From positions 1,860,001 through 1,924,000 of the forward strand of contig NZ_QRGP01000001.1 of NCBI RefSeq assembly GCF_003367235.1: a stretch of DNA of 64,000 nucleotides, read 5' to 3'. A program made the translations under genes and the position numbers. The stretch is from Sphingorhabdus pulchriflava (lineage in GTDB: Bacteria > Pseudomonadota > Alphaproteobacteria > Sphingomonadales > Sphingomonadaceae). Numbering within the stretch: the stretch's first letter is position 1; every line of letters starts with the position of its first letter. Under the pieces are notes generated by a model. That model was not told the DNA's origin and did no database searches. It was given only the letters and a program-made list of their open reading frames with translations. Positions 1 through 64,000 of this stretch are shown here, in pieces.

Positions 1-1210
1 GTTTTATCGAAGTTCCCTTGCCATGTTCGGAATGGATGGCCACCTCTATCCCCAGCAACGCGGAAATCCGTTTGACGATGGAAAGGCCCAGCCCAACGCC
101 CTGGCGGTCTGGATCGCCGCGTTCCCGGACCTGGAAGAATTCATCAAAAACGCGCATCAAATGTTCGCTGGCGATGCCTTCGCCATTGTCGCAAACTTGA
201 ATCATCACCCGATCACCTGCCGACCGGCAGCCGAGTACAACCTTGCCATCGATGCTATGCTTGATCGCGTTCGAAATGAGATTCTGCAAAATGGTGGTTA
301 ACAAGGCACGATCGCAACGCACAATTTTGGTTGTCTTGACGACCTGGAAATCGACATTCGACCAGGCAGCGGCTGCTGAATTCTGCGCTTCGAGTTCGGC
401 AAATATCTGTCCCAGCGCGATTGGCTCGATTTCCGCCTTCAGCGTGCCGCTATCAAGCGTCGATACGTCGAGCAAAGACCGAAAAAGGCGAGCCACACCC
501 TGCAACGATCTGTCAATGCGGTCGGCGATAACGCGCTGCTCGCGCGACAAACCTGTGCGCCTGAGCGTTTCCAGAAACAGCCCGATCGCATGTACCGGCT
601 GGCGAAGATCATGGCTGGCTTGAGCCAGAAAACGTGACTTTGACAAACTGGCATCTTCAGCGGCGCGCAACGCCCGGTCATTCGCGCGGAGCAATGTATA
701 ACCATAATGAGGGATGATCAGCGCGGTTATCGACAATGTCGCCACCATGCTGGGGTCCGCTTGCCAATATGGCGTCAGCCAGAATATCGCGAACAAGCTG
801 ATTTGGGCCATGAATGTGGCAATAATCAAATATCGCCGTCCAAATCGAAAACCGTTCCCCATGGTTACCCAGAGAATGACCGCATAAAGCGGCAACATCA
901 CGACGCAACCGGCGATTATCCCATAAGATAGGCCGGCAAAGTCATTCACCATTACTGCGATGCGGCGGGCCGGATAATGTCCCGGATAGGCTTTGGTATG
1001 CAAAAGGATTGCGACCGAAACCGGTAGGAAAAACACATTATAGGTCAGAACGTTGCGGGCCCATTCCTCTAAGCGGAGTCCGCCCGTCATATAGTAATTT
1101 GTAGCCAGGATGTAGAGGATGATCGTGAACAACATCCCCATCCGGTTCCACGCTTGACCGATATCAGCCTTCAACTCGGTAGGCGTTGCTTCATATCGCT
1201 TGAATAACAT
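1..1210 (-). CDS. membrane-bound sensor histidine kinase (3' end cut by window edge)
   Basis: Autophosphorylating sensor kinase of a two-component system. Translating from the ATG at 1210 gives an N-terminal membrane domain of about 175 residues with several hydrophobic segments. A short linker leads into a HisKA domain carrying the motif SHDLRQPVHAIG, with His at about residue 200. The ATPase domain follows, with N-box NLISNAIKH, G1 box DNGEGI and G2 box GVGLGLSI. The frame is still open at base 1, so the C-terminus lies outside the window. The DLRQPVHAIG signature is common in hybrid kinases, so a receiver domain may follow off-window (inference). The ATG at 1210 is the first in frame and has no strong Shine-Dalgarno. 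No response regulator gene is visible. The sensed signal cannot be read from the sequence. Confidence 0.9.
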   Translation of the reverse strand, partial: MLFKRYEATPTELKADIGQAWNRMGMLFTIILYILATNYYMTGGLRLEEWARNVLTYNVFFLPVSVAILLHTKAYPGHYPARRIAVMVNDFAGLSYGIIAGCVVMLPLYAVILWVTMGNGFRFGRRYLIIATFMAQISLFAIFWLTPYWQADPSMVATLSITALIIPHYGYTLLRANDRALRAAEDASLSKSRFLAQASHDLRQPVHAIGLFLETLRRTGLSREQRVIADRIDRSLQGVARLFRSLLDVSTLDSGTLKAEIEPIALGQIFAELEAQNSAAAAWSNVDFQVVKTTKIVRCDRALLTTILQNLISNAIKHSIDGKVVLGCRSAGDRVMIQVCDNGEGIASEHLMRVFDEFFQVRERGDPDRQGVGLGLSIVKRISALLGIEVAIHSEHGKGTSIK

Positions 1211-1303
1211 AAACTCTCATACCCGCAGCTTGCTGCAGTCTGTCGGAAGAATGCAGTATGTTACCGGCGGATTTTTTGGAAACCAGACGCCAGACACTGC
1301 TTT

Positions 1304-1984
1304 CTATCTGAGCAAGCCGAATACGCCAATTAGCAAAGGATCGTTGGTTTTTTGCGGATTGGCACGAATGCCCTCTTCCTCGAGCCCAATCGCTGCCCAA
1401 ATCGCATCGTCAGCTTTGCGTGTAATATCCTGCCCCAATGCCGCCATATCAAAGCCGGTAACCGACTGGACCGCGCGATTGATGACCTGATCGTCGAACA
1501 AGCGCAGACCATCGGAAATACCGGGAAGCATCGCGTCAAACAACGCGATGCCCATCTTGCCGCGCAAAAAACGGGTCGCTGCTTGCGGCCCGCCGCGCAC
1601 AATTTCATCGGCGGCCTCGATACTGACCATCCGGATCGTGTCTGCAATCAACGGAGCGGCGCGTTCCGCACCTTTTTCGGCGGCCCTATTGAGTTGGCGC
1701 TGCAGCCGGTCTCGGAAGGACTGGCTTTGCAGCACGACCGAGAGAATTCCCGTACCGCGACCGCCGCCCAACCGGTCTGGCAAGGCGATACGTGCCACCG
1801 AATGGTCGTAAAAACCACCCGGTTGCAACAGCAGCGCAAACGCATTTTGCGATGCCGCCACCAGCAACCGGCGAATGACTTCAGCAAGGCTGTAGCGAGG
1901 CCCTGAAGCGCAACCAACCAGAGCGAGCGTCGCCCCGGCGGCACCTGCCAGCAGAAGTTGGCGGCGTTCGAACAATATGGACAT
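1304..1984 (-). CDS. DUF4197 family lipoprotein
   Basis: The 226-residue protein opens with an RR-containing signal peptide (ERRQLLLAG) and a lipobox LVGC, with the lipidated Cys at residue 25. It should therefore be exported, possibly by Tat, and anchored as a lipoprotein. The rest matches the DUF4197 family as I know it: an alpha-helical protein with repeated short ALFDAMLPG and GLRLFDDQVI type helices and the ending NDPLLIGVFGLL. The function of the family is not established. It lies upstream of, and in the same direction as, the histidine kinase (93 bp gap) and diverges from priA. The ATG at 1984 is the natural start because it puts the signal peptide at the N-terminus. Confidence 0.85.
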   Translation of the reverse strand: MSILFERRQLLLAGAAGATLALVGCASGPRYSLAEVIRRLLVAASQNAFALLLQPGGFYDHSVARIALPDRLGGGRGTGILSVVLQSQSFRDRLQRQLNRAAEKGAERAAPLIADTIRMVSIEAADEIVRGGPQAATRFLRGKMGIALFDAMLPGISDGLRLFDDQVINRAVQSVTGFDMAALGQDITRKADDAIWAAIGLEEEGIRANPQKTNDPLLIGVFGLLR

Positions 1985-2098
1985 GAAGCGACTCCTCCCA
2001 AAACCCTATAACGTTCGAATATCAGAAAAATTCCGACTCTACCATGAACGGGTCGGTGAAGGCGTGACGCGACAGGGGTCACACCCTATATCCACCAG

Positions 2099-4285
2099 AT
2101 GAATCGTCCCAGCCCCTCTGGCAAACGCGTGCGCGTTATCCTGTTGACGCAGGTCATAGGGCCGCTCGATTATCGCCTGCCCGACTGGATGGACGCCGAT
2201 GTCGGTTCGGTTGTTGTTGTGCCGCTCGGCCCCCGCAAGATGGTGGGTGTGATTTGGGACGAAGGGGTGTTCGGCGACGAAGCGGTCGAAGAGCACCGCC
2301 TGCGCAATGTGCTGGAGGTTATCGACGTCCCGCCGATCAAGCGCGGCCTAAGACGGCTGGTTGATTGGGTCGCCGACTATTATCTGTCCAACCATGCCGC
2401 CGTGTTGCGGATGGTTATTTCATCCTCTGCCGCGCTGTCGGCTGGAGGGACGGTTACCGAATATCGGCCCTCAGGGATTGAGCCTGCCCGATTGACCCCG
2501 CAACGTGCGGCCGCGCTGGATTCTTTGGTCGATGCCCAAGGGCTGGTGCGTGAGCTGGCCGAGCAGGCTGGCGTCAGCGAGGGTGTGATCCGTGGTCTGG
2601 TAAAGGCGGGCGCGCTGGAGCCGGTGATGGTCAGCATCGATGCGCCCTTTGCGGCGCCTGAACCCGACCATGACCATCCCGAACTGTCAGACCTGCAGGA
2701 GGCCGCCGCAAAGGTGATGCGCGATGCAGTTAGATCAGGCGGATTCGAACCGATGGTGCTTGACGGCGTCACCGGATCGGGCAAGACCGAAACCTATTTT
2801 GAAGCGGTGGCAGAGGCGCTGAAGATTGGAAAGCAAGTTCTTGTCTTGCTTCCTGAAATTGCTCTTACCCAGCCCTTTCTGCAACGCTTCGAAGCGCGCT
2901 TTGGCGTCGAACCCGCAACCTGGCATTCGGGAATGAAGCAATCGCAGCGCCGGCGGGTGTGGCGCGGTGTGGCAGAGGGGCGGGCGCAGGTAGTGGCCGG
3001 TGCTCGCTCGGCCCTGTTCCTGCCCTTTGCCAATCCCGGGCTGATCGTCGTCGACGAGGCGCATGAGATCAGCTTCAAGCAGGAAGATGGCGTACGTTAT
3101 CATGCGCGCGACGTTGCGGTGATGCGCGGCAAGTTTGAGGGCTTCCCGGTCGTGCTGGCATCGGCCACACCCGCGCTCGAAAGCCGCCATATGGTGAGCA
3201 TCGGGCGCTACAAGGGCCTTGAAATCCCCTCGCGCTTTGGCGCAGCAAAGCTCCCGCGCATCGAAGCCATTGACCTGACGCAGGACCAGCCCGAACGCGG
3301 CACATGGATCGCGCCGACTCTGCTCAAGGCGCTTGAAGAGCGGCTGGAGCGCGGTGAGCAGAGCCTGCTCTTCCTCAACCGACGCGGCTATGCGCCACTA
3401 ACCTTGTGCCGCAATTGCGGGCATCGTTTTGAATGCCCCAATTGCACGGCTTGGATGGTCGAGCACCGCTTGGTCCGCCGCCTTGCTTGCCATCATTGCG
3501 GCCATGTCATGCCTCCGCCCGATAAATGCCCCGAATGCAGCGCGGAGGACAGCCTCGTCCCATGCGGCCCGGGGGTCGAGCGGATAAGCGACGAGGTCAA
3601 ACGCTTCTTTCCTGAAGCGCGCACCATTGTCGCTACCTCGGACACTTTGTGGTCACCTGAAAAAGCCGCCGAATTTGTCGCGCTGGTCGAGAATAAGGCG
3701 GTCGACATCATCATCGGTACGCAATTGGTGACCAAGGGATATCATTTCCCCGAACTGACTTTGGTCGGCATCATCGACGCCGATCTTGGATTAGAGGGCG
3801 GCGATTTGCGCGCCGCCGAGCGCACCTTTCAGCAAATTGCCCAAGCGGCGGGCCGCGCAGGCCGCGCTGACAAGCCCGGTGAAGTCTATATCCAGACGCG
3901 CAACCCGTCGCATCCCGTCATCGCAGCGTTGGTGGGTGGCGACCGCGATGGCTTCTACGATGCGGAAACCGAGCAACGCCGCCGCGCCGGTGCCCCGCCT
4001 TTTGGACGCTTTGCTGCGATCATCATCAGTTCAGAGGATGAACGCGAAGCCATCGAAACAGCGCGGGCAGTCGGTGGTTCAGCCCCGCAGGTCGACGGGA
4101 TGCACGTCTATGGCCCAGCACCTGCTCCGCTCGCCATGCTGCGCGGACGCCACCGGCAGCGCTTGCTGGTGCATGCGCTCCGCTCAGTCGAGTTGCAGAG
4201 CATCATGCGCGAATGGCTCGGCGGTCTCGAATTCCCGCGTAGTGTGCGGGTGGGTGTCGACGTTGATCCATACAGCTTCCTGTAA
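2099..4285 (+). CDS. priA: primosomal protein N' (replication restart helicase PriA)
   Basis: ATP-dependent 3'-5' helicase that recognises stalled forks and reloads the replisome. At 728 residues it has normal PriA length. The N-terminal DNA-binding domain starts with VRVILLTQVIGPLDYRLP. The helicase core has Walker A GVTGSGKT and the DEAH box VVDEAHE. The zinc region carries all four Cys pairs (CRNC, CPNC, CHHC, CPEC) expected for the two zinc sites. It ends in the family-typical VRVGVDVDPYSFL. The gene is transcribed alone, away from the DUF4197 gene and 52 bp ahead of the penicillin-binding protein gene. The ATG at 2099 fits the usual N-terminus, although no clear Shine-Dalgarno precedes it. 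Confidence 0.97.
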   Translation: MNRPSPSGKRVRVILLTQVIGPLDYRLPDWMDADVGSVVVVPLGPRKMVGVIWDEGVFGDEAVEEHRLRNVLEVIDVPPIKRGLRRLVDWVADYYLSNHAAVLRMVISSSAALSAGGTVTEYRPSGIEPARLTPQRAAALDSLVDAQGLVRELAEQAGVSEGVIRGLVKAGALEPVMVSIDAPFAAPEPDHDHPELSDLQEAAAKVMRDAVRSGGFEPMVLDGVTGSGKTETYFEAVAEALKIGKQVLVLLPEIALTQPFLQRFEARFGVEPATWHSGMKQSQRRRVWRGVAEGRAQVVAGARSALFLPFANPGLIVVDEAHEISFKQEDGVRYHARDVAVMRGKFEGFPVVLASATPALESRHMVSIGRYKGLEIPSRFGAAKLPRIEAIDLTQDQPERGTWIAPTLLKALEERLERGEQSLLFLNRRGYAPLTLCRNCGHRFECPNCTAWMVEHRLVRRLACHHCGHVMPPPDKCPECSAEDSLVPCGPGVERISDEVKRFFPEARTIVATSDTLWSPEKAAEFVALVENKAVDIIIGTQLVTKGYHFPELTLVGIIDADLGLEGGDLRAAERTFQQIAQAAGRAGRADKPGEVYIQTRNPSHPVIAALVGGDRDGFYDAETEQRRRAGAPPFGRFAAIIISSEDEREAIETARAVGGSAPQVDGMHVYGPAPAPLAMLRGRHRQRLLVHALRSVELQSIMREWLGGLEFPRSVRVGVDVDPYSFL

Positions 4286-4337
4286 GCAAATTTTTGCTCT
4301 ACCTTTAGCCGTCTTATTTCTATAACACAGTGCATCG

Positions 4338-6443
4338 ATGTTCTTCCGGCGATCCAAGACCCCTGTTCCCACCGATATAGACGGCAGACTGGCCGCGTTT
4401 GACCGTGCCTATGCCGGGATGTTTCCGGGTGAGCCCAAGCCTTGGGAATCGACAGTCAATACAGAACAGCCCAACGCACCCGGAAAGCCCTGGCTCATGG
4501 GCAAGACACGCTGGTGGTGGTTTAGCCGTGCCAGCGCTGGACTATTGGCTTTGTTCATCCTCATCGTCTTTTGGCTGGCGATCACCGCACCGCTCTCCAA
4601 ATCGCTGCAGCCGATAGCCCCGCCGCGCATCACATTGCTCGCTTGGGACGGCACGCCGATTGCCCGCAACGGCGCCGTCGTCGATAAACCCGTTGAGGTC
4701 AAAAATCTGCCGCCACATGTGGTGCAGGCTTTCCTCTCTATCGAAGACCGCCGCTTCTATTCGCACTGGGGCGTTGATCCGCGCAGCATCGCCCGTGCGC
4801 TGTGGAGCAACACCTTTGGCAGCGGCCTGAAACAGGGCGGCAGTACGATTACACAGCAGCTCGCCAAATTCACCTTTCTGACGCCAGAGCGCAGCCTGAC
4901 ACGAAAGGCGCGCGAGGCGTTAATCGCCTTCTGGCTCGAAGGCTGGCTGACCAAGGACGAAATCCTCGAACGCTATCTGTCGAACGCCTATTTCGGCGAC
5001 AATGTATACGGTCTGCGCGCCGCTTCGCTGCATTATTTTTACCGCCAACCCGAGAGGCTGACATTGTCGCAGGCGGCGATGCTGGCAGGGCTGGTGCAGG
5101 CACCCAACCGGCTCGCCCCCACCCGCAATCCCCAGCGCGCCGCCAAACGCGCGAAGCTGGTTTTGAACGCAATGGTCGCAACCGGCGCGATCAGCGAGGC
5201 CAAGGCCGACGCGACGCCAATTGCGCGGATCGATGTGCGCTATAAGGAAACGCTGCCCACCGGCACCTACTTCGCCGATTGGGCCATGCCGCAGGCGCGG
5301 CTGGATACCGAAACCGGCTATGCTGATCAGGTCATCCGCACCACGCTCGACTCACGTCTGCAGAATATTGCCCGCAATGTGATAGCGCGCGCGCCGCTCG
5401 GCAATGCGCAAGTAGCGCTAGTGGCGATGCGGCCCAATGGCGAGGTTGTCGCGATGGTGGGCGGTAAAAGTTATAAGGAATCCCCCTTCAACCGCGCGAC
5501 ACAGGCCAAGAGACAGCCCGGATCTACCTTCAAACTGTTCGTCTATTCGGCGGCATTACGCAGCGGGATGACGCCTGACAGCAAGGTCGACGATAGCCCG
5601 ATAACCGAGGGCGACTATCGCCCCAAAAACTATAGCGACCGCTATCGCGGCAAAATCACGCTGAAACAGGCCTTCGCCCAATCGAGCAATGTTGTCGCCG
5701 TGCGGCTGTACAACCAGCTGGGCTATAGCGCGGTTGCTCGTGCGGCGAAGGACCTCGGCGTTGAAAGCCCACTGACCCGCGATGCCAGTCTTGCGCTGGG
5801 CAGTTCGGGCATGACCTTGATCGAGCTGACCTCCGCCTATGCAGGTGTTGCCGGAAACAAATGGCCGGTCGAACCGCGCGCCTTTGTCGCTGAAGAAGAA
5901 GGCTGGTTCGGCTGGCTACTTTCTGCGCAACGCAGTTTCAGCAATGCGCACCATAAGGCGTTGCTCGAATTACTGGGCGCGACCGTCAACCAGGGCACCG
6001 GGCGTGCGGCGCGATTGGCAATCCCGGCCTATGGCAAAACCGGCACCAGTCAGGACTATCGTGATGCGCTGTTCATCGGCTTTGCGGGCGATCTGGTGGT
6101 CGGCGTGTGGATCGGCAATGATGACAATACCCCGCTGAAAAATATGACCGGTGGAGGCCTGCCCGCGCGCATCTGGCGCGATTTCATGGGGCAAGCGGTC
6201 AAAGGCGCGGGCGCGCGGCCCAAGCCGAAGCCGGTGGTCGAGCCCGATCCCGAAGGCCCGATCGAGCCGCTCGACCTGCCTGAAATTCCCGAACTGCCGG
6301 TCAATATCAACGGCACTGAAGTCCGCGTCGATCCCGACAAGGGGGTAACCGTCAGCGGACAAATTGAGGGCGTACCTCTGGACGTCACGATCGGCCGCGA
6401 TGGTGTGAATGTGCAGTCGAGGGAAGATCCCCAGCGCCAGTGA
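4338..6443 (+). CDS. class A penicillin-binding protein (transglycosylase/transpeptidase, PBP1A family)
   Basis: Bifunctional peptidoglycan synthase of the cytoplasmic membrane. A cytosolic tail of about 55 residues precedes one membrane segment (about residues 68-88). The GT51 transglycosylase domain follows, with the catalytic Glu at about residue 136 in SIEDRRFYSHWG and the GGSTITQQLAK motif. The transpeptidase domain has the SxxK motif GSTFK (nucleophile Ser about 396), SSN (QSSNVVAV) and KTG (YGKTGTSQD). The C-terminal 75 residues are Pro/Glu/Asp-rich and probably form a flexible tail. At 701 residues it is somewhat short for class A PBPs. The gene is monocistronic between priA and the protease gene. 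The specific E. coli equivalent (1A, 1B or 1C) cannot be fixed from the sequence alone. Confidence 0.93.
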   Translation: MFFRRSKTPVPTDIDGRLAAFDRAYAGMFPGEPKPWESTVNTEQPNAPGKPWLMGKTRWWWFSRASAGLLALFILIVFWLAITAPLSKSLQPIAPPRITLLAWDGTPIARNGAVVDKPVEVKNLPPHVVQAFLSIEDRRFYSHWGVDPRSIARALWSNTFGSGLKQGGSTITQQLAKFTFLTPERSLTRKAREALIAFWLEGWLTKDEILERYLSNAYFGDNVYGLRAASLHYFYRQPERLTLSQAAMLAGLVQAPNRLAPTRNPQRAAKRAKLVLNAMVATGAISEAKADATPIARIDVRYKETLPTGTYFADWAMPQARLDTETGYADQVIRTTLDSRLQNIARNVIARAPLGNAQVALVAMRPNGEVVAMVGGKSYKESPFNRATQAKRQPGSTFKLFVYSAALRSGMTPDSKVDDSPITEGDYRPKNYSDRYRGKITLKQAFAQSSNVVAVRLYNQLGYSAVARAAKDLGVESPLTRDASLALGSSGMTLIELTSAYAGVAGNKWPVEPRAFVAEEEGWFGWLLSAQRSFSNAHHKALLELLGATVNQGTGRAARLAIPAYGKTGTSQDYRDALFIGFAGDLVVGVWIGNDDNTPLKNMTGGGLPARIWRDFMGQAVKGAGARPKPKPVVEPDPEGPIEPLDLPEIPELPVNINGTEVRVDPDKGVTVSGQIEGVPLDVTIGRDGVNVQSREDPQRQ

Positions 6444-6525
6444 GGGCATCAATAGTTTGGCTTAGATTGATTGCCCGCCCGATTTATGGTCGAGTGGCGC
6501 AGGGGCCTGATTTGGAGATTCGTGT

Positions 6526-8049
6526 GTGCGGCAGCTTCTGAACTGGTTTCTGGTGGCAGCGATGGCGGCTTTGGCCGTTTCGGCGGTTCGTGCCGACCCA
6601 TCAGACATCGCCGCCGCTAGCCGCAGCGTCGTGCGCGTCGTCGTTTTTCCCGCATCAGGCGGGGATACTCCAATCGGACACGGATCGGGCATCGTCGTCG
6701 CGCCCGACAAAATCCTGACCAACGCCCATGTCGTTTCGGAAGAAGAATATGATGGCGCGATCCGTGTGGTCATTGTGCCTTCCGACGGTGGTGAGGCGAT
6801 AACGGCCGAGATCATTGATCGCTCGCCACGCAACGATCTCGCGCTGATTGCGCTGAATGATGGCAAGCGGCTGACTCCGGCGACCTTTTACAGCGGACCT
6901 GTGGGCGACGGATCGGATGTCTTTGCCATCGGCTATCCGGGCGGCGTTGATATCGCCCAGGGTCTCAACATGTCCGATGTCCTGCGCCCGCAAGCGCCGG
7001 TCAAGACACGAGGCAACGTCTCCGCTGGACGATCCGCCAAGGAATTTGAGACAATCTTGCACACGGCCGCAATCGGCGGCGGCAACAGCGGCGGGCCATT
7101 GGTTGATGCGTGCGGACGCGTGCTCGGCGTCAACAGCTTCGGTAGTATTTCGGATGGCAGCGACGCCGAATTTTTCTTCGCGGTTGCCCAGCGGGAGGCC
7201 GTGGCCTTTCTGCGTCAAAACAATGTGGGCATTCGCAGCGTCGACAGCGAATGCCTGTCGCGCGCCGATTTGAGCCGCGCCGAAGCCGAAAGAGCTGCTG
7301 CCGAAAAAGCGCGCATCGAGGAAGAAAACCGGCTCGCTGAATCTGCCCGCACCAAGAGCTTTGGCGAAGCGCGACGGCAGGCCGAATATGACATCATTGA
7401 ATCGCGCGACAACCGGTTGATGCTGACAGTAATCCTGATCCTGTTGGCTCTCGGTGCTGCCGGGACAAGCTGGCAGTTGCTAGAACGCGAGCGACGCGAC
7501 CACGCCAAGCTTGCCGGTGGTTCGGCCGCCGCGCTGGTGGTTGCCGCTTTCCTGACCTGGTTCACGCGCCCCGGCTTTGACGAAGTCGACACCCGAACGC
7601 GCACCACACTCAGCGAGACCGCAGACCCGGCTGCTCCTGCCAAGGTGGCGCGCGCCGGCAAAATGACCTGCGTCATCGACCGGAGCCGCAGCCGCATCAC
7701 CGTGTCCGACACCGCCGATGTGCCGTTCGAATGGACCGACACAGGCTGTGTCAATACGCGCACCCAATATGTCGAAACCAACGGCCTGTGGACCCGCACC
7801 TTCGTGCCAAACAATGAGGCGCAGGTTTCGATTATTAGCTTTGAACCTGACAGCAGCACCTATCGCATCGAACGCCACTTGCTTGGAGCAGAGGCCATGC
7901 AAAAGGCTCGTGAAGCGCGCAGTCAATATGATGTGAAGAGCTGTTCGACCGATCCTGCGATGCTGGAAAAGGTGACTTCGATGAATCTAGCCGTGCGCCA
8001 GTTACTTCCCCAGCAACCGAATGAATTGCTGGTTTTCAATTGCAACTGA
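6526..8049 (+). CDS. membrane-anchored trypsin-like serine protease
   Basis: The GTG start at 6526 has a good GGAG Shine-Dalgarno and gives a 507-residue protein. It has a signal peptide (cleavage near VRADPS) and a trypsin-like domain with a complete triad: His68 (TNAHVV), Asp104 (NDLALI) and Ser188 (GGGNSGGPL). An Ala/Glu-rich probable coiled coil follows at about 245-285. Two hydrophobic segments lie near 297-318 and 328-346, and a C-terminal domain of about 150 residues follows that I do not recognise. It resembles DegP-like proteases in the catalytic domain but has no PDZ domain. With both ends outside the cytoplasm, the C-terminal part could sense or present substrate (inference). Confidence 0.85.
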   Translation: MRQLLNWFLVAAMAALAVSAVRADPSDIAAASRSVVRVVVFPASGGDTPIGHGSGIVVAPDKILTNAHVVSEEEYDGAIRVVIVPSDGGEAITAEIIDRSPRNDLALIALNDGKRLTPATFYSGPVGDGSDVFAIGYPGGVDIAQGLNMSDVLRPQAPVKTRGNVSAGRSAKEFETILHTAAIGGGNSGGPLVDACGRVLGVNSFGSISDGSDAEFFFAVAQREAVAFLRQNNVGIRSVDSECLSRADLSRAEAERAAAEKARIEEENRLAESARTKSFGEARRQAEYDIIESRDNRLMLTVILILLALGAAGTSWQLLERERRDHAKLAGGSAAALVVAAFLTWFTRPGFDEVDTRTRTTLSETADPAAPAKVARAGKMTCVIDRSRSRITVSDTADVPFEWTDTGCVNTRTQYVETNGLWTRTFVPNNEAQVSIISFEPDSSTYRIERHLLGAEAMQKAREARSQYDVKSCSTDPAMLEKVTSMNLAVRQLLPQQPNELLVFNCN

Positions 8050-8093
8050 ACCTTTGCGTGGTCGAAATTTGCCGTTAAGGCCCTGAGTCGAAA

Positions 8094-9908
8094 ATGGCTG
8101 ACAATTCCCCTCTCGAACAGTTCAAGCAGGTGCTGACCGGCACCTCGCGCGCGATTGCGCATGATCCGGAGGTCGAGCTGGCCTTCACCGCCGACGCGCC
8201 GACGCAAGCAGGGAAGAATTTCCGTGTGCCGATGCCGGGCCGATCGCTGCCGCCCGAACAGATCGCTGAAGCGCGCGGTTTTGCCGACAGTTTCGCATTG
8301 CGCCTGAAGCATCATGACGTCGCCCGCCACGCGGCATTGCGCCCGCATGAGGCGATGGCAGGGGCCGCGTTCGACGCCATAGAAACCGCCCGGATCGAGG
8401 CGCTGGGTTCGCGCGCAATGGACGGGGTGAAGGGCAACCTCACCCATGCGCTCGAAATGCGGCTGCGCACCGACCCGATTTCGCGCGCGCAGGCGGCCGA
8501 AGAGGTGCCGATATCGACCGCGCTCGCTTTGATGGTGCGTGAACGGCTGACCGGCCAAGCGGTGCCCGAAATTGCGTCGCAAGGTGTCGATCTGCTGCGC
8601 GGCTGGATTGAGGATAAAGCGGGTAGTGATCTCGATGCACTGGGTCTCGCGCTCGACGATCAGGCAGCCTTTGCTTCGCTCGCGCAGACGATGCTTGAGC
8701 ATCTCGACCTGACCGAAGGCGAGATCGAGCCCAATGAAGCCGATGAAGGCGGCGACGAGTCCGAGCAGGAGCAAGAGCAGGACGGCGAAAGCGACGATGA
8801 GGGCCAGGGCGAAGCAGGCCAAGCCGAAGCGCGCGCCGAGCCGCAAGAGGGCGAAGGCGAGGAGTCCGAGGCCGATTATGATTCGTCCGAGATGGACGAC
8901 ATGGACGATACCGACGGCGATATGGGCGAAGACGGCATGCAGCCGGTCAACCCGCAACGCCGCAATTGGGACCATCTGCCGCAAAGCGATTATAAGAGCT
9001 GGACGACCAAATATGACGAGGTTGTCGGCGCGACCGAGCTGGCTGACGAAGAAGAGCTCAACCGCTTGCGCGCCTATCTCGACCAGCAGCTCTCGGGCTT
9101 GCAGGGTGCGGTCACACGGCTCGCCAACCGGCTGCAACGCCGCCTGATGGCACAACAGAACCGCAGCTGGGATTTCGATCAGGAAGAAGGGCTTCTTGAT
9201 GCCGCCCGGCTCGCCCGTATCGTCGTTTCGCCGGGGAGCTCGCTGAGCTATAAGGTCGAGCGCGAAACCAAGTTCCGTGACACCGTGGTCACGCTCCTCA
9301 TCGACAATTCAGGCTCAATGCGAGGCCGTCCGATCAGCATAGCCGCGATCAGCGCCGACATCATGGCACGCACGCTCGAACGTTGCGGCGTGAAGACCGA
9401 GATATTGGGTTTTACCACCCGCGCATGGAAGGGCGGACAATCGCGCGAAGATTGGCTCGCCGCCGGTCGCCCCGCCATGCCCGGCCGCCTCAACGACCTG
9501 CGCCACATCGTCTACAAAAAGGCTGACGAGCCGTGGCGTCACGCCCGCCGCAATCTGGGCCTGATGATGCGCGAAGGTCTGCTCAAGGAAAATATCGATG
9601 GCGAAGCCCTGCTCTGGGCGCACAACCGCCTGATCGCCCGCCCCGAAGACCGCCGCATCTTGATGGTGATTTCGGACGGTGCGCCGGTCGACGATTCGAC
9701 GCTGTCGGTCAATCATGGCGGCTATCTCGAACAACATCTGCGCCGCGTGATCGAGATGATCGAAAGCCGCAGCCCGGTGCAACTGGTCGCGATCGGCATC
9801 GGCCATGACGTCACCCGTTACTATCGCCGCGCCGTCACCATCATGGATGCCGAGCAACTGGGCGGTACGATGATCGAACAATTGGCAGGGTTGTTCGACG
9901 AGGAATAG
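8094..9908 (+). CDS. cobT: cobaltochelatase subunit CobT
   Basis: CobT pairs with the AAA+ protein CobS to drive cobalt insertion into hydrogenobyrinate a,c-diamide by CobN in aerobic cobalamin synthesis. The 604-residue protein shows the family layout. An N-terminal helical domain starts at [19 protein letters not shown] very acidic low-complexity stretch covers about residues 205-285. A C-terminal von Willebrand A domain carries the MIDAS motif [11 protein letters not shown] (Asp about 404). No cobS or cobN lies in the window. A three-base run before the ATG and no strong Shine-Dalgarno make the start slightly uncertain. Confidence 0.93.
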
Positions 9909-9938
9909 GCTTGCAATTCGCTGAGGGCGTGACAGAAG

Positions 9939-9956
9939 TTTAATCAAACGATTAAA
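9939..9956. promoter_or_regulatory. palindromic operator TTTAATC-N4-GATTAAA before the nitroreductase gene
   Basis: A perfect 7-bp inverted repeat, TTTAATCAAACGATTAAA, ends 17 bp before the nitroreductase ATG. Its size and symmetry fit a TetR-type repressor site. The core TTAA-N8-TTAA recurs upstream of the SDR operon and of the flavin monooxygenase gene. The binding protein is unknown. Confidence 0.5.
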
Positions 9957-9973
9957 TCTCTGGAGAGCCGCAT

Positions 9974-10645
9974 ATGAACGTCACCGAAGCAGTCGCATCC
10001 CGCCGGTCGGTGCGCGAATTTCTCGACAAGCCGGTCGACAAGGCATTGCTCGAAAGCATCCTCAATAAAGCGCAGAACGCGCCGTCTGGCGGTAACACGC
10101 AGCCGTGGAATGCGGTGATGGCGACGGGAGAGCCGCTGAAGAAATTGCTGGAGGCCGTTGCAGAGGTCGTTCCGCAAGGTCCCGCTGCGCACAAGCCCGA
10201 ATATGCCATCTACCCGCCCGAACTCGATGGCCGGTACAAGAACAGCCGCTTTGGAGTGGGTGAAGCGATGTATGCCGCGCTCGATATTCCGCGTGACAAC
10301 AAAATGGCACGGCTGATGTGGTTTGCGCGCAATTTCCGAGCCTTTGACGCACCGGTGCTGATGCTGATCCACACCCCGCGCTATATGGGCCCGCCGCAAT
10401 GGTCGGATATCGGCATGTGGCTGCAAACCGTAATGCTGCTGCTGCGCGAAGAGGGTCTCGATAGCTGTGCGCAAGAGGCGTGGGCCATCTATACGCCGCA
10501 AATAAGGGCGTGCTTTGACATCCCTGACGACCATATCTTCTTCTGCGGGGCAGCGATCGGCTATCGCGATCCAGATGCGCCGGTGAATAACTTCCCGGTG
10601 GGGCGGGCATCGCTCGATCAGGTGGTGAGTTGGGAGGGGTTCTGA
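9974..10645 (+). CDS. nitroreductase family protein
   Basis: FMN-dependent nitroreductase-fold oxidoreductase of 223 residues. The N-terminus MNVTEAVASRRSVREFLDKPV carries the RRSVR phosphate-contacting motif of the family. It is followed by APSGGNTQPW (FMN contact) and a C-terminal AAIGYRDPDAPVNNFP segment typical of this group. The substrate is not predictable; family members reduce nitroaromatics, quinones or enones with NAD(P)H. The start is preceded by CTGGAGAG, a good Shine-Dalgarno. A palindromic operator lies just upstream and a palindromic repeat follows the stop, so the gene is probably an independently regulated single unit. Confidence 0.9.
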   Translation: MNVTEAVASRRSVREFLDKPVDKALLESILNKAQNAPSGGNTQPWNAVMATGEPLKKLLEAVAEVVPQGPAAHKPEYAIYPPELDGRYKNSRFGVGEAMYAALDIPRDNKMARLMWFARNFRAFDAPVLMLIHTPRYMGPPQWSDIGMWLQTVMLLLREEGLDSCAQEAWAIYTPQIRACFDIPDDHIFFCGAAIGYRDPDAPVNNFPVGRASLDQVVSWEGF

Positions 10646-10660
10646 GGCTGAATTGAAAAA

Positions 10661-10742
10661 CCGTAGCCCTGAGCCTGTCGAAGGGCGCCTCAAGGTTAGC
10701 GCCAACGCTGATAAGCGCCCTTCGACAGGCTCAGGGCTACGG
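10661..10742. repeat. sphingomonad-type palindromic intergenic repeat (perfect 27-bp arms)
   Basis: Two 27-bp arms (10661-10687 and 10716-10742) are exact reverse complements built on GAGCCTGTCGAAGGGCG, with a 28-bp spacer. The element fills the space between the nitroreductase and cysS genes and could fold into a long hairpin. A diverged copy lies at 13214-13280. Such elements are known to be widespread between genes in sphingomonads; what they do here is unknown. Confidence 0.9.
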
Positions 10743-10785
10743 TCAAGAGTTGACGAGGCAAATTTCAATCCCCAATGCGCATTCC

Positions 10786-12213
10786 ATGTCCGACCTGAAA
10801 CTCTTCAACAGCCTGACCCGCCAACTGGAGCCCTTCCAGCCAGTCCACCCCGGCGAGGCGCGCGTCTATAGCTGCGGGCCGACGGTCTATAATTACCAGC
10901 ATATCGGCAATATGCGCGCCTATGTCTTCGCTGACACGCTGGGGCGGGTGCTGAGTTACAAGGGCTATAAGCTGACCCATGTGATCAACATCACCGATGT
11001 CGGGCATCTGACGTCTGACGCCGATGCGGGCGAAGACAAGATGGAAAAGATGGCAGCGTCGCAGGGCAAGTCGGCTTGGGAAATTGCGGCTTTTTATCAG
11101 GCCGATTTCGAGGCGGATCTGGCGCGGCTCAACATCCGCAAACCGGCGCACCCCAAGGCCACCGAATATGTCGATGCGATGATCGAGTGGGGCAAATCGA
11201 TTGCCGACAAGCATTGCTATGAGCTCGACAGCGGCCTCTATTTCGACGTCTCGACCGTCCCCGAATATGGCCGCCTCGCCCGTGCAGTGACCGATGACGG
11301 AGAAGGCCGCATCGACGAGGTTGAGGGCAAACGCAACAAGGCTGATTTCGCGATCTGGCGCAAGACGCCCGAAGGCGAAACGCGGCAGATGGAATGGGAC
11401 TCGCCATGGGGCCGCGGCGCGCCGGGCTGGCATCTCGAATGCTCGGTGATGTCAAAGGCGCTGCTCGGCATGCCGTTCGACATCCACACCGGCGGCATCG
11501 ACCATCGCGAAATCCACCACCCGAACGAAATCGCGCAAAATCAGGCGCATGAAGGCTGCGCCGATACCGGCGCGCGCATCTGGATGCACAATAATTTCCT
11601 CGTCGAACGCAGTGGCAAGATGTCGAAATCGTCGGGCGAGTTTCTGCGCCTGCAACTGCTGATCGACAAGGGCTTCCACCCCCTCGCCTATCGCCTGATG
11701 TGCCTGCAGGCGCATTACCGCAGCGAGCTGGAGTTTTCGTGGGAAGGACTGCAGGCGGCCTTCACGCGGTTGAAGCGGATGGTGATGGCGGTTGCGGCTT
11801 TGCAGGGCACTGAGCCCGCCAGTGAAGTGACTGACAAACGTTTGCTTGATCTGTTTGAGCGTTTTGATGCGGCTGTATCGGATGACCTGAACACAGCCAT
11901 CGCATTGACTGCGCTCGAAGAGACACTGTCGCTCAAAAAGATCGATCAAGGGCAGAAGCTGCTCGCAATTGCGCAAATGGACGCAGTGCTGGGACTCGAC
12001 TTGCTGCAACTTGAACGCGCCGACTTGCGGGTTCAGCCCAAAAATGCGCAAATCAGCGCAACGGAAATCGAAGCTGCCCTGACCAGCCGAAAGGAAGCCC
12101 GCGCCAACAAGGATTTCGCGGCGTCCGATGCGATCCGTGACGATCTTATTGCCAAGGGCGTCGAGGTGATGGACGGTGATCCGTTGGGTTGGGACTGGCG
12201 GATTGAGGTTTAG
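10786..12213 (+). CDS. cysS: cysteinyl-tRNA synthetase
   Basis: Charges tRNA-Cys with cysteine. This is a class I synthetase with the zinc/active-site region CGPTVYNYQHIGN (HIGH-type motif), the conserved YVFADTLGR region and the KMSKS loop GKMSKSSGEF. The C-terminal helical domain ends in DGDPLGWDWRIEV. The ATG at 10786 (MSDLKLFNSL) gives 475 residues and matches the usual N-terminus. An in-frame TTG at 10750 would add 12 residues and lies just past the palindromic repeat. Neither start has a convincing Shine-Dalgarno, so the exact start stays open. Confidence 0.96.
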   Translation: MSDLKLFNSLTRQLEPFQPVHPGEARVYSCGPTVYNYQHIGNMRAYVFADTLGRVLSYKGYKLTHVINITDVGHLTSDADAGEDKMEKMAASQGKSAWEIAAFYQADFEADLARLNIRKPAHPKATEYVDAMIEWGKSIADKHCYELDSGLYFDVSTVPEYGRLARAVTDDGEGRIDEVEGKRNKADFAIWRKTPEGETRQMEWDSPWGRGAPGWHLECSVMSKALLGMPFDIHTGGIDHREIHHPNEIAQNQAHEGCADTGARIWMHNNFLVERSGKMSKSSGEFLRLQLLIDKGFHPLAYRLMCLQAHYRSELEFSWEGLQAAFTRLKRMVMAVAALQGTEPASEVTDKRLLDLFERFDAAVSDDLNTAIALTALEETLSLKKIDQGQKLLAIAQMDAVLGLDLLQLERADLRVQPKNAQISATEIEAALTSRKEARANKDFAASDAIRDDLIAKGVEVMDGDPLGWDWRIEV

Positions 12214-12224
12214 AACTACCTAAG

Positions 12225-12246
12225 CCCCTCCTCTTCAGGGGAGGGG
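12225..12246. repeat. short GC-rich hairpin repeat (CCCCTCC / GGAGGGG)
   Basis: Arms CCCCTCC (12225-12231) and GGAGGGG (12240-12246) pair over an 8-nt loop, directly after cysS. The sequence continues as GGTTGGGGAGGGGAG, a form typical of small dispersed intergenic repeats in this bacterial group. No T-tract follows, so it is not a standard terminator. The purine run downstream also serves as the ribosome binding region of the next gene. Confidence 0.5.
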
Positions 12247-12265
12247 TTGGGGAGGGGAGAAGAAG

Positions 12266-13210
12266 ATGACCAAAACCAAATTCGTGGCATCCAGCCTGAT
12301 CCGCGCAATGGTCGAACCGCGCCTGCCCGACTGGGTCGAGGCGCATTGGTATGTGACCAAGGAAGAGGCGATGGAACTGGCGCCGCTCGCCGAAATTGGC
12401 TGGTTCGACATGTATGACAAGAAAGACATGGCGGCGATCATCACCGCTGCAACCAACCTCAAATGGCTTAACAGCATTTATGCGGGCGTCGATGGCATGC
12501 CGCTCGCCGAACTCAAGAAACGCGGAACCAAGGTCACCAATGGCGCGGGCATTAATGCGATCACCATTGCCGAATATGTCGTCATGGGGATGCTCAACAT
12601 CGCCAAGGGCTATCGCGAAGTGATGCACGCGCAGGACCGGCACGAATGGCTGGTCGATTCGCCCGGCAAGGTGGAACTCTATGGATCAAAGGCATTGCTG
12701 CTGGGCTATGGCGCGATCGGTAAACTGATTGAGGAACGGTTGAAGGCATTCAATGTCGATGTGACAATAGTCCGCCGCACACCGGGCCCGTCGAGCCTGG
12801 CACCCGATGCCTGGCAGGCGCGGCTGGGTGAGTTCGACTGGGTGATCCTTGCCGTCCCCGCAACGCCCGAAACCGAGGAAATGATCGGTGCCGACGAACT
12901 GGCAGAGATGAAGCAGAGCGCGGTGCTGGTGAATATCGCGCGTGGATCGGTGGTCGATCAGGATGCGCTGGTGCAGGCATTGCAGGACCAGCAAATTGGT
13001 GGTGCGTTTCTGGACGTCACGACACCCGAGCCGCTCCCCGCCGATCACCCGTTATGGAGCCTCGATAACTGCCATATCAGTATGCATCTGTCGGGCCGCG
13101 CGCAGGACAAAATGTTTGTGCGCTCCGCCGAACGCTTCCTCGAAAACCTCAAACGCTATCACAAGGGCGAAAAGCTGGAGCCGTTGGTGAACTTGGACTT
13201 GGGTTACTAA
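12266..13210 (+). CDS. D-isomer-specific 2-hydroxyacid dehydrogenase family protein
   Basis: NAD(P)-dependent oxidoreductase of 314 residues that interconverts a 2-oxoacid and a D-2-hydroxyacid. It has the dinucleotide-binding motif LLGYGAIGKLIEE, the catalytic Arg region VNIARGSVVDQDAL, the Glu in VTTPEPLPADHPLW and the His in ISMHLSGRAQD. These match the usual Arg-Glu-His set. It has no regulatory ACT domain, so it is not the long-form phosphoglycerate dehydrogenase. The substrate is undetermined. The start follows a purine-rich GGGGAGAAGAAG run that can act as Shine-Dalgarno. The gene sits between two palindromic repeats, which suggests a single-gene transcript. Confidence 0.88.
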   Translation: MTKTKFVASSLIRAMVEPRLPDWVEAHWYVTKEEAMELAPLAEIGWFDMYDKKDMAAIITAATNLKWLNSIYAGVDGMPLAELKKRGTKVTNGAGINAITIAEYVVMGMLNIAKGYREVMHAQDRHEWLVDSPGKVELYGSKALLLGYGAIGKLIEERLKAFNVDVTIVRRTPGPSSLAPDAWQARLGEFDWVILAVPATPETEEMIGADELAEMKQSAVLVNIARGSVVDQDALVQALQDQQIGGAFLDVTTPEPLPADHPLWSLDNCHISMHLSGRAQDKMFVRSAERFLENLKRYHKGEKLEPLVNLDLGY

Positions 13211-13213
13211 TCA

Positions 13214-13280
13214 CCGCAGTGCTGAGCCTGTCGAAGCACGTTTTACGGACAAGCGCCCTTCGACAAGCTCAGGGCTACGG
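13214..13280. repeat. diverged copy of the palindromic intergenic repeat
   Basis: The left arm starts at 13214 and contains GCTGAGCCTGTCGAAG. The right arm, 13253-13280, contains CTTCGACAAGCTCAGGGCTACGG. The arms pair with several mismatches over a 12-bp spacer. It is the same family as the element at 10661-10742, with the spacer shortened and one arm decayed. Confidence 0.85.
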
Positions 13281-13298
13281 TTTGGGAGGATAGAAATT

Positions 13299-13691
13299 AT
13301 GGCACACAACCCCGCAGAAATCTGGCACCGCGTCGCGCTATCGAAAGACGTCGCCGAAATTGAAAAAATCCTGCACGACGATTGCGTTTTCGAAAGCCCC
13401 GTGGTGCACACACCGCAAGTGGGCAAGGCGATCACCTCCCAATATCTCGCGGCCGCAGGCCATACGCTGGGCAATGATACATTCCGTTATGTCGGCGAAT
13501 GGAACCGCGAAAACAGCGCGATTCTGGAATTCACCGCCGAGATCGACGGCATCAAAATCAATGGCATCGACATGATCTCGTGCGATGACGACGGTCTGAT
13601 CACCCATTTCAAAGTGATGGTGCGCCCGCTGAAGGCCGTGAACATGCTCCACCAGAAAATGGGCGAGATGCTGGCGAAAATGAAGGGCTGA
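13299..13691 (+). CDS. NTF2-like (SnoaL-type) fold protein of unknown function
   Basis: The small 130-residue protein has an N-terminal helix and the segment LHDDCVFESPVVHTPQVGKAI, typical of SnoaL/NTF2-like cone-shaped folds. Beta strands such as LEFTAEIDGIKINGIDMI and THFKVMVRPLKAV follow. Members include isomerases, hydrolases and ligand carriers, so no reaction can be assigned. A GGGAGG Shine-Dalgarno lies 8 bp before the ATG. The stop overlaps the ATG of the HPP gene by one base (TGATG), so the two are cotranscribed and probably translationally coupled. Confidence 0.8.
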   Translation: MAHNPAEIWHRVALSKDVAEIEKILHDDCVFESPVVHTPQVGKAITSQYLAAAGHTLGNDTFRYVGEWNRENSAILEFTAEIDGIKINGIDMISCDDDGLITHFKVMVRPLKAVNMLHQKMGEMLAKMKG

Positions 13692-14392
13692 TGCGCCGAT
13701 TGCGATTGTTCGTCCCCCTGCTTGCCGGGGCCAGTCTGCGTGATCGCAGCGGCGCCGCTGCCGGTGCGGCCTTTGGCGTATTGGTCGCCGCCCTCACAGG
13801 TATGCTGGTTAGATATGCCTTTCCCGATTTTCCGTTCCTGGTTGCGCCCATCGGCGCTTCGGCGGTTCTGGTTTTTGCGGTGCCTGCCAGTCCCCTCGCC
13901 CAGCCATGGCCGGTATTCGGTGGCAATGTAGTTTCCGGCTCTGTCGCCGTAGCGGTCGCCCATGCAATTCCCGATCCGGCGCTTGCCGTCGGGCTGGCAG
14001 TCGGGCTGGCGATCATGGGAATGTCTATCCTGCGCTGCCTCCATCCGCCCGGAGGGGCCGTTGCGATTACTGCGATATTGGGCGGGGATGCCATCGTGAA
14101 GGCAGGCTTTGCCTATCCGGTAACGCTGGTCGCCGCGAACAGTGCGGCATTGCTGGCAATGGGCTGGGTCTACCACCGTTTTTCACAGCACAGCTATCCG
14201 CATCGGCCGGAACCTGTGATCGAAACCCCCATATTGTCCGGCCTTCTGCGCGCCGATATTGATCAAGCCATTGCCGAAAGTGGCGAAACCTTCGACATTG
14301 ACCTGGATGATCTGGAAAACCTCTTGCTCCGCGCCGAGGCCATTTCCGCCGAGCGGCAAAGAAGCGAATCTGGCTCGGATTACTCGATTTAA
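13691..14392 (+). CDS. HPP family integral membrane protein
   Basis: The 233-residue inner-membrane protein has several hydrophobic segments in its first 160 residues and the family signature in LRCLHPPGGAVAITAI. A soluble C-terminal tail of about 60 residues is rich in Asp/Glu (IDLDDLENLLLRAEA). HPP proteins are membrane proteins, some implicated in nitrite transport in plants and cyanobacteria; a transport role here is only an analogy. It is translationally coupled to the NTF2-like gene upstream. No ligand-binding CBS domains are attached, unlike some longer relatives. Confidence 0.85.
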   Translation: MRRLRLFVPLLAGASLRDRSGAAAGAAFGVLVAALTGMLVRYAFPDFPFLVAPIGASAVLVFAVPASPLAQPWPVFGGNVVSGSVAVAVAHAIPDPALAVGLAVGLAIMGMSILRCLHPPGGAVAITAILGGDAIVKAGFAYPVTLVAANSAALLAMGWVYHRFSQHSYPHRPEPVIETPILSGLLRADIDQAIAESGETFDIDLDDLENLLLRAEAISAERQRSESGSDYSI

Positions 14393-14476
14393 TCCAAAGC
14401 GTTGGGCTTGGTTATCTCGCTACAGGCAAATTCCCAGTTGAAATTCCCGTAACAACCCCTAAATCGCCACTCAATC

Positions 14477-14593
14477 CGGGCCCCTCTGGCGCATGCGGCG
14501 GCATGCGTGATGTCGGATTGTTCATCCGAAAGCGCGACACGCGGCGCAACCTCCGTCTCCCGGGACGGATTGGACACATTAGGGGCCCGATAG
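14477..14593 (+). promoter_or_regulatory. structured 5' leader of terC, candidate riboswitch that hides the ribosome binding site
   Basis: CGGGCCCCT (14477-14485) is exactly complementary to AGGGGCCCG (14581-14589), which contains the only Shine-Dalgarno-like run (AGGGG), 8 nt before the terC ATG. Between them lie three hairpins: CGCATGC/GCATGCG (14490-14496 with 14501-14507), TCGGAT/ATCCGA (14513-14518 with 14524-14529) and TCCGTC/GACGGA (14552-14557 with 14564-14569). The result is a closed four-way arrangement that would block translation. A competing CCCCT lies at 14456-14460. TerC/MntP-type exporters are often controlled by manganese riboswitches of the yybP-ykoY class, and a separate terC RNA motif is known. 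I cannot match this leader to either consensus by eye. Confidence 0.6.
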
Positions 14594-15580
14594 ATGGATT
14601 TCCTGTTTGATATGTTTTTGGGCACGCCGGTCTGGTTCTGGCTGGCGTTCCTCGGCATTGTCGTCATTCTGACTGCGTTTGACCTTGGTTTCCTCCATAA
14701 GGAAGACAAGGAAATGGGGATTTCCGAATCCCTCAAGCTTTCTGCCTTTTACATCAGCATCGCTTTGCTCTTCGGCCTTTGGGTCTGGTACGCCAAGGGT
14801 GCCGATCTGGGCATGAAATATTATACCGGCTTCTTCATCGAAAAGGCGCTGTCGATCGACAATGTCTTCGTGATCAGCCTGATTTTCACTTACTTCGCGA
14901 TTCCAGCCAAATATCAGTACCGCGCGCTCCTTTGGGGTATCATCGCGGTGATCGTGTTGCGCGGTATCATGATCGCGGCGGGTGCTGCACTGGTGCAGGA
15001 ATTCTATTGGACGCTCTACCTGTTCGCCGCCTTCCTGATCGCGACGGGCGTGAAGATGCTGTTCACCGGTGACCAGGAAATGGACGTTTCCAAAAACCCT
15101 GTCGTCAAGTTCATGAACAAGCACTTCCGCGTCACGCCAGAATTGCACGGCGAGAAATTTCTGGTGAAGGTTCCCGACAGCAAGACGGGCAAGATGGTCA
15201 CCGCGATGACCCCGCTGTTGCTGGCGCTGATCGTCATCAATCTGGCCGACCTTGTGTTTGCGGTGGATTCGGTGCCCGCGATCTTCGCGATCACCACCGA
15301 TACCTTCATCGTCTACACGTCGAACATCATGGCTATCCTGGGCCTGCGTGCGCTCTATTTTGCGCTGGCGGCGATGGTGCACCGTTTCCATTACCTGAAA
15401 TATGCGCTGGCTCTGGTTTTGGTGTTTATCGGGTCGAAAATCTTCGTCTCCGACTTCATTCTGGGTGGGGATAAATTCCCACCGGTGCTCAGCCTCGCCG
15501 TAACATTCGCCTTGATATTGGGCGGGATATTCTACTCGCTCTGGAAGACCAAGGGCGAGGACGAGAAGGCATCTGCTTAA
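14594..15580 (+). CDS. TerC family integral membrane transporter
   Basis: The 328-residue polytopic protein begins MDFLFDMFLGTPVWFWLAF. It has about nine membrane segments and the conserved acidic motifs of the family: GFFIEKALSIDNVFVISLIF and LVFAVDSVPAIFAITTD. Acidic residues in these membrane helices are thought to pass divalent metal. Known TerC-type proteins are linked to tellurite resistance and to manganese export during metalation of secreted enzymes. The gene stands alone between a structured leader and a strong terminator, so it forms its own regulated unit. The fur gene 3 kb downstream may share the manganese/iron theme (inference). Confidence 0.92.
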   Translation: MDFLFDMFLGTPVWFWLAFLGIVVILTAFDLGFLHKEDKEMGISESLKLSAFYISIALLFGLWVWYAKGADLGMKYYTGFFIEKALSIDNVFVISLIFTYFAIPAKYQYRALLWGIIAVIVLRGIMIAAGAALVQEFYWTLYLFAAFLIATGVKMLFTGDQEMDVSKNPVVKFMNKHFRVTPELHGEKFLVKVPDSKTGKMVTAMTPLLLALIVINLADLVFAVDSVPAIFAITTDTFIVYTSNIMAILGLRALYFALAAMVHRFHYLKYALALVLVFIGSKIFVSDFILGGDKFPPVLSLAVTFALILGGIFYSLWKTKGEDEKASA

Positions 15581-15600
15581 ACCCACAGGTTCCTCCCGAG

Positions 15601-15641
15601 GAAAACCCCGTAGCTCTAATCAAGCTGCGGGGTTTTCTTTT
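15601..15641 (+). terminator. rho-independent terminator of terC
   Basis: GAAAACCCCGTAGCT (15601-15615) pairs with AGCTGCGGGGTTTTC (15623-15637) over a 7-nt loop, with one U-G wobble, and is followed by TTTT. It lies 20 bp past the terC stop. Confidence 0.85.
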
Positions 15642-15697
15642 GGCCAGCGAAGGAAAAAGGCCTTGTGTCCCCTGCCCGCTCTCCCCAAATGGGGGCT

Positions 15698-16273
15698 ATG
15701 ATTATCGAGACAGAACTGACGCCGAACCCGGCGACGATCAAATTCCTGCCCGGACGCATTGTGATGGACGCAGGCACACGCGATTTTGCCGACCATGAAG
15801 AGGCCGAGGCTTCGCCGCTCGCTGAAGCGTTGTTCGGACTGGGCGATGTAACCGGCGTGTTTTTCGGGCGCGACTTCATTTCGGTGACCGCTGCTCCTGG
15901 GGTCAACTGGGCCGATTTGAAGCCCGATGTGCTATCGATCCTTCTCGACCATTTCACCGCCGATATGCCGCTGTTCCATGCGCCCAAGGCCGGGTTCTCG
16001 GTACCCGCAGCAGATGACGAATATCCGCTCGATGATCCTGCCGATGCAGAGATTGTCGACCAGATCAAGGAACTGATCGAAACCCGCGTCCGACCCGCGG
16101 TCGCCAATGACGGTGGGGATATCGTCTATCGCGGCTTCCAGCGCGGCGTTGTTTTCCTGCAGATGCAGGGTGCCTGCTCGGGCTGCCCTTCATCGAGCGC
16201 GACGCTGAAAAATGGCATCGAGCAGCTTTTGAAACATTATGTGCCCGAAGTGACCGAAGTCCGCGCGGCCTGA
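15698..16273 (+). CDS. NifU/Nfu family iron-sulfur cluster carrier protein
   Basis: The 191-residue protein has an N-terminal Nfu domain (MIIETELTPNPATIKFLPG). Its C-terminal NifU-like domain contains the cluster-binding CxxC in QGACSGCPSSSATLKNGIE. It carries or scaffolds Fe-S clusters for delivery to client enzymes; the radical-SAM proteins MiaB and RimO in this window are plausible clients. The ATG at 15698 gives the usual MIIETE N-terminus and has GGGGG 5 bp upstream. An in-frame GTG at 15665 would add residues unlike the family. Confidence 0.93.
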   Translation: MIIETELTPNPATIKFLPGRIVMDAGTRDFADHEEAEASPLAEALFGLGDVTGVFFGRDFISVTAAPGVNWADLKPDVLSILLDHFTADMPLFHAPKAGFSVPAADDEYPLDDPADAEIVDQIKELIETRVRPAVANDGGDIVYRGFQRGVVFLQMQGACSGCPSSSATLKNGIEQLLKHYVPEVTEVRAA

Positions 16274-16298
16274 TATCCAACGAACCGGGGAACCCGAT

Positions 16299-16895
16299 AT
16301 GCCGATCAACCAACCGCTGGGCGATGCAGCCCTTGACCAGCTTTTCCGCACCGCCCGCACCTATAATGGCTATCTCGACACGCCGGTGTCGAACGAACAG
16401 TTGGAAGCGGTGTGGGAGCTTATGAAGTACGGTCCGACTTCGGCCAACTGCCTGCCGGCACGCATTGTCTGGTGCGTCAGCGATGAATCGAAGCAAAAGC
16501 TCGCCGCGCTTGCCATGCCCGCCAATGGCGAGAAAATCCTGCAGGCACCTGCCACCGCGATCATTGGCATGGACATGGAGTTCTATGAAAACCTGCCTGA
16601 GCTCTTCCCGCACACCGATGCGCGCAGCTGGTTTGTCGGCAATGATGCGCTGATCGAGAAGACCGCCTTCCGCAACAGCAGCCTGCAGGGCGGCTATTTC
16701 ATCCTTGCTGCGCGCGCATTGGGCCTGGATACCGGTGCGATGTCGGGTTTCAACAACGATGCAGTTGACGAAGCCTTTTTCGCAGGCACCAAGGTGAAAT
16801 CCAATTTCATCTCGACCATTGGCTATGGCGATCCGGCGACAATCTTCGAACGCAGCCCCCGCCCGGCATTTGAGCGCTTTAACAAGATCGTCTGA
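16299..16895 (+). CDS. malonic semialdehyde reductase-type nitroreductase (RutE/HadB-like)
   Basis: FMN-dependent oxidoreductase of 198 residues. LMKYGPTSANCLPARIVWC and the C-terminal STIGYGDPATIFERSPRPAFE are close to the RutE/HadB group as I know it. That group reduces malonic semialdehyde to 3-hydroxypropionate or acts on related aldehydes and halophenol quinones. The other rut genes of pyrimidine degradation are absent here, so a Rut pathway role is not supported. The gene sits 25 bp after nifU and 18 bp before tsaB, so it is probably part of one operon. Confidence 0.85.
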   Translation: MPINQPLGDAALDQLFRTARTYNGYLDTPVSNEQLEAVWELMKYGPTSANCLPARIVWCVSDESKQKLAALAMPANGEKILQAPATAIIGMDMEFYENLPELFPHTDARSWFVGNDALIEKTAFRNSSLQGGYFILAARALGLDTGAMSGFNNDAVDEAFFAGTKVKSNFISTIGYGDPATIFERSPRPAFERFNKIV

Positions 16896-16913
16896 TCGGT
16901 TACGCGCGGCAGC

Positions 16914-17531
16914 GTGAGACGGCTGGTCATAGATACTGCAACGCGTGCCTGTTCGGTGGCGCTGTTCGAAGACATGGAATGCATCGCTGCGTGCCATGAA
17001 GTTATCGGGCGCGGACATGCCGAACGACTGGTACCGATGATCGCCGAACTGCCCGAAAAGGGCCTTGCCGACATCCTTTCGGTCAATGTGGGGCCGGGAA
17101 GTTTTACAGGAATTCGTGTCGGTGTATCAGCGGCGAAAGCTTTGGCGCTGGCATGGAATGTTCGATGCCAAGGCTATAACGGACTAGCCTTAATGGCAGC
17201 TATTGCACGCCAGACATCCGGATCAACGACCACAATCGATGTCGCCGTTCATGGCGGGCATGGTGAGTTGTTCTTCCAGAGCTTTGCGGCAAATGGCAGC
17301 GCATTGTCCGCGCCGCAATCGCTGGTGCCCGACGCCGTCGCACAGCTTTCAACCGCCGACACCATCGTTGGCGATGCCGCCGATTTGGTCGCAGGGTTGC
17401 GGGGTAGCGGCGCTGTCGCAGAGGCCGTTTCTGACGCGCGCCACTGGCCATTGATTGAACATCTAGGTGCCGTGGATGCCACGCCCACTTATGTTCGCGG
17501 CCCCGATGCAAAATTGCCAAAGGCCAAGTGA
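16914..17531 (+). CDS. tsaB: tRNA threonylcarbamoyladenosine biosynthesis protein TsaB
   Basis: Non-catalytic partner of TsaD in making t6A at position 37 of ANN-decoding tRNAs. The ASKHA-fold N-terminus RRLVIDTATRACSVALFE and the motif VNVGPGSFTGIRVGVSAAKAL are diagnostic. At 205 residues it has the normal length. The start is GTG at 16914. The stop overlaps the next gene by 4 bp (GTGA), the usual tsaB-rimI coupling. The tRNA-Thr gene elsewhere in the window encodes one of the substrates of the pathway. Confidence 0.95.
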   Translation: MRRLVIDTATRACSVALFEDMECIAACHEVIGRGHAERLVPMIAELPEKGLADILSVNVGPGSFTGIRVGVSAAKALALAWNVRCQGYNGLALMAAIARQTSGSTTTIDVAVHGGHGELFFQSFAANGSALSAPQSLVPDAVAQLSTADTIVGDAADLVAGLRGSGAVAEAVSDARHWPLIEHLGAVDATPTYVRGPDAKLPKAK

Positions 17532-17989
17532 CGATGGTGTCGATCACTTTCGGCGATGCGCGCGACATTGCTGCGATCATGCCGATTATGAACGCCGCTT
17601 TTGACCCCAAATATGGCGAAGCATGGACCGCGAGCCAATGTCTCTCGCTGCTAGCAATGCCCGGCAGCCAATTGCTACTGGCCGCAATTGAAAACCAGAT
17701 CGTCGGCTTTGCCCTGACAAGATGGGTTCTGGATGAAGAAGAATTGCTGATGATCGGTGTCGACCCAGGTTTTCAGCGCCAAGGTGTCGCAACCCAGATT
17801 GTTGCGTCGATTATTAGCATCGCAAAGAACAGCGGCCGACAAAATCTGTTTCTAGAGGTTCGTGCGAATAATAGTGCTGCCAACTTCTATACCAGATTGG
17901 GTTTCGCTGCCAAAGCAACTCGACGGGGTTATTATAGAGGTGTCGACGGTCAGCGATTCGATGCTACAACGATGGCGCTTAACTTTTGA
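17528..17989 (+). CDS. rimI: ribosomal-protein-alanine N-acetyltransferase (RimI-like GNAT)
   Basis: GNAT acetyltransferase of 153 residues. The acetyl-CoA binding segment LMIGVDPGFQRQGVATQIV (motif A, QxxGxA form) and the late segment LEVRANNSAANFYTRLGF are typical of RimI, which acetylates the N-terminus of ribosomal protein S18. The GTG at 17528 overlaps the tsaB stop. An ATG two codons on (17534) is the alternative start. The gene position directly after tsaB supports RimI rather than another GNAT, though GNAT specificity is hard to read from sequence. Confidence 0.88.
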   Translation: MTMVSITFGDARDIAAIMPIMNAAFDPKYGEAWTASQCLSLLAMPGSQLLLAAIENQIVGFALTRWVLDEEELLMIGVDPGFQRQGVATQIVASIISIAKNSGRQNLFLEVRANNSAANFYTRLGFAAKATRRGYYRGVDGQRFDATTMALNF

Positions 17990-18121
17990 TATAAGCAAGC
18001 CTGCTCCAATATTCCCGATTTCAATCAGACTTGTAAATATACACCATTGATTAAACCCGTTCGCTGGGCTTTAGTGACAGTGCTGTAAACATGAAAATAG
18101 CCGGGTAAGGGAGAATATATA

Positions 18122-18556
18122 ATGACCGATGAAACGAATGAAGCAAATGAAATGCTGATAACGCTGACCGCAGATATTGTAGCAGCACATGTCAGCAACA
18201 ACAGCGTTGCTGTTTCCGATCTGCCAGTGCTGATTGGTAATGTACATGCTGCGCTTGCCGGGTTGACGACGCCGTCATCCGCGCCCGCCGTTGCCCCCGA
18301 ACCGGCTGTGCCCATCCGCACTTCGGTCAAGCGCGACTTCATCGTGTGCCTTGAAGACGGCAAAAAGCTGAAGATGCTCAAGCGCCACCTGATGACGCAT
18401 TATGGCATGACGCCGGATGACTATCGTGCAAAGTGGGGCCTGGCAGCCGACTATCCGATGGTTGCCCCTGCTTATGCCGAACAGCGCCGAGACCTTGCAA
18501 AGGCAATCGGCCTAGGTCGTGCACCCGGTTCAGGCCGCAAAAAGAAAGTGAAATAA
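18122..18556 (+). CDS. MucR/Ros family zinc-finger transcriptional regulator
   Basis: Small DNA-binding regulator of 144 residues. The N-terminal half is the typical MucR oligomerisation region ([15 protein letters not shown]). A linker rich in Ala and Pro leads to the finger [25 protein letters not shown] and the conserved DYRAKWGL segment, with a basic tail GSGRKKKVK. The metal ligands read Cys-x2-Asp-x9-His-x3-His, so the second Cys of Ros is Asp. Such CDHH variants are known among MucR homologs. MucR-type proteins control exopolysaccharide, motility and cell-cycle genes by binding AT-rich DNA. The gene has its own 130-bp upstream region and a hairpin after it. Confidence 0.92.
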
Positions 18557-18580
18557 TCTTTCACTCAAAGCGAAATTGAT

Positions 18581-18614
18581 GAAAGGGCCGGTCGGGTGTG
18601 GACTGGCCCTTTTC
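18581..18614 (+). terminator. hairpin terminator after mucR
   Basis: GAAAGGGCCGGTC (18581-18593) pairs with GACTGGCCCTTTT over a 7-nt loop with two G-U wobbles. The T-run is short and partly inside the stem, so its strength is uncertain. It separates mucR from the fur gene. Confidence 0.6.
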
Positions 18615-18650
18615 ATTGACGAATCCCCGCGCGACACTAAATACCGTAAC

Positions 18651-19073
18651 ATGGAATCCCGGATTGACCTTGAAGCGCTGTGCGCCGAACGCGGCCTGCG
18701 CATTACCGATCAGCGGCGCGTGATCGCGCGTGTCATATCCGATGCAGACGATCATCCCGATGTCGAAGAACTCTATCGCCGCGCATCTGCGATCGACGCA
18801 AAGATTTCGATTGCGACCGTTTACCGCACAGTGCGGCTATTCGAAGAAGCAGGCATTCTCGACCGTCATGACTTTGGTGACGGGCGCGCGCGCTATGAGG
18901 CATCGCCAGAGGCGCATCACGACCATTTGATCGATGTCGAAACCGGCAAAGTCATTGAATTTGTCGATCCCGAACTCGAAGCCTTGCAGAAGGTCATAGC
19001 CGAAAAGCTAGGCTATCGCCTGGTCGACCACCGTATGGAGCTATACGGCGTTGCACTCAGCCGCGACGATTAA
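18651..19073 (+). CDS. fur: Fur family transcriptional regulator (alphaproteobacterial Fur/Mur type)
   Basis: Metal-responsive repressor of 140 residues. The winged-helix domain includes RITDQRRVIARVI and the recognition helix region SIATVYRTVRLFEEAG. The dimer/metal domain includes HHDHLIDVETGKVIEFVDPELE. The C-terminal CxxC structural zinc motif of E. coli Fur is absent, as in alphaproteobacterial Fur/Mur proteins, several of which respond to manganese. The ATG at 18651 gives the expected N-terminus MESRIDLEALC. A longer frame upstream runs through the mucR terminator and is unlikely. The 3' end overlaps the next gene's TTG start. Confidence 0.92.
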   Translation: MESRIDLEALCAERGLRITDQRRVIARVISDADDHPDVEELYRRASAIDAKISIATVYRTVRLFEEAGILDRHDFGDGRARYEASPEAHHDHLIDVETGKVIEFVDPELEALQKVIAEKLGYRLVDHRMELYGVALSRDD

Positions 19074-19845
19074 GCAGCGCAACCCGATCGGCCTGATTTT
19101 CGGGCAGATCTTGTTTGGTGCGCGCCTGTTGCTGATGGCCGCGTCGCTTCTGGTCGGGCTGGTCCTCCACAATATCTGGAGATTGTTTCGCCAGCCGTCA
19201 CCCTGGCCACGGCTGTTCCTGCTGTCGATCAGCTGGACCGCCGGCATCGCAACCGCAACAAGCGGGCAGCGCATCCGTAAAAATGTCTTCTACGCCGCCA
19301 ATCACCATAGCTGGATCGATATCCCTGTCATATCCGGGGTTACCGGCTGCACCTTCGTCGCCAATGACGGGATCGAGAAATGGCCGCTGATCGGCTGGCT
19401 TTGCACGATCAACAACACCATCTTTGTCAGCCGCGAAAACCGTTTGAGCGTCGGTGATCAGGTCGACGATTTGCGCGAAGCCATGTCGGGGGATCAACCG
19501 GTGACGATTTTTCCGGAAGGGACCACGCATGATGGCTCTGGCTTGCTCCCCTTCAAACCCTCGCTTTTTGCCGCGCTTGTTCCGCCTCCTGACGGTATGA
19601 TGGTGCAGCCGGTATTCCTCACCTATGGCGAACATACACGTCGCCTCTCCTGGGTTGGCGAAGAGGGAATAGTAGAGAATTTCTGGCGGATCATGACTTA
19701 TGTCATGCCCGTAACAGCAACGCTCCATTTTCTGGAGCCTTTCGACCCTTCCCATTTCCCCGACCGCAAGGCGATTTCGGCGGAAGTGCGGCATCGCATC
19801 ACGGAGGCAATGCAGGCTGGCGACCACTATAGGCGCGATGTATAG
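19051..19845 (+). CDS. lysophospholipid acyltransferase (PlsC family)
   Basis: Membrane-associated 1-acylglycerol-3-phosphate acyltransferase type enzyme that makes phosphatidic acid or a related lipid. An N-terminal hydrophobic segment (ARLLLMAASLLVGLVLHNIW) is followed by the catalytic motif NHHSWIDIP (NHxxxD form). The substrate motif VTIFPEGTTHDGS and a C-terminal PVTATLHFLEPFDPS complete the family pattern. The TTG at 19051 overlaps fur by 23 bp. The ATG at 19135 would delete the start of the membrane segment, so the longer form is preferred with moderate certainty. It lies in the fur–miaB run, 9 bp before miaB. Confidence 0.88.
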   Translation: MHSAATIKQRNPIGLIFGQILFGARLLLMAASLLVGLVLHNIWRLFRQPSPWPRLFLLSISWTAGIATATSGQRIRKNVFYAANHHSWIDIPVISGVTGCTFVANDGIEKWPLIGWLCTINNTIFVSRENRLSVGDQVDDLREAMSGDQPVTIFPEGTTHDGSGLLPFKPSLFAALVPPPDGMMVQPVFLTYGEHTRRLSWVGEEGIVENFWRIMTYVMPVTATLHFLEPFDPSHFPDRKAISAEVRHRITEAMQAGDHYRRDV

Positions 19846-19854
19846 CGCCGCTCC

Positions 19855-21171
19855 ATGAGCAACGAGTCGCCCAAGACCTTTCACGTCAAAAATTACGGCT
19901 GCCAGATGAACGTCTATGATGGCGAACGGATGGCAGAGATGTTTGCCGCGCGCGGCATGGATGCGTCGGACAAGGAAGATGCCGACCTAGTCATTCTCAA
20001 TACCTGCCATATCCGCGAGAAAGCGGCCGAGAAGGTGTATTCCGAAATCGGCCGCCTGCGCCGCAAGGATGGCAGTTCACCTGTGATCGCCGTGGCTGGC
20101 TGCGTTGCGCAGGCCGAAGGCCCGGAAATCAGCCGCCGCGCCAGTGAAGTCGATATTGTCGTCGGCCCGCAGGCTTATCACAAGCTGCCCGAGATGGTTG
20201 CTGCTGTCGCGAAGGGCGAAAGCACGGTTGACCTGGATTTGCCGGGCCTCGACAAGTTCGCCGCCCTGCCCAAGCGCCGCAAAACCGGGCCGACCGCTTT
20301 TCTGACGGTGCAGGAAGGCTGTGACAAATTCTGCACCTATTGCGTGGTTCCCTATACGCGCGGTGCCGAAATCAGCCGTCCCTTCGCCGAACTGGTCGAT
20401 GAAGCCAAGGCGCTGGTCGATGCGGGGGCGAAGGAAATCACCCTGCTCGGCCAGAATGTGAATGCTTGGGGTGATGGCGAACAGGATCTGGGAACATTGA
20501 TCCGCGCACTCGACCGGATCGATGGCTTGCACCGCATCCGTTACATGACCAGCCATCCCAACGACATGACCGACGGGCTGATTGCCGCGCATGGCGACGT
20601 CGAAAAGCTGATGCCTTATCTGCATCTGCCGGTGCAGGCAGGCAATGATCGCATCCTGAAAGCCATGAACCGCAGTCACAGCCGCGATAGCTATTTGCGG
20701 ATCATCGAAAAGGTGCGCGCAGTACGCCCCGATATAGCGTTGTCGGGCGATTTCATCGTTGGCTTCCCCGGCGAGACCGACGCCGAGTTTGAAGACACGC
20801 TCAGCATCGTGCGCGAAACGGTCTACAGCTACGCCTACTCTTTCAAATACAGCCCCCGCCCCGGCACGCCAGCCGCCACGATGGACGGCCAGATTGCACA
20901 CGAAGTGGCCGACGAACGGCTGCAAAGGCTGCAGGCATTGATCAGCGAGCAACAGGCAGCCTTCAACCGCGACACTCTCGGCAAGCGTACATCGGTGTTG
21001 CTCGAAAAGCCCGGCAAACTTGAGGGTCAGTTGATCGGAAAGTCGCCCTGGCTACAATCTGTGCATATCTTGGCGCCAGGGCTTTCCATCGGCGATATTG
21101 TCGATGTAGACATAGTCGAAGCAGGTCCGCTGAGTCTCAAGGGAGAGTTACTGATGCAGGTCGCAGCCTGA
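19855..21171 (+). CDS. miaB: tRNA-2-methylthio-N6-dimethylallyladenosine synthase
   Basis: Radical-SAM methylthiotransferase that adds a 2-methylthio group to i6A37 of tRNAs reading UNN codons. The N-terminal cluster Cys lie in NYGCQMN, NTCHIRE and AGCVAQ. The radical SAM motif is [16 protein letters not shown] (CxxxCxxC). A C-terminal TRAM domain begins near residue 375. At 438 residues it has the usual length. The MiaB-specific motif set and the position before phoH-ybeY separate it from RimO, which is a different gene in this window. Confidence 0.97.
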
Positions 21172-22167
21172 ATGGCGAAAAAAGCCCAAGCGCAAGCCGG
21201 CGATATGTCGCGGCTCGAAATTACCTTCGACCGCCCGCACCTCATCAACACAGTATTTGGCGAATTTGATCGCAATCTGGTCGCCATTGAGAACCGGCTG
21301 GGGGTCTATATCTCGGCACGCGGCAACCGGGTACAGATCGAGGGCGAGGCAGGAGCGATTGCCCGCGCCCGCGATGTTCTGAACGACATTTACAGCCGCG
21401 TGATGCGCAGTGAGGAGATTGACCCTGAAGCCGTGCAAGCGATCATTTCGATGAGTGCCGAACCGACGCTCGACGGCATATTGCGCAAGGATGATGGCGG
21501 CGCCCCCGAAGTGATGATCCGCACCCGCAAGAAAACGCTGGTGCCGCGCTCGGCAACGCAGGTGCCCTATATGCACGCACTGGCGCGCGATGAGATTATC
21601 TTCGCTTTAGGCCCGGCGGGTACTGGCAAGACTTATCTCGCGGTCGCACAGGCGGTCGCCATGCTGATTACCGGCGCGGTCGACCGGTTGATTCTGTCTC
21701 GCCCTGCGGTGGAGGCTGGCGAACGGTTGGGATTCCTACCCGGCGACATGAAGGAAAAGGTCGATCCCTATCTGCGCCCGATTTACGACGCGCTGCACGA
21801 CACATTGCCGGTCGAGCAGGTCGAGCGTCGGATCGCAAGCGGCGAAATCGAGATTGCACCCCTTGCCTTCATGCGCGGTCGCACGCTGTCCGATGCCTTC
21901 ATCATCCTCGACGAGGCGCAGAACACCACCCCTGCGCAGATGAAGATGTTCCTCACCCGCTTTGGCATGAACAGCCGGATGGTGATCTGCGGGGACCCGA
22001 ACCAAGTCGATATTCCCGGTGGCGCGACCTATTCGGGGCTGAATGATGCGGTCCAGCGGCTTGAGGGGGTAGAGGGCATCACCACCATCCGCTTCAACAG
22101 CAGCGACGTCGTCCGCCACCCGCTGGTTGGCCGTATTGTCGATGCCTATGAGGGGCCAAATGCTTGA
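21172..22167 (+). CDS. PhoH family ATPase
   Basis: Cytosolic P-loop ATPase of 331 residues with an N-terminal KH-like RNA-binding segment (LINTVFGEFDRNLVAIENRL). It has Walker A GPAGTGKTYLA and Walker B FIILDEAQN. This is the PhoH/YbeZ form that works next to YbeY in RNA metabolism. The ATG immediately follows the miaB stop with no gap, and the 3' end overlaps ybeY by 8 bp. The miaB–phoH–ybeY–corC order is widely conserved and supports a YbeZ-type role rather than phosphate starvation. Confidence 0.95.
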   Translation: MAKKAQAQAGDMSRLEITFDRPHLINTVFGEFDRNLVAIENRLGVYISARGNRVQIEGEAGAIARARDVLNDIYSRVMRSEEIDPEAVQAIISMSAEPTLDGILRKDDGGAPEVMIRTRKKTLVPRSATQVPYMHALARDEIIFALGPAGTGKTYLAVAQAVAMLITGAVDRLILSRPAVEAGERLGFLPGDMKEKVDPYLRPIYDALHDTLPVEQVERRIASGEIEIAPLAFMRGRTLSDAFIILDEAQNTTPAQMKMFLTRFGMNSRMVICGDPNQVDIPGGATYSGLNDAVQRLEGVEGITTIRFNSSDVVRHPLVGRIVDAYEGPNA

Positions 22168-22663
22168 GGTCGATATCGACCGGACGCGCGATTGGGATAG
22201 CCAGACTGATTGGGAACGCATAGCAGAAGATGCTGTAAAGGCAGCCTTTTCAGTTTCATCGCACGGTGACTTGGCCGAAGCGCCCTTCACGCTTTCGATC
22301 AGCATCCGGCTTTCGGACGATAAAGAGGTTCACGAGCTCAACCGCACTTGGCGAGGCAAGGACAAGCCGACCAATGTGTTGAGTTTTCCCATGCTCGAAA
22401 CCGACGAACTGGATGCGCTGGCCAACACCGACGATGGCGAAGTGTTGCTCGGCGATATGATATTGGCCTATGCTGTTTGCGCGACCGAAGCCGAGGAAAA
22501 AACCGTCCCGCTGACGCGTCATGTGAGCCACCTGATCGTCCATGGCACGCTCCACCTGCTAGGGCTCGATCATATAGACGAAGCGGAAGCAGAGCATATG
22601 GAGGCGCTGGAGGTAAAAGCGCTTGCATCGCTGGGCATCGCCAATCCATATAGCGACCACTGA
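22160..22663 (+). CDS. ybeY: endoribonuclease YbeY
   Basis: Zinc-dependent RNase needed for 16S rRNA 3' end maturation and ribosome quality control. The metal motif HGTLHLLGLDH is the H-x3-H-x5-H signature. The RGKDKPTNVLSFP segment is equally typical. The ATG at 22160 (MLEVDIDRT) gives 167 residues and follows AGGGG. It overlaps phoH by 8 bp, implying translational coupling. An upstream ATG at 22148 would add four residues and cannot be excluded. Confidence 0.95.
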   Translation: MLEVDIDRTRDWDSQTDWERIAEDAVKAAFSVSSHGDLAEAPFTLSISIRLSDDKEVHELNRTWRGKDKPTNVLSFPMLETDELDALANTDDGEVLLGDMILAYAVCATEAEEKTVPLTRHVSHLIVHGTLHLLGLDHIDEAEAEHMEALEVKALASLGIANPYSDH

Positions 22664-22692
22664 AAACAGCCGGAGGCAGCATAGCCAACCCC

Positions 22693-23628
22693 ATGACGGA
22701 GGGCGAGAGTAGTAGCGGTTTACGACCCCGCAAGGACGAAACCGAGGACAGCCGATTATGGCAGCGCGTGAAGTCGCTGCTGTTCGGGCGCAATCATGAA
22801 CCGACATTGCGCGAACAGCTCGAAGAAAAAATCGCCGAACATGAGGAAGATGTAGAGGAAGGCGAAGCGCCAGATAGCGAAGGCGACCTTTCGGCCATAG
22901 AGCGCGAGATGGTGCGCAACCTGCTCCACTTTTCCGAACATCGCGTCGATGACGTGATGGTGCCGCGTGCCGATATTTTGGGTATCAAAGACGATGCCAG
23001 CTTCGAAGAGGCTGTCGCCGCCTTCGTCGAACATGGCCACAGCCGCATGCCGGTTTACAAGGACACGCTCGATAATATCACCGGCATGATCCATGTGAAG
23101 GACATCTTCGCAGTTCTAGCGGAAGGCAAGGAGAAGCCGGACAGCTTGGAAGCCTTCATCCGCCAACCACGTTTTGTGCCGCAGAGCATGGGCGTGATGG
23201 AGTTGCTCGACGAAATGCGTCGCACACGCACCCATCTGGCGATCGTGATCGACGAATATTCGGGCACCGAAGGCCTTGTCACCATCGAGGACTTGGTCGA
23301 GGAAATTGTCGGCGAGATCGAGGACGAACATGACGACGAACCCGAAGCGCTTTTCGTCGAAAGTTCCCCGGGCATCTGGGATGCCGATGCGCGGAGTGAA
23401 TTGGATGATCTTGCAGAGGCGTTGGACGAGAAACTGTCTGAAGTTGATGAGGATGTCGATACGATCGGCGGACTCGCCTTTGTTCTGGCAGGTCAGGTTC
23501 CCGATGTGGGCGACGTGCTGATACACCCGGAAAGCGGTTGGAAAATCGAAATCGTCGAAGGCGACGAACGCCGCGTCACCCGCGTGCGTTTGTACAGGCC
23601 AGAGGTAGTGGGCGAAGCGGCGGGGTAA
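22693..23628 (+). CDS. hemolysin family protein CorC (CBS and transporter-associated domains)
   Basis: Cytosolic protein of 311 residues with two CBS domains (from about residue 75, VDDVMVPRADILGI, to about 195, VIDEYSGTEGLVTIEDLVEE). A C-terminal CorC/HlyC domain follows, with IGGLAFVLAGQVPDVGD. This short form lacks the membrane DUF21 domain of full CorC transporters, like E. coli YbeX. YbeX-type proteins are associated with magnesium homeostasis and ribosome maturation. The N-terminal 60 residues are Glu-rich. It ends the nifU-to-corC gene run and converges on msrA with only 5 bp between the stops. Confidence 0.92.
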   Translation: MTEGESSSGLRPRKDETEDSRLWQRVKSLLFGRNHEPTLREQLEEKIAEHEEDVEEGEAPDSEGDLSAIEREMVRNLLHFSEHRVDDVMVPRADILGIKDDASFEEAVAAFVEHGHSRMPVYKDTLDNITGMIHVKDIFAVLAEGKEKPDSLEAFIRQPRFVPQSMGVMELLDEMRRTRTHLAIVIDEYSGTEGLVTIEDLVEEIVGEIEDEHDDEPEALFVESSPGIWDADARSELDDLAEALDEKLSEVDEDVDTIGGLAFVLAGQVPDVGDVLIHPESGWKIEIVEGDERRVTRVRLYRPEVVGEAAG

Positions 23629-23633
23629 GCCTT

Positions 23634-24242
23634 TTACTTCCCCCACACGTCTTTCAACCGATCATCACGTCCGCAACGGCTGCGGTAGTAGCGGTATCGG
23701 ATCGGGTTCTTTTTGTAATAATCCTGATGATGGTCCTCGGCTGGGTAAAAGGCTGTGCGTGGTTCGATTTTGGTGACCAGGTCGCGCTTGAAAAAGCCGG
23801 CAAGGTAATCGCGTGAAGCCAGTGAAGCCTTTCGCTCGGCAGCGCTTCCCGGGAATATCGCTGCGCGATAGCTCTCCCCCTTGTCGCAGAACTGGCCGGC
23901 AGCATCAAACGGATCAACATTCTTCCAGAAGACAGTCAGCAATTCGGAATATTTCACCTTCGCCGGATCATAAGTGACGCGCACGGCTTCATAATGGCCG
24001 GTTCCGCCCGCACTCACCTGCTCATAGGTCGGGTTGCGGGTGCGTCCGCCGGTATAGCCCGATACGACATCAATCACGCCGTCGACCTTCTCAAAATCAG
24101 CCTCGGCGCACCAGAAGCAGCCCATAGCGAAAATGGCTGTTGCGGTTTCAGTTTTACTGCGCGCCTCCGAGGCGCTGGCCGACGCAAAGACCAGCATGGC
24201 TGAAATAATGGCAATTAATGTGTGACCTAATTTTTTCATCAT
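23634..24242 (-). CDS. msrA: peptide-methionine (S)-S-oxide reductase, exported form
   Basis: Repairs methionine-S-sulfoxide in proteins. The catalytic motif is GCFWCAEADFE, and HHQDYYKKNP and GYTGGRTRNPTYEQV are family landmarks. Later Cys residues in QFCDKG and near the C-terminus (YRSRCGRDD) may serve as resolving Cys. An N-terminal signal peptide (MKKLGHTLIAIISAMLVFASASA) points to the periplasm. The start at 24242 (MMKK) or 24239 (MKK) is chosen because it places the signal peptide first; longer readings add residues with no family match. Converges on the corC gene. Confidence 0.95.
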   Translation of the reverse strand: MMKKLGHTLIAIISAMLVFASASASEARSKTETATAIFAMGCFWCAEADFEKVDGVIDVVSGYTGGRTRNPTYEQVSAGGTGHYEAVRVTYDPAKVKYSELLTVFWKNVDPFDAAGQFCDKGESYRAAIFPGSAAERKASLASRDYLAGFFKRDLVTKIEPRTAFYPAEDHHQDYYKKNPIRYRYYRSRCGRDDRLKDVWGK

Positions 24243-24273
24243 AGCCTCTGGTTCGCTACTTTTGGCCTCAAAG

Positions 24274-24963
24274 TTACGCCTCGCCCAGACTTTCGAGCAA
24301 CTGTCGGGCACGCCAGCGCCAGTGAAGCGCAAGTGTCTCCATTTCCGCCAATTCGCGCAATGCGGCATTTGCCCCGTCCATGCGGTGCATACCGCCGATT
24401 AACAACTGAAACGCGCGCTCGACGGTCCAGCCGTGGCGCGCGCGTTCGACCTGTTCGATGCTGTCATCAGGTTTGATATGGCCCACTTCGAGCACCCTGA
24501 AATAATAGCCGCTACGGCCGGTCTGGACGACCGCAGCCATCATGCCTTTCATCCCGAAATGATGGTCTATTTTCCAGCAAGGCTGCCGCCCCTGGCTGAT
24601 CTCGACCAATGCTTCACCGATCCGGAACCGGTCGCCAATGTGAATGCTATCCTCGGTCATTTCCAATGCCGAGATATTCTCTCCAAAACCGCCCAATCGG
24701 CCAAGATGCGGATGGGGTTCACGCCCAGCTTTGGCAAAGTCGGCTTCCCACATCGGATAATGCTCGCCCGGGTAGAAATGCACCGCCTTATCCTCACCGC
24801 CATGCACAGTCGGGTCGCCGACGCGATCGCCTTCAAATCCGGTGAAGGTCAGATAGACCGGATGGTCGACCGAAAGGCGTGAGCCGATGGAGCTGTCTTC
24901 CCCCTCGCCTCTGAACGAAACGGGTTTGCCGATTAACAAGGCTTCGATGTTCGTCTTGATCAT
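24274..24963 (-). CDS. MOSC domain protein, YiiM-like
   Basis: Molybdenum-cofactor-sulfurase C-terminal (MOSC) domain protein of 229 residues. Its pattern GDRVGDPTVHGGEDKAVHFYP, then GFGENISALEMTEDSIHIGD, and the Cys-containing SQGRQPCWKIDHHFG match E. coli YiiM. YiiM uses a molybdenum centre to detoxify N-hydroxylated bases such as 6-N-hydroxylaminopurine, with the Cys as a likely metal ligand. A C-terminal alpha-helical part follows, as in YiiM. The ATG at 24963 gives the natural N-terminus MIKTNIEALLIGKP. It diverges from the glycosyltransferase gene, with 70 bp between starts. Confidence 0.88.
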   Translation of the reverse strand: MIKTNIEALLIGKPVSFRGEGEDSSIGSRLSVDHPVYLTFTGFEGDRVGDPTVHGGEDKAVHFYPGEHYPMWEADFAKAGREPHPHLGRLGGFGENISALEMTEDSIHIGDRFRIGEALVEISQGRQPCWKIDHHFGMKGMMAAVVQTGRSGYYFRVLEVGHIKPDDSIEQVERARHGWTVERAFQLLIGGMHRMDGANAALRELAEMETLALHWRWRARQLLESLGEA

Positions 24964-25033
24964 ACCAGAGCTTAACCGCCCGGTTGCGGCTTGGCCATTG
25001 GCAATCACGCCGCCGCTGTCTAATAGACTGCGG

Positions 25034-26197
25034 ATGCAGACGGCGGACCTTCGCATTGCCCTGTTTAGCGGCAACTATAATTATGTGCGCGATGGCGCAA
25101 ACCAGGCGCTCAACCGGCTGGTAGGCTATTTGTTGCGTCAGGGCGCGCAGGTGCGCGTATATTCTCCAACCGTTGACGAACCTGCCTTTCCGCCGACCGG
25201 CGATTTGGTGAGCGTGCCATCAATGGCGATCCCCAACCGCCCCGAATATCGCATTCCACTGGCGCTTTCCGGCGCAGTAAAGCGTGATCTGGAAGCCTTC
25301 GCGCCCAATGTCGTGCATATCTCCAGCCCGGACCGGGTGGCCCGCAAGGCGGTGAAATGGGCGCGTAAACGCAACCTGCCGGTGCTCGCCTCGGTGCACA
25401 CGCGGTTCGAAACCTATTTCCGTTATTACAACATGTCGTTCCTCGAACCGTTGGTTGAAGCTTGGTTGCGCACGCTTTACCGGAAATGCGATGCGCTGGT
25501 CGCGCCTTCGGAATCGATGGCGCAGGTGCTCCGCCAACAGCGGATGAATTACGATATCGATATCTGGTCGCGCGGTGTCGATCGCGACATATTCAATCCC
25601 TCACGCCGCGACCTGCAATGGCGCAATGGATTGGGCATCACCGATGACATGCCGGTCATCGGTTTCCTTGGACGGTTGGTAATGGAAAAGGGCCTCGACG
25701 TCTTTTCAGACACCATCGACCAGCTCAACCGCCGCAATGTCCGCCACAAGGTTCTCGTTATCGGCGAAGGGCCAGCGCGCGGCTGGTTTGAAAGCCGCCT
25801 ACCCGATGCCGCATTTGTCGGCTTCCAGGGCGGATCCGATCTGGCGCGCGCCGTCGCCAGCATGGACATACTGTTCAATCCCAGCGTTACCGAAACCTTC
25901 GGCAATGTGACGCTGGAGGCAATGGCTTGCGGCCTGCCGGTTGTCGCTGCCAAAGCAACCGGCAGCCAGAGCCTTGTCGACGACAACCGCTCCGGGCGCC
26001 TCATTACACCAGGCGCCATTGCACAATTTGCCGAGGCGTTGCGCAATTACTGTGAAGATGCAGAATTGCGTAAAGAACATGGCAAGGCCGGCGAGCAACG
26101 CAGCCTCGACTATAGCTGGGATGCGATCAATCAGGCCGTGGCCGATACCTATGTGCGGCTGGTCCGGCAACGTCGCACGGAGCTGGCCAAGGCGTGA
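25034..26197 (+). CDS. GT4 family glycosyltransferase (MgtA/SqdX-like)
   Basis: Retaining glycosyltransferase of 387 residues with the two-domain GT-B fold. The N-terminal half contains LFSGNYNYVRDGANQALNRL and SVHTRFETYFRYY. The C-terminal half has the donor-binding GRLVMEKGLDVF and PSVTETFGNVTLEAMACGLP, with the EX7E-type acidic pair. The HTRFETYFRYY segment recalls mannosyl/glucuronosyl-diacylglycerol and sulfoquinovosyl transferases, so the acceptor is probably a membrane lipid (inference). The ATG at 25034 is the natural start; an upstream frame runs antisense through the MOSC gene and lacks family similarity. The 3' end overlaps rarA by 4 bp. Confidence 0.88.
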   Translation: MQTADLRIALFSGNYNYVRDGANQALNRLVGYLLRQGAQVRVYSPTVDEPAFPPTGDLVSVPSMAIPNRPEYRIPLALSGAVKRDLEAFAPNVVHISSPDRVARKAVKWARKRNLPVLASVHTRFETYFRYYNMSFLEPLVEAWLRTLYRKCDALVAPSESMAQVLRQQRMNYDIDIWSRGVDRDIFNPSRRDLQWRNGLGITDDMPVIGFLGRLVMEKGLDVFSDTIDQLNRRNVRHKVLVIGEGPARGWFESRLPDAAFVGFQGGSDLARAVASMDILFNPSVTETFGNVTLEAMACGLPVVAAKATGSQSLVDDNRSGRLITPGAIAQFAEALRNYCEDAELRKEHGKAGEQRSLDYSWDAINQAVADTYVRLVRQRRTELAKA

Positions 26198-27516
26198 GCG
26201 ACCTTTTCGGCGCCCCACCTCAAGCCCGCTCCGAAACTATTTCGGCAAACTCCCCACTTGCCGACCGCATTCGTCCGCAATCACTCGCCGACGTCGTGGG
26301 TCAGGAGCATTTGACCGGCCCCGATGGCGCGATCGGGCGGATGGTTTCCGCCGGGCGACTGTCGTCGATGATCCTGTGGGGGCCGCCGGGGACAGGAAAA
26401 ACGAGCATCGCGCGCCTGCTCGCCGACGCGGTTGGCATGCATTATATGGCGGTTTCGGCGGTTTTTTCGGGCGTCGCCGATCTGAAAAAGGCCTTTTCCG
26501 AGGCCGAACAGGTAGCGCGCACCGGCAAAGCCACATTGCTGTTCGTCGACGAAATCCACCGTTTCAATCGCGCCCAGCAGGACGGATTTCTGCCCTTTGT
26601 CGAGCGTGGTATCGTTACACTGGTGGGTGCGACGACTGAAAATCCCAGCTTTGAACTAAACGCCGCGTTGCTCAGCCGGGCACAGGTTCTGGTGCTCAAG
26701 CGGCTCGATGATGTGGCACTGGGCAAGCTTCTGGATCGTGCCGAAGATGTTGAAGGCAAGCCCCTGCCCCTCACCGAGGACGCACGCACGGCTCTGATTG
26801 CGAGTGCAGACGGCGACGGGCGATTCCTGCTCAACCAGGCCGAAACATTGTTCGCCATCGCGCCTCCAGACACCCCGCTCGACCCACAGGCCATGGCAGC
26901 CCTCCTCCATCGCCGGATGCCGGTTTATGACAAGGACCGCGAGGGACATTACAACCTGATCTCTGCCCTGCATAAATCGATGCGCGGATCGGACCCGCAG
27001 GCCGCGCTCTATTGGCTGGCGAGGATGCTGGTTGCGGGCGAAGAACCGCTCTATGTGCTCCGTCGCATCACCCGTTTTGCAGTTGAGGATGTTGGCCTCG
27101 CCGATCCGCGGGCGCTCGAACAATGCATCGCGGCCAAGGATGCCTATGAATTTCTGGGATCTCCGGAAGGTGAATTGGCCATTGTCCAAGCCTGCCTCTA
27201 TTGCGCCACCGCGCCCAAATCCAATGCGGCCTACAAGGCACAAAAGGCGGCATGGAAGCTGGCAAAGGAAACCGGATCGTTGATGCCGCCAGCCAATATC
27301 CTGAACGCGCCGACCAAGCTGATGAAGGATATCGGCTATGGCCAAGGCTATGCCTATGATCATGATGCCGACGAAGGCTTTTCGGGCGCCAATTATTGGC
27401 CGGAAGAGATGCAGCCAGCCGAGCTTTACCGCCCCGTCCAGCGCGGACTGGAGGCAAAAATTGCCGAGCGCCTAACCTTTTGGGATGGGTTGCGCGGGGA
27501 GAGGAACAGCAAATGA
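26194..27516 (+). CDS. rarA: replication-associated recombination protein A (AAA+ ATPase, MgsA)
   Basis: Clamp-loader-related AAA+ ATPase that acts at stalled replication forks. The GTG start at 26194 overlaps the glycosyltransferase stop (GTGA). It has LADRIRPQSLADVVGQEHL at the N-terminus, Walker A GPPGTGKTS, Walker B LFVDEIHRFNRAQQD and sensor 1 VGATTENPSFELN. The C-terminal tetramerisation domain ends near PVQRGLEAKIAERL. At 440 residues it has the usual length. The 3' end overlaps the quinone oxidoreductase gene by 4 bp (ATGA). Confidence 0.95.
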   Translation: MSDLFGAPPQARSETISANSPLADRIRPQSLADVVGQEHLTGPDGAIGRMVSAGRLSSMILWGPPGTGKTSIARLLADAVGMHYMAVSAVFSGVADLKKAFSEAEQVARTGKATLLFVDEIHRFNRAQQDGFLPFVERGIVTLVGATTENPSFELNAALLSRAQVLVLKRLDDVALGKLLDRAEDVEGKPLPLTEDARTALIASADGDGRFLLNQAETLFAIAPPDTPLDPQAMAALLHRRMPVYDKDREGHYNLISALHKSMRGSDPQAALYWLARMLVAGEEPLYVLRRITRFAVEDVGLADPRALEQCIAAKDAYEFLGSPEGELAIVQACLYCATAPKSNAAYKAQKAAWKLAKETGSLMPPANILNAPTKLMKDIGYGQGYAYDHDADEGFSGANYWPEEMQPAELYRPVQRGLEAKIAERLTFWDGLRGERNSK

Positions 27517-28499
27517 CGTATCGCGCCGCCGTCTGCACGGCATTGACCGGACCCGAGAGCATCCGGATTGAGGAACGCCACCGCGCGCCATTGCACCCCG
27601 GCGAGGTTCGCATTGCCATCAAGGCAGCGGGACTCAATTTCCCTGACCTGCTGATGACCTATGGCAAATACCAGTTCCGCCCCGATCCGCCCTTCGTTCC
27701 CGGTATGGAATTTTCGGGCGAAGTTATCGAGGTCGGCTCTGGTGTGACCAATTGGCAGCCGGGAGAAGCCGTTATGGGTGGCGGCAAAGGCGATTGTATT
27801 GCGGAAGAAGCCGTCGTCCCTGCCGCAGCTTTGGTAACCAAGCCCGATGCATTAAGCTGGGAAGAGGCAGCGTGCTGGCGGGCTGGCGGTGTTACTGCAT
27901 GGCACGCGTTGCACGACAAGGCTGCACTCAAAGCGGGTGAAACACTGCTTGTGCTGGGTGCCGCCGGCGGGGTCGGCATGGCGGCAGTTTCGTTGGGAAA
28001 ATATATGGGAGCGACTGTCATCGGCACGGGTTCCAGCCTGGAAAAGCGGTCCGCGATCCTTGCGGCTGGCGCAGACCATGCGCTCGATCCTGCCGATCCA
28101 GACTTGGCAACCAAGGTAAAAGAACTGACCGGCAGCAAAGGCTGCGATGTTGTGTTCGATCCCGTAGGAGGCGATCTGTCGATAACCGCAACACGCGCAA
28201 TCGGATGGGGCGGACGTTTCCTGATTGTCGGCTTTGCCAGCGGCAGCACGCCCAGCTTCCCCGCCAACCATGCGCTAATCAAAGGCTATAGCCTGATCGG
28301 CCTGCGCGCAGGCGAGGCCAGCCGCCGCGATCCGGAGCTAGCGGCGCGCACATCCATCGAACTGAAGAAATTGGCGGAAGTAGGCATCATGCGCCCGCAT
28401 ATCTCGCACCGCCTGCCGCTCGATCAAACCCGCGACGCATTGCTGGTGCTCGAACGGCGCGAGGCCATTGGCCGCGTCGTGGTAACATTAGGTGATTGA
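27513..28499 (+). CDS. NADPH:quinone oxidoreductase family protein (zinc-independent MDR)
   Basis: Medium-chain dehydrogenase/reductase of 328 residues, zeta-crystallin/QOR type. It has the substrate domain AGLNFPDLLMTYGKYQFRP and the NADPH-binding motif VLGAAGGVGMAAVSLGKYMGA. No zinc-ligand Cys/His set is visible. It reduces quinones or acts as an enoyl reductase; the physiological substrate is not predictable. The ATG at 27513 lies inside the rarA stop overlap. A GC-rich hairpin (28500-28524) follows the stop without a T-tract. Confidence 0.9.
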   Translation: MTYRAAVCTALTGPESIRIEERHRAPLHPGEVRIAIKAAGLNFPDLLMTYGKYQFRPDPPFVPGMEFSGEVIEVGSGVTNWQPGEAVMGGGKGDCIAEEAVVPAAALVTKPDALSWEEAACWRAGGVTAWHALHDKAALKAGETLLVLGAAGGVGMAAVSLGKYMGATVIGTGSSLEKRSAILAAGADHALDPADPDLATKVKELTGSKGCDVVFDPVGGDLSITATRAIGWGGRFLIVGFASGSTPSFPANHALIKGYSLIGLRAGEASRRDPELAARTSIELKKLAEVGIMRPHISHRLPLDQTRDALLVLERREAIGRVVVTLGD

Positions 28500-28579
28500 G
28501 CCCGGCAGGGTCGCGTAGCCGGGCCCAATCGCAACGCTGAACGCTCTGCAGTCAAATGCAGCGCATTCCGCATCCCGGT

Positions 28580-29035
28580 TTACTGGTTGGTGCGGATCTG
28601 GCCGACCCTCGATTTTTGCCCTTCGCCGGCCTTGCGCGGTGTGAGCTTCGCTTCCTTGAAATGATTTCCGCGCGGCGCTTGTCCGCTATTTTCGAGCGGC
28701 TTTTCACCCGCCTTGCGGACCGTCATCGTGCCTTGGCGGATGGGCGCATCGGCACGACCATCGCCATTCACATCACCAACGGCGACACGCGGTTTGGATC
28801 GCGGTGCGGGCGGAGGGGTTTCGGGTGCAATGTCCGACGCCTTTTGCACGGCAGGAAGCAGCAGCCCCTTTTGCGGCTCATCCGGCTTGGGTGCGACATC
28901 CTTCGGCGCTTCAGCGCCCGGTGCAGCAGCTTCGCCTTTGACGCCTTCATATTTCATATAGATCGCGCTGTGCGCGGCGCCGATCATGCCGAACGATAAC
29001 GCTGCAGCAATCAGCCAATCCTTTTTCCTGTTCAT
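28580..29035 (-). CDS. exported protein of unknown function with a calcium-loop-like motif
   Basis: The 151-residue protein starts with a clear signal peptide (MNRKKDWLIAAALSFGMIGAAHSA). It then has a long Pro/Ala/Lys-rich low-complexity stretch. At residues 88-96 lies DVNGDGRAD, which matches a DxNxDGxxD calcium-binding loop as in dockerins or FG-GAP repeats. No domain is recognised beyond that, and the tail is basic. It diverges from a TetR-family regulator with a palindromic operator between them, so it is probably a target of that regulator. A strong GAGAGAG run at 29036-29045 (read on the minus strand) precedes the start. Confidence 0.7.
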   Translation of the reverse strand: MNRKKDWLIAAALSFGMIGAAHSAIYMKYEGVKGEAAAPGAEAPKDVAPKPDEPQKGLLLPAVQKASDIAPETPPPAPRSKPRVAVGDVNGDGRADAPIRQGTMTVRKAGEKPLENSGQAPRGNHFKEAKLTPRKAGEGQKSRVGQIRTNQ

Positions 29036-29082
29036 TCTCTCTCTCCTTGGGTCGCATCCCGATCTCGGGAATGATTTAAAAA

Positions 29083-29097
29083 TAGAGCGTTGCTCTA
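29083..29097. promoter_or_regulatory. palindromic operator TAGAGC-N3-GCTCTA in a divergent promoter region
   Basis: A perfect 6-bp inverted repeat, TAGAGCGTTGCTCTA, lies 48 bp from the start of the exported-protein gene and 60 bp from the tetR start. Its position and symmetry fit autoregulation by the adjacent TetR-family protein, with control of the divergent gene as well. The pairing with that regulator is inference. Confidence 0.55.
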
Positions 29098-29156
29098 GAG
29101 TGTCAATCCATTTTTTCCTTGCTTGTTTCTCTCAGGCCTTTGATAAGGGGGGCGTA

Positions 29157-29750
29157 ATGAATGCAGCCAAGCCAAAGACCCGCGACCGCATCCTCACTTC
29201 CGCACGCGAACTGTTTTTTTCCAAAGGGTTGGATGAAACCTCGATTGCTGAAATCTGCAAGCATTCGGGTGTGTCAAACGGCAGTCTGTTCCATCATTTC
29301 CCGACCAAGGAAGCCATCGCGCTCGAAATCTTCGTCGGTATTCGCCGCCATTATTGGGAACATGTGATCGCTGCGATGGAGGCCGAGTCGACGGTTCCAG
29401 CCGCTGCAGAGGCATCGGTGCGGGCTGCCTTCGATTTCCAGAAGAAGTTCTCCGACGAATATACGTTCATGCTCGATACGGCGGCCGCACCCTGGGTTCT
29501 CAAGCACACCACCGCATTGAAAGATTTGAACACCGCTTTCGTTGAACGGGCCATGGGTTGGGCTGCACCTTATTTTATGAAGGGCGAACTCCCTGCCCTT
29601 TCGATCCATACTTTCGGAGCGCTGATATTCGGCCTGCCGCAATGGATCGCACGCGAACAGCGCGCCGGGCTTTCCGTGCCCGACATCGAAGTCGTGACAG
29701 AAGAATTGGCGGCGCTGATGCGCAAGCTGTTTTCGGTTGAACCCAAATAA
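29157..29750 (+). CDS. TetR/AcrR family transcriptional regulator
   Basis: One-component repressor of 197 residues. The N-terminal helix-turn-helix region reads RDRILTSARELFFSKGLDE, TSIAEICKHSGVSNGSLFHH and FPTKEAIALEIF, the canonical TetR pattern. The C-terminal ligand domain is not identifiable. The ATG at 29157 has GGGGGG about 5 bp upstream; a longer upstream frame would cross the operator and is rejected. It diverges from the exported-protein gene and probably represses itself and that gene through the palindrome at 29083-29097. Confidence 0.92.
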   Translation: MNAAKPKTRDRILTSARELFFSKGLDETSIAEICKHSGVSNGSLFHHFPTKEAIALEIFVGIRRHYWEHVIAAMEAESTVPAAAEASVRAAFDFQKKFSDEYTFMLDTAAAPWVLKHTTALKDLNTAFVERAMGWAAPYFMKGELPALSIHTFGALIFGLPQWIAREQRAGLSVPDIEVVTEELAALMRKLFSVEPK

Positions 29751-29751
29751 A

Positions 29752-29776
29752 CGAGTCAAATCATTGCTTTGACTCG
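29752..29776 (+). terminator. perfect 9-bp hairpin after tetR, possible terminator
   Basis: CGAGTCAAA (29752-29760) pairs with TTTGACTCG (29768-29776) over a 7-nt loop, one base past the tetR stop. It is followed by A rather than T residues on the plus strand, so intrinsic termination would be weak. Confidence 0.4.
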
Positions 29777-29888
29777 CAAAAAATGCTGCGCAGCATAAGG
29801 TGCAGCAAAAATTTGCCAGAGTCTTGATTCCATGGTAGATTCTATTCGCTTCTAGGCCCTTTGAGGTCGTTATATGGGGGGAGCGAAA

Positions 29889-31145
29889 ATGGATAGTTTC
29901 CAAATAGCGGGTTACGCTTTCGACAAGGTTCTTTTCATGGAATGGGCGGAGAAGATATTCTTCGCCCTTATCATTTTGGGCATCACCTGGGCGCTGGCAA
30001 AGGCGGCCAAATGGACCTTCGCAAAGATGGTCGACCAGATACCCTTCCTGCAACGCGGGACATCAAGCGGTGAGAGTGTCGGTATGGCACTCGGAAAAAT
30101 AGTGTCCTTGCTGGTCTGGCTGTTCGGCTTGCTTGCCGTGTTGCAGCAGCTAGGTTTCGACAGTGTTATCACTCCAGTTCAGGGATTGCTTGGCAACTTC
30201 ATCGGCTATCTCGACAACATCGTCTTTGCCGCTGCCATCTTCTTCATCGGCTCGATGATTGCCGGGATCGCCCGCGATCTGGTTGAAACCGCATTGGGGG
30301 CCGTCGACTTCGACAAATGGGCCAATAAAGGCGGTGTAGAAGCGATTACAGGCAACAATGCGATCACCAAGACACTAAGTACAATTGTCTATGTGCTGGT
30401 TATCATACCCGTCGCAATCGCTGCGCTGCAGATGCTCGAAATCTCAGCGATCACCGAACCGGCGATGAATCTGCTCAACATGGTGTTCAAGGCCATTCCG
30501 TTGATAATCGGCGCCTGCCTGTTGCTCGGCATCGGTTTTGTGATTTCGCGCTGGGTCGCGTCGCTGATCCGGGACCTGCTGCCCAGCCTGGGTGCAGACC
30601 GCGCAATCAACGAACTCGGCATCCTGCCCGAAGGCCGCACGGCATCGGGCGTGATTGCCGCGATCGTTACCATTGCGATCATGATCTTCTTCGCCATTGC
30701 GGCGACCAACATGCTTGGCTTCCCGCAGTTGACGAGCATCCTTGAAACGGTGCTGGCACAGGCTGGCAATGTAGTCTTTGGCGCAGTGCTGATCGCATTG
30801 GGTGTGCTCATCGCCAACATCCTGCGAAACCTGATCGCCGATGCGACGGGGCCGGGTATTGCCTCCAACGTAACCTATTGGATCACCACCGGACTGTTCG
30901 TTTTCATCGGCCTCAAGCAGATGCAAATTGGCGGGATGATCGTTGACTATGCCTTTGGCGCTCTCGCGATCGGCGCTGCGGTTGCCTTTGCCCTCGCCTT
31001 CGGCCTTGGCGGACGCGATGCTGCGGCACGGATGCTGTCCGACCTGCGGGCTCCCACAGCCCCTGCGGCTAAAAAGCCGGTGGCGTCGCTGGCACCCAAA
31101 ACGGTCAAGCGCGCTCCGGCCCGCAAGGCACCAGCCAAGAAATAA
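29889..31145 (+). CDS. mechanosensitive ion channel-like membrane protein (conserved TM helix repeats)
   Basis: The 418-residue protein is built almost wholly of hydrophobic helices with repeated Gly-rich segments such as LGNFIGYLDNIVFAAAIFFI and FGAVLIALGVLIANILRNL. These recur as the conserved TM helix repeat of small mechanosensitive-channel-like proteins. The late segment AVAFALAFGLGGRDAAARML is the family-typical gate-like helix. A basic Lys/Pro/Ala tail ends it. The C-terminal beta domain of true MscS is missing. The ATG at 29889 is chosen because GGGGGGAG lies 6 bp before it; an ATG at 29874 overlaps that run. A strong terminator follows. Confidence 0.85.
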   Translation: MDSFQIAGYAFDKVLFMEWAEKIFFALIILGITWALAKAAKWTFAKMVDQIPFLQRGTSSGESVGMALGKIVSLLVWLFGLLAVLQQLGFDSVITPVQGLLGNFIGYLDNIVFAAAIFFIGSMIAGIARDLVETALGAVDFDKWANKGGVEAITGNNAITKTLSTIVYVLVIIPVAIAALQMLEISAITEPAMNLLNMVFKAIPLIIGACLLLGIGFVISRWVASLIRDLLPSLGADRAINELGILPEGRTASGVIAAIVTIAIMIFFAIAATNMLGFPQLTSILETVLAQAGNVVFGAVLIALGVLIANILRNLIADATGPGIASNVTYWITTGLFVFIGLKQMQIGGMIVDYAFGALAIGAAVAFALAFGLGGRDAAARMLSDLRAPTAPAAKKPVASLAPKTVKRAPARKAPAKK

Positions 31146-31170
31146 GCTGCCTTTACCGAAGCAGCCAATT

Positions 31171-31201
31171 GGGGCGGGGGAAACCTCGCCCCCTTTTGTT
31201 T
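31171..31201 (+). terminator. rho-independent terminator after the mechanosensitive channel-like gene
   Basis: GGGGCGGGG (31171-31179) pairs with CCTCGCCCC (31184-31192) around a GAAA tetraloop and is followed by CTTTTGTTT. The stem, GNRA loop and T-rich tail are typical of intrinsic terminators. Confidence 0.85.
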
Positions 31202-31227
31202 GGCTCCCCTTTTATTTGTAAGCAGGC

Positions 31228-32118
31228 ATGCGCATATCGATCACTATGCGCCGCTTTTCCCGTTTTGCCTGTATCGACTGGTCCGGCGCGGTTGGTGAAT
31301 TCCCTTCCGGCCTCGCGCTTGCCAGCATCGGTCCTGACGGCGCACCCGAACTGATTGGCCCCGAAAAGCGCTGGTCGCGGCAAGCCGTTCTCGACTGGCT
31401 GCTCGAACTGGCCGACGCGGGCGAAGATATCCTTATTGGTCTCGACCTGTCGTTAGGTTTTCCCTTTAATGATCAGGGTAGCTTTTTCCCCGAATGGTCG
31501 GATAGCCCCGCCGATGCCCGCGCGCTTTGGGCTCTAGTCGACGAGCTCTGCGCCGACGACCGGCATTTGGCCGCGAACAGCTTCCTCGCGCATCCCGAAG
31601 CCCGTCGTCATTTCCGCCATGCCAAAGGCGATGTGGGCGACCTGTTCGAAGGTGGAATCGGACGGCTGCGCGAAGTCGAACGCCATCAGCGCGTAACCAA
31701 GCAGGCGAATAGCTGGAGCTGTTTCAACCTTGTCGGCGCGGGCCAGGTCGGCAAAAGTTCGCTGACGGGGATGCGGATGATGCATCGACTGAGTGGGCGC
31801 ATACCGGTCTGGCCGTTCGATCCACTTCCCAAGCGTGGACCGGCCATCATCGAAATCTATACCACCATGGCCGCCCGCGCCGCAGGCCTGCCTGCGAACA
31901 CCAGCAAGATCCGCGATGCAGAAACACTGGCGCAGGCGCTCGCAAAATTCGATGCCGAAGCCCCTTCCCTGCTCCATCGGCTCGACGACCATGCCACCGA
32001 CGCGTTATTGACCTCCGCCTGGATGCGCAAAGCCAGCCAGAACCTTGCGCTCTGGAACCCCGAATTACTGACTCCTGAAATTGCGCAAACTGAGGGCTGG
32101 ACCTTTGGGGTCATCTGA
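31228..32118 (+). CDS. DUF429-like putative RNase H-fold protein
   Basis: The 296-residue cytosolic protein is without a clear named relative. Acidic motifs at the ends of predicted strands suggest an RNase H-like fold of the DUF429 kind: CIDWSG near residue 15, IGLDLSLGFPF near 70, IIEIYTTMAARAAG near 210 and LDDHATDALLTSAWM near 255. Family members are predicted nucleases without known substrate, and the assignment here is pattern-based. Either ATG at 31228 or the ATG at 31246 (MRRFSRFACIDWSG) could be used. It lies just upstream of tRNA-Thr on the same strand. Confidence 0.65.
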   Translation: MRISITMRRFSRFACIDWSGAVGEFPSGLALASIGPDGAPELIGPEKRWSRQAVLDWLLELADAGEDILIGLDLSLGFPFNDQGSFFPEWSDSPADARALWALVDELCADDRHLAANSFLAHPEARRHFRHAKGDVGDLFEGGIGRLREVERHQRVTKQANSWSCFNLVGAGQVGKSSLTGMRMMHRLSGRIPVWPFDPLPKRGPAIIEIYTTMAARAAGLPANTSKIRDAETLAQALAKFDAEAPSLLHRLDDHATDALLTSAWMRKASQNLALWNPELLTPEIAQTEGWTFGVI

Positions 32119-32142
32119 CGCTAAAGGGCCTCCCATTGGCGT

Positions 32143-32218
<76 letters not shown>

Positions 32219-32284
32219 TTTCTCCGTTTCGTCACATCCTGCCACACCACTGAGACAGAGGCGATCTTTGGGCCGTGGCGATCC

Positions 32285-32701
32285 CTACATGAAAAGAAAA
32301 TAGGCCGCGGCTAGCGAAACGAGCAGCACGCCGCGCACAATCAAGCCATTTCTGAGCGAATGGCCTTGCAAATAGGGCTGGATGTCAGCCGGTATCGGCA
32401 TCGGCAGTGTGGGTGAAACATCTGCACCGCCTGTGTTGCCCACCGGTATCCATCCGGCGAGATGGAATGGCCCGGCCCCAATCATTCGCACAATCTGCCC
32501 TCGAACCTCTTTGGTATCGGACTGCTTCAGTGCCAGCCGGAACATGCGGTAGTGGCTTTGCATGTGCGAAATATACCAGCGCTGGCCAAGGATGTGCGCA
32601 CGCTCGAGATGGGCTTTGGCAACTGCGAAATCACCCTTGCTTTCGGCTGACTGAGCATATTCCAATTCCCGACGAAAAGCTGCTTTCACATTCAAAGCCA
32701 T
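32285..32701 (-). CDS. DUF3703 family protein
   Basis: The 138-residue protein starts with a helical region (FRRELEYAQSAESKGDFAVAKAHLERAHILGQRW). It contains the motif GWIPVGNTGGADVSPTLPMPIPADI, which characterises DUF3703, and ends in one membrane helix (GLIVRGVLLVSLAAAYFLF). The function of the family is unknown. Related proteins often occur near efflux or metal-resistance genes, but none is adjacent here. It is convergent with the tRNA gene and diverges from the catabolic operon across a 303-bp gap. Confidence 0.82.
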   Translation of the reverse strand: MALNVKAAFRRELEYAQSAESKGDFAVAKAHLERAHILGQRWYISHMQSHYRMFRLALKQSDTKEVRGQIVRMIGAGPFHLAGWIPVGNTGGADVSPTLPMPIPADIQPYLQGHSLRNGLIVRGVLLVSLAAAYFLFM

Positions 32702-33004
32702 TGTTCATTCCCTTCCACTGGTATCCATCTTGGATACCAGTTCGATCGCCATCAGAACGAGTATTCAATTGAGCTAGTCCACATCTTGCCAGCCAGAAAC
32801 CACCAGCCAACTTGGACCGTTCCGATACAATAAACAACATCCCCAACCGAAGTTTGACGGCTGGTTCGTCGCGCACACATAGAGGGAGCGCTGCAGCATT
32901 GGCGTCCTTCGCGTGAGATTATTTTGCCCTTTGGGGGCTTCACGAATCCCTTTCACTCGGCCAAGGCTTAATCGACCGCTTAAATTGCAGGCAGGAGAGA
33001 AGCG
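32702..33004. other. 303-bp intergenic region with the promoter side of the catabolic operon
   Basis: This separates the divergent DUF3703 gene and the SDR gene. I see no convincing small gene or RNA. The last 40 bases hold a TTAA-N8-TTAA palindrome (32968-32983) and the AGGAG ribosome binding site of the SDR gene (32994-32998). The AT content is higher than in the flanking genes, as expected for a promoter. Confidence 0.6.
32968..32983. promoter_or_regulatory. operator-like palindrome TTAA-N8-TTAA before the catabolic operon
   Basis: TTAATCGACCGCTTAA is an imperfect palindrome (outer TTAA arms and inner CG pairs match), 21 bp before the SDR start. It has the same layout as the sites before the nitroreductase gene (9940-9955) and the flavin monooxygenase gene (58483-58498). 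A TetR-type repressor is the likely reader (inference). Confidence 0.45.
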
Positions 33005-33919
33005 ATGGGTATGCTGGAAGGCAAGGTTGTGGCCGTGACCGGCGCAGGGCGCGGGGTTGGCCGGGAAATTGCCTTGCTGTGCGCGAAACATGGCGCAGCG
33101 GTGGTCATCAATGATCCCGGCGTGGGCGGTGGCGGCGAAGGCGGCGATGCCGGCCCGGCGCAGGAAACCGCAAATGACATCATTGCTGCCGGAGGAAAGG
33201 CGATCGCCAATCTGGCCAGCGTTGCCGATCCGGCGGGTGCAGCCTCAATCATCGAAGACGCGGTGAAGACATTTGGCCGCATCGATGCTGTTGTAAACAA
33301 TGCCGGCATCCTGCGCGACACCATCTGGCACAAGATGAGCCATGAGGATTGGCGCGCGGTTATCGACGTGCATCTCAACGGCACCTTCAATGTCAGCAAG
33401 GCAGCGACCCCCTATTTCCGTGAGCAGCAATCGGGCAGCTTCATCCACTTCACCTCGACCAGCGGGCTGATCGGCAATATCGGTCAGGCCAATTATTCGG
33501 CCGCGAAGCTGGGCATTGTCGGCCTGTCACAGTCGATCGCGCTCGACATGGCGCGTGCAGGCGTACGCTCCAACTGTATTGCGCCCTTCGCCTGGAGCCG
33601 GATGACCGCATCGATCCCAGCCGAAACGCCGGAGCAAAAGGAAAGGGTCGAGCGACTAAAGACGATGAGCGCGGACAAGATTGCGCCTTTGGTGGTCTAT
33701 CTCGCCAGCGATGCGTCAAAAGATGTGTCGAACCAGATATTCTCGGTGCGCAAGAATGAGATCGTGCTGTACAACAAGCCGCGCCCGATCCGTTCAATGA
33801 CCAAGGTTGAAGGGTGGACGCCGGAGAGCATCGCAGATGAACTGATCCCTGCCTTCAAACCCAGCTTCGCACGCGCCGATGAAGTTTCGGCACATGTTTT
33901 CCCTTACGATCCGATCTGA
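33005..33919 (+). CDS. SDR family oxidoreductase, first gene of the catabolic operon
   Basis: Short-chain dehydrogenase/reductase of 304 residues. It has the cofactor motif TGAGRGVGREIA, the NNAGILRD motif and the catalytic Ser/Tyr/Lys set (FTSTSG, then NYSAAKLGIVG). The extra GGGGEGGDAG insertion after the second strand and the C-terminal extension resemble 3-hydroxyacyl-CoA dehydrogenases of the multifunctional peroxisomal type. It probably oxidises a hydroxyacyl-CoA in the pathway (inference). An AGGAG Shine-Dalgarno precedes it, and the next gene starts 10 bp past its stop. Confidence 0.92.
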   Translation: MGMLEGKVVAVTGAGRGVGREIALLCAKHGAAVVINDPGVGGGGEGGDAGPAQETANDIIAAGGKAIANLASVADPAGAASIIEDAVKTFGRIDAVVNNAGILRDTIWHKMSHEDWRAVIDVHLNGTFNVSKAATPYFREQQSGSFIHFTSTSGLIGNIGQANYSAAKLGIVGLSQSIALDMARAGVRSNCIAPFAWSRMTASIPAETPEQKERVERLKTMSADKIAPLVVYLASDASKDVSNQIFSVRKNEIVLYNKPRPIRSMTKVEGWTPESIADELIPAFKPSFARADEVSAHVFPYDPI

Positions 33920-33929
33920 GGAGCAAGAG

Positions 33930-35123
33930 ATGAGCAACCGCGGCCAACAAAACTCCGGCATGGACTCCGAAACTTTCGACGCCTTTATCGAGCAACTCCG
34001 CCGCTATGTACGCGAACGCCTGATACCTGCTGAGGAAGACGTGATCGCAAACGACGCGATCCCCGACGATATCCTTGCCGAAATGCGCGAAATGGGCCTG
34101 TTCGGTATCACCATACCCGAAGAATTTGGCGGTGCTGGGATGAGCATCAGCCAGTATATCGAGACCGTGAAGCAGATCAGCTATGCGGCGCCGGCTTACC
34201 GTTCGACAATGTCGATCAATGTTGGAATGACCGGAAGTGCGATCAAAAACTTCGGCACCAAGGAGCAGAAAGACTTTTGGCTACCGCGCATTGCGAGCGG
34301 GGAAATTGCCTGTTTCGGTCTCACCGAGCCGGGCAGCGGTTCAGACAGCGCAGCGATGCAGACAATGGCTGTGCGCGATGGCAATGGCTATAAACTGACC
34401 GGCACCAAACGCTATATCACCAATAGCCCACACGCGAAAATCGGCCTGATCATGGCGCGCACCTCGAAAGAGGCGTTGCCCAAAAACGCCCATGTCTCTG
34501 CCTTCATAGTCGACATGACTTCGCCGGGCATCAGCATCGGCAAACCCGACAAGAAAATGGGCCAGTCAGGCGCGCATATCGCCGACATCATCATGGAAGA
34601 TGTCAAAATCCCCGGCGACGCCTTGGTCGGCGGCGAAGAAGGCCGCGGTTTCCAGATTGCCATGCAAAGCCTCGACAATGGGCGCCTTTCGGTTGCCGCT
34701 ATGGGCGTCGGAATGGGCCGCCGGATCCTCGACACCGCAATCCGCTACGCCACCGAGCGCAAGGCCTTTGGCGAGCCGATTGCCAATTTCCAGCTGATCC
34801 AGGCAATGCTGGCAGACAGCGAGGCCGAACTTTACGCAGCCGAGTGCATGATCGCCGACGCGTGTGCACGCGCCGATCGTGGCGAGGTTATCTTGCGCAA
34901 GGCGGCGGCTGCCAAGCTGTTCGCAACCGAAACCTGTGGCCGTGTCGCGGACCGCTGCGTGCAGGTGTACGGCGGGGCGGGTTATCTCGCCGAATATCCC
35001 GCCGAGCGGTTCTTCCGCGACGCCCGCATTCTGCGCATTTACGAAGGCACCAGCCAGATCATGCAATTGCAGATCGCAAAACATCTTCTGCGCGAGTTCG
35101 AGCGTGAAGGCGCGGTCTGGTAG
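33930..35123 (+). CDS. acyl-CoA dehydrogenase (first of two in the operon)
   Basis: FAD-dependent acyl-CoA dehydrogenase of 397 residues. It has the N-terminal helical domain (EMREMGLFGITIPEEFGGAG), the FAD/substrate signature CFGLTEPGSGSDSAA and the second signature AVYGGAGYLAEYPAERFFRD-like segment VYGGAGYLAEYPAERFFRDA. The ending RIYEGTSQIMQLQIA contains the catalytic Glu in YEGT, as in the short/branched-chain ACADs. The electron acceptor is ETF. The start MSNRGQQNSG has GAGGAGCAAGAG before it. It belongs to the SDR-to-ECH operon, 9 bp ahead of the CaiB-type gene. Confidence 0.95.
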   Translation: MSNRGQQNSGMDSETFDAFIEQLRRYVRERLIPAEEDVIANDAIPDDILAEMREMGLFGITIPEEFGGAGMSISQYIETVKQISYAAPAYRSTMSINVGMTGSAIKNFGTKEQKDFWLPRIASGEIACFGLTEPGSGSDSAAMQTMAVRDGNGYKLTGTKRYITNSPHAKIGLIMARTSKEALPKNAHVSAFIVDMTSPGISIGKPDKKMGQSGAHIADIIMEDVKIPGDALVGGEEGRGFQIAMQSLDNGRLSVAAMGVGMGRRILDTAIRYATERKAFGEPIANFQLIQAMLADSEAELYAAECMIADACARADRGEVILRKAAAAKLFATETCGRVADRCVQVYGGAGYLAEYPAERFFRDARILRIYEGTSQIMQLQIAKHLLREFEREGAVW

Positions 35124-35132
35124 ACAAACGAT

Positions 35133-36335
35133 ATGTACAACCTACTCTATGGCCTTTCGGTAATCGAAGCATCCAGCTTCGTCGCCTCGCCCACCGCCGG
35201 ACTATATCTGGCGCAGATGGGGGCAGAAGTCATTCGCGTCGACCAGATTGGCGGCGGCCCCGATTTTCGCCGCTGGCCTGTCACTGAAGAGAATGACTCG
35301 CTCTATTGGGAAAATCTCAACCGCGCAAAGAAATCGGTCGCACTCGACCTCGCTTCGCCCCAAGGCCGCGAGTTGTTGCAGGAACTGGTGCGCAAGACGG
35401 GGCAGTTCGTCACCAATTTTCCTGCGGAAGGGTTTCTGTCCCATACCAAGCTGGCGGAAGGTCGGGCAGACCTCGTGACCGTACGCGTCATGGGCTGGGC
35501 CGATGGCTCGCCTGCGCTTGATTATACGGTCAACAATGCAGTTGGCTATCCGATGATGACCGGACCAGGGCCGGAGCCGGTGAATCATGTGCTGCCTGCC
35601 TGGGATTTGCTGTCCGGGGCCTATGCCGCCTTTGCTATGCTAGCAGCGATCCGGAAGCGTGAGGCGACGGGTGATGGCAGCGAAGTTCGCATTCCCTTAT
35701 CCGATGTCGCTATTGGCACCGTCGCCAATCTGGGAGGTATTGCCGAAGTGCTCCATTCAGGTGCTAACCGTCCCCGATTGGGGAATGCGGTCTACGGCCT
35801 GTTCGGTCGCGATTTTGTAACCCGTGACGGGGTACGTACCATGATCGTGGTCGTGACCCACAGGCAATGGGCCAATCTGCTCGATGCCTTGTCGCTTGGC
35901 GATGCAGTGGCCACCATAGAGACGGCACGTGGTGTCAGCTTTGCCAAGAATGATGGACTGCGGTTCGAGCATCGCGATGCCCTATATCCGCTTTTCGAAG
36001 CTGCCATTTGTCAACGCGATCACGCAGAACTGGCATCCACACTCGACGCTGCCGGGATTGTGCATAGCGCCTATCGCACGATGCTCGATGCCGCGAAGGA
36101 CGAACGTCTTGTTGGCAACAACCCCATGTTCAGCGCCTTTGATGCAAACCCTTCGGGCTTTGCCTATCCGGCTGCGGGGTCTTTTGGCACCATCCCGCAG
36201 CAAGAACGTGGGCAGCCCCAAACTGCGCCGCGCAATGGCCAGCATAGCGAAGAAATCCTGGCCGACCGCCTCCAACTTTCAACGGGCGAAATCGCCCGCC
36301 TCATCGACTCTGGAATAGTAGGAATAGCATCATGA
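35133..36335 (+). CDS. CaiB/BaiF family CoA transferase, Mct-like (mesaconyl-CoA C1-C4 transferase/isomerase type)
   Basis: Class III CoA transferase of 400 residues. From memory of the Chloroflexus 2-methylfumaryl-CoA isomerase (Mct), many blocks are shared: IGGGPDFRRWPVT, QFVTNFPAEGFLS, DYTVNNAVGYPMMTGP, VNHVLPAWDLLSGAY and RPRLGNAVYGLFGRDF. That similarity is closer than to carnitine or formyl-CoA transferases. Mct moves CoA within one mesaconate molecule from C1 to C4. The downstream HTD2-like hydratase resembles the next enzyme, mesaconyl-C4-CoA hydratase. The true substrate here is unproven and could be another branched dicarboxylate. The 3' end overlaps the thiolase gene by 4 bp. Confidence 0.85.
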   Translation: MYNLLYGLSVIEASSFVASPTAGLYLAQMGAEVIRVDQIGGGPDFRRWPVTEENDSLYWENLNRAKKSVALDLASPQGRELLQELVRKTGQFVTNFPAEGFLSHTKLAEGRADLVTVRVMGWADGSPALDYTVNNAVGYPMMTGPGPEPVNHVLPAWDLLSGAYAAFAMLAAIRKREATGDGSEVRIPLSDVAIGTVANLGGIAEVLHSGANRPRLGNAVYGLFGRDFVTRDGVRTMIVVVTHRQWANLLDALSLGDAVATIETARGVSFAKNDGLRFEHRDALYPLFEAAICQRDHAELASTLDAAGIVHSAYRTMLDAAKDERLVGNNPMFSAFDANPSGFAYPAAGSFGTIPQQERGQPQTAPRNGQHSEEILADRLQLSTGEIARLIDSGIVGIAS

Positions 36336-37543
36336 CCCTCCGTCGCGCGGCCATTGTCGCCCCCATCCGCACCGCCGTCGGCAAATTCGGTGGATCTCTG
36401 GCATCGCTGACTGCGGGGCAATTGGGCGCGGTTATCCTGAAAACGCTGATGGAACGGTCGAAAATCGATCCGACCCGAGTTGACGACGTGATATTCGCGC
36501 AAGGTTATGGCAATGGTGAAGCGCCTTGCATTTCGCACTGGTCTTGGCTGCTCGCCGGACTGCCTGAAGAGGTCCCGGGCTATCAGCTTGACCGTCGTTG
36601 TGGCTCAGGTCTGCAGGCCATCGTCAACGCGGCGATGATGGTGCAAACCGGGGTTTCCGATGTAGTCGTCGCAGGTGGCTGCGAGAGCATGTCCAATGTC
36701 GAGCATTACAGCACCGACATCCGCAAGGGCGTGCGCGCCGGAAACCTGACGCTGCATGACCGCCTCACCCGTGGCCGCGTGATGAGCCAGCCGATCGAAC
36801 GCTATGGTGTGATCAGCGGCATGATCGAAACTGCAGAAAATCTGGCCAAGGACTGGAACATCAGCCGTGAGGCATGCGACGCCTATGCCGCGCGCAGCCA
36901 CCAGCGCGCGGCGGCGGCTTGGACCAACGGCCTGTTTGCCGATGAACTAGTGCCGGTCGAAATCCCGCAGAAAAAAGGCGATCCGGTTGTCTTCAACCAT
37001 GATGAAGGGTATCGCGCCGATGCCAGTGTCGAGACGCTGGGCGCACTTCGCGCACTCGAAGGCGGCGTGGTCACGGCGGGCAATGCCAGCCAGCAGAATG
37101 ACGCAGCGGCGGCGTGCCTCGTTGTCGCCGAAGACAAGCTTGAGGAACTGGGCCTTGAACCCATCGCATTCTTCCATAGCTGGGCTGCCGCCGGTTGCGA
37201 CCCCAGCCGCATGGGATATGGCCCTGTGCCCGCGACCGAACGCCTGTTCGCGCGCAACGGCTTGTCATGGAACGACATCGGCCTCATCGAACTCAATGAA
37301 GCTTTCGCGCCGCAGGTGCTCGCCTGCCTCAAGGGCTGGGGCTGGTCGGATGATGACAGCCGCCATGACATACTCAACGTCAACGGATCGGGCATATCGC
37401 TGGGCCATCCCATCGGCGCGACCGGCGGGCGCATCCTCGCCAACCTGACGCGCGAGATGCAGCGCCGCGATGTCCGCTATGGCTTGGAAACCATGTGCAT
37501 TGGTGGCGGCCAAGGCATCGCTGCCGTGTTCGAAAAGGCATGA
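36332..37543 (+). CDS. acetyl-CoA C-acyltransferase (thiolase)
   Basis: Thiolase of 403 residues that cleaves a 3-oxoacyl-CoA with CoA. The nucleophilic Cys is in DRRCGSGLQAIVNA (about residue 90). The acid/base residues are in NEAFAPQVLA, GHPIGATGGRI and the late Cys motif MCIGGGQG. The usual NASGINDGA block reads NASQQNDAAAA, a mild departure near the active site. It overlaps the CaiB gene start-to-stop (ATGA) and overlaps the next ACAD gene by 4 bp. Direction of use, cleavage over condensation, is inferred from the ACAD-rich operon. Confidence 0.94.
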   Translation: MTLRRAAIVAPIRTAVGKFGGSLASLTAGQLGAVILKTLMERSKIDPTRVDDVIFAQGYGNGEAPCISHWSWLLAGLPEEVPGYQLDRRCGSGLQAIVNAAMMVQTGVSDVVVAGGCESMSNVEHYSTDIRKGVRAGNLTLHDRLTRGRVMSQPIERYGVISGMIETAENLAKDWNISREACDAYAARSHQRAAAAWTNGLFADELVPVEIPQKKGDPVVFNHDEGYRADASVETLGALRALEGGVVTAGNASQQNDAAAACLVVAEDKLEELGLEPIAFFHSWAAAGCDPSRMGYGPVPATERLFARNGLSWNDIGLIELNEAFAPQVLACLKGWGWSDDDSRHDILNVNGSGISLGHPIGATGGRILANLTREMQRRDVRYGLETMCIGGGQGIAAVFEKA

Positions 37544-38700
37544 CTGAGATGCACGATTACACCGCCATCCGCGAAGAAGTTGCCAAGCTGTGCGCAGGGT
37601 ATCCCGGCGAATATTGGCGTGCGAAGGATAAGGATCGCGCCTATCCATCCGAGTTTGTGACAGCCTTGGGCGCAGCAGGCTATCTCGCCGCCCTGATCCC
37701 GGAAGAATATGGCGGTGCCGGCCTGCCGCTTTCAGCAGCAGCTGCAATCTTGGAGGAAGTCCAGAAACAGGGCTGCAATGGCGGTGCTGTCCATGCCCAG
37801 ATGTACATCATGGGCACTGTACTGCGCCACGGCAGCGAGGAGCAGAAGCAGCGTTACCTGCCCAAGATCGCAACCGGCGAACTGCGCCTGCAGGCCTTTG
37901 GCGTGACCGAACCGACCAGCGGCACCGATACGCTGAGCCTCAAGACCGTCGCCAAAAAGGATGGCGACCGTTACATCGTCAACGGCCAGAAAATCTGGAC
38001 GAGCCGCGCCGAGCATTCGGACCTAATGCTCCTCCTCGCCCGCACCACGCCGCGCGAAGAGGCAGCGAGCCGCACCGAGGGGCTTTCGGTCTTTCTGGTC
38101 GACATGAAGGAAGCGCTGGCGGCAGGCACGCTCACCATCAATCCCATCGACACGATGATGAACCACGCGACCACCGCCGTATTCTTCGACAATATGGAGG
38201 TGCCCGCCGCCAATCTGATTGGCGAGGAGGGCAAGGGCTTCCGCTACATCCTATCAGGCATGAATGCCGAGCGTCTGCTGATCGCGGCTGAATGTATCGG
38301 CGATGCCAAATGGTTCATCGAAAAGGCGACCGCTTACGCCAAGGAGCGGGTGTTGTTCGGTCGGCCCATCGGCCAGAACCAGGGCGTCCAGTTCCCCATC
38401 GCCCGCGCTTATGCGCAGATGCGCGCCGCCGACCTGCTCGTGCAGGAAGGCATCCGCAAATATGAGGCGGGCGAGAATTGCGGCGAGGAAGCCAATATGG
38501 CGAAGATGCTCGCCGCTGAAGCCAGTTGGGCCGCGGGCGAGGCCTGTGTGCAGACGCATGGCGGCTTCGGCTTTGCCGCCGAATATGATGTCGAACGCAA
38601 GTTCCGCGAAACCCGGCTCTATCAGGTCGCGCCGATCAGCACGAACATGATCCTGTCCTTCGTCGCCGAGCATGTCCTCGGCCTTCCGAGGAGCTATTGA
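37540..38700 (+). CDS. acyl-CoA dehydrogenase (second of two in the operon)
   Basis: FAD-dependent acyl-CoA dehydrogenase of 386 residues. It has LIPEEYGGAGLPLSAAAAI, the signature AFGVTEPTSGTDTLSLKT and the C-terminal ACVQTHGGFGFAAEYDVERK. The segment after FRETRLYQVAPISTNMIL lacks the YEGT motif, so the catalytic base is probably in another position, as in isovaleryl-CoA type enzymes or ACADs of bile-acid and steroid pathways. Two different ACADs in one operon suggest two successive or alternative oxidation steps. The ATG at 37540 overlaps the thiolase stop; the ATG at 37549 is an alternative. The stop overlaps the hydratase gene by 1 bp. Confidence 0.94.
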   Translation: MTEMHDYTAIREEVAKLCAGYPGEYWRAKDKDRAYPSEFVTALGAAGYLAALIPEEYGGAGLPLSAAAAILEEVQKQGCNGGAVHAQMYIMGTVLRHGSEEQKQRYLPKIATGELRLQAFGVTEPTSGTDTLSLKTVAKKDGDRYIVNGQKIWTSRAEHSDLMLLLARTTPREEAASRTEGLSVFLVDMKEALAAGTLTINPIDTMMNHATTAVFFDNMEVPAANLIGEEGKGFRYILSGMNAERLLIAAECIGDAKWFIEKATAYAKERVLFGRPIGQNQGVQFPIARAYAQMRAADLLVQEGIRKYEAGENCGEEANMAKMLAAEASWAAGEACVQTHGGFGFAAEYDVERKFRETRLYQVAPISTNMILSFVAEHVLGLPRSY

Positions 38701-39539
38701 TGGGCGCGTGGGATGCATGGATTGGCCGCCAGATGGTCCAGCGCGACCGGCTGACCCCGGCACTTCTGCAACGTTTCCGCGCCACCATTGATAGCGAAGA
38801 AACCGGCGAAGTCGCTCCGCAGGCTATCCATTGGGTGCTTTGCACACCTGAGGCGACCACCGCGCAACTCGGGATCGACGGGCATCCGCAGCGCAGCGAC
38901 AGCCAAGGCAGCTTTTTCCCGCCGGTTCCGCATCCCCGCCGGATGTGGGCATCGAGCAAGGTTGAGTTTGTAGCTCCCATATCGGTCAATGCCGAAATCG
39001 AGCGGGTATCGACCATCGCCTCGATCAACGAGAAGAGCGGCAGCACTGGAAGTCTCGTTTTCGTTGATGTCGCTCATGAGACAAGCGCCAACGGGGTGCT
39101 TGCAATCAACGAACGACAAACGCTCGTCTATCGCGAAGCCAATAGTGCAAAGCCCACACCTGCACCTGAACCTGTCGAAATTGATTTCGGCGAATGGGAT
39201 TTTCACCGGATAATGGTGCCCAGCGAGGCGCTGTTGTTCCGTTTTTCTGCCATTACTTTCAACACCCATCGCATCCATTATGATGCGCCTTATGCCATCA
39301 ACGAAGAAGGCTATCGCGGGCTGGTCGTCCATGGGCCGCTGACATCTTCGCTATTGCTCGATCTGGCAGCACGGCAATTTGGCGCGAACGCCGTCAGGAA
39401 ATTTGCATTTCGGGCGCAAAGCCCAGCCTTTGCCGGTGAACCGCTCCATCTGGTTGGACGACGCGAGGGCGATGCGCTCACATTGGCGGCACTCAATCCG
39501 GCGGGCCAGACCGTCGTCGCAGCGGAAGGAAGCCTATGA
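38700..39539 (+). CDS. HTD2/FAS1-like dehydratase, mesaconyl-C4-CoA hydratase-like
   Basis: Double hotdog hydratase of 280 residues. The N-terminal half resembles the FAS1-like dehydratase domain (PPVPHPRRMWASSKVEFVAPI). The C-terminal half has the MaoC-type motif ITFNTHRIHYDAPYA with its Asp/His pair and GLVVHGPLTSSLLLDLAARQ. This layout matches mesaconyl-C4-CoA and itaconyl-CoA hydratases as I know them. It would add water across an enoyl-CoA made by the CaiB or ACAD steps. It starts 1 bp inside the ACAD stop (TGATG) and overlaps the enoyl-CoA hydratase gene by 4 bp. Confidence 0.87.
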   Translation: MGAWDAWIGRQMVQRDRLTPALLQRFRATIDSEETGEVAPQAIHWVLCTPEATTAQLGIDGHPQRSDSQGSFFPPVPHPRRMWASSKVEFVAPISVNAEIERVSTIASINEKSGSTGSLVFVDVAHETSANGVLAINERQTLVYREANSAKPTPAPEPVEIDFGEWDFHRIMVPSEALLFRFSAITFNTHRIHYDAPYAINEEGYRGLVVHGPLTSSLLLDLAARQFGANAVRKFAFRAQSPAFAGEPLHLVGRREGDALTLAALNPAGQTVVAAEGSL

Positions 39540-40270
39540 CCGATCTCGTCACGCGCGAAGACCGCGATGGCATCGCCATCCTTTCGCTCAACCGGCCGGA
39601 CAAGCGCAACGCACTTAACATCGCGCTGTGGGAGGAACTTGAGGCGCATATTGATGCCATCCGCGAAGCCGGAGAGGCGATCGGCGCGGTTATCCTGCGC
39701 GCTAATGGGCCGACTTTTTGTGCAGGTAATGACCTGAAGGAGCGTGGTGCCGAACTGCCTCGCCGGCATTTCCAGGCATCGATTGTCACCGCGCTCGCCA
39801 CTCTGCCGCAGCCAGTAATCGTCGCGGTGCAAGGCGGCTGCTATACGGGTGGGCTTGAACTGGCTTTGGCGGGTGACATAATTCTCGCTGCCGAAAATGC
39901 CATCTTCGCCGATACGCATGGCAAATTCGCGCTGGTTCCGATCTGGGGGATGAGCCAGCGCCTGCCCCGCCGTGTCGGCCAATGGAAGGCGCGCGAGATG
40001 AGTTTTACCGGACTTCCGGTTTCAGGCGCCGAGGCCGCCCGCATCGGCCTTGCCAACCATGTAGTGCCCGACGCCGAACTCGATGCGAAAGCACTGGAAC
40101 TGGCCGGTGCCATCGCCGCACAAAGCCGCCATAGCGTCTTTGCCTATAAACAGCTTTATCAGGAGCAGGCCGACCTGCCGCTGAATGCCGGGCTAGCCCA
40201 CGAAGTGTTCAACAGCGTGGGCGTAGGTCCGGATTTCCTTGATCGGGTAAGCGGCCAGTTCGGAAAATGA
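39536..40270 (+). CDS. enoyl-CoA hydratase/isomerase family protein
   Basis: Crotonase-fold enzyme of 244 residues. It has LNRPDKRNALNIALWEELE, the oxyanion-hole segments FCAGNDLKER and GGCYTGGLELALAGDIILA, and ADTHGKFALVPIWGMSQRLPR. The two catalytic Glu of true hydratases are not both obvious, so it could be an isomerase or another crotonase activity. It ends the seven-gene operon (4-bp overlap with the hydratase gene) and converges on the dehydrogenase gene, with 6 bp between the stops. Confidence 0.92.
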   Translation: MTDLVTREDRDGIAILSLNRPDKRNALNIALWEELEAHIDAIREAGEAIGAVILRANGPTFCAGNDLKERGAELPRRHFQASIVTALATLPQPVIVAVQGGCYTGGLELALAGDIILAAENAIFADTHGKFALVPIWGMSQRLPRRVGQWKAREMSFTGLPVSGAEAARIGLANHVVPDAELDAKALELAGAIAAQSRHSVFAYKQLYQEQADLPLNAGLAHEVFNSVGVGPDFLDRVSGQFGK

Positions 40271-40276
40271 TCCGGC

Positions 40277-41407
40277 TTACGGCCGGATCAGATATTTCTC
40301 GCCTGTCCGCTTAGCATTATAGGCCTGCAGTGTCGCAACATCGACTGCCTGCTCAAGGCTGACTTGGTGGCTGTAATGACTCTTGAAAGTGGTGGTCAGT
40401 TCAGCGGCGACACGGGCACGCATCCGACCGACAATCTCCGGTCCAGCCTTCGCCATAAAGGGCGTGAGCAACCAGCCGCTCAGGCTCCAGGTCAGACCAA
40501 AATTGCGGTTGAGGATCGTCGGGCCTACATCCAGTGCGCCATAGATATAGACCTGCTTCATCTGGTCCGACCCATAACGGCTATAGGCAGACATCCGGCG
40601 AACGGCAGCTGCCTCCATGGCACCAAGGATCTGGCCGGAAAGCTTGCCGCCACCAATCGGGTCAAAACCGAGGAATGCCTCGGTTTCGGCAATGGCTGCG
40701 GTCAATTTTTCGACAAAGTCTTCGTCGTTCGAGTTGAGCACGATATCCGCACCGATGCCCTTAAGCAGCGCAACCTGCTCTTCGCTGCGAACGATGTTGA
40801 CCAGCGGAATGCCATCAGCCTTGCAGATCTTGACGAGCATCTGACCAAGGTTGGAAGCGGCGGCCGCATGAACAATCGCCTTATAGCCTTCCAGCTTCAT
40901 CGTTTCGACAAAACCTAGCGAAGTCAGCGGGTTGACGAAGCAGGATGCGCCATCTTCGGGTGAAGTGCCATCAGGGAGCGGCATGCACATCTGCGCTGCC
41001 AGACAGCGATATTGCGCATAAATCTCACCGCCGATGAGTGCGACGGTTTTGCCTATCAGCGCTTGCGCTTCAGGCGCAGCGCCGGCAGCAACGACCAGAC
41101 CGCAGCCTTCATTGCCAATCGGCAGGGCCTGACCGATGCGGCCAGCCATGAAGCGCATTCCAGCTTCGGGTACATTCATCGATATGCCGGGCAGACCGTC
41201 GCGTTCAATCGCGCGGGCACTGGTCACGTCGGCAGCCCCCACCATCAGACCCAAGTCTGACGGATTAATCGGGGTCGCTTGCACCTTGACGACGACCTCA
41301 TGGTCTTTCGGTGTCGGCATCGGCAAATCAGCGAGATAAAGCTCAAGCACCCCTTCCGGCTTCACTTCAGTCAGCATGGTGCGGTTGGTAGCTGGTAAAT
41401 CGGTCAT
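40277..41407 (-). CDS. zinc-binding dehydrogenase family protein (MDR; possible enoyl reductase)
   Basis: MDR superfamily protein of 376 residues. The N-terminal GroES-like domain includes ATPINPSDLGLMVGAADV and PIGNEGCGLVVAAG. The nucleotide-binding part includes AAASNLGQMLVKICKADG and IGADIVLNSNDEDF. The classical zinc-ligand pattern is not evident. Sequence around GGEIYAQYRCLAA and FDPIGGGKLSGQIL recalls trans-2-enoyl reductase-like members. AGGAGAG precedes the ATG at 41407. It runs opposite to and abuts the acyl-CoA operon, so it may act on the same substrates, but coexpression is not implied. Confidence 0.86.
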   Translation of the reverse strand: MTDLPATNRTMLTEVKPEGVLELYLADLPMPTPKDHEVVVKVQATPINPSDLGLMVGAADVTSARAIERDGLPGISMNVPEAGMRFMAGRIGQALPIGNEGCGLVVAAGAAPEAQALIGKTVALIGGEIYAQYRCLAAQMCMPLPDGTSPEDGASCFVNPLTSLGFVETMKLEGYKAIVHAAAASNLGQMLVKICKADGIPLVNIVRSEEQVALLKGIGADIVLNSNDEDFVEKLTAAIAETEAFLGFDPIGGGKLSGQILGAMEAAAVRRMSAYSRYGSDQMKQVYIYGALDVGPTILNRNFGLTWSLSGWLLTPFMAKAGPEIVGRMRARVAAELTTTFKSHYSHQVSLEQAVDVATLQAYNAKRTGEKYLIRP

Positions 41408-41494
41408 CGCTCTCTCCTGTCGCAGCTTCACCGGAATCGGTTCGCCTTTGCAACTGGGCTAGCCGATGCGCGTCAAAACCGCAATGTTCACAGC

Positions 41495-41710
41495 CTATCC
41501 CAATTTGATTTCAAGTATCGCGGCTACCAGCGTCGCCAACATCGCGAAAACGGTAATCCCGGTCCACGGCATGAAGCCAACATCGTCAATTCTGTGCCGT
41601 TTGGCGCGACGCCGATCAGCAAATATGGCAATTGTTGCAAGCACCGCAAAGCCACAGGCGACGATGGCCCACCCATGATAGTCCCAAAGCTCGATCAGTT
41701 GCGCATACAT
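41495..41710 (-). CDS. small membrane protein of unknown function
   Basis: The 71-residue protein has two predicted membrane helices (WAIVACGFAVLATIAIFA and ITVFAMLATLVAAILEI) joined by a basic loop (DRRRAKRHR). No family is recognised. The ATG at 41710 (MYAQLIELWDYHG) is preferred because a longer reading from 41809 would overlap the start of the divergent DMT transporter gene. It has no strong Shine-Dalgarno. It follows in the direction of the zinc-type dehydrogenase gene. Confidence 0.55.
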   Translation of the reverse strand: MYAQLIELWDYHGWAIVACGFAVLATIAIFADRRRAKRHRIDDVGFMPWTGITVFAMLATLVAAILEIKLG

Positions 41711-41785
41711 GGGCGAGCAGATGGCAACGCGCAGAACGAAACGCAAGGGCTGGACGAGAAACCGCAAAGCGCTAAGGCCGACCGC

Positions 41786-42730
41786 ATGGCGATCCACGAT
41801 CAGCTTCACCAGCAGACAATCACGCTACCAGTTGCCCGACCGGTAATCGGCATCGTGATGCGGCTGTCTGCGATGGCCGTTTTGGCAATCATGTTCGCGC
41901 TGGTCAAGATTGCCGGAGCCAAGGGCGTTCATGTCGCGGAGAGCGTGTTCTGGCGTCAACTGACGGGCCTTCCGGTCGCTTTGGCCTGGCTGTGGTGGCA
42001 TGGCGACTTGGCCACAATCCGTACCAGTCGCCCCTTCGCCCACGCGCTGCGGATGTTGCTGGGGATCAGTGCGATGGTACTGAATTTTTCTGCAATGCTG
42101 CTGCTGCCGATGGCGGAGGCAACGACTTTTGGTTTTGCAGCCCAGATTATTGCCACCATATTGGCAGCACTGCTGTTGGGAGAGCCGACGGGGCGATATC
42201 GCTGGGGCGCAGTACTTTTGGGTTTTGCAGGCGTGCTAATCGCGTTGCAGCCGGGCGGGCATTCGGTCAACCTCTGGGGTGCGGTGATAGCTTTGCTCGG
42301 TGCCACCGCAACTGCAGCTGTCATCATTCAAATCCGGCAAATGACGCAAACCGAAGCGGCAGGAGCCATCGTATTCTGGTTTTCGCTAACATCGATGATT
42401 CCTCTGGGCATCGCGCAGTATTTTTTCGGTTCCGCGCACTCGACGGAAGCTTGGTTGGCAATTGCAGGCCTCAGCATCGCTGGTGCGGTGGGACAGATTC
42501 TTTTGACGGCGTCCCTGCGTCATGCGTCGGTCGCAACCATTATGACGATCGACTACAGCATGCTAATCTGGTCAGCGCTAGCGGGGTTCCTGATTTTTGC
42601 CGAAATACCCGACAATAGTGTGTGGGTCGGCGCACCTGTCATCATAACGGCGGGTTTGATCATTGCCTGGCGGGAACAAGTTCTGGCAAGGAAACGGATC
42701 AAAGGAGAGGCGGAATATCCCGTCGGTTGA
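41786..42730 (+). CDS. DMT superfamily transporter (EamA)
   Basis: Inner-membrane transporter of 314 residues with ten predicted helices in two EamA repeats. The conserved LLPMAEATTFGFAAQIIATILAALLLGEP of repeat one is mirrored by the LRHASVATIMTIDYSMLIWSAL region of repeat two. Such proteins export amino acids, metabolites or drugs; the substrate is unknown. The ATG at 41786 (MAIHDQL) puts a short cytosolic tail before the first helix (RLSAMAVLAIMFALVKI). An in-frame reading further upstream has no transporter similarity. The 3' end overlaps the convergent nitrilase-family gene by 32 bp. Confidence 0.85.
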   Translation: MAIHDQLHQQTITLPVARPVIGIVMRLSAMAVLAIMFALVKIAGAKGVHVAESVFWRQLTGLPVALAWLWWHGDLATIRTSRPFAHALRMLLGISAMVLNFSAMLLLPMAEATTFGFAAQIIATILAALLLGEPTGRYRWGAVLLGFAGVLIALQPGGHSVNLWGAVIALLGATATAAVIIQIRQMTQTEAAGAIVFWFSLTSMIPLGIAQYFFGSAHSTEAWLAIAGLSIAGAVGQILLTASLRHASVATIMTIDYSMLIWSALAGFLIFAEIPDNSVWVGAPVIITAGLIIAWREQVLARKRIKGEAEYPVG

Positions 42731-43520
42731 GGTGCACGGGTATTTGCGCGCGCACTGCCTGTACACGGTCGAGGTCAAGGTCAACAAAACCAAGCCCCTC
42801 TCCCTCTCCCATATCGAGCAACACCTCTCCCCAGGGATCAACGACGAGCGAGTGGCCATAGGTTTCGCGGCCGTCGGCATGCTTGCCAGATTGCGCTGCA
42901 GCAATCACAAAAGCTGCTGATTCAATCGCGCGGGCGCGCAGCAGGACGTGCCAATGCGCAGCGCCAGTCGGCACGGTGAAGGCGGCTGGCACAGCAAAAG
43001 CAACCGCGCCGCTTCGAGCGAGCGTGCTGAACAATTCAGAAAAGCGAAGGTCATAGCAGATGGTCAAACCCATTGGCCCCAAAGGTGACGCCGTCATCAC
43101 GGGACGATCTCCACCAAGATAGGCTGCAGACTCGCGCCATGATTCGCCCGTTGCCAAATCCACATCGAAGAGGTGCATCTTGTCGTATCGGGATTGAATG
43201 TGGCCGGAACTGTCAAATACGATCGTGCGGTTGAAGAAGCGGTCGGCTGCCCGCTCAGAAACGACAGGAAACGATCCAATATGTACCCAAATTCCTGCCT
43301 GACTTGCCGCTTCTGCAATCGCCAAAAGCGCGGTCGTGTTGGCCTCGGTAGTGATTAGGGTTTTGGCCCGAACACGGTCCCGGTCGAGTAGCAGAGACAT
43401 TTCGGGTGCAAAATAGGCTGCAGCGCCTCCAGCTTTCGCCTCTCTTATCCCGGCGATCATTACCATAACATTCTGCTGAATGTCGAAAGCGCTGTTCATT
43501 TGATGTACTGCAATACGCAT
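42699..43520 (-). CDS. carbon-nitrogen hydrolase (nitrilase superfamily amidase)
   Basis: The 273-residue amidase carries the nitrilase-superfamily triad Glu40 (YFAPEMSLL), Lys114 (RYDKMHLF) and Cys155 (LTICYDLRFSE). The residue pattern and the downstream ARAIESAAFVIAAAQSG resemble the Nit1/Nit2 branch, which includes omega-amidases and deaminated-glutathione amidases. The exact substrate is not settled. It begins MRIAVHQMNSAFD and overlaps the convergent DMT gene at its 3' end, so the two mRNAs share 32 antisense bases. Confidence 0.9.
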   Translation of the reverse strand: MRIAVHQMNSAFDIQQNVMVMIAGIREAKAGGAAAYFAPEMSLLLDRDRVRAKTLITTEANTTALLAIAEAASQAGIWVHIGSFPVVSERAADRFFNRTIVFDSSGHIQSRYDKMHLFDVDLATGESWRESAAYLGGDRPVMTASPLGPMGLTICYDLRFSELFSTLARSGAVAFAVPAAFTVPTGAAHWHVLLRARAIESAAFVIAAAQSGKHADGRETYGHSLVVDPWGEVLLDMGEGEGLGFVDLDLDRVQAVRAQIPVHLNRRDIPPLL

Positions 43521-43799
43521 AAAGAACTTCTATTCTCTGCCAATCTGGCTTGCGCCAATGTATAGTTCACAGCGCATTTACATCATCGCAAATCTTTTTG
43601 CGACGAACCAGCAAGGTATCAATATACATAGGAGTAGTTCAGCGTAAAACACTGTGTCGTAGCCGCAACAGTCCCGCAAGCTATGATGACAAAATGAGAT
43701 TTTTCAATTTCATCGCCGATTCACGGGTTGCGTCTGAAGCCTGTTTGTGCCAATTAGACGCCGGTGTGTTTGAAACCACATTCAAAAAGGAGCCAAAAA

Positions 43800-44048
43800 A
43801 TGCGTTTCGGTAAAGTTTCGCTCGCTGCAGTGGCTGCTGTTGCTCTCGCCGGTGCTCCGGTGATCGCACAGGCTGCTGCTCCTGCAAAGCCCGTCGCTGC
43901 CAAGGTGCAGCGCGCTGGTGCCGCTAAGGAAGAAAGCAAGCTCGGCGGCGGAAGCGGTGTTATCATCGCTGTTCTCGCAGCTGCAGCTGTTATTGCCGGT
44001 ATCGTCATTGCCTCGGGCAACGACGACGACGCTCCGACCAGCCCCTGA
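43800..44048 (+). CDS. small exported membrane peptide of unknown function
   Basis: The 82-residue protein starts with a signal peptide (MRFGKVSLAAVAAVALAGAPVIAQA). A short Lys/Ala-rich spacer and a Gly-Gly-Gly segment follow, then one hydrophobic helix (VIIAVLAAAAVIAGIVIAS) and an acidic end (GNDDDAPTSP). AAAGGAG lies 8 bp before the ATG at 43800 and a strong terminator follows. It is therefore a discrete gene that is probably well expressed. I recognise no family. A 279-bp upstream gap holds its promoter, but no clear boxes stand out. Confidence 0.75.
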   Translation: MRFGKVSLAAVAAVALAGAPVIAQAAAPAKPVAAKVQRAGAAKEESKLGGGSGVIIAVLAAAAVIAGIVIASGNDDDAPTSP

Positions 44049-44070
44049 GCTCGGTCTGAGACTAAAAGGA

Positions 44071-44097
44071 AAGGCGGCTTTTGGCCGCCTTTTTTTT
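44071..44097 (+). terminator. strong rho-independent terminator
   Basis: AAGGCGGC (44071-44078) pairs with GCCGCCTT (44084-44091) over a 5-nt loop and runs straight into a stretch of T residues (to 44097). It lies 22 bp past the small exported peptide gene. Confidence 0.93.
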
Positions 44098-44186
44098 AAC
44101 TTCCGCAGACGCAAATCTGGTAAATTCAATCAGCGCAAAGTGATTTTATTAACCAAAGCATCACTCTCATTGGCTATCTTGTGGCC

Positions 44187-45191
44187 ATGACAAATCAACT
44201 CAAAGTCCTCGTTACCGGCGGTGCTGGCTATATCGGCAGCCACGCCGTTCTTGCGCTAAAGGACGCCGGGCACAGTCCTGTCGTGATCGACAATCTGGTC
44301 ACAGGTTTTCGATGGGCGATTCCGGACGATGTGCCGTTTATAGAGGGTAACATTGCGGATGAGGCATTGGTCGCTGCCACGTTGCGCGATCATGGCATCG
44401 ACGCCATCATGCATTTTGCCGGTTCCATCATCGTACCCGAATCAGTCGAGAACCCACTCAAATATTATCGCAATAATACAGCCGCGAGTCGCAGCCTTAT
44501 CGATTCGGCTGTGCAGGCCGGTGTGAAGCATTTCATCTTTTCGTCGACCGCCGCGACCTATGGCATCCCCGAATCGAGCCCGGTTCGCGAAGACATGCCC
44601 AAACTGCCGATCAACCCCTACGGCATGTCGAAACTGATGACCGAATATATGCTGCGCGATGTGGCTGCGGCACATGACTTCAACTATTGCGCCCTCCGTT
44701 ACTTCAACGTCGCAGGTGCCGATCCGCTGGTGCGCACCGGCCAATCAACAGCAGGTGCAACCCATCTGATCAAGGTCGCCGTCGAGGCCGCATTGGGAAA
44801 GCGCGATTCGGTTGCGGTATTTGGAACCGACTATGCGACCCTCGATGGCACGGGCGTCCGCGACTATATTCATGTCAGTGATCTGGCCGCAGCGCATGTA
44901 ATCGCGCTCGAAGCTTTGGTTGCGGATCCCAAAACAAGCCACACGCTCAATTGCGGATATGGCCATGGCTATTCGGTAATGCAGGTGCTCGACGCGGTCG
45001 ACCGCGTCACCAACCAGACCATCGACCGCAAGATCGAAGGCCGCCGTGCGGGCGACCCCGATGAGCTGATTTCAGACAACCGCGAAATCAAGGCCCGTTT
45101 CGGGTGGCAGCCCAAATATGACGACCTCGACACCATAGTTTCCCACGCCCTGCAATGGGAACGCAAGCTGGGCGAACGCGCCCTAGTCTAG
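44187..45191 (+). CDS. galE: UDP-glucose 4-epimerase
   Basis: Extended SDR enzyme of about 334 residues that interconverts UDP-glucose and UDP-galactose for surface polysaccharide. It has the NAD motif VTGGAGYIGSHAV, the catalytic Ser region FSSTAATYGIPE, the Tyr/Lys motif YGMSKLMTE and the GalE-typical LRYFNVAGADP. The DGTGVRDYIHVSDLA block is also diagnostic. The ATG at 44187 is the likely start; a GTG two codons earlier (44181) is possible. There is no good Shine-Dalgarno. It stands between the peptide terminator and hslV. Confidence 0.95.
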   Translation: MTNQLKVLVTGGAGYIGSHAVLALKDAGHSPVVIDNLVTGFRWAIPDDVPFIEGNIADEALVAATLRDHGIDAIMHFAGSIIVPESVENPLKYYRNNTAASRSLIDSAVQAGVKHFIFSSTAATYGIPESSPVREDMPKLPINPYGMSKLMTEYMLRDVAAAHDFNYCALRYFNVAGADPLVRTGQSTAGATHLIKVAVEAALGKRDSVAVFGTDYATLDGTGVRDYIHVSDLAAAHVIALEALVADPKTSHTLNCGYGHGYSVMQVLDAVDRVTNQTIDRKIEGRRAGDPDELISDNREIKARFGWQPKYDDLDTIVSHALQWERKLGERALV

Positions 45192-45236
45192 CTACCATAC
45201 TTGCACTGTTGAACCATGCGCACCATATCCGAGGCT

Positions 45237-45803
45237 ATGGACAATCAAGCACATAACAACCCGTCGACCTGGTACGGCACGACGATTCTGTCGGTCCGCA
45301 AAGGCGGCAAGGTGGTGATCGCAGGCGATGGCCAAGTCTCGATGGGCCAGACGGTGATGAAGCCCAATGCCAAGAAGGTCCGCCGCCTGCACGACGGCAG
45401 TGTGATTGCGGGCTTTGCCGGAGCCACTGCCGACGCCTTCACCCTGTTCGAGCGGCTCGAGAAGAAGCTGGAGGCGCATCGCGGTCAGTTGATGCGCGCC
45501 GCCGTCGAACTCGCCAAGGATTGGCGCACCGACAAATATCTGCGCAATCTGGAGGCGATGATGATCGTCGCCGACAAAGAGGTCACACTGATCCTCACCG
45601 GTAATGGCGATGTGCTGGAACCGCTGGATGGCATTGCGGCCATTGGCTCGGGAGGCAATTTTGCGCTGTCAGCTGCGCGGGCGCTGATGGACTATGAGGC
45701 CGACGCCGAAAAGCAGGCACGCCATGCGATGAAAATCGCCGCCGAAATTTGCGTTTACACAAACGACCAGTTGACGGTCGAAAGCATGGACAGCGTCAGC
45801 TGA
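45237..45803 (+). CDS. hslV: ATP-dependent protease subunit HslV
   Basis: Proteolytic core of the HslVU (ClpQY) protease. After a short propeptide the catalytic Thr lies in [46 protein letters not shown]-type C-terminal helices and the VESM end are typical, with the strong [17 protein letters not shown] block. The ATG at 45237 ([10 protein letters not shown]) is preferred, although a GAGG run only 3 bp upstream is close; an ATG at 45216 is the alternative. It sits 19 bp before hslU, the usual operon. Confidence 0.95.
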
Positions 45804-45822
45804 TTCCGGGAATCCTGATATT

Positions 45823-47121
45823 ATGAGCCAAAATTTGACGCCGAAGGCGATTGTCGCCGCATTGGACGAGCACATTATCGGTCAGGCCGATGCCAAGCGC
45901 GCGGTCGCCGTTGCACTGCGCAACCGCTGGCGTCGCCAACGGCTGCCCGCCGAATTGCGCGACGAGGTAACGCCGAAGAATATCCTGATGATCGGCCCCA
46001 CGGGTTGCGGCAAGACCGAGATAAGCCGTCGTTTGGCGAAACTGGCAGACGCCCCTTTCATCAAAGTGGAGGCGACGAAGTTCACCGAAGTCGGCTATGT
46101 CGGCCGCGACGTCGAACAGATTGCCCGCGATCTGGTCGAAGAAGCGATCCGGCTGGAAAAGGACCGTCGCCGCGAAGTCGTGCGCGAAGCAGCCGAAGCC
46201 GCTGCGATGGAGCGCATCCTGAAGCCGCTCGCAGGCGACACCGCAAGCGAAGCCACACGAGAAGCCTTCCGCCAGCGGATCCGCGACCGCCATATGGACG
46301 ATGTCGAAATCGAGATCGAAGTGATCGATACTCCGCGCATGCCGATGGACATCCCGGGGATGGGTGGCGTCGGCATGATCAACATCGGCGAAATGATGGG
46401 CAAGGCATTCGGCCAGAACAACCAGAAGCGACGCAAGATGAAAGTGCCCGAAGCCTGGGTGAAGCTGGTTGACGAAGAAACCGAAAAGCGGTTGGATCAG
46501 GATGATGTCGCACGCACTGCAATCGCCGATGCAGAGGCCAATGGCATCGTCTTTCTCGACGAGATCGACAAGATTGCGGTTAGCGATGTCCGCGGCGGCT
46601 CGGTAAGCCGTGAAGGCGTGCAGCGCGACCTGCTGCCGCTGATCGAAGGCACGACCGTCGCGACCAAATATGGCCCGATGAAGACGGACCATGTGCTGTT
46701 CATCGCCAGCGGTGCCTTCCATGTTTCAAAGCCGAGCGACATGTTGCCCGAATTGCAGGGCCGCCTGCCAATTCGCGTCGAACTGACCGCGCTCACGCAG
46801 GAGGATTTTGTCCGTATCCTTTCGCAGACCAAGGCCAATCTGCCGCACCAATATGTGGCATTGCTCGGCACCGAAGAGGTTGGACTTGAATTCACCGATG
46901 ACGCGATTGCGGCCCTGGCCCGCATCGCCGCACAGGTGAATGAAAGTGTCGAAAATATCGGCGCACGTCGTCTGCAAACGGTGATGGAACGCCTTTTGGA
47001 AGACATCAGCTTCGACGCTGAAGACCGTAAGGGCGAAACGATCACAATCGATGCGGCCTATGTCGAACAGCAGCTTTCGGGCATTGCCAAGGACGCTGAC
47101 CTTTCCAAATATGTTCTATAA
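45823..47121 (+). CDS. hslU: ATP-dependent protease ATPase subunit HslU
   Basis: AAA+ unfoldase that feeds substrates to HslV. At 432 residues, it starts with [21 protein letters not shown] and carries Walker [12 protein letters not shown], the family motif [16 protein letters not shown] and Walker [11 protein letters not shown]. The inserted I domain (about residues 110-230) and the C-terminal sensor region [20 protein letters not shown] are complete. The C-terminal DADLSKYVL is close to the usual hslU tail that docks into HslV. It is cotranscribed with hslV. Confidence 0.97.
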
Positions 47122-47170
47122 TTGTTCTTAATATCCTGCTATGTGAGTCGTGGCAGGAAGGAGACCAGTT

Positions 47171-47569
47171 ATGACCCATCAAGGCGGATGCCATTGCGGC
47201 GCGGTTCGTTTTGAAGTGAGCGGGGACCCCCAGCATGTGGCGCTCTGCCACTGCAGCGATTGCCGGAAATCGTCGGGCGCACCTATGGTTGCATGGGCGG
47301 CCTTTACCGAGGATCAGTTCAAACTGGTCGAGGGCGAGCCGGTAACCTTCAATTCGTCGGGATCGGCGATGCGCAGTTTTTGCCCGAAATGCGGGTCTGG
47401 TCTCTATTATCGCAACCAGGAATTCTTGCCCGGCATCGTGGATATCCAGTCAGCCACGCTGGATGATCCCGATGCCCTGCCTCCGGGCGCGCATATCCAA
47501 ACCGCCGAACGGCTCGGCTGGATGGAAACCGCGCATAGCCTGCCGGCGTTTGAGCGGTTTCCGGGTTAG
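47171..47569 (+). CDS. GFA family (CENP-V-fold) protein
   Basis: Small zinc protein of 132 residues. The Cys sets are GGCHCGAVRFEV, LCHCSDCRKSSG and SFCPKCGSGLYY, the characteristic ligands of the GFA/CENP-V fold. Family members were named after glutathione-dependent formaldehyde activation, but most have no proven activity. AAGGAG lies 8 bp before the ATG at 47171. The 3' end converges on the M16 peptidase gene with 3 bp between the stops. Confidence 0.9.
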   Translation: MTHQGGCHCGAVRFEVSGDPQHVALCHCSDCRKSSGAPMVAWAAFTEDQFKLVEGEPVTFNSSGSAMRSFCPKCGSGLYYRNQEFLPGIVDIQSATLDDPDALPPGAHIQTAERLGWMETAHSLPAFERFPG

Positions 47570-47572
47570 GAT

Positions 47573-50443
47573 TTAGCGAGAGGCGACCGCGTCTGCCTCT
47601 GGCTCGACCACCATCGTCCAGGCCTTCTCTGAAACCAGATATTTGCGTGCCAATGCTTGCAACTGCTCCGGCGTCACCTTGCTGTAATCGCTGTACAGCC
47701 GTCCCAAAGCTTCATAGCGCGCAGCATTGTAAGTCGCACCTTCAAGCTCGTTCATCCAGAACAGATTTCCGGTAGTCGCACGTTCGACATATTGCAGGAT
47801 GGGCTCCAACGCGCGCTGCAATTCATCCTTGCTCACCGGCGTCGAGGCCAAATCCGCTGCGACCGCATTCGCAAAAGCGAAAAACCGGTCCCTGTCCTTG
47901 GGCTGCATCTGGCTGTACGCCATCAGGAAGCCGCCCGATGCAAATTCATCCGGCCATGTCGCGGTTGCATCCGGGCTATAGCTCGCTGCCTGTTCTGACC
48001 TGAACTTTTCGAACAGCCGATCGCGGAACAATGCCGCCAGCACTTCCAACTGGCGTGCTTCACTTATTTGCGCCAGCCCTGCCCCGGTGGGCCAGCCGAT
48101 GACGGCAGCCATCTGGTCCTTCGGGCCTTTGTGCGTAAAGTGCAGCGGTTTTGCGTTGGCGGCCGGGAAAACAACCTGAGACGCCTTTTGCGAAACGGCG
48201 GCTGCGCTGCGCGGTTTCAATGCACCGACAGTATGCTGGAGAGCATCGACCGCCTTCTCGGTTTCGAAGTCGCCGAACAGCAAAACCTCTACCGGGCCAC
48301 TTGCCAATAAGGGCTCCCAAAAGGCACGAAATGCCTTGGTATCGACTTTGCGCACTTCATCGGGCGTGGGGATTTTCCAGCGCAGATCATTGCCCGACAG
48401 CCGATATTGCAGCTCGCGTTGCAGTACGGCAGTCGCCGACATGTCAAAGCTGCGATAGCCCGCAATCGCAAGCGCCTTTTCGCGTTCGAGCGGAGCAGTA
48501 TCCCAGTTGGGATTTTCCATCTTGGTCGCGATTAACCGCAATTGATCAACCAAATCCTCTGGCCGTGTCGACGCGCTATATTCGAACGCATCATTGTCGA
48601 CACTGAAGCCAAGTTCGATGCGGCGACCGTTGACCAACTGATCGATCTGCGTCCGGCTAAATTTGCCAATCCCGCTTTCACTGATGATGCCCTGGCCGGT
48701 CCAGAATAATGCACCCTTGGCAGGATCGACCGCCTGATAACCACGACCGAAGCGCACGAGCACCCGTACCTGCCCGCTCTCTGCCTTGTTCGGGAACAGC
48801 AAGGCCCGCACCCCGTTTGAAAGCTCGACCGATTCCATCTCAAGCCGCGACAGCGTATTGCGCGACACCACCGTAGCGGGCGCGCCAAGCCTGGGCAGAT
48901 CGTCGATGGCAATTGCGTTTTCAGACAGACGCACCGTGGTCGCTGCCGTCACCGGATCGGTCAGCGCCTTTGCCAGACGGACATCCGCGTCAGCACCATC
49001 TGCAATTGGCGTGGTGCGCAAAATGCGAACGGCATCTGCCGCAAAAAGCGCCTTGGTCGCCGCGAAGAGGCGCTCGGGCGTGAATTTGTCGCGCATATTT
49101 TCATAGACCGATACGACCGTGTCAGGTGCCGCAATGGTTTCGCGGATGTCGACCGCTTTGACGATGTCGTCCGCCTGCTTGGCAGCCGCCTCGAAAGGAT
49201 AGCTGTCGCGCATCGTGCGCAGGGCATTGCCGAACAACGCCAGTTCGCGCTCAATGTCTGCAGCCGAAGGCGGGGTGGTGGTGGCATCAGCGATGATGGC
49301 GCGCACGTCTGTTACCGCTTTTTGCCAATTGTCCCCAATCGGTGTGATGATGACCGTGGTCGTATCGGCGCTGCGCGAAATATCCTCCTGCGCCACTTCG
49401 GCCACGCTGAAGGTCGAGCCGCCCCGTGCCTGTGTCACCAGACGACGGTTGACGATCTGTTGCGCCAGCGCGTCGACCAGCAATTGTTCGTTATAGGCGA
49501 TTGTGTCCGCCACCTTTTCCCATGGCCGGACATAGATAACCGCGACATTGGGCGGCAAAGTGGGTGCCACCACCGTCTTCGCGACTGCGCCCTTCGGATC
49601 GGGACGCCCAAAATCAGGGTCCGCAACGGCCGCACCCTGCCCTTTCCAGGCACCAAAATGCAGCCGGACCAGCCGTTCGAGTTCTGCCGGATCCGCATCA
49701 CCTGCGACCGACACGACGACTTTTTCAGGCCGGTACCAGCGCCGGTGAAATTCTTTCAATCCCGCAGCCGAGGCGGTGTCGAGGCTTCCTATCGTTCCGA
49801 TAGTTGAACGATTGGCGAGCCTTTGCCCCTGAAAGGCGTGCTGCCGCATCGCTTCGCCCAGATCCATCCCGGCACCCGCAGACTCGCGCAACTCGGCCTG
49901 CACGATGGCGCGTTCGGCATTCAAAGCGCTTTCCGAAATATTCGGCGCGCGAACCATCCCGGCGAGGATTTTCAAAGACTCGTCCAAGGTTGCGGCTGAA
50001 CTGTTTGGCAAATCCAGCTTGTACACCGTCTGTGTCGGTGTGGTCTGGGCGTTGCTGTCGCTGCCAAAGGTGACGCCGAAACGCTGCCAGATGCGCTTCG
50101 CTTCTCCATCGGGGACATGCTCCGATCCGCGAAAGGCCAGATGCTCCATCAAGTGGGCAAAGCCGAGCTCATTGTCCTCTTCATGCAGCGCCCCAGCATC
50201 GACGCGGACGCGAATGGAAACCTGCCCGGCAGGGACGATATTGCGCTTCACGGCATAGCGCACGCCATTTTCGAGCACGCCGAAGGTCCAGCTGGCATCA
50301 ACAGGAACATCGCTATTCTCGTAGAGCCAAGGGGTGCTGACGGGTTTGGTTTCGGTAGCCGGTGCAACTTCTGCAAAGGCAGTTTGTGCAGGGATGAGCA
50401 GCGCGAGCGCGGTCGCGAGGCGAAGACTATGGATCAATTTCAT
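47573..50443 (-). CDS. M16 family zinc metallopeptidase, exported
   Basis: Large periplasmic peptidase of 956 residues with a signal peptide (MKLIHSLRLATALALLIPAQTAFA). The active-site HxxEH is HLMEH, with His97, Glu100 and His101; a further Glu near residue 176 (NAERAIVQAE) fits the third zinc ligand. It has four M16-type repeats. The second half keeps the fold (for example LEREKALAIAGYRSF) but not the HxxEH, as usual for pitrilysin-like enzymes. It degrades short peptides in the envelope. It is the downstream neighbour of the CinA-type gene on the same strand, 48 bp away. Confidence 0.93.
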   Translation of the reverse strand: MKLIHSLRLATALALLIPAQTAFAEVAPATETKPVSTPWLYENSDVPVDASWTFGVLENGVRYAVKRNIVPAGQVSIRVRVDAGALHEEDNELGFAHLMEHLAFRGSEHVPDGEAKRIWQRFGVTFGSDSNAQTTPTQTVYKLDLPNSSAATLDESLKILAGMVRAPNISESALNAERAIVQAELRESAGAGMDLGEAMRQHAFQGQRLANRSTIGTIGSLDTASAAGLKEFHRRWYRPEKVVVSVAGDADPAELERLVRLHFGAWKGQGAAVADPDFGRPDPKGAVAKTVVAPTLPPNVAVIYVRPWEKVADTIAYNEQLLVDALAQQIVNRRLVTQARGGSTFSVAEVAQEDISRSADTTTVIITPIGDNWQKAVTDVRAIIADATTTPPSAADIERELALFGNALRTMRDSYPFEAAAKQADDIVKAVDIRETIAAPDTVVSVYENMRDKFTPERLFAATKALFAADAVRILRTTPIADGADADVRLAKALTDPVTAATTVRLSENAIAIDDLPRLGAPATVVSRNTLSRLEMESVELSNGVRALLFPNKAESGQVRVLVRFGRGYQAVDPAKGALFWTGQGIISESGIGKFSRTQIDQLVNGRRIELGFSVDNDAFEYSASTRPEDLVDQLRLIATKMENPNWDTAPLEREKALAIAGYRSFDMSATAVLQRELQYRLSGNDLRWKIPTPDEVRKVDTKAFRAFWEPLLASGPVEVLLFGDFETEKAVDALQHTVGALKPRSAAAVSQKASQVVFPAANAKPLHFTHKGPKDQMAAVIGWPTGAGLAQISEARQLEVLAALFRDRLFEKFRSEQAASYSPDATATWPDEFASGGFLMAYSQMQPKDRDRFFAFANAVAADLASTPVSKDELQRALEPILQYVERATTGNLFWMNELEGATYNAARYEALGRLYSDYSKVTPEQLQALARKYLVSEKAWTMVVEPEADAVASR

Positions 50444-50491
50444 CGACCGGCTTCCTGCTGCGGCGTCGATTGACGCAGGATGAATAGGCGG

Positions 50492-51262
50492 TCAAATCCC
50501 GCCATCAATGGTTTCATAGCCAAAACCCGCCAGCCCCGATCGCAAGGCCTCGACGCAGGCCGCAAGCTGATGTGCGTCGGTCGAGCGCACCACGAAATTG
50601 GCACCCACGCGCCCTTCGCGGAAGAAGGGATAGCTGCCGATCTGGCAGCCTTCATGCGCCTTTTCGGTATCGCCGAGCAGCTTCGCAATCTCGCTCTCCG
50701 CCACCCAGCAGCCAATCTGGTGTGAGAGCAAGGGCGCGCCACCCTCCAGCGTGCCGGTCAGCGCATCAAGCATCCCCGCCGTGATATGCGGCACACCGGC
50801 CATGATGAAGATGTTGCCAGTCTTGATCCCCGGTGCGCCCGACATCTTGTTGGGGATCAGGTCAGCGCCTTCGGGCACGCGCGCCATGCGCAGGCGCTGT
50901 TCGGTCACGCCGCCGCGCGTTTCATAATAGCGCTCGAGTATTTCCTTGGCGATTGGGTGGAGCACCACCGGCACACCGAGCGCCTTGGCAATCGCATCGA
51001 CGGTGATGTCATCATGCGTCGGCCCGATCCCGCCGGTGGTGAACAGATAATCGTTGCGCGCGCGCAGCGTGTTGACTGCCTCGACAATCGCCTCCTCGAC
51101 ATCAGGCACCACGCGCACCTCGCGCAGACGGATGCCCTGCACGTTCAGCCAGAGCGCAATCTGGCTGATATTCTTGTCCTGCGTGCGGCCGGAAAGGATT
51201 TCATCGCCAATGATGACGAGTGCGGCGGTGTAGATGCGGTTTGAGGTCATGGACTCTGGCAT
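50492..51262 (-). CDS. CinA N-terminal (MoCF-biosynthesis-fold) protein, short form
   Basis: The 256-residue protein is the molybdopterin-binding-like domain of CinA: AALVIIGDEILSGRTQDKN, then TTGGIGPTHDDITVDAIAKAL and APGIKTGNIFIMAGVP. The C-terminal PncC amidohydrolase domain of full CinA is absent, so this is the short YfaY-like form. That domain family hydrolyses ADP-ribose-type nucleotides in some members. The start at 51262 has AGGGGAG 11 bp upstream. An in-frame ATG at 51250 (MTSNRIYTAAL) is possible. It diverges from map. Confidence 0.88.
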   Translation of the reverse strand: MPESMTSNRIYTAALVIIGDEILSGRTQDKNISQIALWLNVQGIRLREVRVVPDVEEAIVEAVNTLRARNDYLFTTGGIGPTHDDITVDAIAKALGVPVVLHPIAKEILERYYETRGGVTEQRLRMARVPEGADLIPNKMSGAPGIKTGNIFIMAGVPHITAGMLDALTGTLEGGAPLLSHQIGCWVAESEIAKLLGDTEKAHEGCQIGSYPFFREGRVGANFVVRSTDAHQLAACVEALRSGLAGFGYETIDGGI

Positions 51263-51305
51263 AGCCGCAAAGACTCCCCTCGCAAAGCACGGATAAAGCG
51301 CCTAT

Positions 51306-52142
51306 ATGCGCCCCATGAACCAATATGTTGCCGTTACCGCCGAAGAGGCCGCCATCCCGCGTGACGGGGTGATCAAGCTGCACGGGGCGGAAGCCTTTGA
51401 AGGCATGCGCAAGGCAGGCCGTCTTGCCGCCGAAATCCTCGATGCCCTCACCACCTTCGTCGTGCCCGGCGTCACCACGGGTGAGATTGACGATCTGGTG
51501 CGCGAAATGACGTTGAAGGGTGGCGGAATTCCCGCGACGCTCGGCTATCGCGGCTATACGCACAGCTGCTGCACCAGCATCAACCATGTCATCTGCCACG
51601 GCATTCCCTCAGACAAGAAGCTGCGCGACGGCGATATCGTCAACATCGACGTCACCCCGATTGTCGATGGCTGGCACGGCGATACCAGCCGCATGTATCT
51701 GGTCGGCGATGTGCCCACCAAGGCAAAGCGGTTGGTCGATGTGACCTATGAATGCCTGATGCTGGGCATCGAACAGGCAAAGCCCGGCAACCGCATCGGC
51801 GATATCGCCCATGCGATCCAGACCCATGCCGAGGCGCACCGCTATGGCGTGGTCCGCGAATTTTGCGGGCATGGCCTTGGCCGTTTGTTCCACGATGCCC
51901 CCGAAGTCGTCCACGCCGGCCGCCCCGGCACCGGGCCCGAACTGAAACCCGGCATGATCTTCACCATCGAACCGATGATCAACATCGGCAAACCGCACGC
52001 CAAGGTGCTGGAAGATGGCTGGACGGCGGTGACGCGGGATCGCTCATTGAGCGCGCAGTTCGAACATAGCATCGGTATTACCGAGGATGGCTGCGAGATT
52101 TTTACCGCGAGCCCCAAGGGGCTGCACAAGCCGCCTTATTGA
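51306..52142 (+). CDS. map: type I methionine aminopeptidase
   Basis: Removes the N-terminal Met from nascent proteins. The metal-ligand set is visible: IVNIDVTPIVDGWHGDTSRMY (two Asp), GHGLGRLFHDAPEVVH (His), MIFTIEPMINIG (Glu) and SAQFEHSIGITEDG (Glu). At 278 residues it is a normal type Ib length. The start may be the ATG at 51306 or at 51315 (MNQYVAV); neither has a clear Shine-Dalgarno, so a leaderless or weakly initiated mRNA is possible. It converges on the low-GC cyclase-like gene, with 3 bp between the stops. Confidence 0.96.
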   Translation: MRPMNQYVAVTAEEAAIPRDGVIKLHGAEAFEGMRKAGRLAAEILDALTTFVVPGVTTGEIDDLVREMTLKGGGIPATLGYRGYTHSCCTSINHVICHGIPSDKKLRDGDIVNIDVTPIVDGWHGDTSRMYLVGDVPTKAKRLVDVTYECLMLGIEQAKPGNRIGDIAHAIQTHAEAHRYGVVREFCGHGLGRLFHDAPEVVHAGRPGTGPELKPGMIFTIEPMINIGKPHAKVLEDGWTAVTRDRSLSAQFEHSIGITEDGCEIFTASPKGLHKPPY

Positions 52143-52145
52143 GAC

Positions 52146-52946
52146 TCAGCCAACGGAGAAATACTGTTCGACTCGAGCAGACCACTCGTTAATTTTTTCC
52201 GGTTTAACGCCGTGGAATATTGCCGTTGTTCGCATCCAGTCGAAATACGACTTGAGCTCGAAAGCTAGACATCGCGCTAAATCTGGCAGCGATACGACAC
52301 TTGGCGGGACCGGAATTTCATCCATCGTTGGCCACCATAGCCAATGTGTTGTTCTAAATGGTTGTTCGCCCGGCGGTGCAAAAGCCCGAGCCGACTCATG
52401 AATTGAAACGCCGTAAGGCGGTGCATCCGATTCGGCGTGATAGGCTTGTATGATCGGAGCGCCAAACTCCACGCGGCTCAGCGTCATTTCGTGCTTGGCT
52501 TTTTTCGTTTTTGACAAACAAGCTGCGATCGCATCACCGTGATACACTGGGCCAAACGCGATTGAGGCTCGCAGCAAACAGCGATCATGCGGAGCTCCCG
52601 TGGATATGAAGTATCCACCCAAGCTATACATCACCTGTCGGACAACGCTCATGATCGCCGCCTTCGAAGAACTTGTTACAAAAACACCATCGTTGATTGG
52701 ATTCAGCTTGACAGCCGAAGGAGCAGCAGCAGCGGCCATATCTACCGCCATGTGCAAGCGAGCCATATAATTGGCTGTTTTCGAAACTGACACCGACATC
52801 GTGTGACCGGCACCCATAAGGTCGATCCAAGCTACGTACTCGTTTTCAGCGGGTTGAAGCTTCCTCGCATCAAAGTAAAATTGTTCCCGCTGTTTGGAAA
52901 CGAATTCTCGAACGTGATGATACTTGTCTTTGTCAGCCGACACCAA
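52146..52946 (-). CDS. orphan class III nucleotidyl-cyclase-fold protein (accessory gene)
   Basis: The 266-residue soluble protein has no named family that I can assign. Its pattern fits the class III nucleotidyl cyclase fold. The first strand YVAWIDLMGAGHTM has Asp42 where cyclases keep the metal Asp of FaDixGF. A hairpin INDGVFV supplies Asp86 as the second metal-type Asp. LLRASIAFGPVYHGDAI corresponds to the vRIGIhxGxvvxG block. A long N-terminal helix and a C-terminal helical tail flank the domain. It has no membrane segment or effector domain. GC is low by hand count: two 60-base rows gave about 52% and 42%, against 63% in a row of argC. It sits alone between map and argC, so it looks like an acquired gene. 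Stand-alone cyclases of this kind occur in Pycsar phage defence, but no effector gene is adjacent. Confidence 0.6.
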   Translation of the reverse strand: MVSADKDKYHHVREFVSKQREQFYFDARKLQPAENEYVAWIDLMGAGHTMSVSVSKTANYMARLHMAVDMAAAAAPSAVKLNPINDGVFVTSSSKAAIMSVVRQVMYSLGGYFISTGAPHDRCLLRASIAFGPVYHGDAIAACLSKTKKAKHEMTLSRVEFGAPIIQAYHAESDAPPYGVSIHESARAFAPPGEQPFRTTHWLWWPTMDEIPVPPSVVSLPDLARCLAFELKSYFDWMRTTAIFHGVKPEKINEWSARVEQYFSVG

Positions 52947-52993
52947 CAGTCTCCTCGAAAAGCCATCGAAGTTTCTTGCGATGACACCATGCT

Positions 52994-53929
52994 CTACAAC
53001 CGCAACCCGCTCACCTCATCTAGCCCGGCCATGATGTTCAAATTCTGCACCGCCGCACCGCTGGCGCCCTTGCCCAGATTGTCGAGCATCGCCATCAACC
53101 GCACCTGATCGCCCTTGGGTGAACCCATGACATAGAGGTCGAGCCGGTCGCTCGGCTCCTGTGAGTTGAGGATCAGCAGTTCGGACGGGGCCATTTCGGC
53201 GTGCACCTTGACCACCGGCGAACCCGCATAATGTTCCATCAAAAGGCCACGCATCTCGTCGGGGCTGTCGCTGCCGGGCATCACCGAAATCGGCAACGGA
53301 ACCTCCACCATCATGCCGCGAAACGCCTTGACCACTGCGGGTGAAAAGATCGGCGCGAGCGACAGGCCAGCGTGCAGTTGCATTTCGGGCACATGCTTGT
53401 GGCTGAGATCGAGGCCATAAGTGCGGAAACCGATATCGGCCCCTTCGCCTTCGAACCGCTCGATCAGCGCCTTTCCGCCGCCCGAATAGCCCGACACGGC
53501 GTTGACCGTATAGGGCCAGTCCGACGGGATCAGCCCAGCGGCCACCAGCGGCGCAACCAGCCCCAGAAAACCGGTGGGGTAGCAGCCCGGATTGGAAACA
53601 AAGCGCGCCGCCGCAATCCGCTCATGCTGGCCCTTTTTAAACTCCGGAAAGCCATAGGCCCAATGGGGATCGACGCGGTGCGCGGTCGAAGCGTCGATCA
53701 CGCGGGTGCGATCATTGGCGATCATCGCCACCGCCTCTTTCGCCGCATCATCGGGCAAGCAGAGGATAACGAAATCGGCCTCGTTCAACGCCTCGCGACG
53801 GGCAGCGGCATCCTTGCGCTTTTCTTCGGTCAGGATGATCTGTTCGAACTCGCTGCGGCCCGAAAGCCGGTCAGCGATTTCGAGGCCGGTTGTGCCGACG
53901 GCGCCGTCTATGAAAACCGATTTGGTCAT
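52994..53929 (-). CDS. argC: N-acetyl-gamma-glutamyl-phosphate reductase
   Basis: Third step of arginine synthesis, NADPH-dependent reduction of N-acetylglutamyl phosphate. At 311 residues it is the short type 2 form. The N-terminus KSVFIDGAVGTTGLEIADRL holds the cofactor motif, the catalytic Cys lies in VSNPGCYPTGFLGLVAPL and GYSGGGKALIERFE is typical. The start lies 4 bp inside the upstream NlpC/P60 gene on the same strand, implying coupling. No other arg genes are present in the window. Confidence 0.95.
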   Translation of the reverse strand: MTKSVFIDGAVGTTGLEIADRLSGRSEFEQIILTEEKRKDAAARREALNEADFVILCLPDDAAKEAVAMIANDRTRVIDASTAHRVDPHWAYGFPEFKKGQHERIAAARFVSNPGCYPTGFLGLVAPLVAAGLIPSDWPYTVNAVSGYSGGGKALIERFEGEGADIGFRTYGLDLSHKHVPEMQLHAGLSLAPIFSPAVVKAFRGMMVEVPLPISVMPGSDSPDEMRGLLMEHYAGSPVVKVHAEMAPSELLILNSQEPSDRLDLYVMGSPKGDQVRLMAMLDNLGKGASGAAVQNLNIMAGLDEVSGLRL

Positions 53930-54825
53930 AGCGTGACCCGCTTCCGCGCCAGCACCGGCTCGTCATGTTCGGCAAAGCGCTTGGCCGCCTCCGCTAGCGG
54001 CTCAACCGAAACCGCCATCGCCGCGCCATTGGCGTGGATCAGGTTGCTCTCATCCGCCATGATACCGACATGGCCGGGGAAGAAAACAAGATCACCGCGC
54101 TGCAGCTTTTCGTCCGCGCCCAGTTCCTCACCAAAGCCCGCCTGCTGCATATCTGCATCGCGCGGCGCCTTGATGCCCTTGAGGCCAAAGACCAGTTGCA
54201 CCAGCCCCGAACAATCGAGCGCATCGCCGCTGCGTCCGCCCCAGCTATAGGGCACGCCGATCAGTTTTTCGGCAAGGTCTGCTGGATCGCCCTCAACCTT
54301 GCCGGGTTCGGACAGGTGGACGCGCGGAATCCAACCGCCTTCGCAAGCGAGGAACTTGCCGCATTCGCTGGGTTCGCCGCAGACAATCTGCGCGCCCATC
54401 GGATAGCGGGCAAGAACAGGAGCCTTGATCGAGGGTGTTGCCACCAGCAAAGTCGCAGGCGCGCTAACCACATGGGTGGCGGTAAAATCATCGCCCAGAT
54501 CGGCAAAGCGCAGATAGCCGAGATAATCGTCGTGCAGGCAATAGCCCCAGGCCCATTCGCCCGCGACGTCGAGCACGGCAAATTCCTCCCCATGCATCAG
54601 CGCGCTAACGGGCATCGAGCTCAAATGCGGTTCGGCATGAATTTCGGTGACCGGCGCAATGCCCGTGCGCAGCATCGGCACGGCATAATGCGGCGCAAAC
54701 AGTTTGCCGGCGAGCTTGATGTCCGCCAGATCGCCTCGGATCGGCGTCGTACGCTTGTCGCCTTCGATACTATGCCCGCTGAGGCGATAGGTCGCGCGCT
54801 GTTTCGGTGGTGCCGTGTCGGCCAC
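53926..54825 (-). CDS. C40 family NlpC/P60 peptidase with SH3-like domains
   Basis: Cell-wall endopeptidase of 299 residues. Two bacterial-SH3-like segments occupy the first half (SSMPVSALMHGEEFAVLDVAGEWAWGY and the block around PVLARYPMGAQIVCGE). The NlpC/P60 domain carries Cys in ALDCSGLVQLVF, His in GHVGIM and a third residue in NLIHANG. No N-terminal signal peptide is seen, which is odd for a peptidoglycan hydrolase and may mean cytosolic peptide recycling or an unusual export route. It is coupled to argC and lies 27 bp after the aminopeptidase gene. Confidence 0.88.
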   Translation of the reverse strand: MADTAPPKQRATYRLSGHSIEGDKRTTPIRGDLADIKLAGKLFAPHYAVPMLRTGIAPVTEIHAEPHLSSMPVSALMHGEEFAVLDVAGEWAWGYCLHDDYLGYLRFADLGDDFTATHVVSAPATLLVATPSIKAPVLARYPMGAQIVCGEPSECGKFLACEGGWIPRVHLSEPGKVEGDPADLAEKLIGVPYSWGGRSGDALDCSGLVQLVFGLKGIKAPRDADMQQAGFGEELGADEKLQRGDLVFFPGHVGIMADESNLIHANGAAMAVSVEPLAEAAKRFAEHDEPVLARKRVTL

Positions 54826-54852
54826 TATATTTCCCCTAGCTTAGCGCGCCCC

Positions 54853-56244
54853 TTAGCGGACCGGATAGGCCTGCGACAAGTAGCGATAAACCGCGCGCAG
54901 CCCCAGCGCCTCCCCGCCCTTGGGCCGCCCCGGCTTGGCTGTCGGGCGCCAGGCGAAGGTATCGAGATGCGCCCAGTGCACGTCATCGGGCACGAATTTC
55001 TGCATGAACAGTGCTGCCGTGATCGCGCCTGCAAAACCGCCGCCTGCATTGGCGGTGTCGGCAATGTCGCTATCGAGCATATCGGCATAGGGTTTCCACA
55101 ACGGCATGCGCCACAGCGGGTCGGCCACCGCCTTGCCCGCATCGAGCAGGCCGTCGGCCAGTTCATCGTCATTGGCAAAAAGCGCGGGCAAATCAGGGCC
55201 AAGCGCCACGCGGGCAGCCCCGGTTAGCGTCGCGAAATTGACGATCAGGCCTGCCTTGTCCTCGACCGCCTTGGCAAGCGTATCGGCCAGGATCAGCCGC
55301 CCTTCTGCATCGGTATTGTCGATCTCGACATGGATACCCGCGCGGCTCTTGACGATATCGCCGGGGCGCAGTGCGCCGCCTGATACGCAATTCTCGACCG
55401 CTGCTACCAGCAAATGCAACCGTACCGGCAAATGCGCCTTCATGATCAGTTCGGCCAGCGCCAGCGCATGGGCGGCTCCACCCATATCCTTTTTCATCAA
55501 CCGCATGCCGACCGCGCTTTTCATCGAAAGCCCGCCCGAATCGAACACCACACCCTTGCCGACAATGGCGATGCGCGGATGGCGTTCATCGCCCCATTCG
55601 AGTTCAATCAACCGCGGCGCATAATCGCGCGATGCCGCCTTGCCGACGGCGTGGATCAACGGATAGCCGGTTTCGAGATCGTGCCCCTTGGTGACATGCA
55701 GCTTGCCCTTGTGCGTCTTGGCCAGCCGCTGCGCCTCTGCCTCCAATTGATCAGGCCCCAAATCGCCTGCCGGGCGGTTGACGAGCGTGCGCACCAGATC
55801 GGTCGCCTCCGCCTGGTGCACCGCATTTTCGATCCGCCCCGGCTCACTAGTGACCAGAACGCGCGCTCCCTTCAGCTTGGGTTCGCTGCGATATTCGTCA
55901 AAGCGATATTGGCCGAGTAGCCAGCCGAGCAGCGCATCGCCGGTTTCTGCACCCGCCAGCCGGTAGGTGCCTTCAGGGAGCGCCTCCGACGCCTTGGACA
56001 GCGACCAATGTTCGAGCTTGGTGGCATCGGCGACTACCAGTGCAGCTTTCCAATCCTCGCTTCCGGGAATGTGCAGGATGGCGAAATCTCCGGCATTTCC
56101 GTCAAACTTCTGCGCGGTGGCGGCGGCGCGGACGGGGCCGGGTTGGGCCGCGAACCAGTCGGCAAAACCCTCTTTCGAAACGATTTCTATCTCGGTTGCG
56201 GCTTGCCCGCTATCGGGCTGGATTAGTGTAGAATAATCGGTCAT
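54853..56244 (-). CDS. leucyl aminopeptidase family protein (M17)
   Basis: Cytosolic zinc aminopeptidase of 463 residues. The M17 metal motifs are VGKGVVFDSGGLSMK (Lys and Asp), KKDMGGAAHALALAE and the signature NTDAEGRLILADTL. FATLTGAARVALG follows. The N-terminal domain is less conserved, as is usual. It would trim peptides after proteasome-like or HslVU cleavage. It opens the aminopeptidase–NlpC/P60–argC transcription unit. It diverges from the DUF-like exported protein gene, with 37 bp between starts. Confidence 0.93.
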   Translation of the reverse strand: MTDYSTLIQPDSGQAATEIEIVSKEGFADWFAAQPGPVRAAATAQKFDGNAGDFAILHIPGSEDWKAALVVADATKLEHWSLSKASEALPEGTYRLAGAETGDALLGWLLGQYRFDEYRSEPKLKGARVLVTSEPGRIENAVHQAEATDLVRTLVNRPAGDLGPDQLEAEAQRLAKTHKGKLHVTKGHDLETGYPLIHAVGKAASRDYAPRLIELEWGDERHPRIAIVGKGVVFDSGGLSMKSAVGMRLMKKDMGGAAHALALAELIMKAHLPVRLHLLVAAVENCVSGGALRPGDIVKSRAGIHVEIDNTDAEGRLILADTLAKAVEDKAGLIVNFATLTGAARVALGPDLPALFANDDELADGLLDAGKAVADPLWRMPLWKPYADMLDSDIADTANAGGGFAGAITAALFMQKFVPDDVHWAHLDTFAWRPTAKPGRPKGGEALGLRAVYRYLSQAYPVR

Positions 56245-56281
56245 GACAGGGTGTTAGCGATTTCAACCGCCCGGGGGGAGA

Positions 56282-56926
56282 ATGTTTTCCGTCATGCGAC
56301 AGTTTTTTCTGCTTTTCATGTTTTCCCTTCAAATCTTGTGGGGGATTGAAGTCCAGGCTCAGACAGCGGACAATCAGGCGGAGCTGGAGCAGGCTAAGCA
56401 GGTCGCTGTTCAGTTTCTGACGGCAGCGCGCGAAGGGCGCATAGACGACGCGAAACGCCTTGTCACTGCCACAGCTACGGACGAACTGCAGCTGCAGTTC
56501 AAATCGGACAGCCAACGTCTGAAGGCGGTACCGCCGCCCGAATTTCAGTTCGCATTGCCGTTGAAATCGAAATCGTTCGATCCTGCGGAACATGAGGCGC
56601 AACTGGTCTACGCGTCCAAGCAGGACGGGAAATGGACAACGACGACGTTACGCCTCTACCGCTATGATAATGATCCCTATCGCGTCGAATTCTGGAAGGT
56701 GGGTGACAACGAGCCCAATCTGTTCGCGATGTCCGACGACCCTGTTCTCAAGAAAATGCCAACCATCATGCTCTGGATATTCCTCGGCATGGCTGCAGTC
56801 GGGTTAATACTGCTCTTCCTCATCCTGTGGCTGATACGCCGCAAGCCGCGGCTTGTAGCGCCCGAGAATGAGGTGGAAAGACGCGTCGCGGCGATTACAA
56901 GGCGCGAGGAGGAAGCGGTGGAATAA
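56282..56926 (+). CDS. exported protein of unknown function with one C-terminal membrane helix
   Basis: The 214-residue protein has a signal peptide (about residues 1-27, ending near VQAQT). A periplasmic region of about 130 residues starts with a helical segment ELEQAKQVAVQFLTAAREG, reminiscent of domains that occur before TM anchors. It ends with a membrane helix (IMLWIFLGMAAVGLILLFLILWLI) and a basic/acidic cytosolic tail. I do not recognise a family. The ATG at 56282 or the internal ATG at 56294 (MRQFFLLFMF) could be used. It converges on the flavin monooxygenase gene, 3 bp between the stops. Confidence 0.7.
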   Translation: MFSVMRQFFLLFMFSLQILWGIEVQAQTADNQAELEQAKQVAVQFLTAAREGRIDDAKRLVTATATDELQLQFKSDSQRLKAVPPPEFQFALPLKSKSFDPAEHEAQLVYASKQDGKWTTTTLRLYRYDNDPYRVEFWKVGDNEPNLFAMSDDPVLKKMPTIMLWIFLGMAAVGLILLFLILWLIRRKPRLVAPENEVERRVAAITRREEEAVE

Positions 56927-56929
56927 ACC

Positions 56930-58468
56930 CTATTCTGCGGCTACCAGCATTGGCTCTGCAGTCGCAGCTACCGGCTTAACCATCTCGCCGGCCTTCGAAA
57001 ATAGCATGATGCCATCTTCAATCGGCTCTTCGGTAAGAATCTTCTTCTCCGCCTTGTAATCCTGCAGCACGCGCCAAGGGTGGCGGTCACCATTTTTGGG
57101 CAGTTTGTCGAACGAGCGCGCAAAATAGCCCGACGAGAAATCATCGACCCAGGGCAAGCGCGGCATGTCTGCGTCGGCCAGATGCGGGTTGGCGATCTGC
57201 ACGCCTTTTGCATCCATCGTCTTCAACAGGCGGCAAACATAATCGGCCACGATATCGGTCTTCAGAGTCCAGCTGGCATTCACATAGCCAAACACGCTCG
57301 CCATGTTCGGAATATCGTTAAACATCATACCCTTATAGCTGACATGCTCGTGGGGTGCGGTCGCTTTGCCATCGATGCTGAGATTGGTCTTTCCCATCAT
57401 CACCAAATTGAGGCCGGTCGCCGAGACGATAATATCCGCCTCCAGTTCGCGCCCGGACTTCAGCTTGATGCCGGTCGGGGTGAAATGGTCGATATGATCG
57501 GTTACAATCTCTGCCTTGCCCTTGGAAATCGCGTTGAACATGTCTGCATCGGGCACAAGACACAGCCGCTGTTCCCAAGGGGTGTAAGGCGGTGTGAAGT
57601 CTTTTTCGAAATTCGGATAATCGGCAGGCAGCATCTTGCGCGCCATTTCTAGTAGCCGCTTGCTCATCTTCTCCGGCTTGTTGCGCGCCATATTATAAGC
57701 AAAGCGCTGCATCGCGATATTGCGCCAGCGGGTGATCTTGTACGCCGTCATTTCGGGTAGGATTGCGCGCATCGTATTGGCCAGCCAGTCTTTCGCCGGA
57801 CGCGAGACCATATAGGTCGGCGTGCGCTGCAGCATGTAAACCTTCTCGGCAGTCTCAGCCATTACCGGCACGATGGTCACGGCGGTCGCACCGGAGCCAA
57901 TCACCACCACCTTTTTGCCGGCATAATTCAAGTCTTCGGGCCAATGCTGCGGGTGGATGATTTTGCCGGTATAGCTTGCCTCTTGCGGGAATTCGGGGCG
58001 ATAGCCTTGGTCATAATCATAATAGCCGGCGCACATGAACAGGAAGTTGGCGGTAAATTTCACTTCCGCCCCATCCTCTTCGCGGCGCGCGGTTACCGTC
58101 CAGCAGGCCTTGTCGGTCGACCAGTCTGCGCCGAGCACACGGTGGCGGAAACGGATATGCGGCGTAATGCCATATTCCTCGGCGGTTTCGTGGACATATT
58201 TGTGGATCGCTGGGCCATCGGCAATCGCTTTCGCCTCGGTCCAGGGTTTGAAGCGATAGCCCAGCGTGTGCATGTCCGAATCCGAACGGATGCCGGGGTA
58301 ACGGAACAGGTCCCAAGTCCCGCCCATATCGGCGCGCTGCTCGACAATGGCATAGCTTTTACCGGGGCATTGCATCGTCAAATGCGCGGCGGCGGCAATA
58401 CCCGACAGCCCTGCCCCGACAATCAGGACATCAAATTCGCCACCATGCTGCTTCACCGCCATTGTCAT
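56930..58468 (-). CDS. flavin-containing monooxygenase (Baeyer-Villiger-like)
   Basis: FAD- and NADPH-dependent monooxygenase of 512 residues. The FAD-binding motif is IVGAGLSGIAAAAHL and the NADPH motif is VVIGSGATAVTIVP. Between them lies YTGKIIHPQHWPEDL, close to the BVMO fingerprint FxGxxxHxxxWP with Tyr for Phe. It probably oxidises a ketone or related lipophilic compound; the substrate is not predictable. A palindrome TTAAGTGTGCGCTTAA lies 15 bp before the start. It stands alone, with rimO downstream in opposite orientation to the monooxygenase promoter. Confidence 0.9.
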   Translation of the reverse strand: MTMAVKQHGGEFDVLIVGAGLSGIAAAAHLTMQCPGKSYAIVEQRADMGGTWDLFRYPGIRSDSDMHTLGYRFKPWTEAKAIADGPAIHKYVHETAEEYGITPHIRFRHRVLGADWSTDKACWTVTARREEDGAEVKFTANFLFMCAGYYDYDQGYRPEFPQEASYTGKIIHPQHWPEDLNYAGKKVVVIGSGATAVTIVPVMAETAEKVYMLQRTPTYMVSRPAKDWLANTMRAILPEMTAYKITRWRNIAMQRFAYNMARNKPEKMSKRLLEMARKMLPADYPNFEKDFTPPYTPWEQRLCLVPDADMFNAISKGKAEIVTDHIDHFTPTGIKLKSGRELEADIIVSATGLNLVMMGKTNLSIDGKATAPHEHVSYKGMMFNDIPNMASVFGYVNASWTLKTDIVADYVCRLLKTMDAKGVQIANPHLADADMPRLPWVDDFSSGYFARSFDKLPKNGDRHPWRVLQDYKAEKKILTEEPIEDGIMLFSKAGEMVKPVAATAEPMLVAAE

Positions 58469-58482
58469 CTCCTATGCGCCTT

Positions 58483-58498
58483 TTAAGTGTGCGCTTAA
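58483..58498. promoter_or_regulatory. operator-like palindrome TTAA-N8-TTAA before the monooxygenase gene
   Basis: TTAAGTGTGCGCTTAA has exact TTAAG/CTTAA arms and lies 15 bp before the monooxygenase start. It belongs to the same TTAA-N8-TTAA layout as the sites at 9940-9955 and 32968-32983. A repressor that senses the substrate is plausible; its gene is not in this neighbourhood. Confidence 0.5.
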
Positions 58499-58542
58499 GA
58501 GAAAGACTTACTTAAATGGTTGCTGATTGCAACCCAATTGCG

Positions 58543-59913
58543 TCAAGCGTCAACTATCGCCCCGAACAGATCATGCTCGTCGGCATCTTCTATCACGACT
58601 TCAACCACATCGCCGGGCTGCAGCGTTTCGGGAACATCCCGCAGGAAGACATTACCGTCGATTTCAGGAGCATCGGCCTGGCTGCGCGCGGTGGCACCGA
58701 TGCTGCCATCTTCGTCCGATTCCCCGACCTCGTCGACAATCACGGGCAGCGTTCGGCCGACCTTCGCGGCGAGTTTCGCAGCGCTGATCGCGGCGGTCTT
58801 TTCCATGATCCGCTGGTAGCGTTCTTCCTTTACCTCTTCAGTCACCGGATTGGGCAACGCATTGGCGGCAGCCCCTTCGACGGGTTCAAACCGGAAGGCC
58901 CCGACACGGTCGAGTTGCGCTTCATCGAGCCAGTCGAGCAGATATTGGAAATCCGCCTCGGTCTCACCGGGGAAGCCGACGACGAAGCTGGAACGGATTG
59001 CTATATCGGGCGCTATGCTGCGCCAGTTGCGGATACGCTCCAAAACCTTGGCTTCGTTCGCAGGGCGCTTCATCGATTTCAGCACCGAAGGGGCGGCATG
59101 CTGGAACGGGATGTCGAGATAGGGCGTCAGCAACCCTTCGGCCATCAACGGGATAACGTCATCCACATGCGGGTAAGGATAGACATAGTGCAGCCGCACC
59201 CAAGGTGCCATGCCGTCAGACGTGCGCAATTGACCCAGTTCGCGTGCCAAATCGGTCATGTGCGCGCGCACCTGCCGTCCTTTCCATTCGCGTGATTCAT
59301 GGCGGGTATCGACGCCATAGGCCGATGTGTCCTGGCTGATGACCAGCAGTTCCTTGGTGCCCGCAGACACCAGCTTTTCCGCCTCCCGCAGCACCGCGTC
59401 GATCCGGCGACTGGCCAGCTTCCCGCGCAGACTGGGGATGATGCAGAAGGCGCAGCTGTGGTTGCAGCCTTCCGAAATCTTCAGATAGCTGTAATGGCGC
59501 GGCGTCAGTTTCAGCCCACCTTCGGGGACCAGATCGACGAACGCACCGCGAGCAGGCGGGGCGGCGGCGTGCACCGCAGCGACCACATCCTCATATTGAT
59601 GCGCGCCGGTGACGGCCAGCACCTCAGGAAAGCGCGCACGGATCAGCTCCGCCTCATTGCCCATGCAGCCGGTGACGATGACGCGGCCGTTTTCGGCGAT
59701 CGCTTCTCCAATCGCCTCAAGGCTCTCTTCCTTGGCACTATCCAGGAATCCGCAGGTGTTGACGAGAACCACGTCTGCGCCTTCATAATCTGGCGACATC
59801 GCATAGCCGTCTGCACGCAGCTTGGTGAGGATACGTTCGCTATCGACCAGCGCCTTGGGGCAGCCAAGCGACACCATGCCCACCTTGGGCGCTTCTTGAA
59901 TTTTCGTTGCCAT
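58543..59913 (-). CDS. rimO: ribosomal protein S12 methylthiotransferase RimO
   Basis: Radical-SAM enzyme that methylthiolates Asp88 of ribosomal protein S12. The N-terminal Cys set is in [25 protein letters not shown] and [11 protein letters not shown]. The radical SAM motif is [30 protein letters not shown]-type C-terminal strands ([20 protein letters not shown]) and the TRAM domain ([17 protein letters not shown]) complete it. The MKxxLGCPK-type N-terminus distinguishes it from MiaB. The ATG at 59913 ([14 protein letters not shown]) is preferred over 59952. It diverges from the DUF1761 gene. Confidence 0.95.
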
Positions 59914-59996
59914 ATAGCGCGCGCCTTTAGGCCCTTTGCCGCCGCTTGTCACGGGCGGCGTTCAGGCGCATGATGAGGGTAGGGAGGAAACACATT

Positions 59997-60398
59997 ATGG
60001 CAAACGCAAATCTTCTGGCGATACTGGTTGCAGCAGCGTCCGGCTTCATGGTCGGCGGGCTTTGGTACGGCCCGTTATTCGGCAAGGCCTGGCAGAGCGA
60101 AATCGGACTTTCAGACGACGAAATCAAATCGGGCAATATGGCCAAGATTTTTGGAATTACTTTCCTGTTCAGCGTTTTATCGGCGGTATTTCTCGGCCAT
60201 CTGCTCGCGCATTTCGATACCGATCTTTACCGGACCATGATGATCTCTACCGGTATTGCCATCGGCTTCGTCGCACCGGCAATCGGCACCAACTATCTGT
60301 ACGGGCGCAAGTCAGGCAAGTTGTTCGCCATCGACGCAGGTTACTGGATTGTCTTTTACGCCGCCATGGGGCTGGTTTTCGGGTTGTTGGGAGCCTGA
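59997..60398 (+). CDS. DUF1761 family membrane protein
   Basis: The 133-residue inner-membrane protein has four predicted helices. WYGPLFGKAWQSEIGLSDDE between the first two is the characteristic DUF1761 block. The function is unknown. AGGGAGG lies 9 bp before the ATG at 59997. Its 3' end overlaps the 3' end of the convergent nsrR gene by 43 bp, an unusually long overlap that both proteins seem to use. Confidence 0.85.
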   Translation: MANANLLAILVAAASGFMVGGLWYGPLFGKAWQSEIGLSDDEIKSGNMAKIFGITFLFSVLSAVFLGHLLAHFDTDLYRTMMISTGIAIGFVAPAIGTNYLYGRKSGKLFAIDAGYWIVFYAAMGLVFGLLGA

Positions 60399-60829
60399 TC
60401 GAAAGCCTTCAACTGCCTTAGGAAACGGTTTCGATCGGGTAGAAGATCCGAAAGTCTATATTCGTCGAGCTTGTCCAGAAATGCAGCTACCGCTCCATTG
60501 AGGGCACCCTGCAACCCGCAAGCGCCAGCGACCGGGCAACTGTTTGACGTTCGGTCAAAACATTCGACGAAGCCTTCAAGGCTCTCAAGCCGACGCACGA
60601 CATAACCTACATTGATCGCATCTGCCGAGGCGGCGAGCGCGAAGCCGCCACCGCGACCGCGCCTGGCCTCTATCAACTGCAATTCGACCAGGCTGCGCGC
60701 GACCTTCATCAAATGATTGCGCGAAATGCCATAGGCTCCAGCGATTTCATCGACCGATGCCTGCCCGCCTTTGCTGGCGAGATACATCAATATCCGCAGC
60801 GCATAATCGGTGTGCAGGTTCAATCGCAT
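60356..60829 (-). CDS. nsrR: NsrR-like Rrf2 family nitric-oxide-sensing repressor
   Basis: Iron-sulfur repressor of 157 residues. The winged helix part reads MRLNLHTDYALRILMYLASKG, then AYGISRNHLMKVARSL. The three cluster Cys are Cys90 (FVECFD), Cys98 (NSCPV) and Cys104 (GACGLQ). Asp8 in LHTDYA matches the Asp ligand of the [4Fe-4S] cluster described for NsrR. NO destroys the cluster and relieves repression. It diverges from the truncated globin gene. Two near-identical 23-bp sites lie between the starts, the first just before its own start. This supports autoregulation and control of the globin operon. Confidence 0.93.
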   Translation of the reverse strand: MRLNLHTDYALRILMYLASKGGQASVDEIAGAYGISRNHLMKVARSLVELQLIEARRGRGGGFALAASADAINVGYVVRRLESLEGFVECFDRTSNSCPVAGACGLQGALNGAVAAFLDKLDEYRLSDLLPDRNRFLRQLKAFDQAPNNPKTSPMAA

Positions 60830-60831
60830 TA

Positions 60832-60854
60832 AAGTTATATATCAAATATTGCTT
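60832..60854. promoter_or_regulatory. candidate NsrR site 1
   Basis: An AT-rich 23-mer with dyad character, AAG..TATATATCAAATATTGCTT in outline, sits 3 bp from the nsrR start. It shares 16 of 23 positions, including the core TCAAATA and the end CTT, with site 2. Its length and half-site spacing fit the 11-1-11 NsrR box. Confidence 0.55.
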
Positions 60855-60873
60855 TTAGGCGCAACGCGCTTAT

Positions 60874-60895
60874 AGATGTATCTCAAATACCACTT
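60874..60895. promoter_or_regulatory. candidate NsrR site 2
   Basis: AGATGTAT-CTC-AAATACCACTT resembles the known NsrR half-site pattern AGATGyAT with an inverted partner. It lies directly before the globin start at 60897 and overlaps an earlier ATG at 60876, which argues against that ATG as the true start. It repeats the core of site 1. Confidence 0.6.
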
Positions 60896-60896
60896 A

Positions 60897-61370
60897 ATGA
60901 GTCGTGTCATGACAACACATCCCTATTCCGCCTCCGCGCGCCAGACCAAGAAAGCAGCTGCCGAGGCTGTCGGCATTGACGAGGCCTATATCGGCCTGAT
61001 GGTCGAAAGCTTTTATGCACACATCCGCAGCGATGCGATGCTGGGGCCGATATTCAACAGCCGGATCAAGGCCTGGCCCGAGCATCTTGAGCGGATGAAG
61101 CAATTCTGGCGGTCGGTCTTGCACAACAGCGGCAGTTTTTCGGGCAATCCGATGCTGAAACATGTGACAATACCGCAGATCGAGGCCGTCGAGTTCAATC
61201 ACTGGCTCGCCCTTTTCGAACAAACCCTTGCGGATACCGCGCCATCTGAGGCCGCCCGGGATCTGATACTCGGTCGCGCGCACATGATTGCCGATAGCCT
61301 ACTGACCGGGATTCGCATCCATCGCGATGGCCTCCTCCCCTCCAGAATGAAGGACGTTCACCATGCTTGA
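60897..61370 (+). CDS. group III truncated hemoglobin
   Basis: The 157-residue haem protein has a 2-on-2 globin fold. It has MVESFYAHIRSDAMLGPIFN, then the E-helix region PEHLERMKQFWRSVL. The proximal His lies in FNHWLALFEQTLADTAP, the usual group III pattern (F8 His before W). Group III globins bind O2/NO, and many protect against nitrosative stress. Divergence from nsrR strongly supports an NO role. The ATG at 60897 (MSRVMTTH) or 60909 could be used; no Shine-Dalgarno is evident. The 3' end overlaps the next gene by 8 bp. Confidence 0.92.
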   Translation: MSRVMTTHPYSASARQTKKAAAEAVGIDEAYIGLMVESFYAHIRSDAMLGPIFNSRIKAWPEHLERMKQFWRSVLHNSGSFSGNPMLKHVTIPQIEAVEFNHWLALFEQTLADTAPSEAARDLILGRAHMIADSLLTGIRIHRDGLLPSRMKDVHHA

Positions 61371-61812
61371 TGAATTGCAGAGCGCAGCCCTTGTCGAACA
61401 AAAGCCCGTCGCGCTTGATGCTGCACGCCCCGTTCGGATCATTCCTGACATCCCTGTTCAGCCAGAGGCAACCGACCTGCAGATCCCCAAATCGGTATGG
61501 CGTGCCATGTGGGCAAGCTACGCATTGTTCTTCCTTGGCCTGCTCGCGGCCATTGGCACCGAACTTTCGGGCCTGTTCATGCTGGCTATAAGCGCTGCTT
61601 ATACATTCATGTTTTTCGGGACAGCCGCTGTGTTGTTCGGCCTGAATCCGCCCCGGAAAAAATCGCACTTCGAACATGGCATTGGCGTGCTCGAAACCTG
61701 GACCGGCCCGATGAGCCGCAGCGCAGTTGCAGGACAGATATTGGCCGTACCGCTTTGTATTGCGCTGTTCGGCATTTCGATTGCGGTGATCGCAAGGGCG
61801 GTCGGTTTGTGA
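61363..61812 (+). CDS. membrane protein of unknown function in the NsrR module
   Basis: The 149-residue protein has an N-terminal soluble stretch of about 45 residues (Pro/Val-rich) and three predicted membrane helices: WASYALFFLGLLAAIGTEL, LFMLAISAAYTFMFFGTAAVLF and a C-terminal one. No family is recognised. The overlap with the globin gene (8 bp) and with the YeaR-like gene (4 bp) shows it is part of the NsrR-controlled unit. A role in NO or respiratory stress is inference. Confidence 0.75.
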   Translation: MLDELQSAALVEQKPVALDAARPVRIIPDIPVQPEATDLQIPKSVWRAMWASYALFFLGLLAAIGTELSGLFMLAISAAYTFMFFGTAAVLFGLNPPRKKSHFEHGIGVLETWTGPMSRSAVAGQILAVPLCIALFGISIAVIARAVGL

Positions 61813-62096
61813 GCGATCCGGCCGCCTTACCTGCATCGGCCGCGCCCTATCGCAAAATCGGGCCGTTCGATGCGACGACACTTCCTTCAGGCCTGCGCGC
61901 GGAGCACCGCCTGAAAGAGGATGTGTGGGGAAAACTCGAACTGCTGGAGGGCTCGGTCGACTTCGTCTGGGACGATGGCCGCACCGCTAATCGCCACAGG
62001 CTCACCACAGGCAATATCCAGTGGGTTACGCCAACGACCCCGCACCATCTGGAAGTGTCGGCGCCGTTCCGGCTGACAATCGAATTCTGGAAATAG
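61809..62096 (+). CDS. DUF1971 (YeaR/TehB-like cupin) protein
   Basis: The 95-residue beta-sandwich protein has a GTG start at 61809 that overlaps the membrane protein stop. Its ELLEGSVDFVWDDG, then QWVTPTTPHHLEVSAPFRLTIEFW matches DUF1971, which includes the C-terminus-like YeaR of E. coli. yeaR is induced by nitrate, nitrite and NO and is repressed by NsrR in E. coli. That parallels its place in this NsrR module. The biochemical function is unknown. Confidence 0.85.
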   Translation: MSDPAALPASAAPYRKIGPFDATTLPSGLRAEHRLKEDVWGKLELLEGSVDFVWDDGRTANRHRLTTGNIQWVTPTTPHHLEVSAPFRLTIEFWK

Positions 62097-62102
62097 CGCC
62101 GT

Positions 62103-62866
62103 TCAGGAATAAGCGGCGCGCAGTACGTCCAGCGATTCGCGATGGGTCAGATCGAGTTGCAGCGGCGTGACCGAGATGAAACCGTCATCGACGACTTCAA
62201 GGTCGGTGTCATGGCCCGAAGTATGCTCTACGCCGTGCAGTCCGAACCAGTAATAGTCGTAACCGCGCGGATCAGTGCCCTTAACGATTGAGCCGCGGCT
62301 GTAATCGTGGAAACCCTGCCGGACGACCTGGATGCCTTTCACCGCATCCGGCGCAATTGCCGGGAAGTTCACATTGACCAATGTGCGGGGGACAAAGGGC
62401 GTTTCAAGCAATGGCGCCAGCACCTTGGCGCCCCATGCTTCGGCGGCGGAGAAAGGTACGGCATCGCCCATGCCTTCCTTGCCATAGACCTGGCTCATCG
62501 CAATCGCGCGAACGCCGGCGAGCGCGCCTTCCATCGCGGCAGAAACTGTACCCGAATAAGTGATGTCGTCGCCCAGATTGGCACCGCGATTGACGCCCGA
62601 CAGAACGACGTCGGGTTTCGCATCTTTCATGATCACACCCAGCGCCATCATCACCGAATCGGTGGGTGTTCCGGTCACCGAGAAATGCTGATGGCCATGC
62701 TGGCGGATACGCACCGGGCGGGTGAGCGTGAGCGAGTGGCCCGCACCCGAATTTTCCTCTGCGGGGGCAACAATCCAGATATCATCGCTGAATTCGCGCG
62801 CAATCTTTTCAAGGACCTTGAGGCCGGGGGCGTTCACGCCGTCGTCATTGGTGAGAAGGATGCGCA

Positions 62867-62867
<1 letters not shown>
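62103..62867 (-). CDS. surE: 5'/3'-nucleotidase SurE
   Basis: Metal-dependent nucleoside monophosphate phosphatase of 254 residues. The N-terminus MRILLTNDDGVNAPGL has the DD metal pair, SGVNRGANLGDDITYSGTV adds ligands and VNVNFPAIAPDAV is a further family block. It overlaps the end of serS by 1 bp (TGATG), so the serS–surE pair is translationally coupled. Converges on the YeaR-like gene. Confidence 0.95.

Positions 62868-64000
<1,133 letters not shown>

Follow-up and report, generated by a model that had tools for sequence, protein, structure and literature searches.

The terC RNA (Rfam RF03067), in which a helix P1 encloses an internal loop and a hairpin P2, is a candidate cis-regulatory RNA reportedly described by Weinberg and colleagues in 2017; no paper describing the motif was found in the literature searched, which took in only a minority of subscription papers. 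Two related systems can be set beside it. The yybP-ykoY manganese riboswitch (RF00080) likewise precedes some TerC-family genes in other bacteria and can act at the level of translation (PMC13274385). The alx leader of E. coli, linked to manganese and alkaline pH (PMC9603457), also leads a TerC-family gene; it is a member of the yybP-ykoY family and an RNA distinct from the terC RNA.

The DNA analysed here (the window) is a stretch of 64,000 nucleotides from Sphingorhabdus pulchriflava, and the features of the leader of its terC gene are collected in the table. This leader, which the initial annotation had considered a metal-responsive translational riboswitch of a type that could not be matched to a known consensus, is an ordinary member of the already catalogued terC RNA family: its score of 58.8 bits exceeds the cut-off of 39.9, the alignment covers the full length of the model (59/59 positions), and it displays the P1 and P2 helices, the conserved CCGGGCCCCUCUG and GAUGUCGG / GATGTCGG (the latter kept in 104/108 family members) and a TerC gene downstream. 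The conserved element begins at 14468, upstream of the position 14477 at which the annotated leader started, and the covarying helix P1 (14472-14479:14513-14520) had been missed. With its end at 14525, the Rfam match leaves out part of the anti-P1 hairpin, the stem that hides the Shine-Dalgarno (SD) and the promoter. As for yybP-ykoY, the proposed covariance-model check gave no match of RF00080 at the cut-off in the window and none up to E 10 in 14380-14660, and the other Rfam matches in the region (snoU13, ceN30) fell far below theirs.

Table. Features of the terC leader and gene (positions of the window).
Feature	Position	Strand	Basis
Predicted heat-shock-type promoter, GTTGAAA - 14 nt - CCTAAAT	14437..14464	+	Family-wide two-box motif; computational
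terC RNA (RF03067), aptamer-like domain	14468..14525	+	58.8 bits, cut-off 39.9, E 1.2e-7 for the whole window
P1 5' strand, CAAUCCGG	14472..14479	+	Rfam structure; covariation over 170 non-redundant RNAs
Near-invariant core, CCGGGCCCCUCUG	14476..14488	+	Identical in 98/108 RNAs
Closing stem 5' arm, CGGGCCCCU (= CGGGCCCCT)	14477..14485	+	Sequence, fold, close relatives
P2 hairpin, 8 bp	14489..14508	+	Fold, Rfam structure, covariation; one compensatory pair among 7 close leaders
P1 3' strand, UCGGAUUG	14513..14520	+	Rfam structure, prefix folding, covariation
Anti-P1 hairpin UCGGAU-UGUUC-AUCCGA, competitor of P1	14513..14529	+	Fold, prefix folding, close relatives
Third hairpin of the multibranch loop	14550..14573	+	Fold; two pairs with compensatory change among 7 close leaders
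Closing stem 3' arm, AGGGGCCCG, containing the SD AGGGG (14581-14585)	14581..14589	+	Fold, control SDs, close relatives
terC gene, TerC family membrane protein, 328 aa	14594..15580	+	Pfam PF03741, 169.6 bits

The closing stem proposed from the sequence was confirmed, with 9/9 Watson-Crick pairs between arms 95 nt apart and the terC SD lying within the 3' arm, where 8 nt separate its AGGGG from the start codon at 14594. In the minimum-energy fold of 14477-14620 (-61.6 kcal/mol) this stem shuts a multibranch loop, and the three internal hairpins of 6-7 bp described earlier proved roughly right, the fold giving hairpins of 8 bp (P2), 6 bp (14513-14529) and 4 bp (14532-14547) plus 9 pairs in two runs (14550-14573). 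The z-score of the leader fold is -2.87, and none of 200 dinucleotide shuffles was equally stable. P1 and the closing stem, moreover, use the same CGG and are therefore mutually exclusive, so that the initial annotation had described one of two exclusive folds. The core is part of P1 and internal loop in one state and anti-Shine-Dalgarno arm in the other. Two exclusive folds of which one hides the SD, the arrangement expected of a translational riboswitch, are present in the computed structures, and the earlier view of a structured leader able to sequester the SD and probably acting as a translational cis-regulator is supported.

The order in which the helices form was followed by folding of growing prefixes from 14470. 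P1 reaches 0.93 when the RNA ends at 14526; from 14538 to 14580 the balance shifts between P1 and the anti-P1 hairpin; and at 14592 the closing stem stands at 0.97 and P1 at 0.00. The pairing of the P1 3' strand with the next 40 nt follows a family-wide trend, since the native value (-8.93) is stronger than that of swapped sequences (-8.01), none of 5000 swaps being as good.

Within the genus, the leader is present in 7/45 genomes, that of the window included, and both helices are kept in these close relatives. The seven leaders retain 9, 9, 9, 8, 8, 8 and 8 of the 9 closing-stem pairs (59/63), and the SD-AUG gap is 8 nt in all of them. The changes in this stem are one G-C to G-U replacement in two sequences (G001 and G427, with 8 pairs and near identical) and the loss of an end pair in four; they were counted from fixed anchors, as the MAFFT alignment places the SD arm one base off in G440, G001 and G427. 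P1 is complete (8/8) in six leaders and has 7/8 pairs in one, with replacements of A-U by U-A, C-G by G-U and A-U by G-U. Compensatory changes among the seven occur in P1, in one pair of P2 and in two pairs of the third hairpin. The search for such changes in the closing stem, proposed earlier as a refuting check, is not decisive here, with one-sided changes that keep the pair, lost end pairs and no double change in the seven leaders; the lack of compensation is expected here and is no refutation, because one arm is fixed as the near-invariant sensor core.

On a wider scale, the terC RNA was detected in 21/41 genomes (the window's own and 40 relatives) and in 52/385 genomes drawn from the class. 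Both surveys together provided 109 loci, 108 of them usable: L101 was left out (no core by pattern), and L109 was retained in spite of its 35.5 bits, below the Rfam cut-off. A pattern scan demanding exact CCGGGCCCCUCUG and GAUGUCGG added at least 119 stretches, referred to below as the named set, which overlaps the first set (L253 is the G002 leader) and is thus not fully independent of it. The covariation test of P1 used 170 non-redundant RNAs from the two sets and included columns up to 8. Columns 5, 6 and 7 are paired in 153, 139 and 128 of them, where shuffling gives means of 105.6, 109.7 and 75.0, and column 4 is at chance (79 against 73.0). For P2, columns 2-6 are paired in 167, 161, 145, 145 and 125 of the 170, with shuffle means of 120.9, 89.8, 67.7, 70.0 and 71.8. 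The RNA was also observed in Pseudomonas and Arenimonas records (L151, L156, L203, L213, L224), and SDs complementary to the core were noticed there, GGAGGGGCUC in the Pseudomonas leaders L151 and L224 and AGGAGGGCC in L213 and L203.

The first recognised gene after the RNA, identified at 105/108 loci, is a long TerC in 45 cases, DUF465 in 21, a Zn-ribbon protein in 10, DUF4112 in 7, a short TerC in 5 and a mid-length TerC in 3; the remainder comprise an unnamed family (3), a TerB-like one (2) and nine types seen at one locus each, whose recognition is a self-match, the query having been taken from that locus, and 3/108 loci have no recognised gene. At 15 of the 21 DUF465 loci, a TerC gene follows as the next one recognised. 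Pfam searches on representatives gave TerB, DAGK, CitMHS, carbonic anhydrase, a cation ATPase and a Na+/H+ antiporter (L032, behind DUF465), and in the named set, among the matches listed, DUF475 (itself TerC-like), MnhE and Tim44; in that set 31/120 RNAs had no gene recognised by the queries, of which 18 were read by eye and 3 through Pfam. To judge from these assignments, several of them single cases, ion transport appears to recur besides TerC among the putatively controlled genes. Non-TerC genes (DAGK, TerB-like, the unnamed membrane family) followed by a TerC gene were seen at L031, L091, L099 and L105 and, in the named set, at L181, which suggests small operons. Three divergent pairs of terC RNAs, approximately 96 to 132 bp apart (L042/L071 in G079, L051/L102 in G168 and L072/L092 in G167), are back-to-back copies of the leader, in each case with one RNA before a TerC gene and the other before a DUF4112 gene. 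The window's genome contains a second terC RNA (C2:466432; L331:133-484) before a small DUF465 gene with no TerC nearby, its sole other TerC gene being far away at C2:78233. Following terC itself, an inverted repeat and a T run at 15600-15641 look, by eye, like a terminator.

The pairing between core and SD in the window (-21.4 kcal/mol) is stronger than in each of 571 control SD regions, which, like the 552 controls of the named set, were taken with a simple ORF caller and include some false ORFs. Core-SD pairing was calculated for 97 of the 108 loci, those with a start within 200 nt and without the five doubtful starts. The 51 SDs of TerC-first leaders are shifted relative to the controls (Mann-Whitney 7e-5), and permuted cores were as good in 1/300 cases on these SDs vs 81/100 on 200 control SDs. 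By gene type, the first set shows the shift in 43 long-TerC leaders (p 4e-6) and in 10 Zn-ribbon leaders (p 4e-5), p values that ignore kinship, and no shift in 21 DUF465 leaders (mean -8.6 vs -10.1). After removal of related leaders the shift of the whole set is no longer significant (Mann-Whitney 0.11), with pairing at or below -16 in 10/57 leaders vs 30/571 controls; in the named set, among the matches listed, the corresponding figures are 6/40 TerC leaders vs 30/552 (Fisher 0.028, Mann-Whitney 0.094). Core-SD pairing was accordingly rejected as a general property of terC RNAs and is confined to a subset; its occurrence in a minority of leaders makes it one expression platform among several. 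Pairing of the P1 3' strand with the SD did not hold as a general rule either, the signal being weak (swap p 0.041).

The effect of the aptamer on the SD was estimated by forcing its formation. In the window the SD is unpaired at 0.16 in the free ensemble and at 0.49 with the aptamer forced, and the fact that it is only 0.49 open even then counts against an ON switch. Over the same 97 loci mean accessibility rises from 0.31 to 0.40, by more than 0.1 in 41, with a fall of more than 0.1 in 6. When ordinary SDs were grafted onto 118 non-redundant leaders, the native ones proved less accessible (0.257 vs 0.325, p 1.8e-4). With the aptamer forced, the SD is released by more than 0.1 in 36% of native leaders vs 25% of grafts (p 0.011), the paired test of release on these leaders giving p 0.083. 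The graft effect is carried by the TerC (64) and DUF4112 (7) leaders; the DUF465 leaders (14) are already more open than their grafts at the outset, and the Zn-ribbon leaders (5) show no release.

A family-wide motif, CTTGAAA - 14 or 15 nt - CC(C/T)A..T, lies upstream of the RNA. Of the 185 leaders (out of 205) that fit the model, 148 have its first base 40 to 46 nt ahead of the core, a distance that places the transcript start at about P1 and, in the window, probably near 14472. The second CCCCT noted earlier as a possible competitor does exist (14456-14460); however, it overlaps the predicted -10 box and probably lies outside the RNA. A plain consensus scan for a sigma-70 promoter found none. 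The window's promoter scores 18.2, the 95% null level being 13.2, as set on 411 gene regions of 200 nt. This level is exceeded by 132/205 terC leaders (60 nt; the training set itself), by 22/27 groES upstream regions (200 nt; 27 of 30 loci usable), by 2/31 tRNA upstream regions (100 nt) and by 17/517 gene regions (100 nt). At the lower 95% level of the 100-nt gene regions 8/31 tRNA regions pass, so that part of the motif also occurs in housekeeping promoters; in the TTG comparison, the windows for control (-80 to -52) and test (-58 to -34) have some positions in common. The promoter class, taken to be heat-shock (RpoH) from its consensus, was also compared with the groES promoter of the same genome (CTTGACC - 14 nt - CCTATCT vs GTTGAAA - 14 nt - CCTAAAT for terC), and the terC RNA promoter is read here as putatively RpoH-type, a call from sequence that is prone to error. 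A survey of S. meliloti warns that the RpoH motif resembles that of RpoD and that false positives are numerous among predictions of this kind (PMC3616915). In Caulobacter under copper stress, terB and terC rise, as do RpoH, DnaK and GroEL/ES (PMC8224329); this response fits the RpoH reading and is no test of it.

These elements can be arranged in a mechanism. With transcription starting at about 14472, P1 and P2, the sensor domain, would fold first. A candidate signal would stabilize P1 and keep the core GGGCCCCU within the sensor, so that the SD, made approximately 60 nt later, would stay open; without the signal, the anti-P1 hairpin would capture the P1 3' strand, and the freed core GGGCCCCU would pair with AGGGGCCCG, so that the SD would be covered and TerC translated less. 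Computed at equilibrium, the ensemble with a hidden SD wins by 12.5 kcal/mol when P1 is forced and by 13.9-15.1 kcal/mol when the whole aptamer is forced (the ends differing slightly), a gap too large for an ordinary ligand, which implies either a kinetic switch, decided during transcription, or no switch. We lean towards the former, a translational ON switch most likely decided during transcription. Transcriptional attenuation is unsupported, since the search for an intrinsic terminator in the leader gave one weak pattern match, with a shuffle mean of 0.4.

As regards the signal, a tentative extension of the ON-switch reading is that manganese is not what the terC RNA senses and that pH or a different cation may be, with the core serving as both sensor and anti-Shine-Dalgarno and with mostly heat-shock-type promoters starting at P1, so that transcription under stress and ion-gated translation would be stacked.

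The large energy gap and the strongly closed ensemble would also suit a leader that simply occludes the SD without any ligand, its stem lowering translation permanently or melting under heat, and the predicted heat-shock-type promoter would be in keeping with it. Such a leader is nevertheless unlikely, as a stem with 8 G-C among its 9 pairs should be too stable to melt at growth temperatures, and the near-invariant core and the covariation of P1 and P2 across the family would be left unexplained.

Manganese, which the initial annotation mentioned as the signal of the yybP-ykoY riboswitches often found with TerC-type genes, would make the terC RNA a functional twin of that riboswitch, sensing Mn2+ and opening TerC translation at high Mn2+. 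A link of TerC proteins with manganese export or metalation has been described, and yybP-ykoY controls some of their genes (PMC10550928 and PMC13274385); both RNAs tend to occur in the same genomes, yybP-ykoY being found in 26/52 genomes with a terC RNA vs 31/333 others (Fisher 3e-11; counted by hand from genome lists and uncorrected for genome size and kinship). Overall, yybP-ykoY is present in 57/385 genomes of the class at E 0.001, 43 of them above the family cut-off, that of the window included. It is, however, unmatched in the window, and the genome has its own copy elsewhere (L274, G000:C1:64209), before the gene of a GDT1 divalent cation/proton antiporter; this separate switch before an exporter makes manganese less likely for the terC RNA. 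Furthermore, in the 20 read of the 26 genomes with both RNAs, yybP-ykoY precedes GDT1-like genes in 15, MntP-like genes in 4, a Na/Ca exchanger in 1 and TerC in 0 (assigned by Pfam in 7 and by sequence motif in 13), and among the genes that follow the terC RNA are those of a Na+/H+ antiporter, carbonic anhydrase and a cation ATPase, besides DUFs. A cell might have two manganese switches; a different signal for the terC RNA is the simpler reading, and we regard manganese as quite improbable.

Finally, a leader peptide beginning at the AUG of GAUGUCGG, the translation of whose short ORF (14510-14593) would open the stem, is suggested by the window, where the ORF ends exactly in TAG-ATG with its stop abutting the terC start, but was rejected as highly improbable, because the frame ends near the start codon in 28 of 104 leaders vs 14 and 26 in the control frames (10 vs 3 and 14 in 57 non-redundant leaders) and, among the seven close leaders, the ORF is fused to terC in three and stopped early after a one-base deletion in one.

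The two-state fold, the probable start, the manganese riboswitch resident in the same genome and the list of downstream genes make the terC RNA, a candidate riboswitch, a testable case. They indicate the length of RNA to be used for probing, the mutants to be made, and the reason for not starting from manganese alone.
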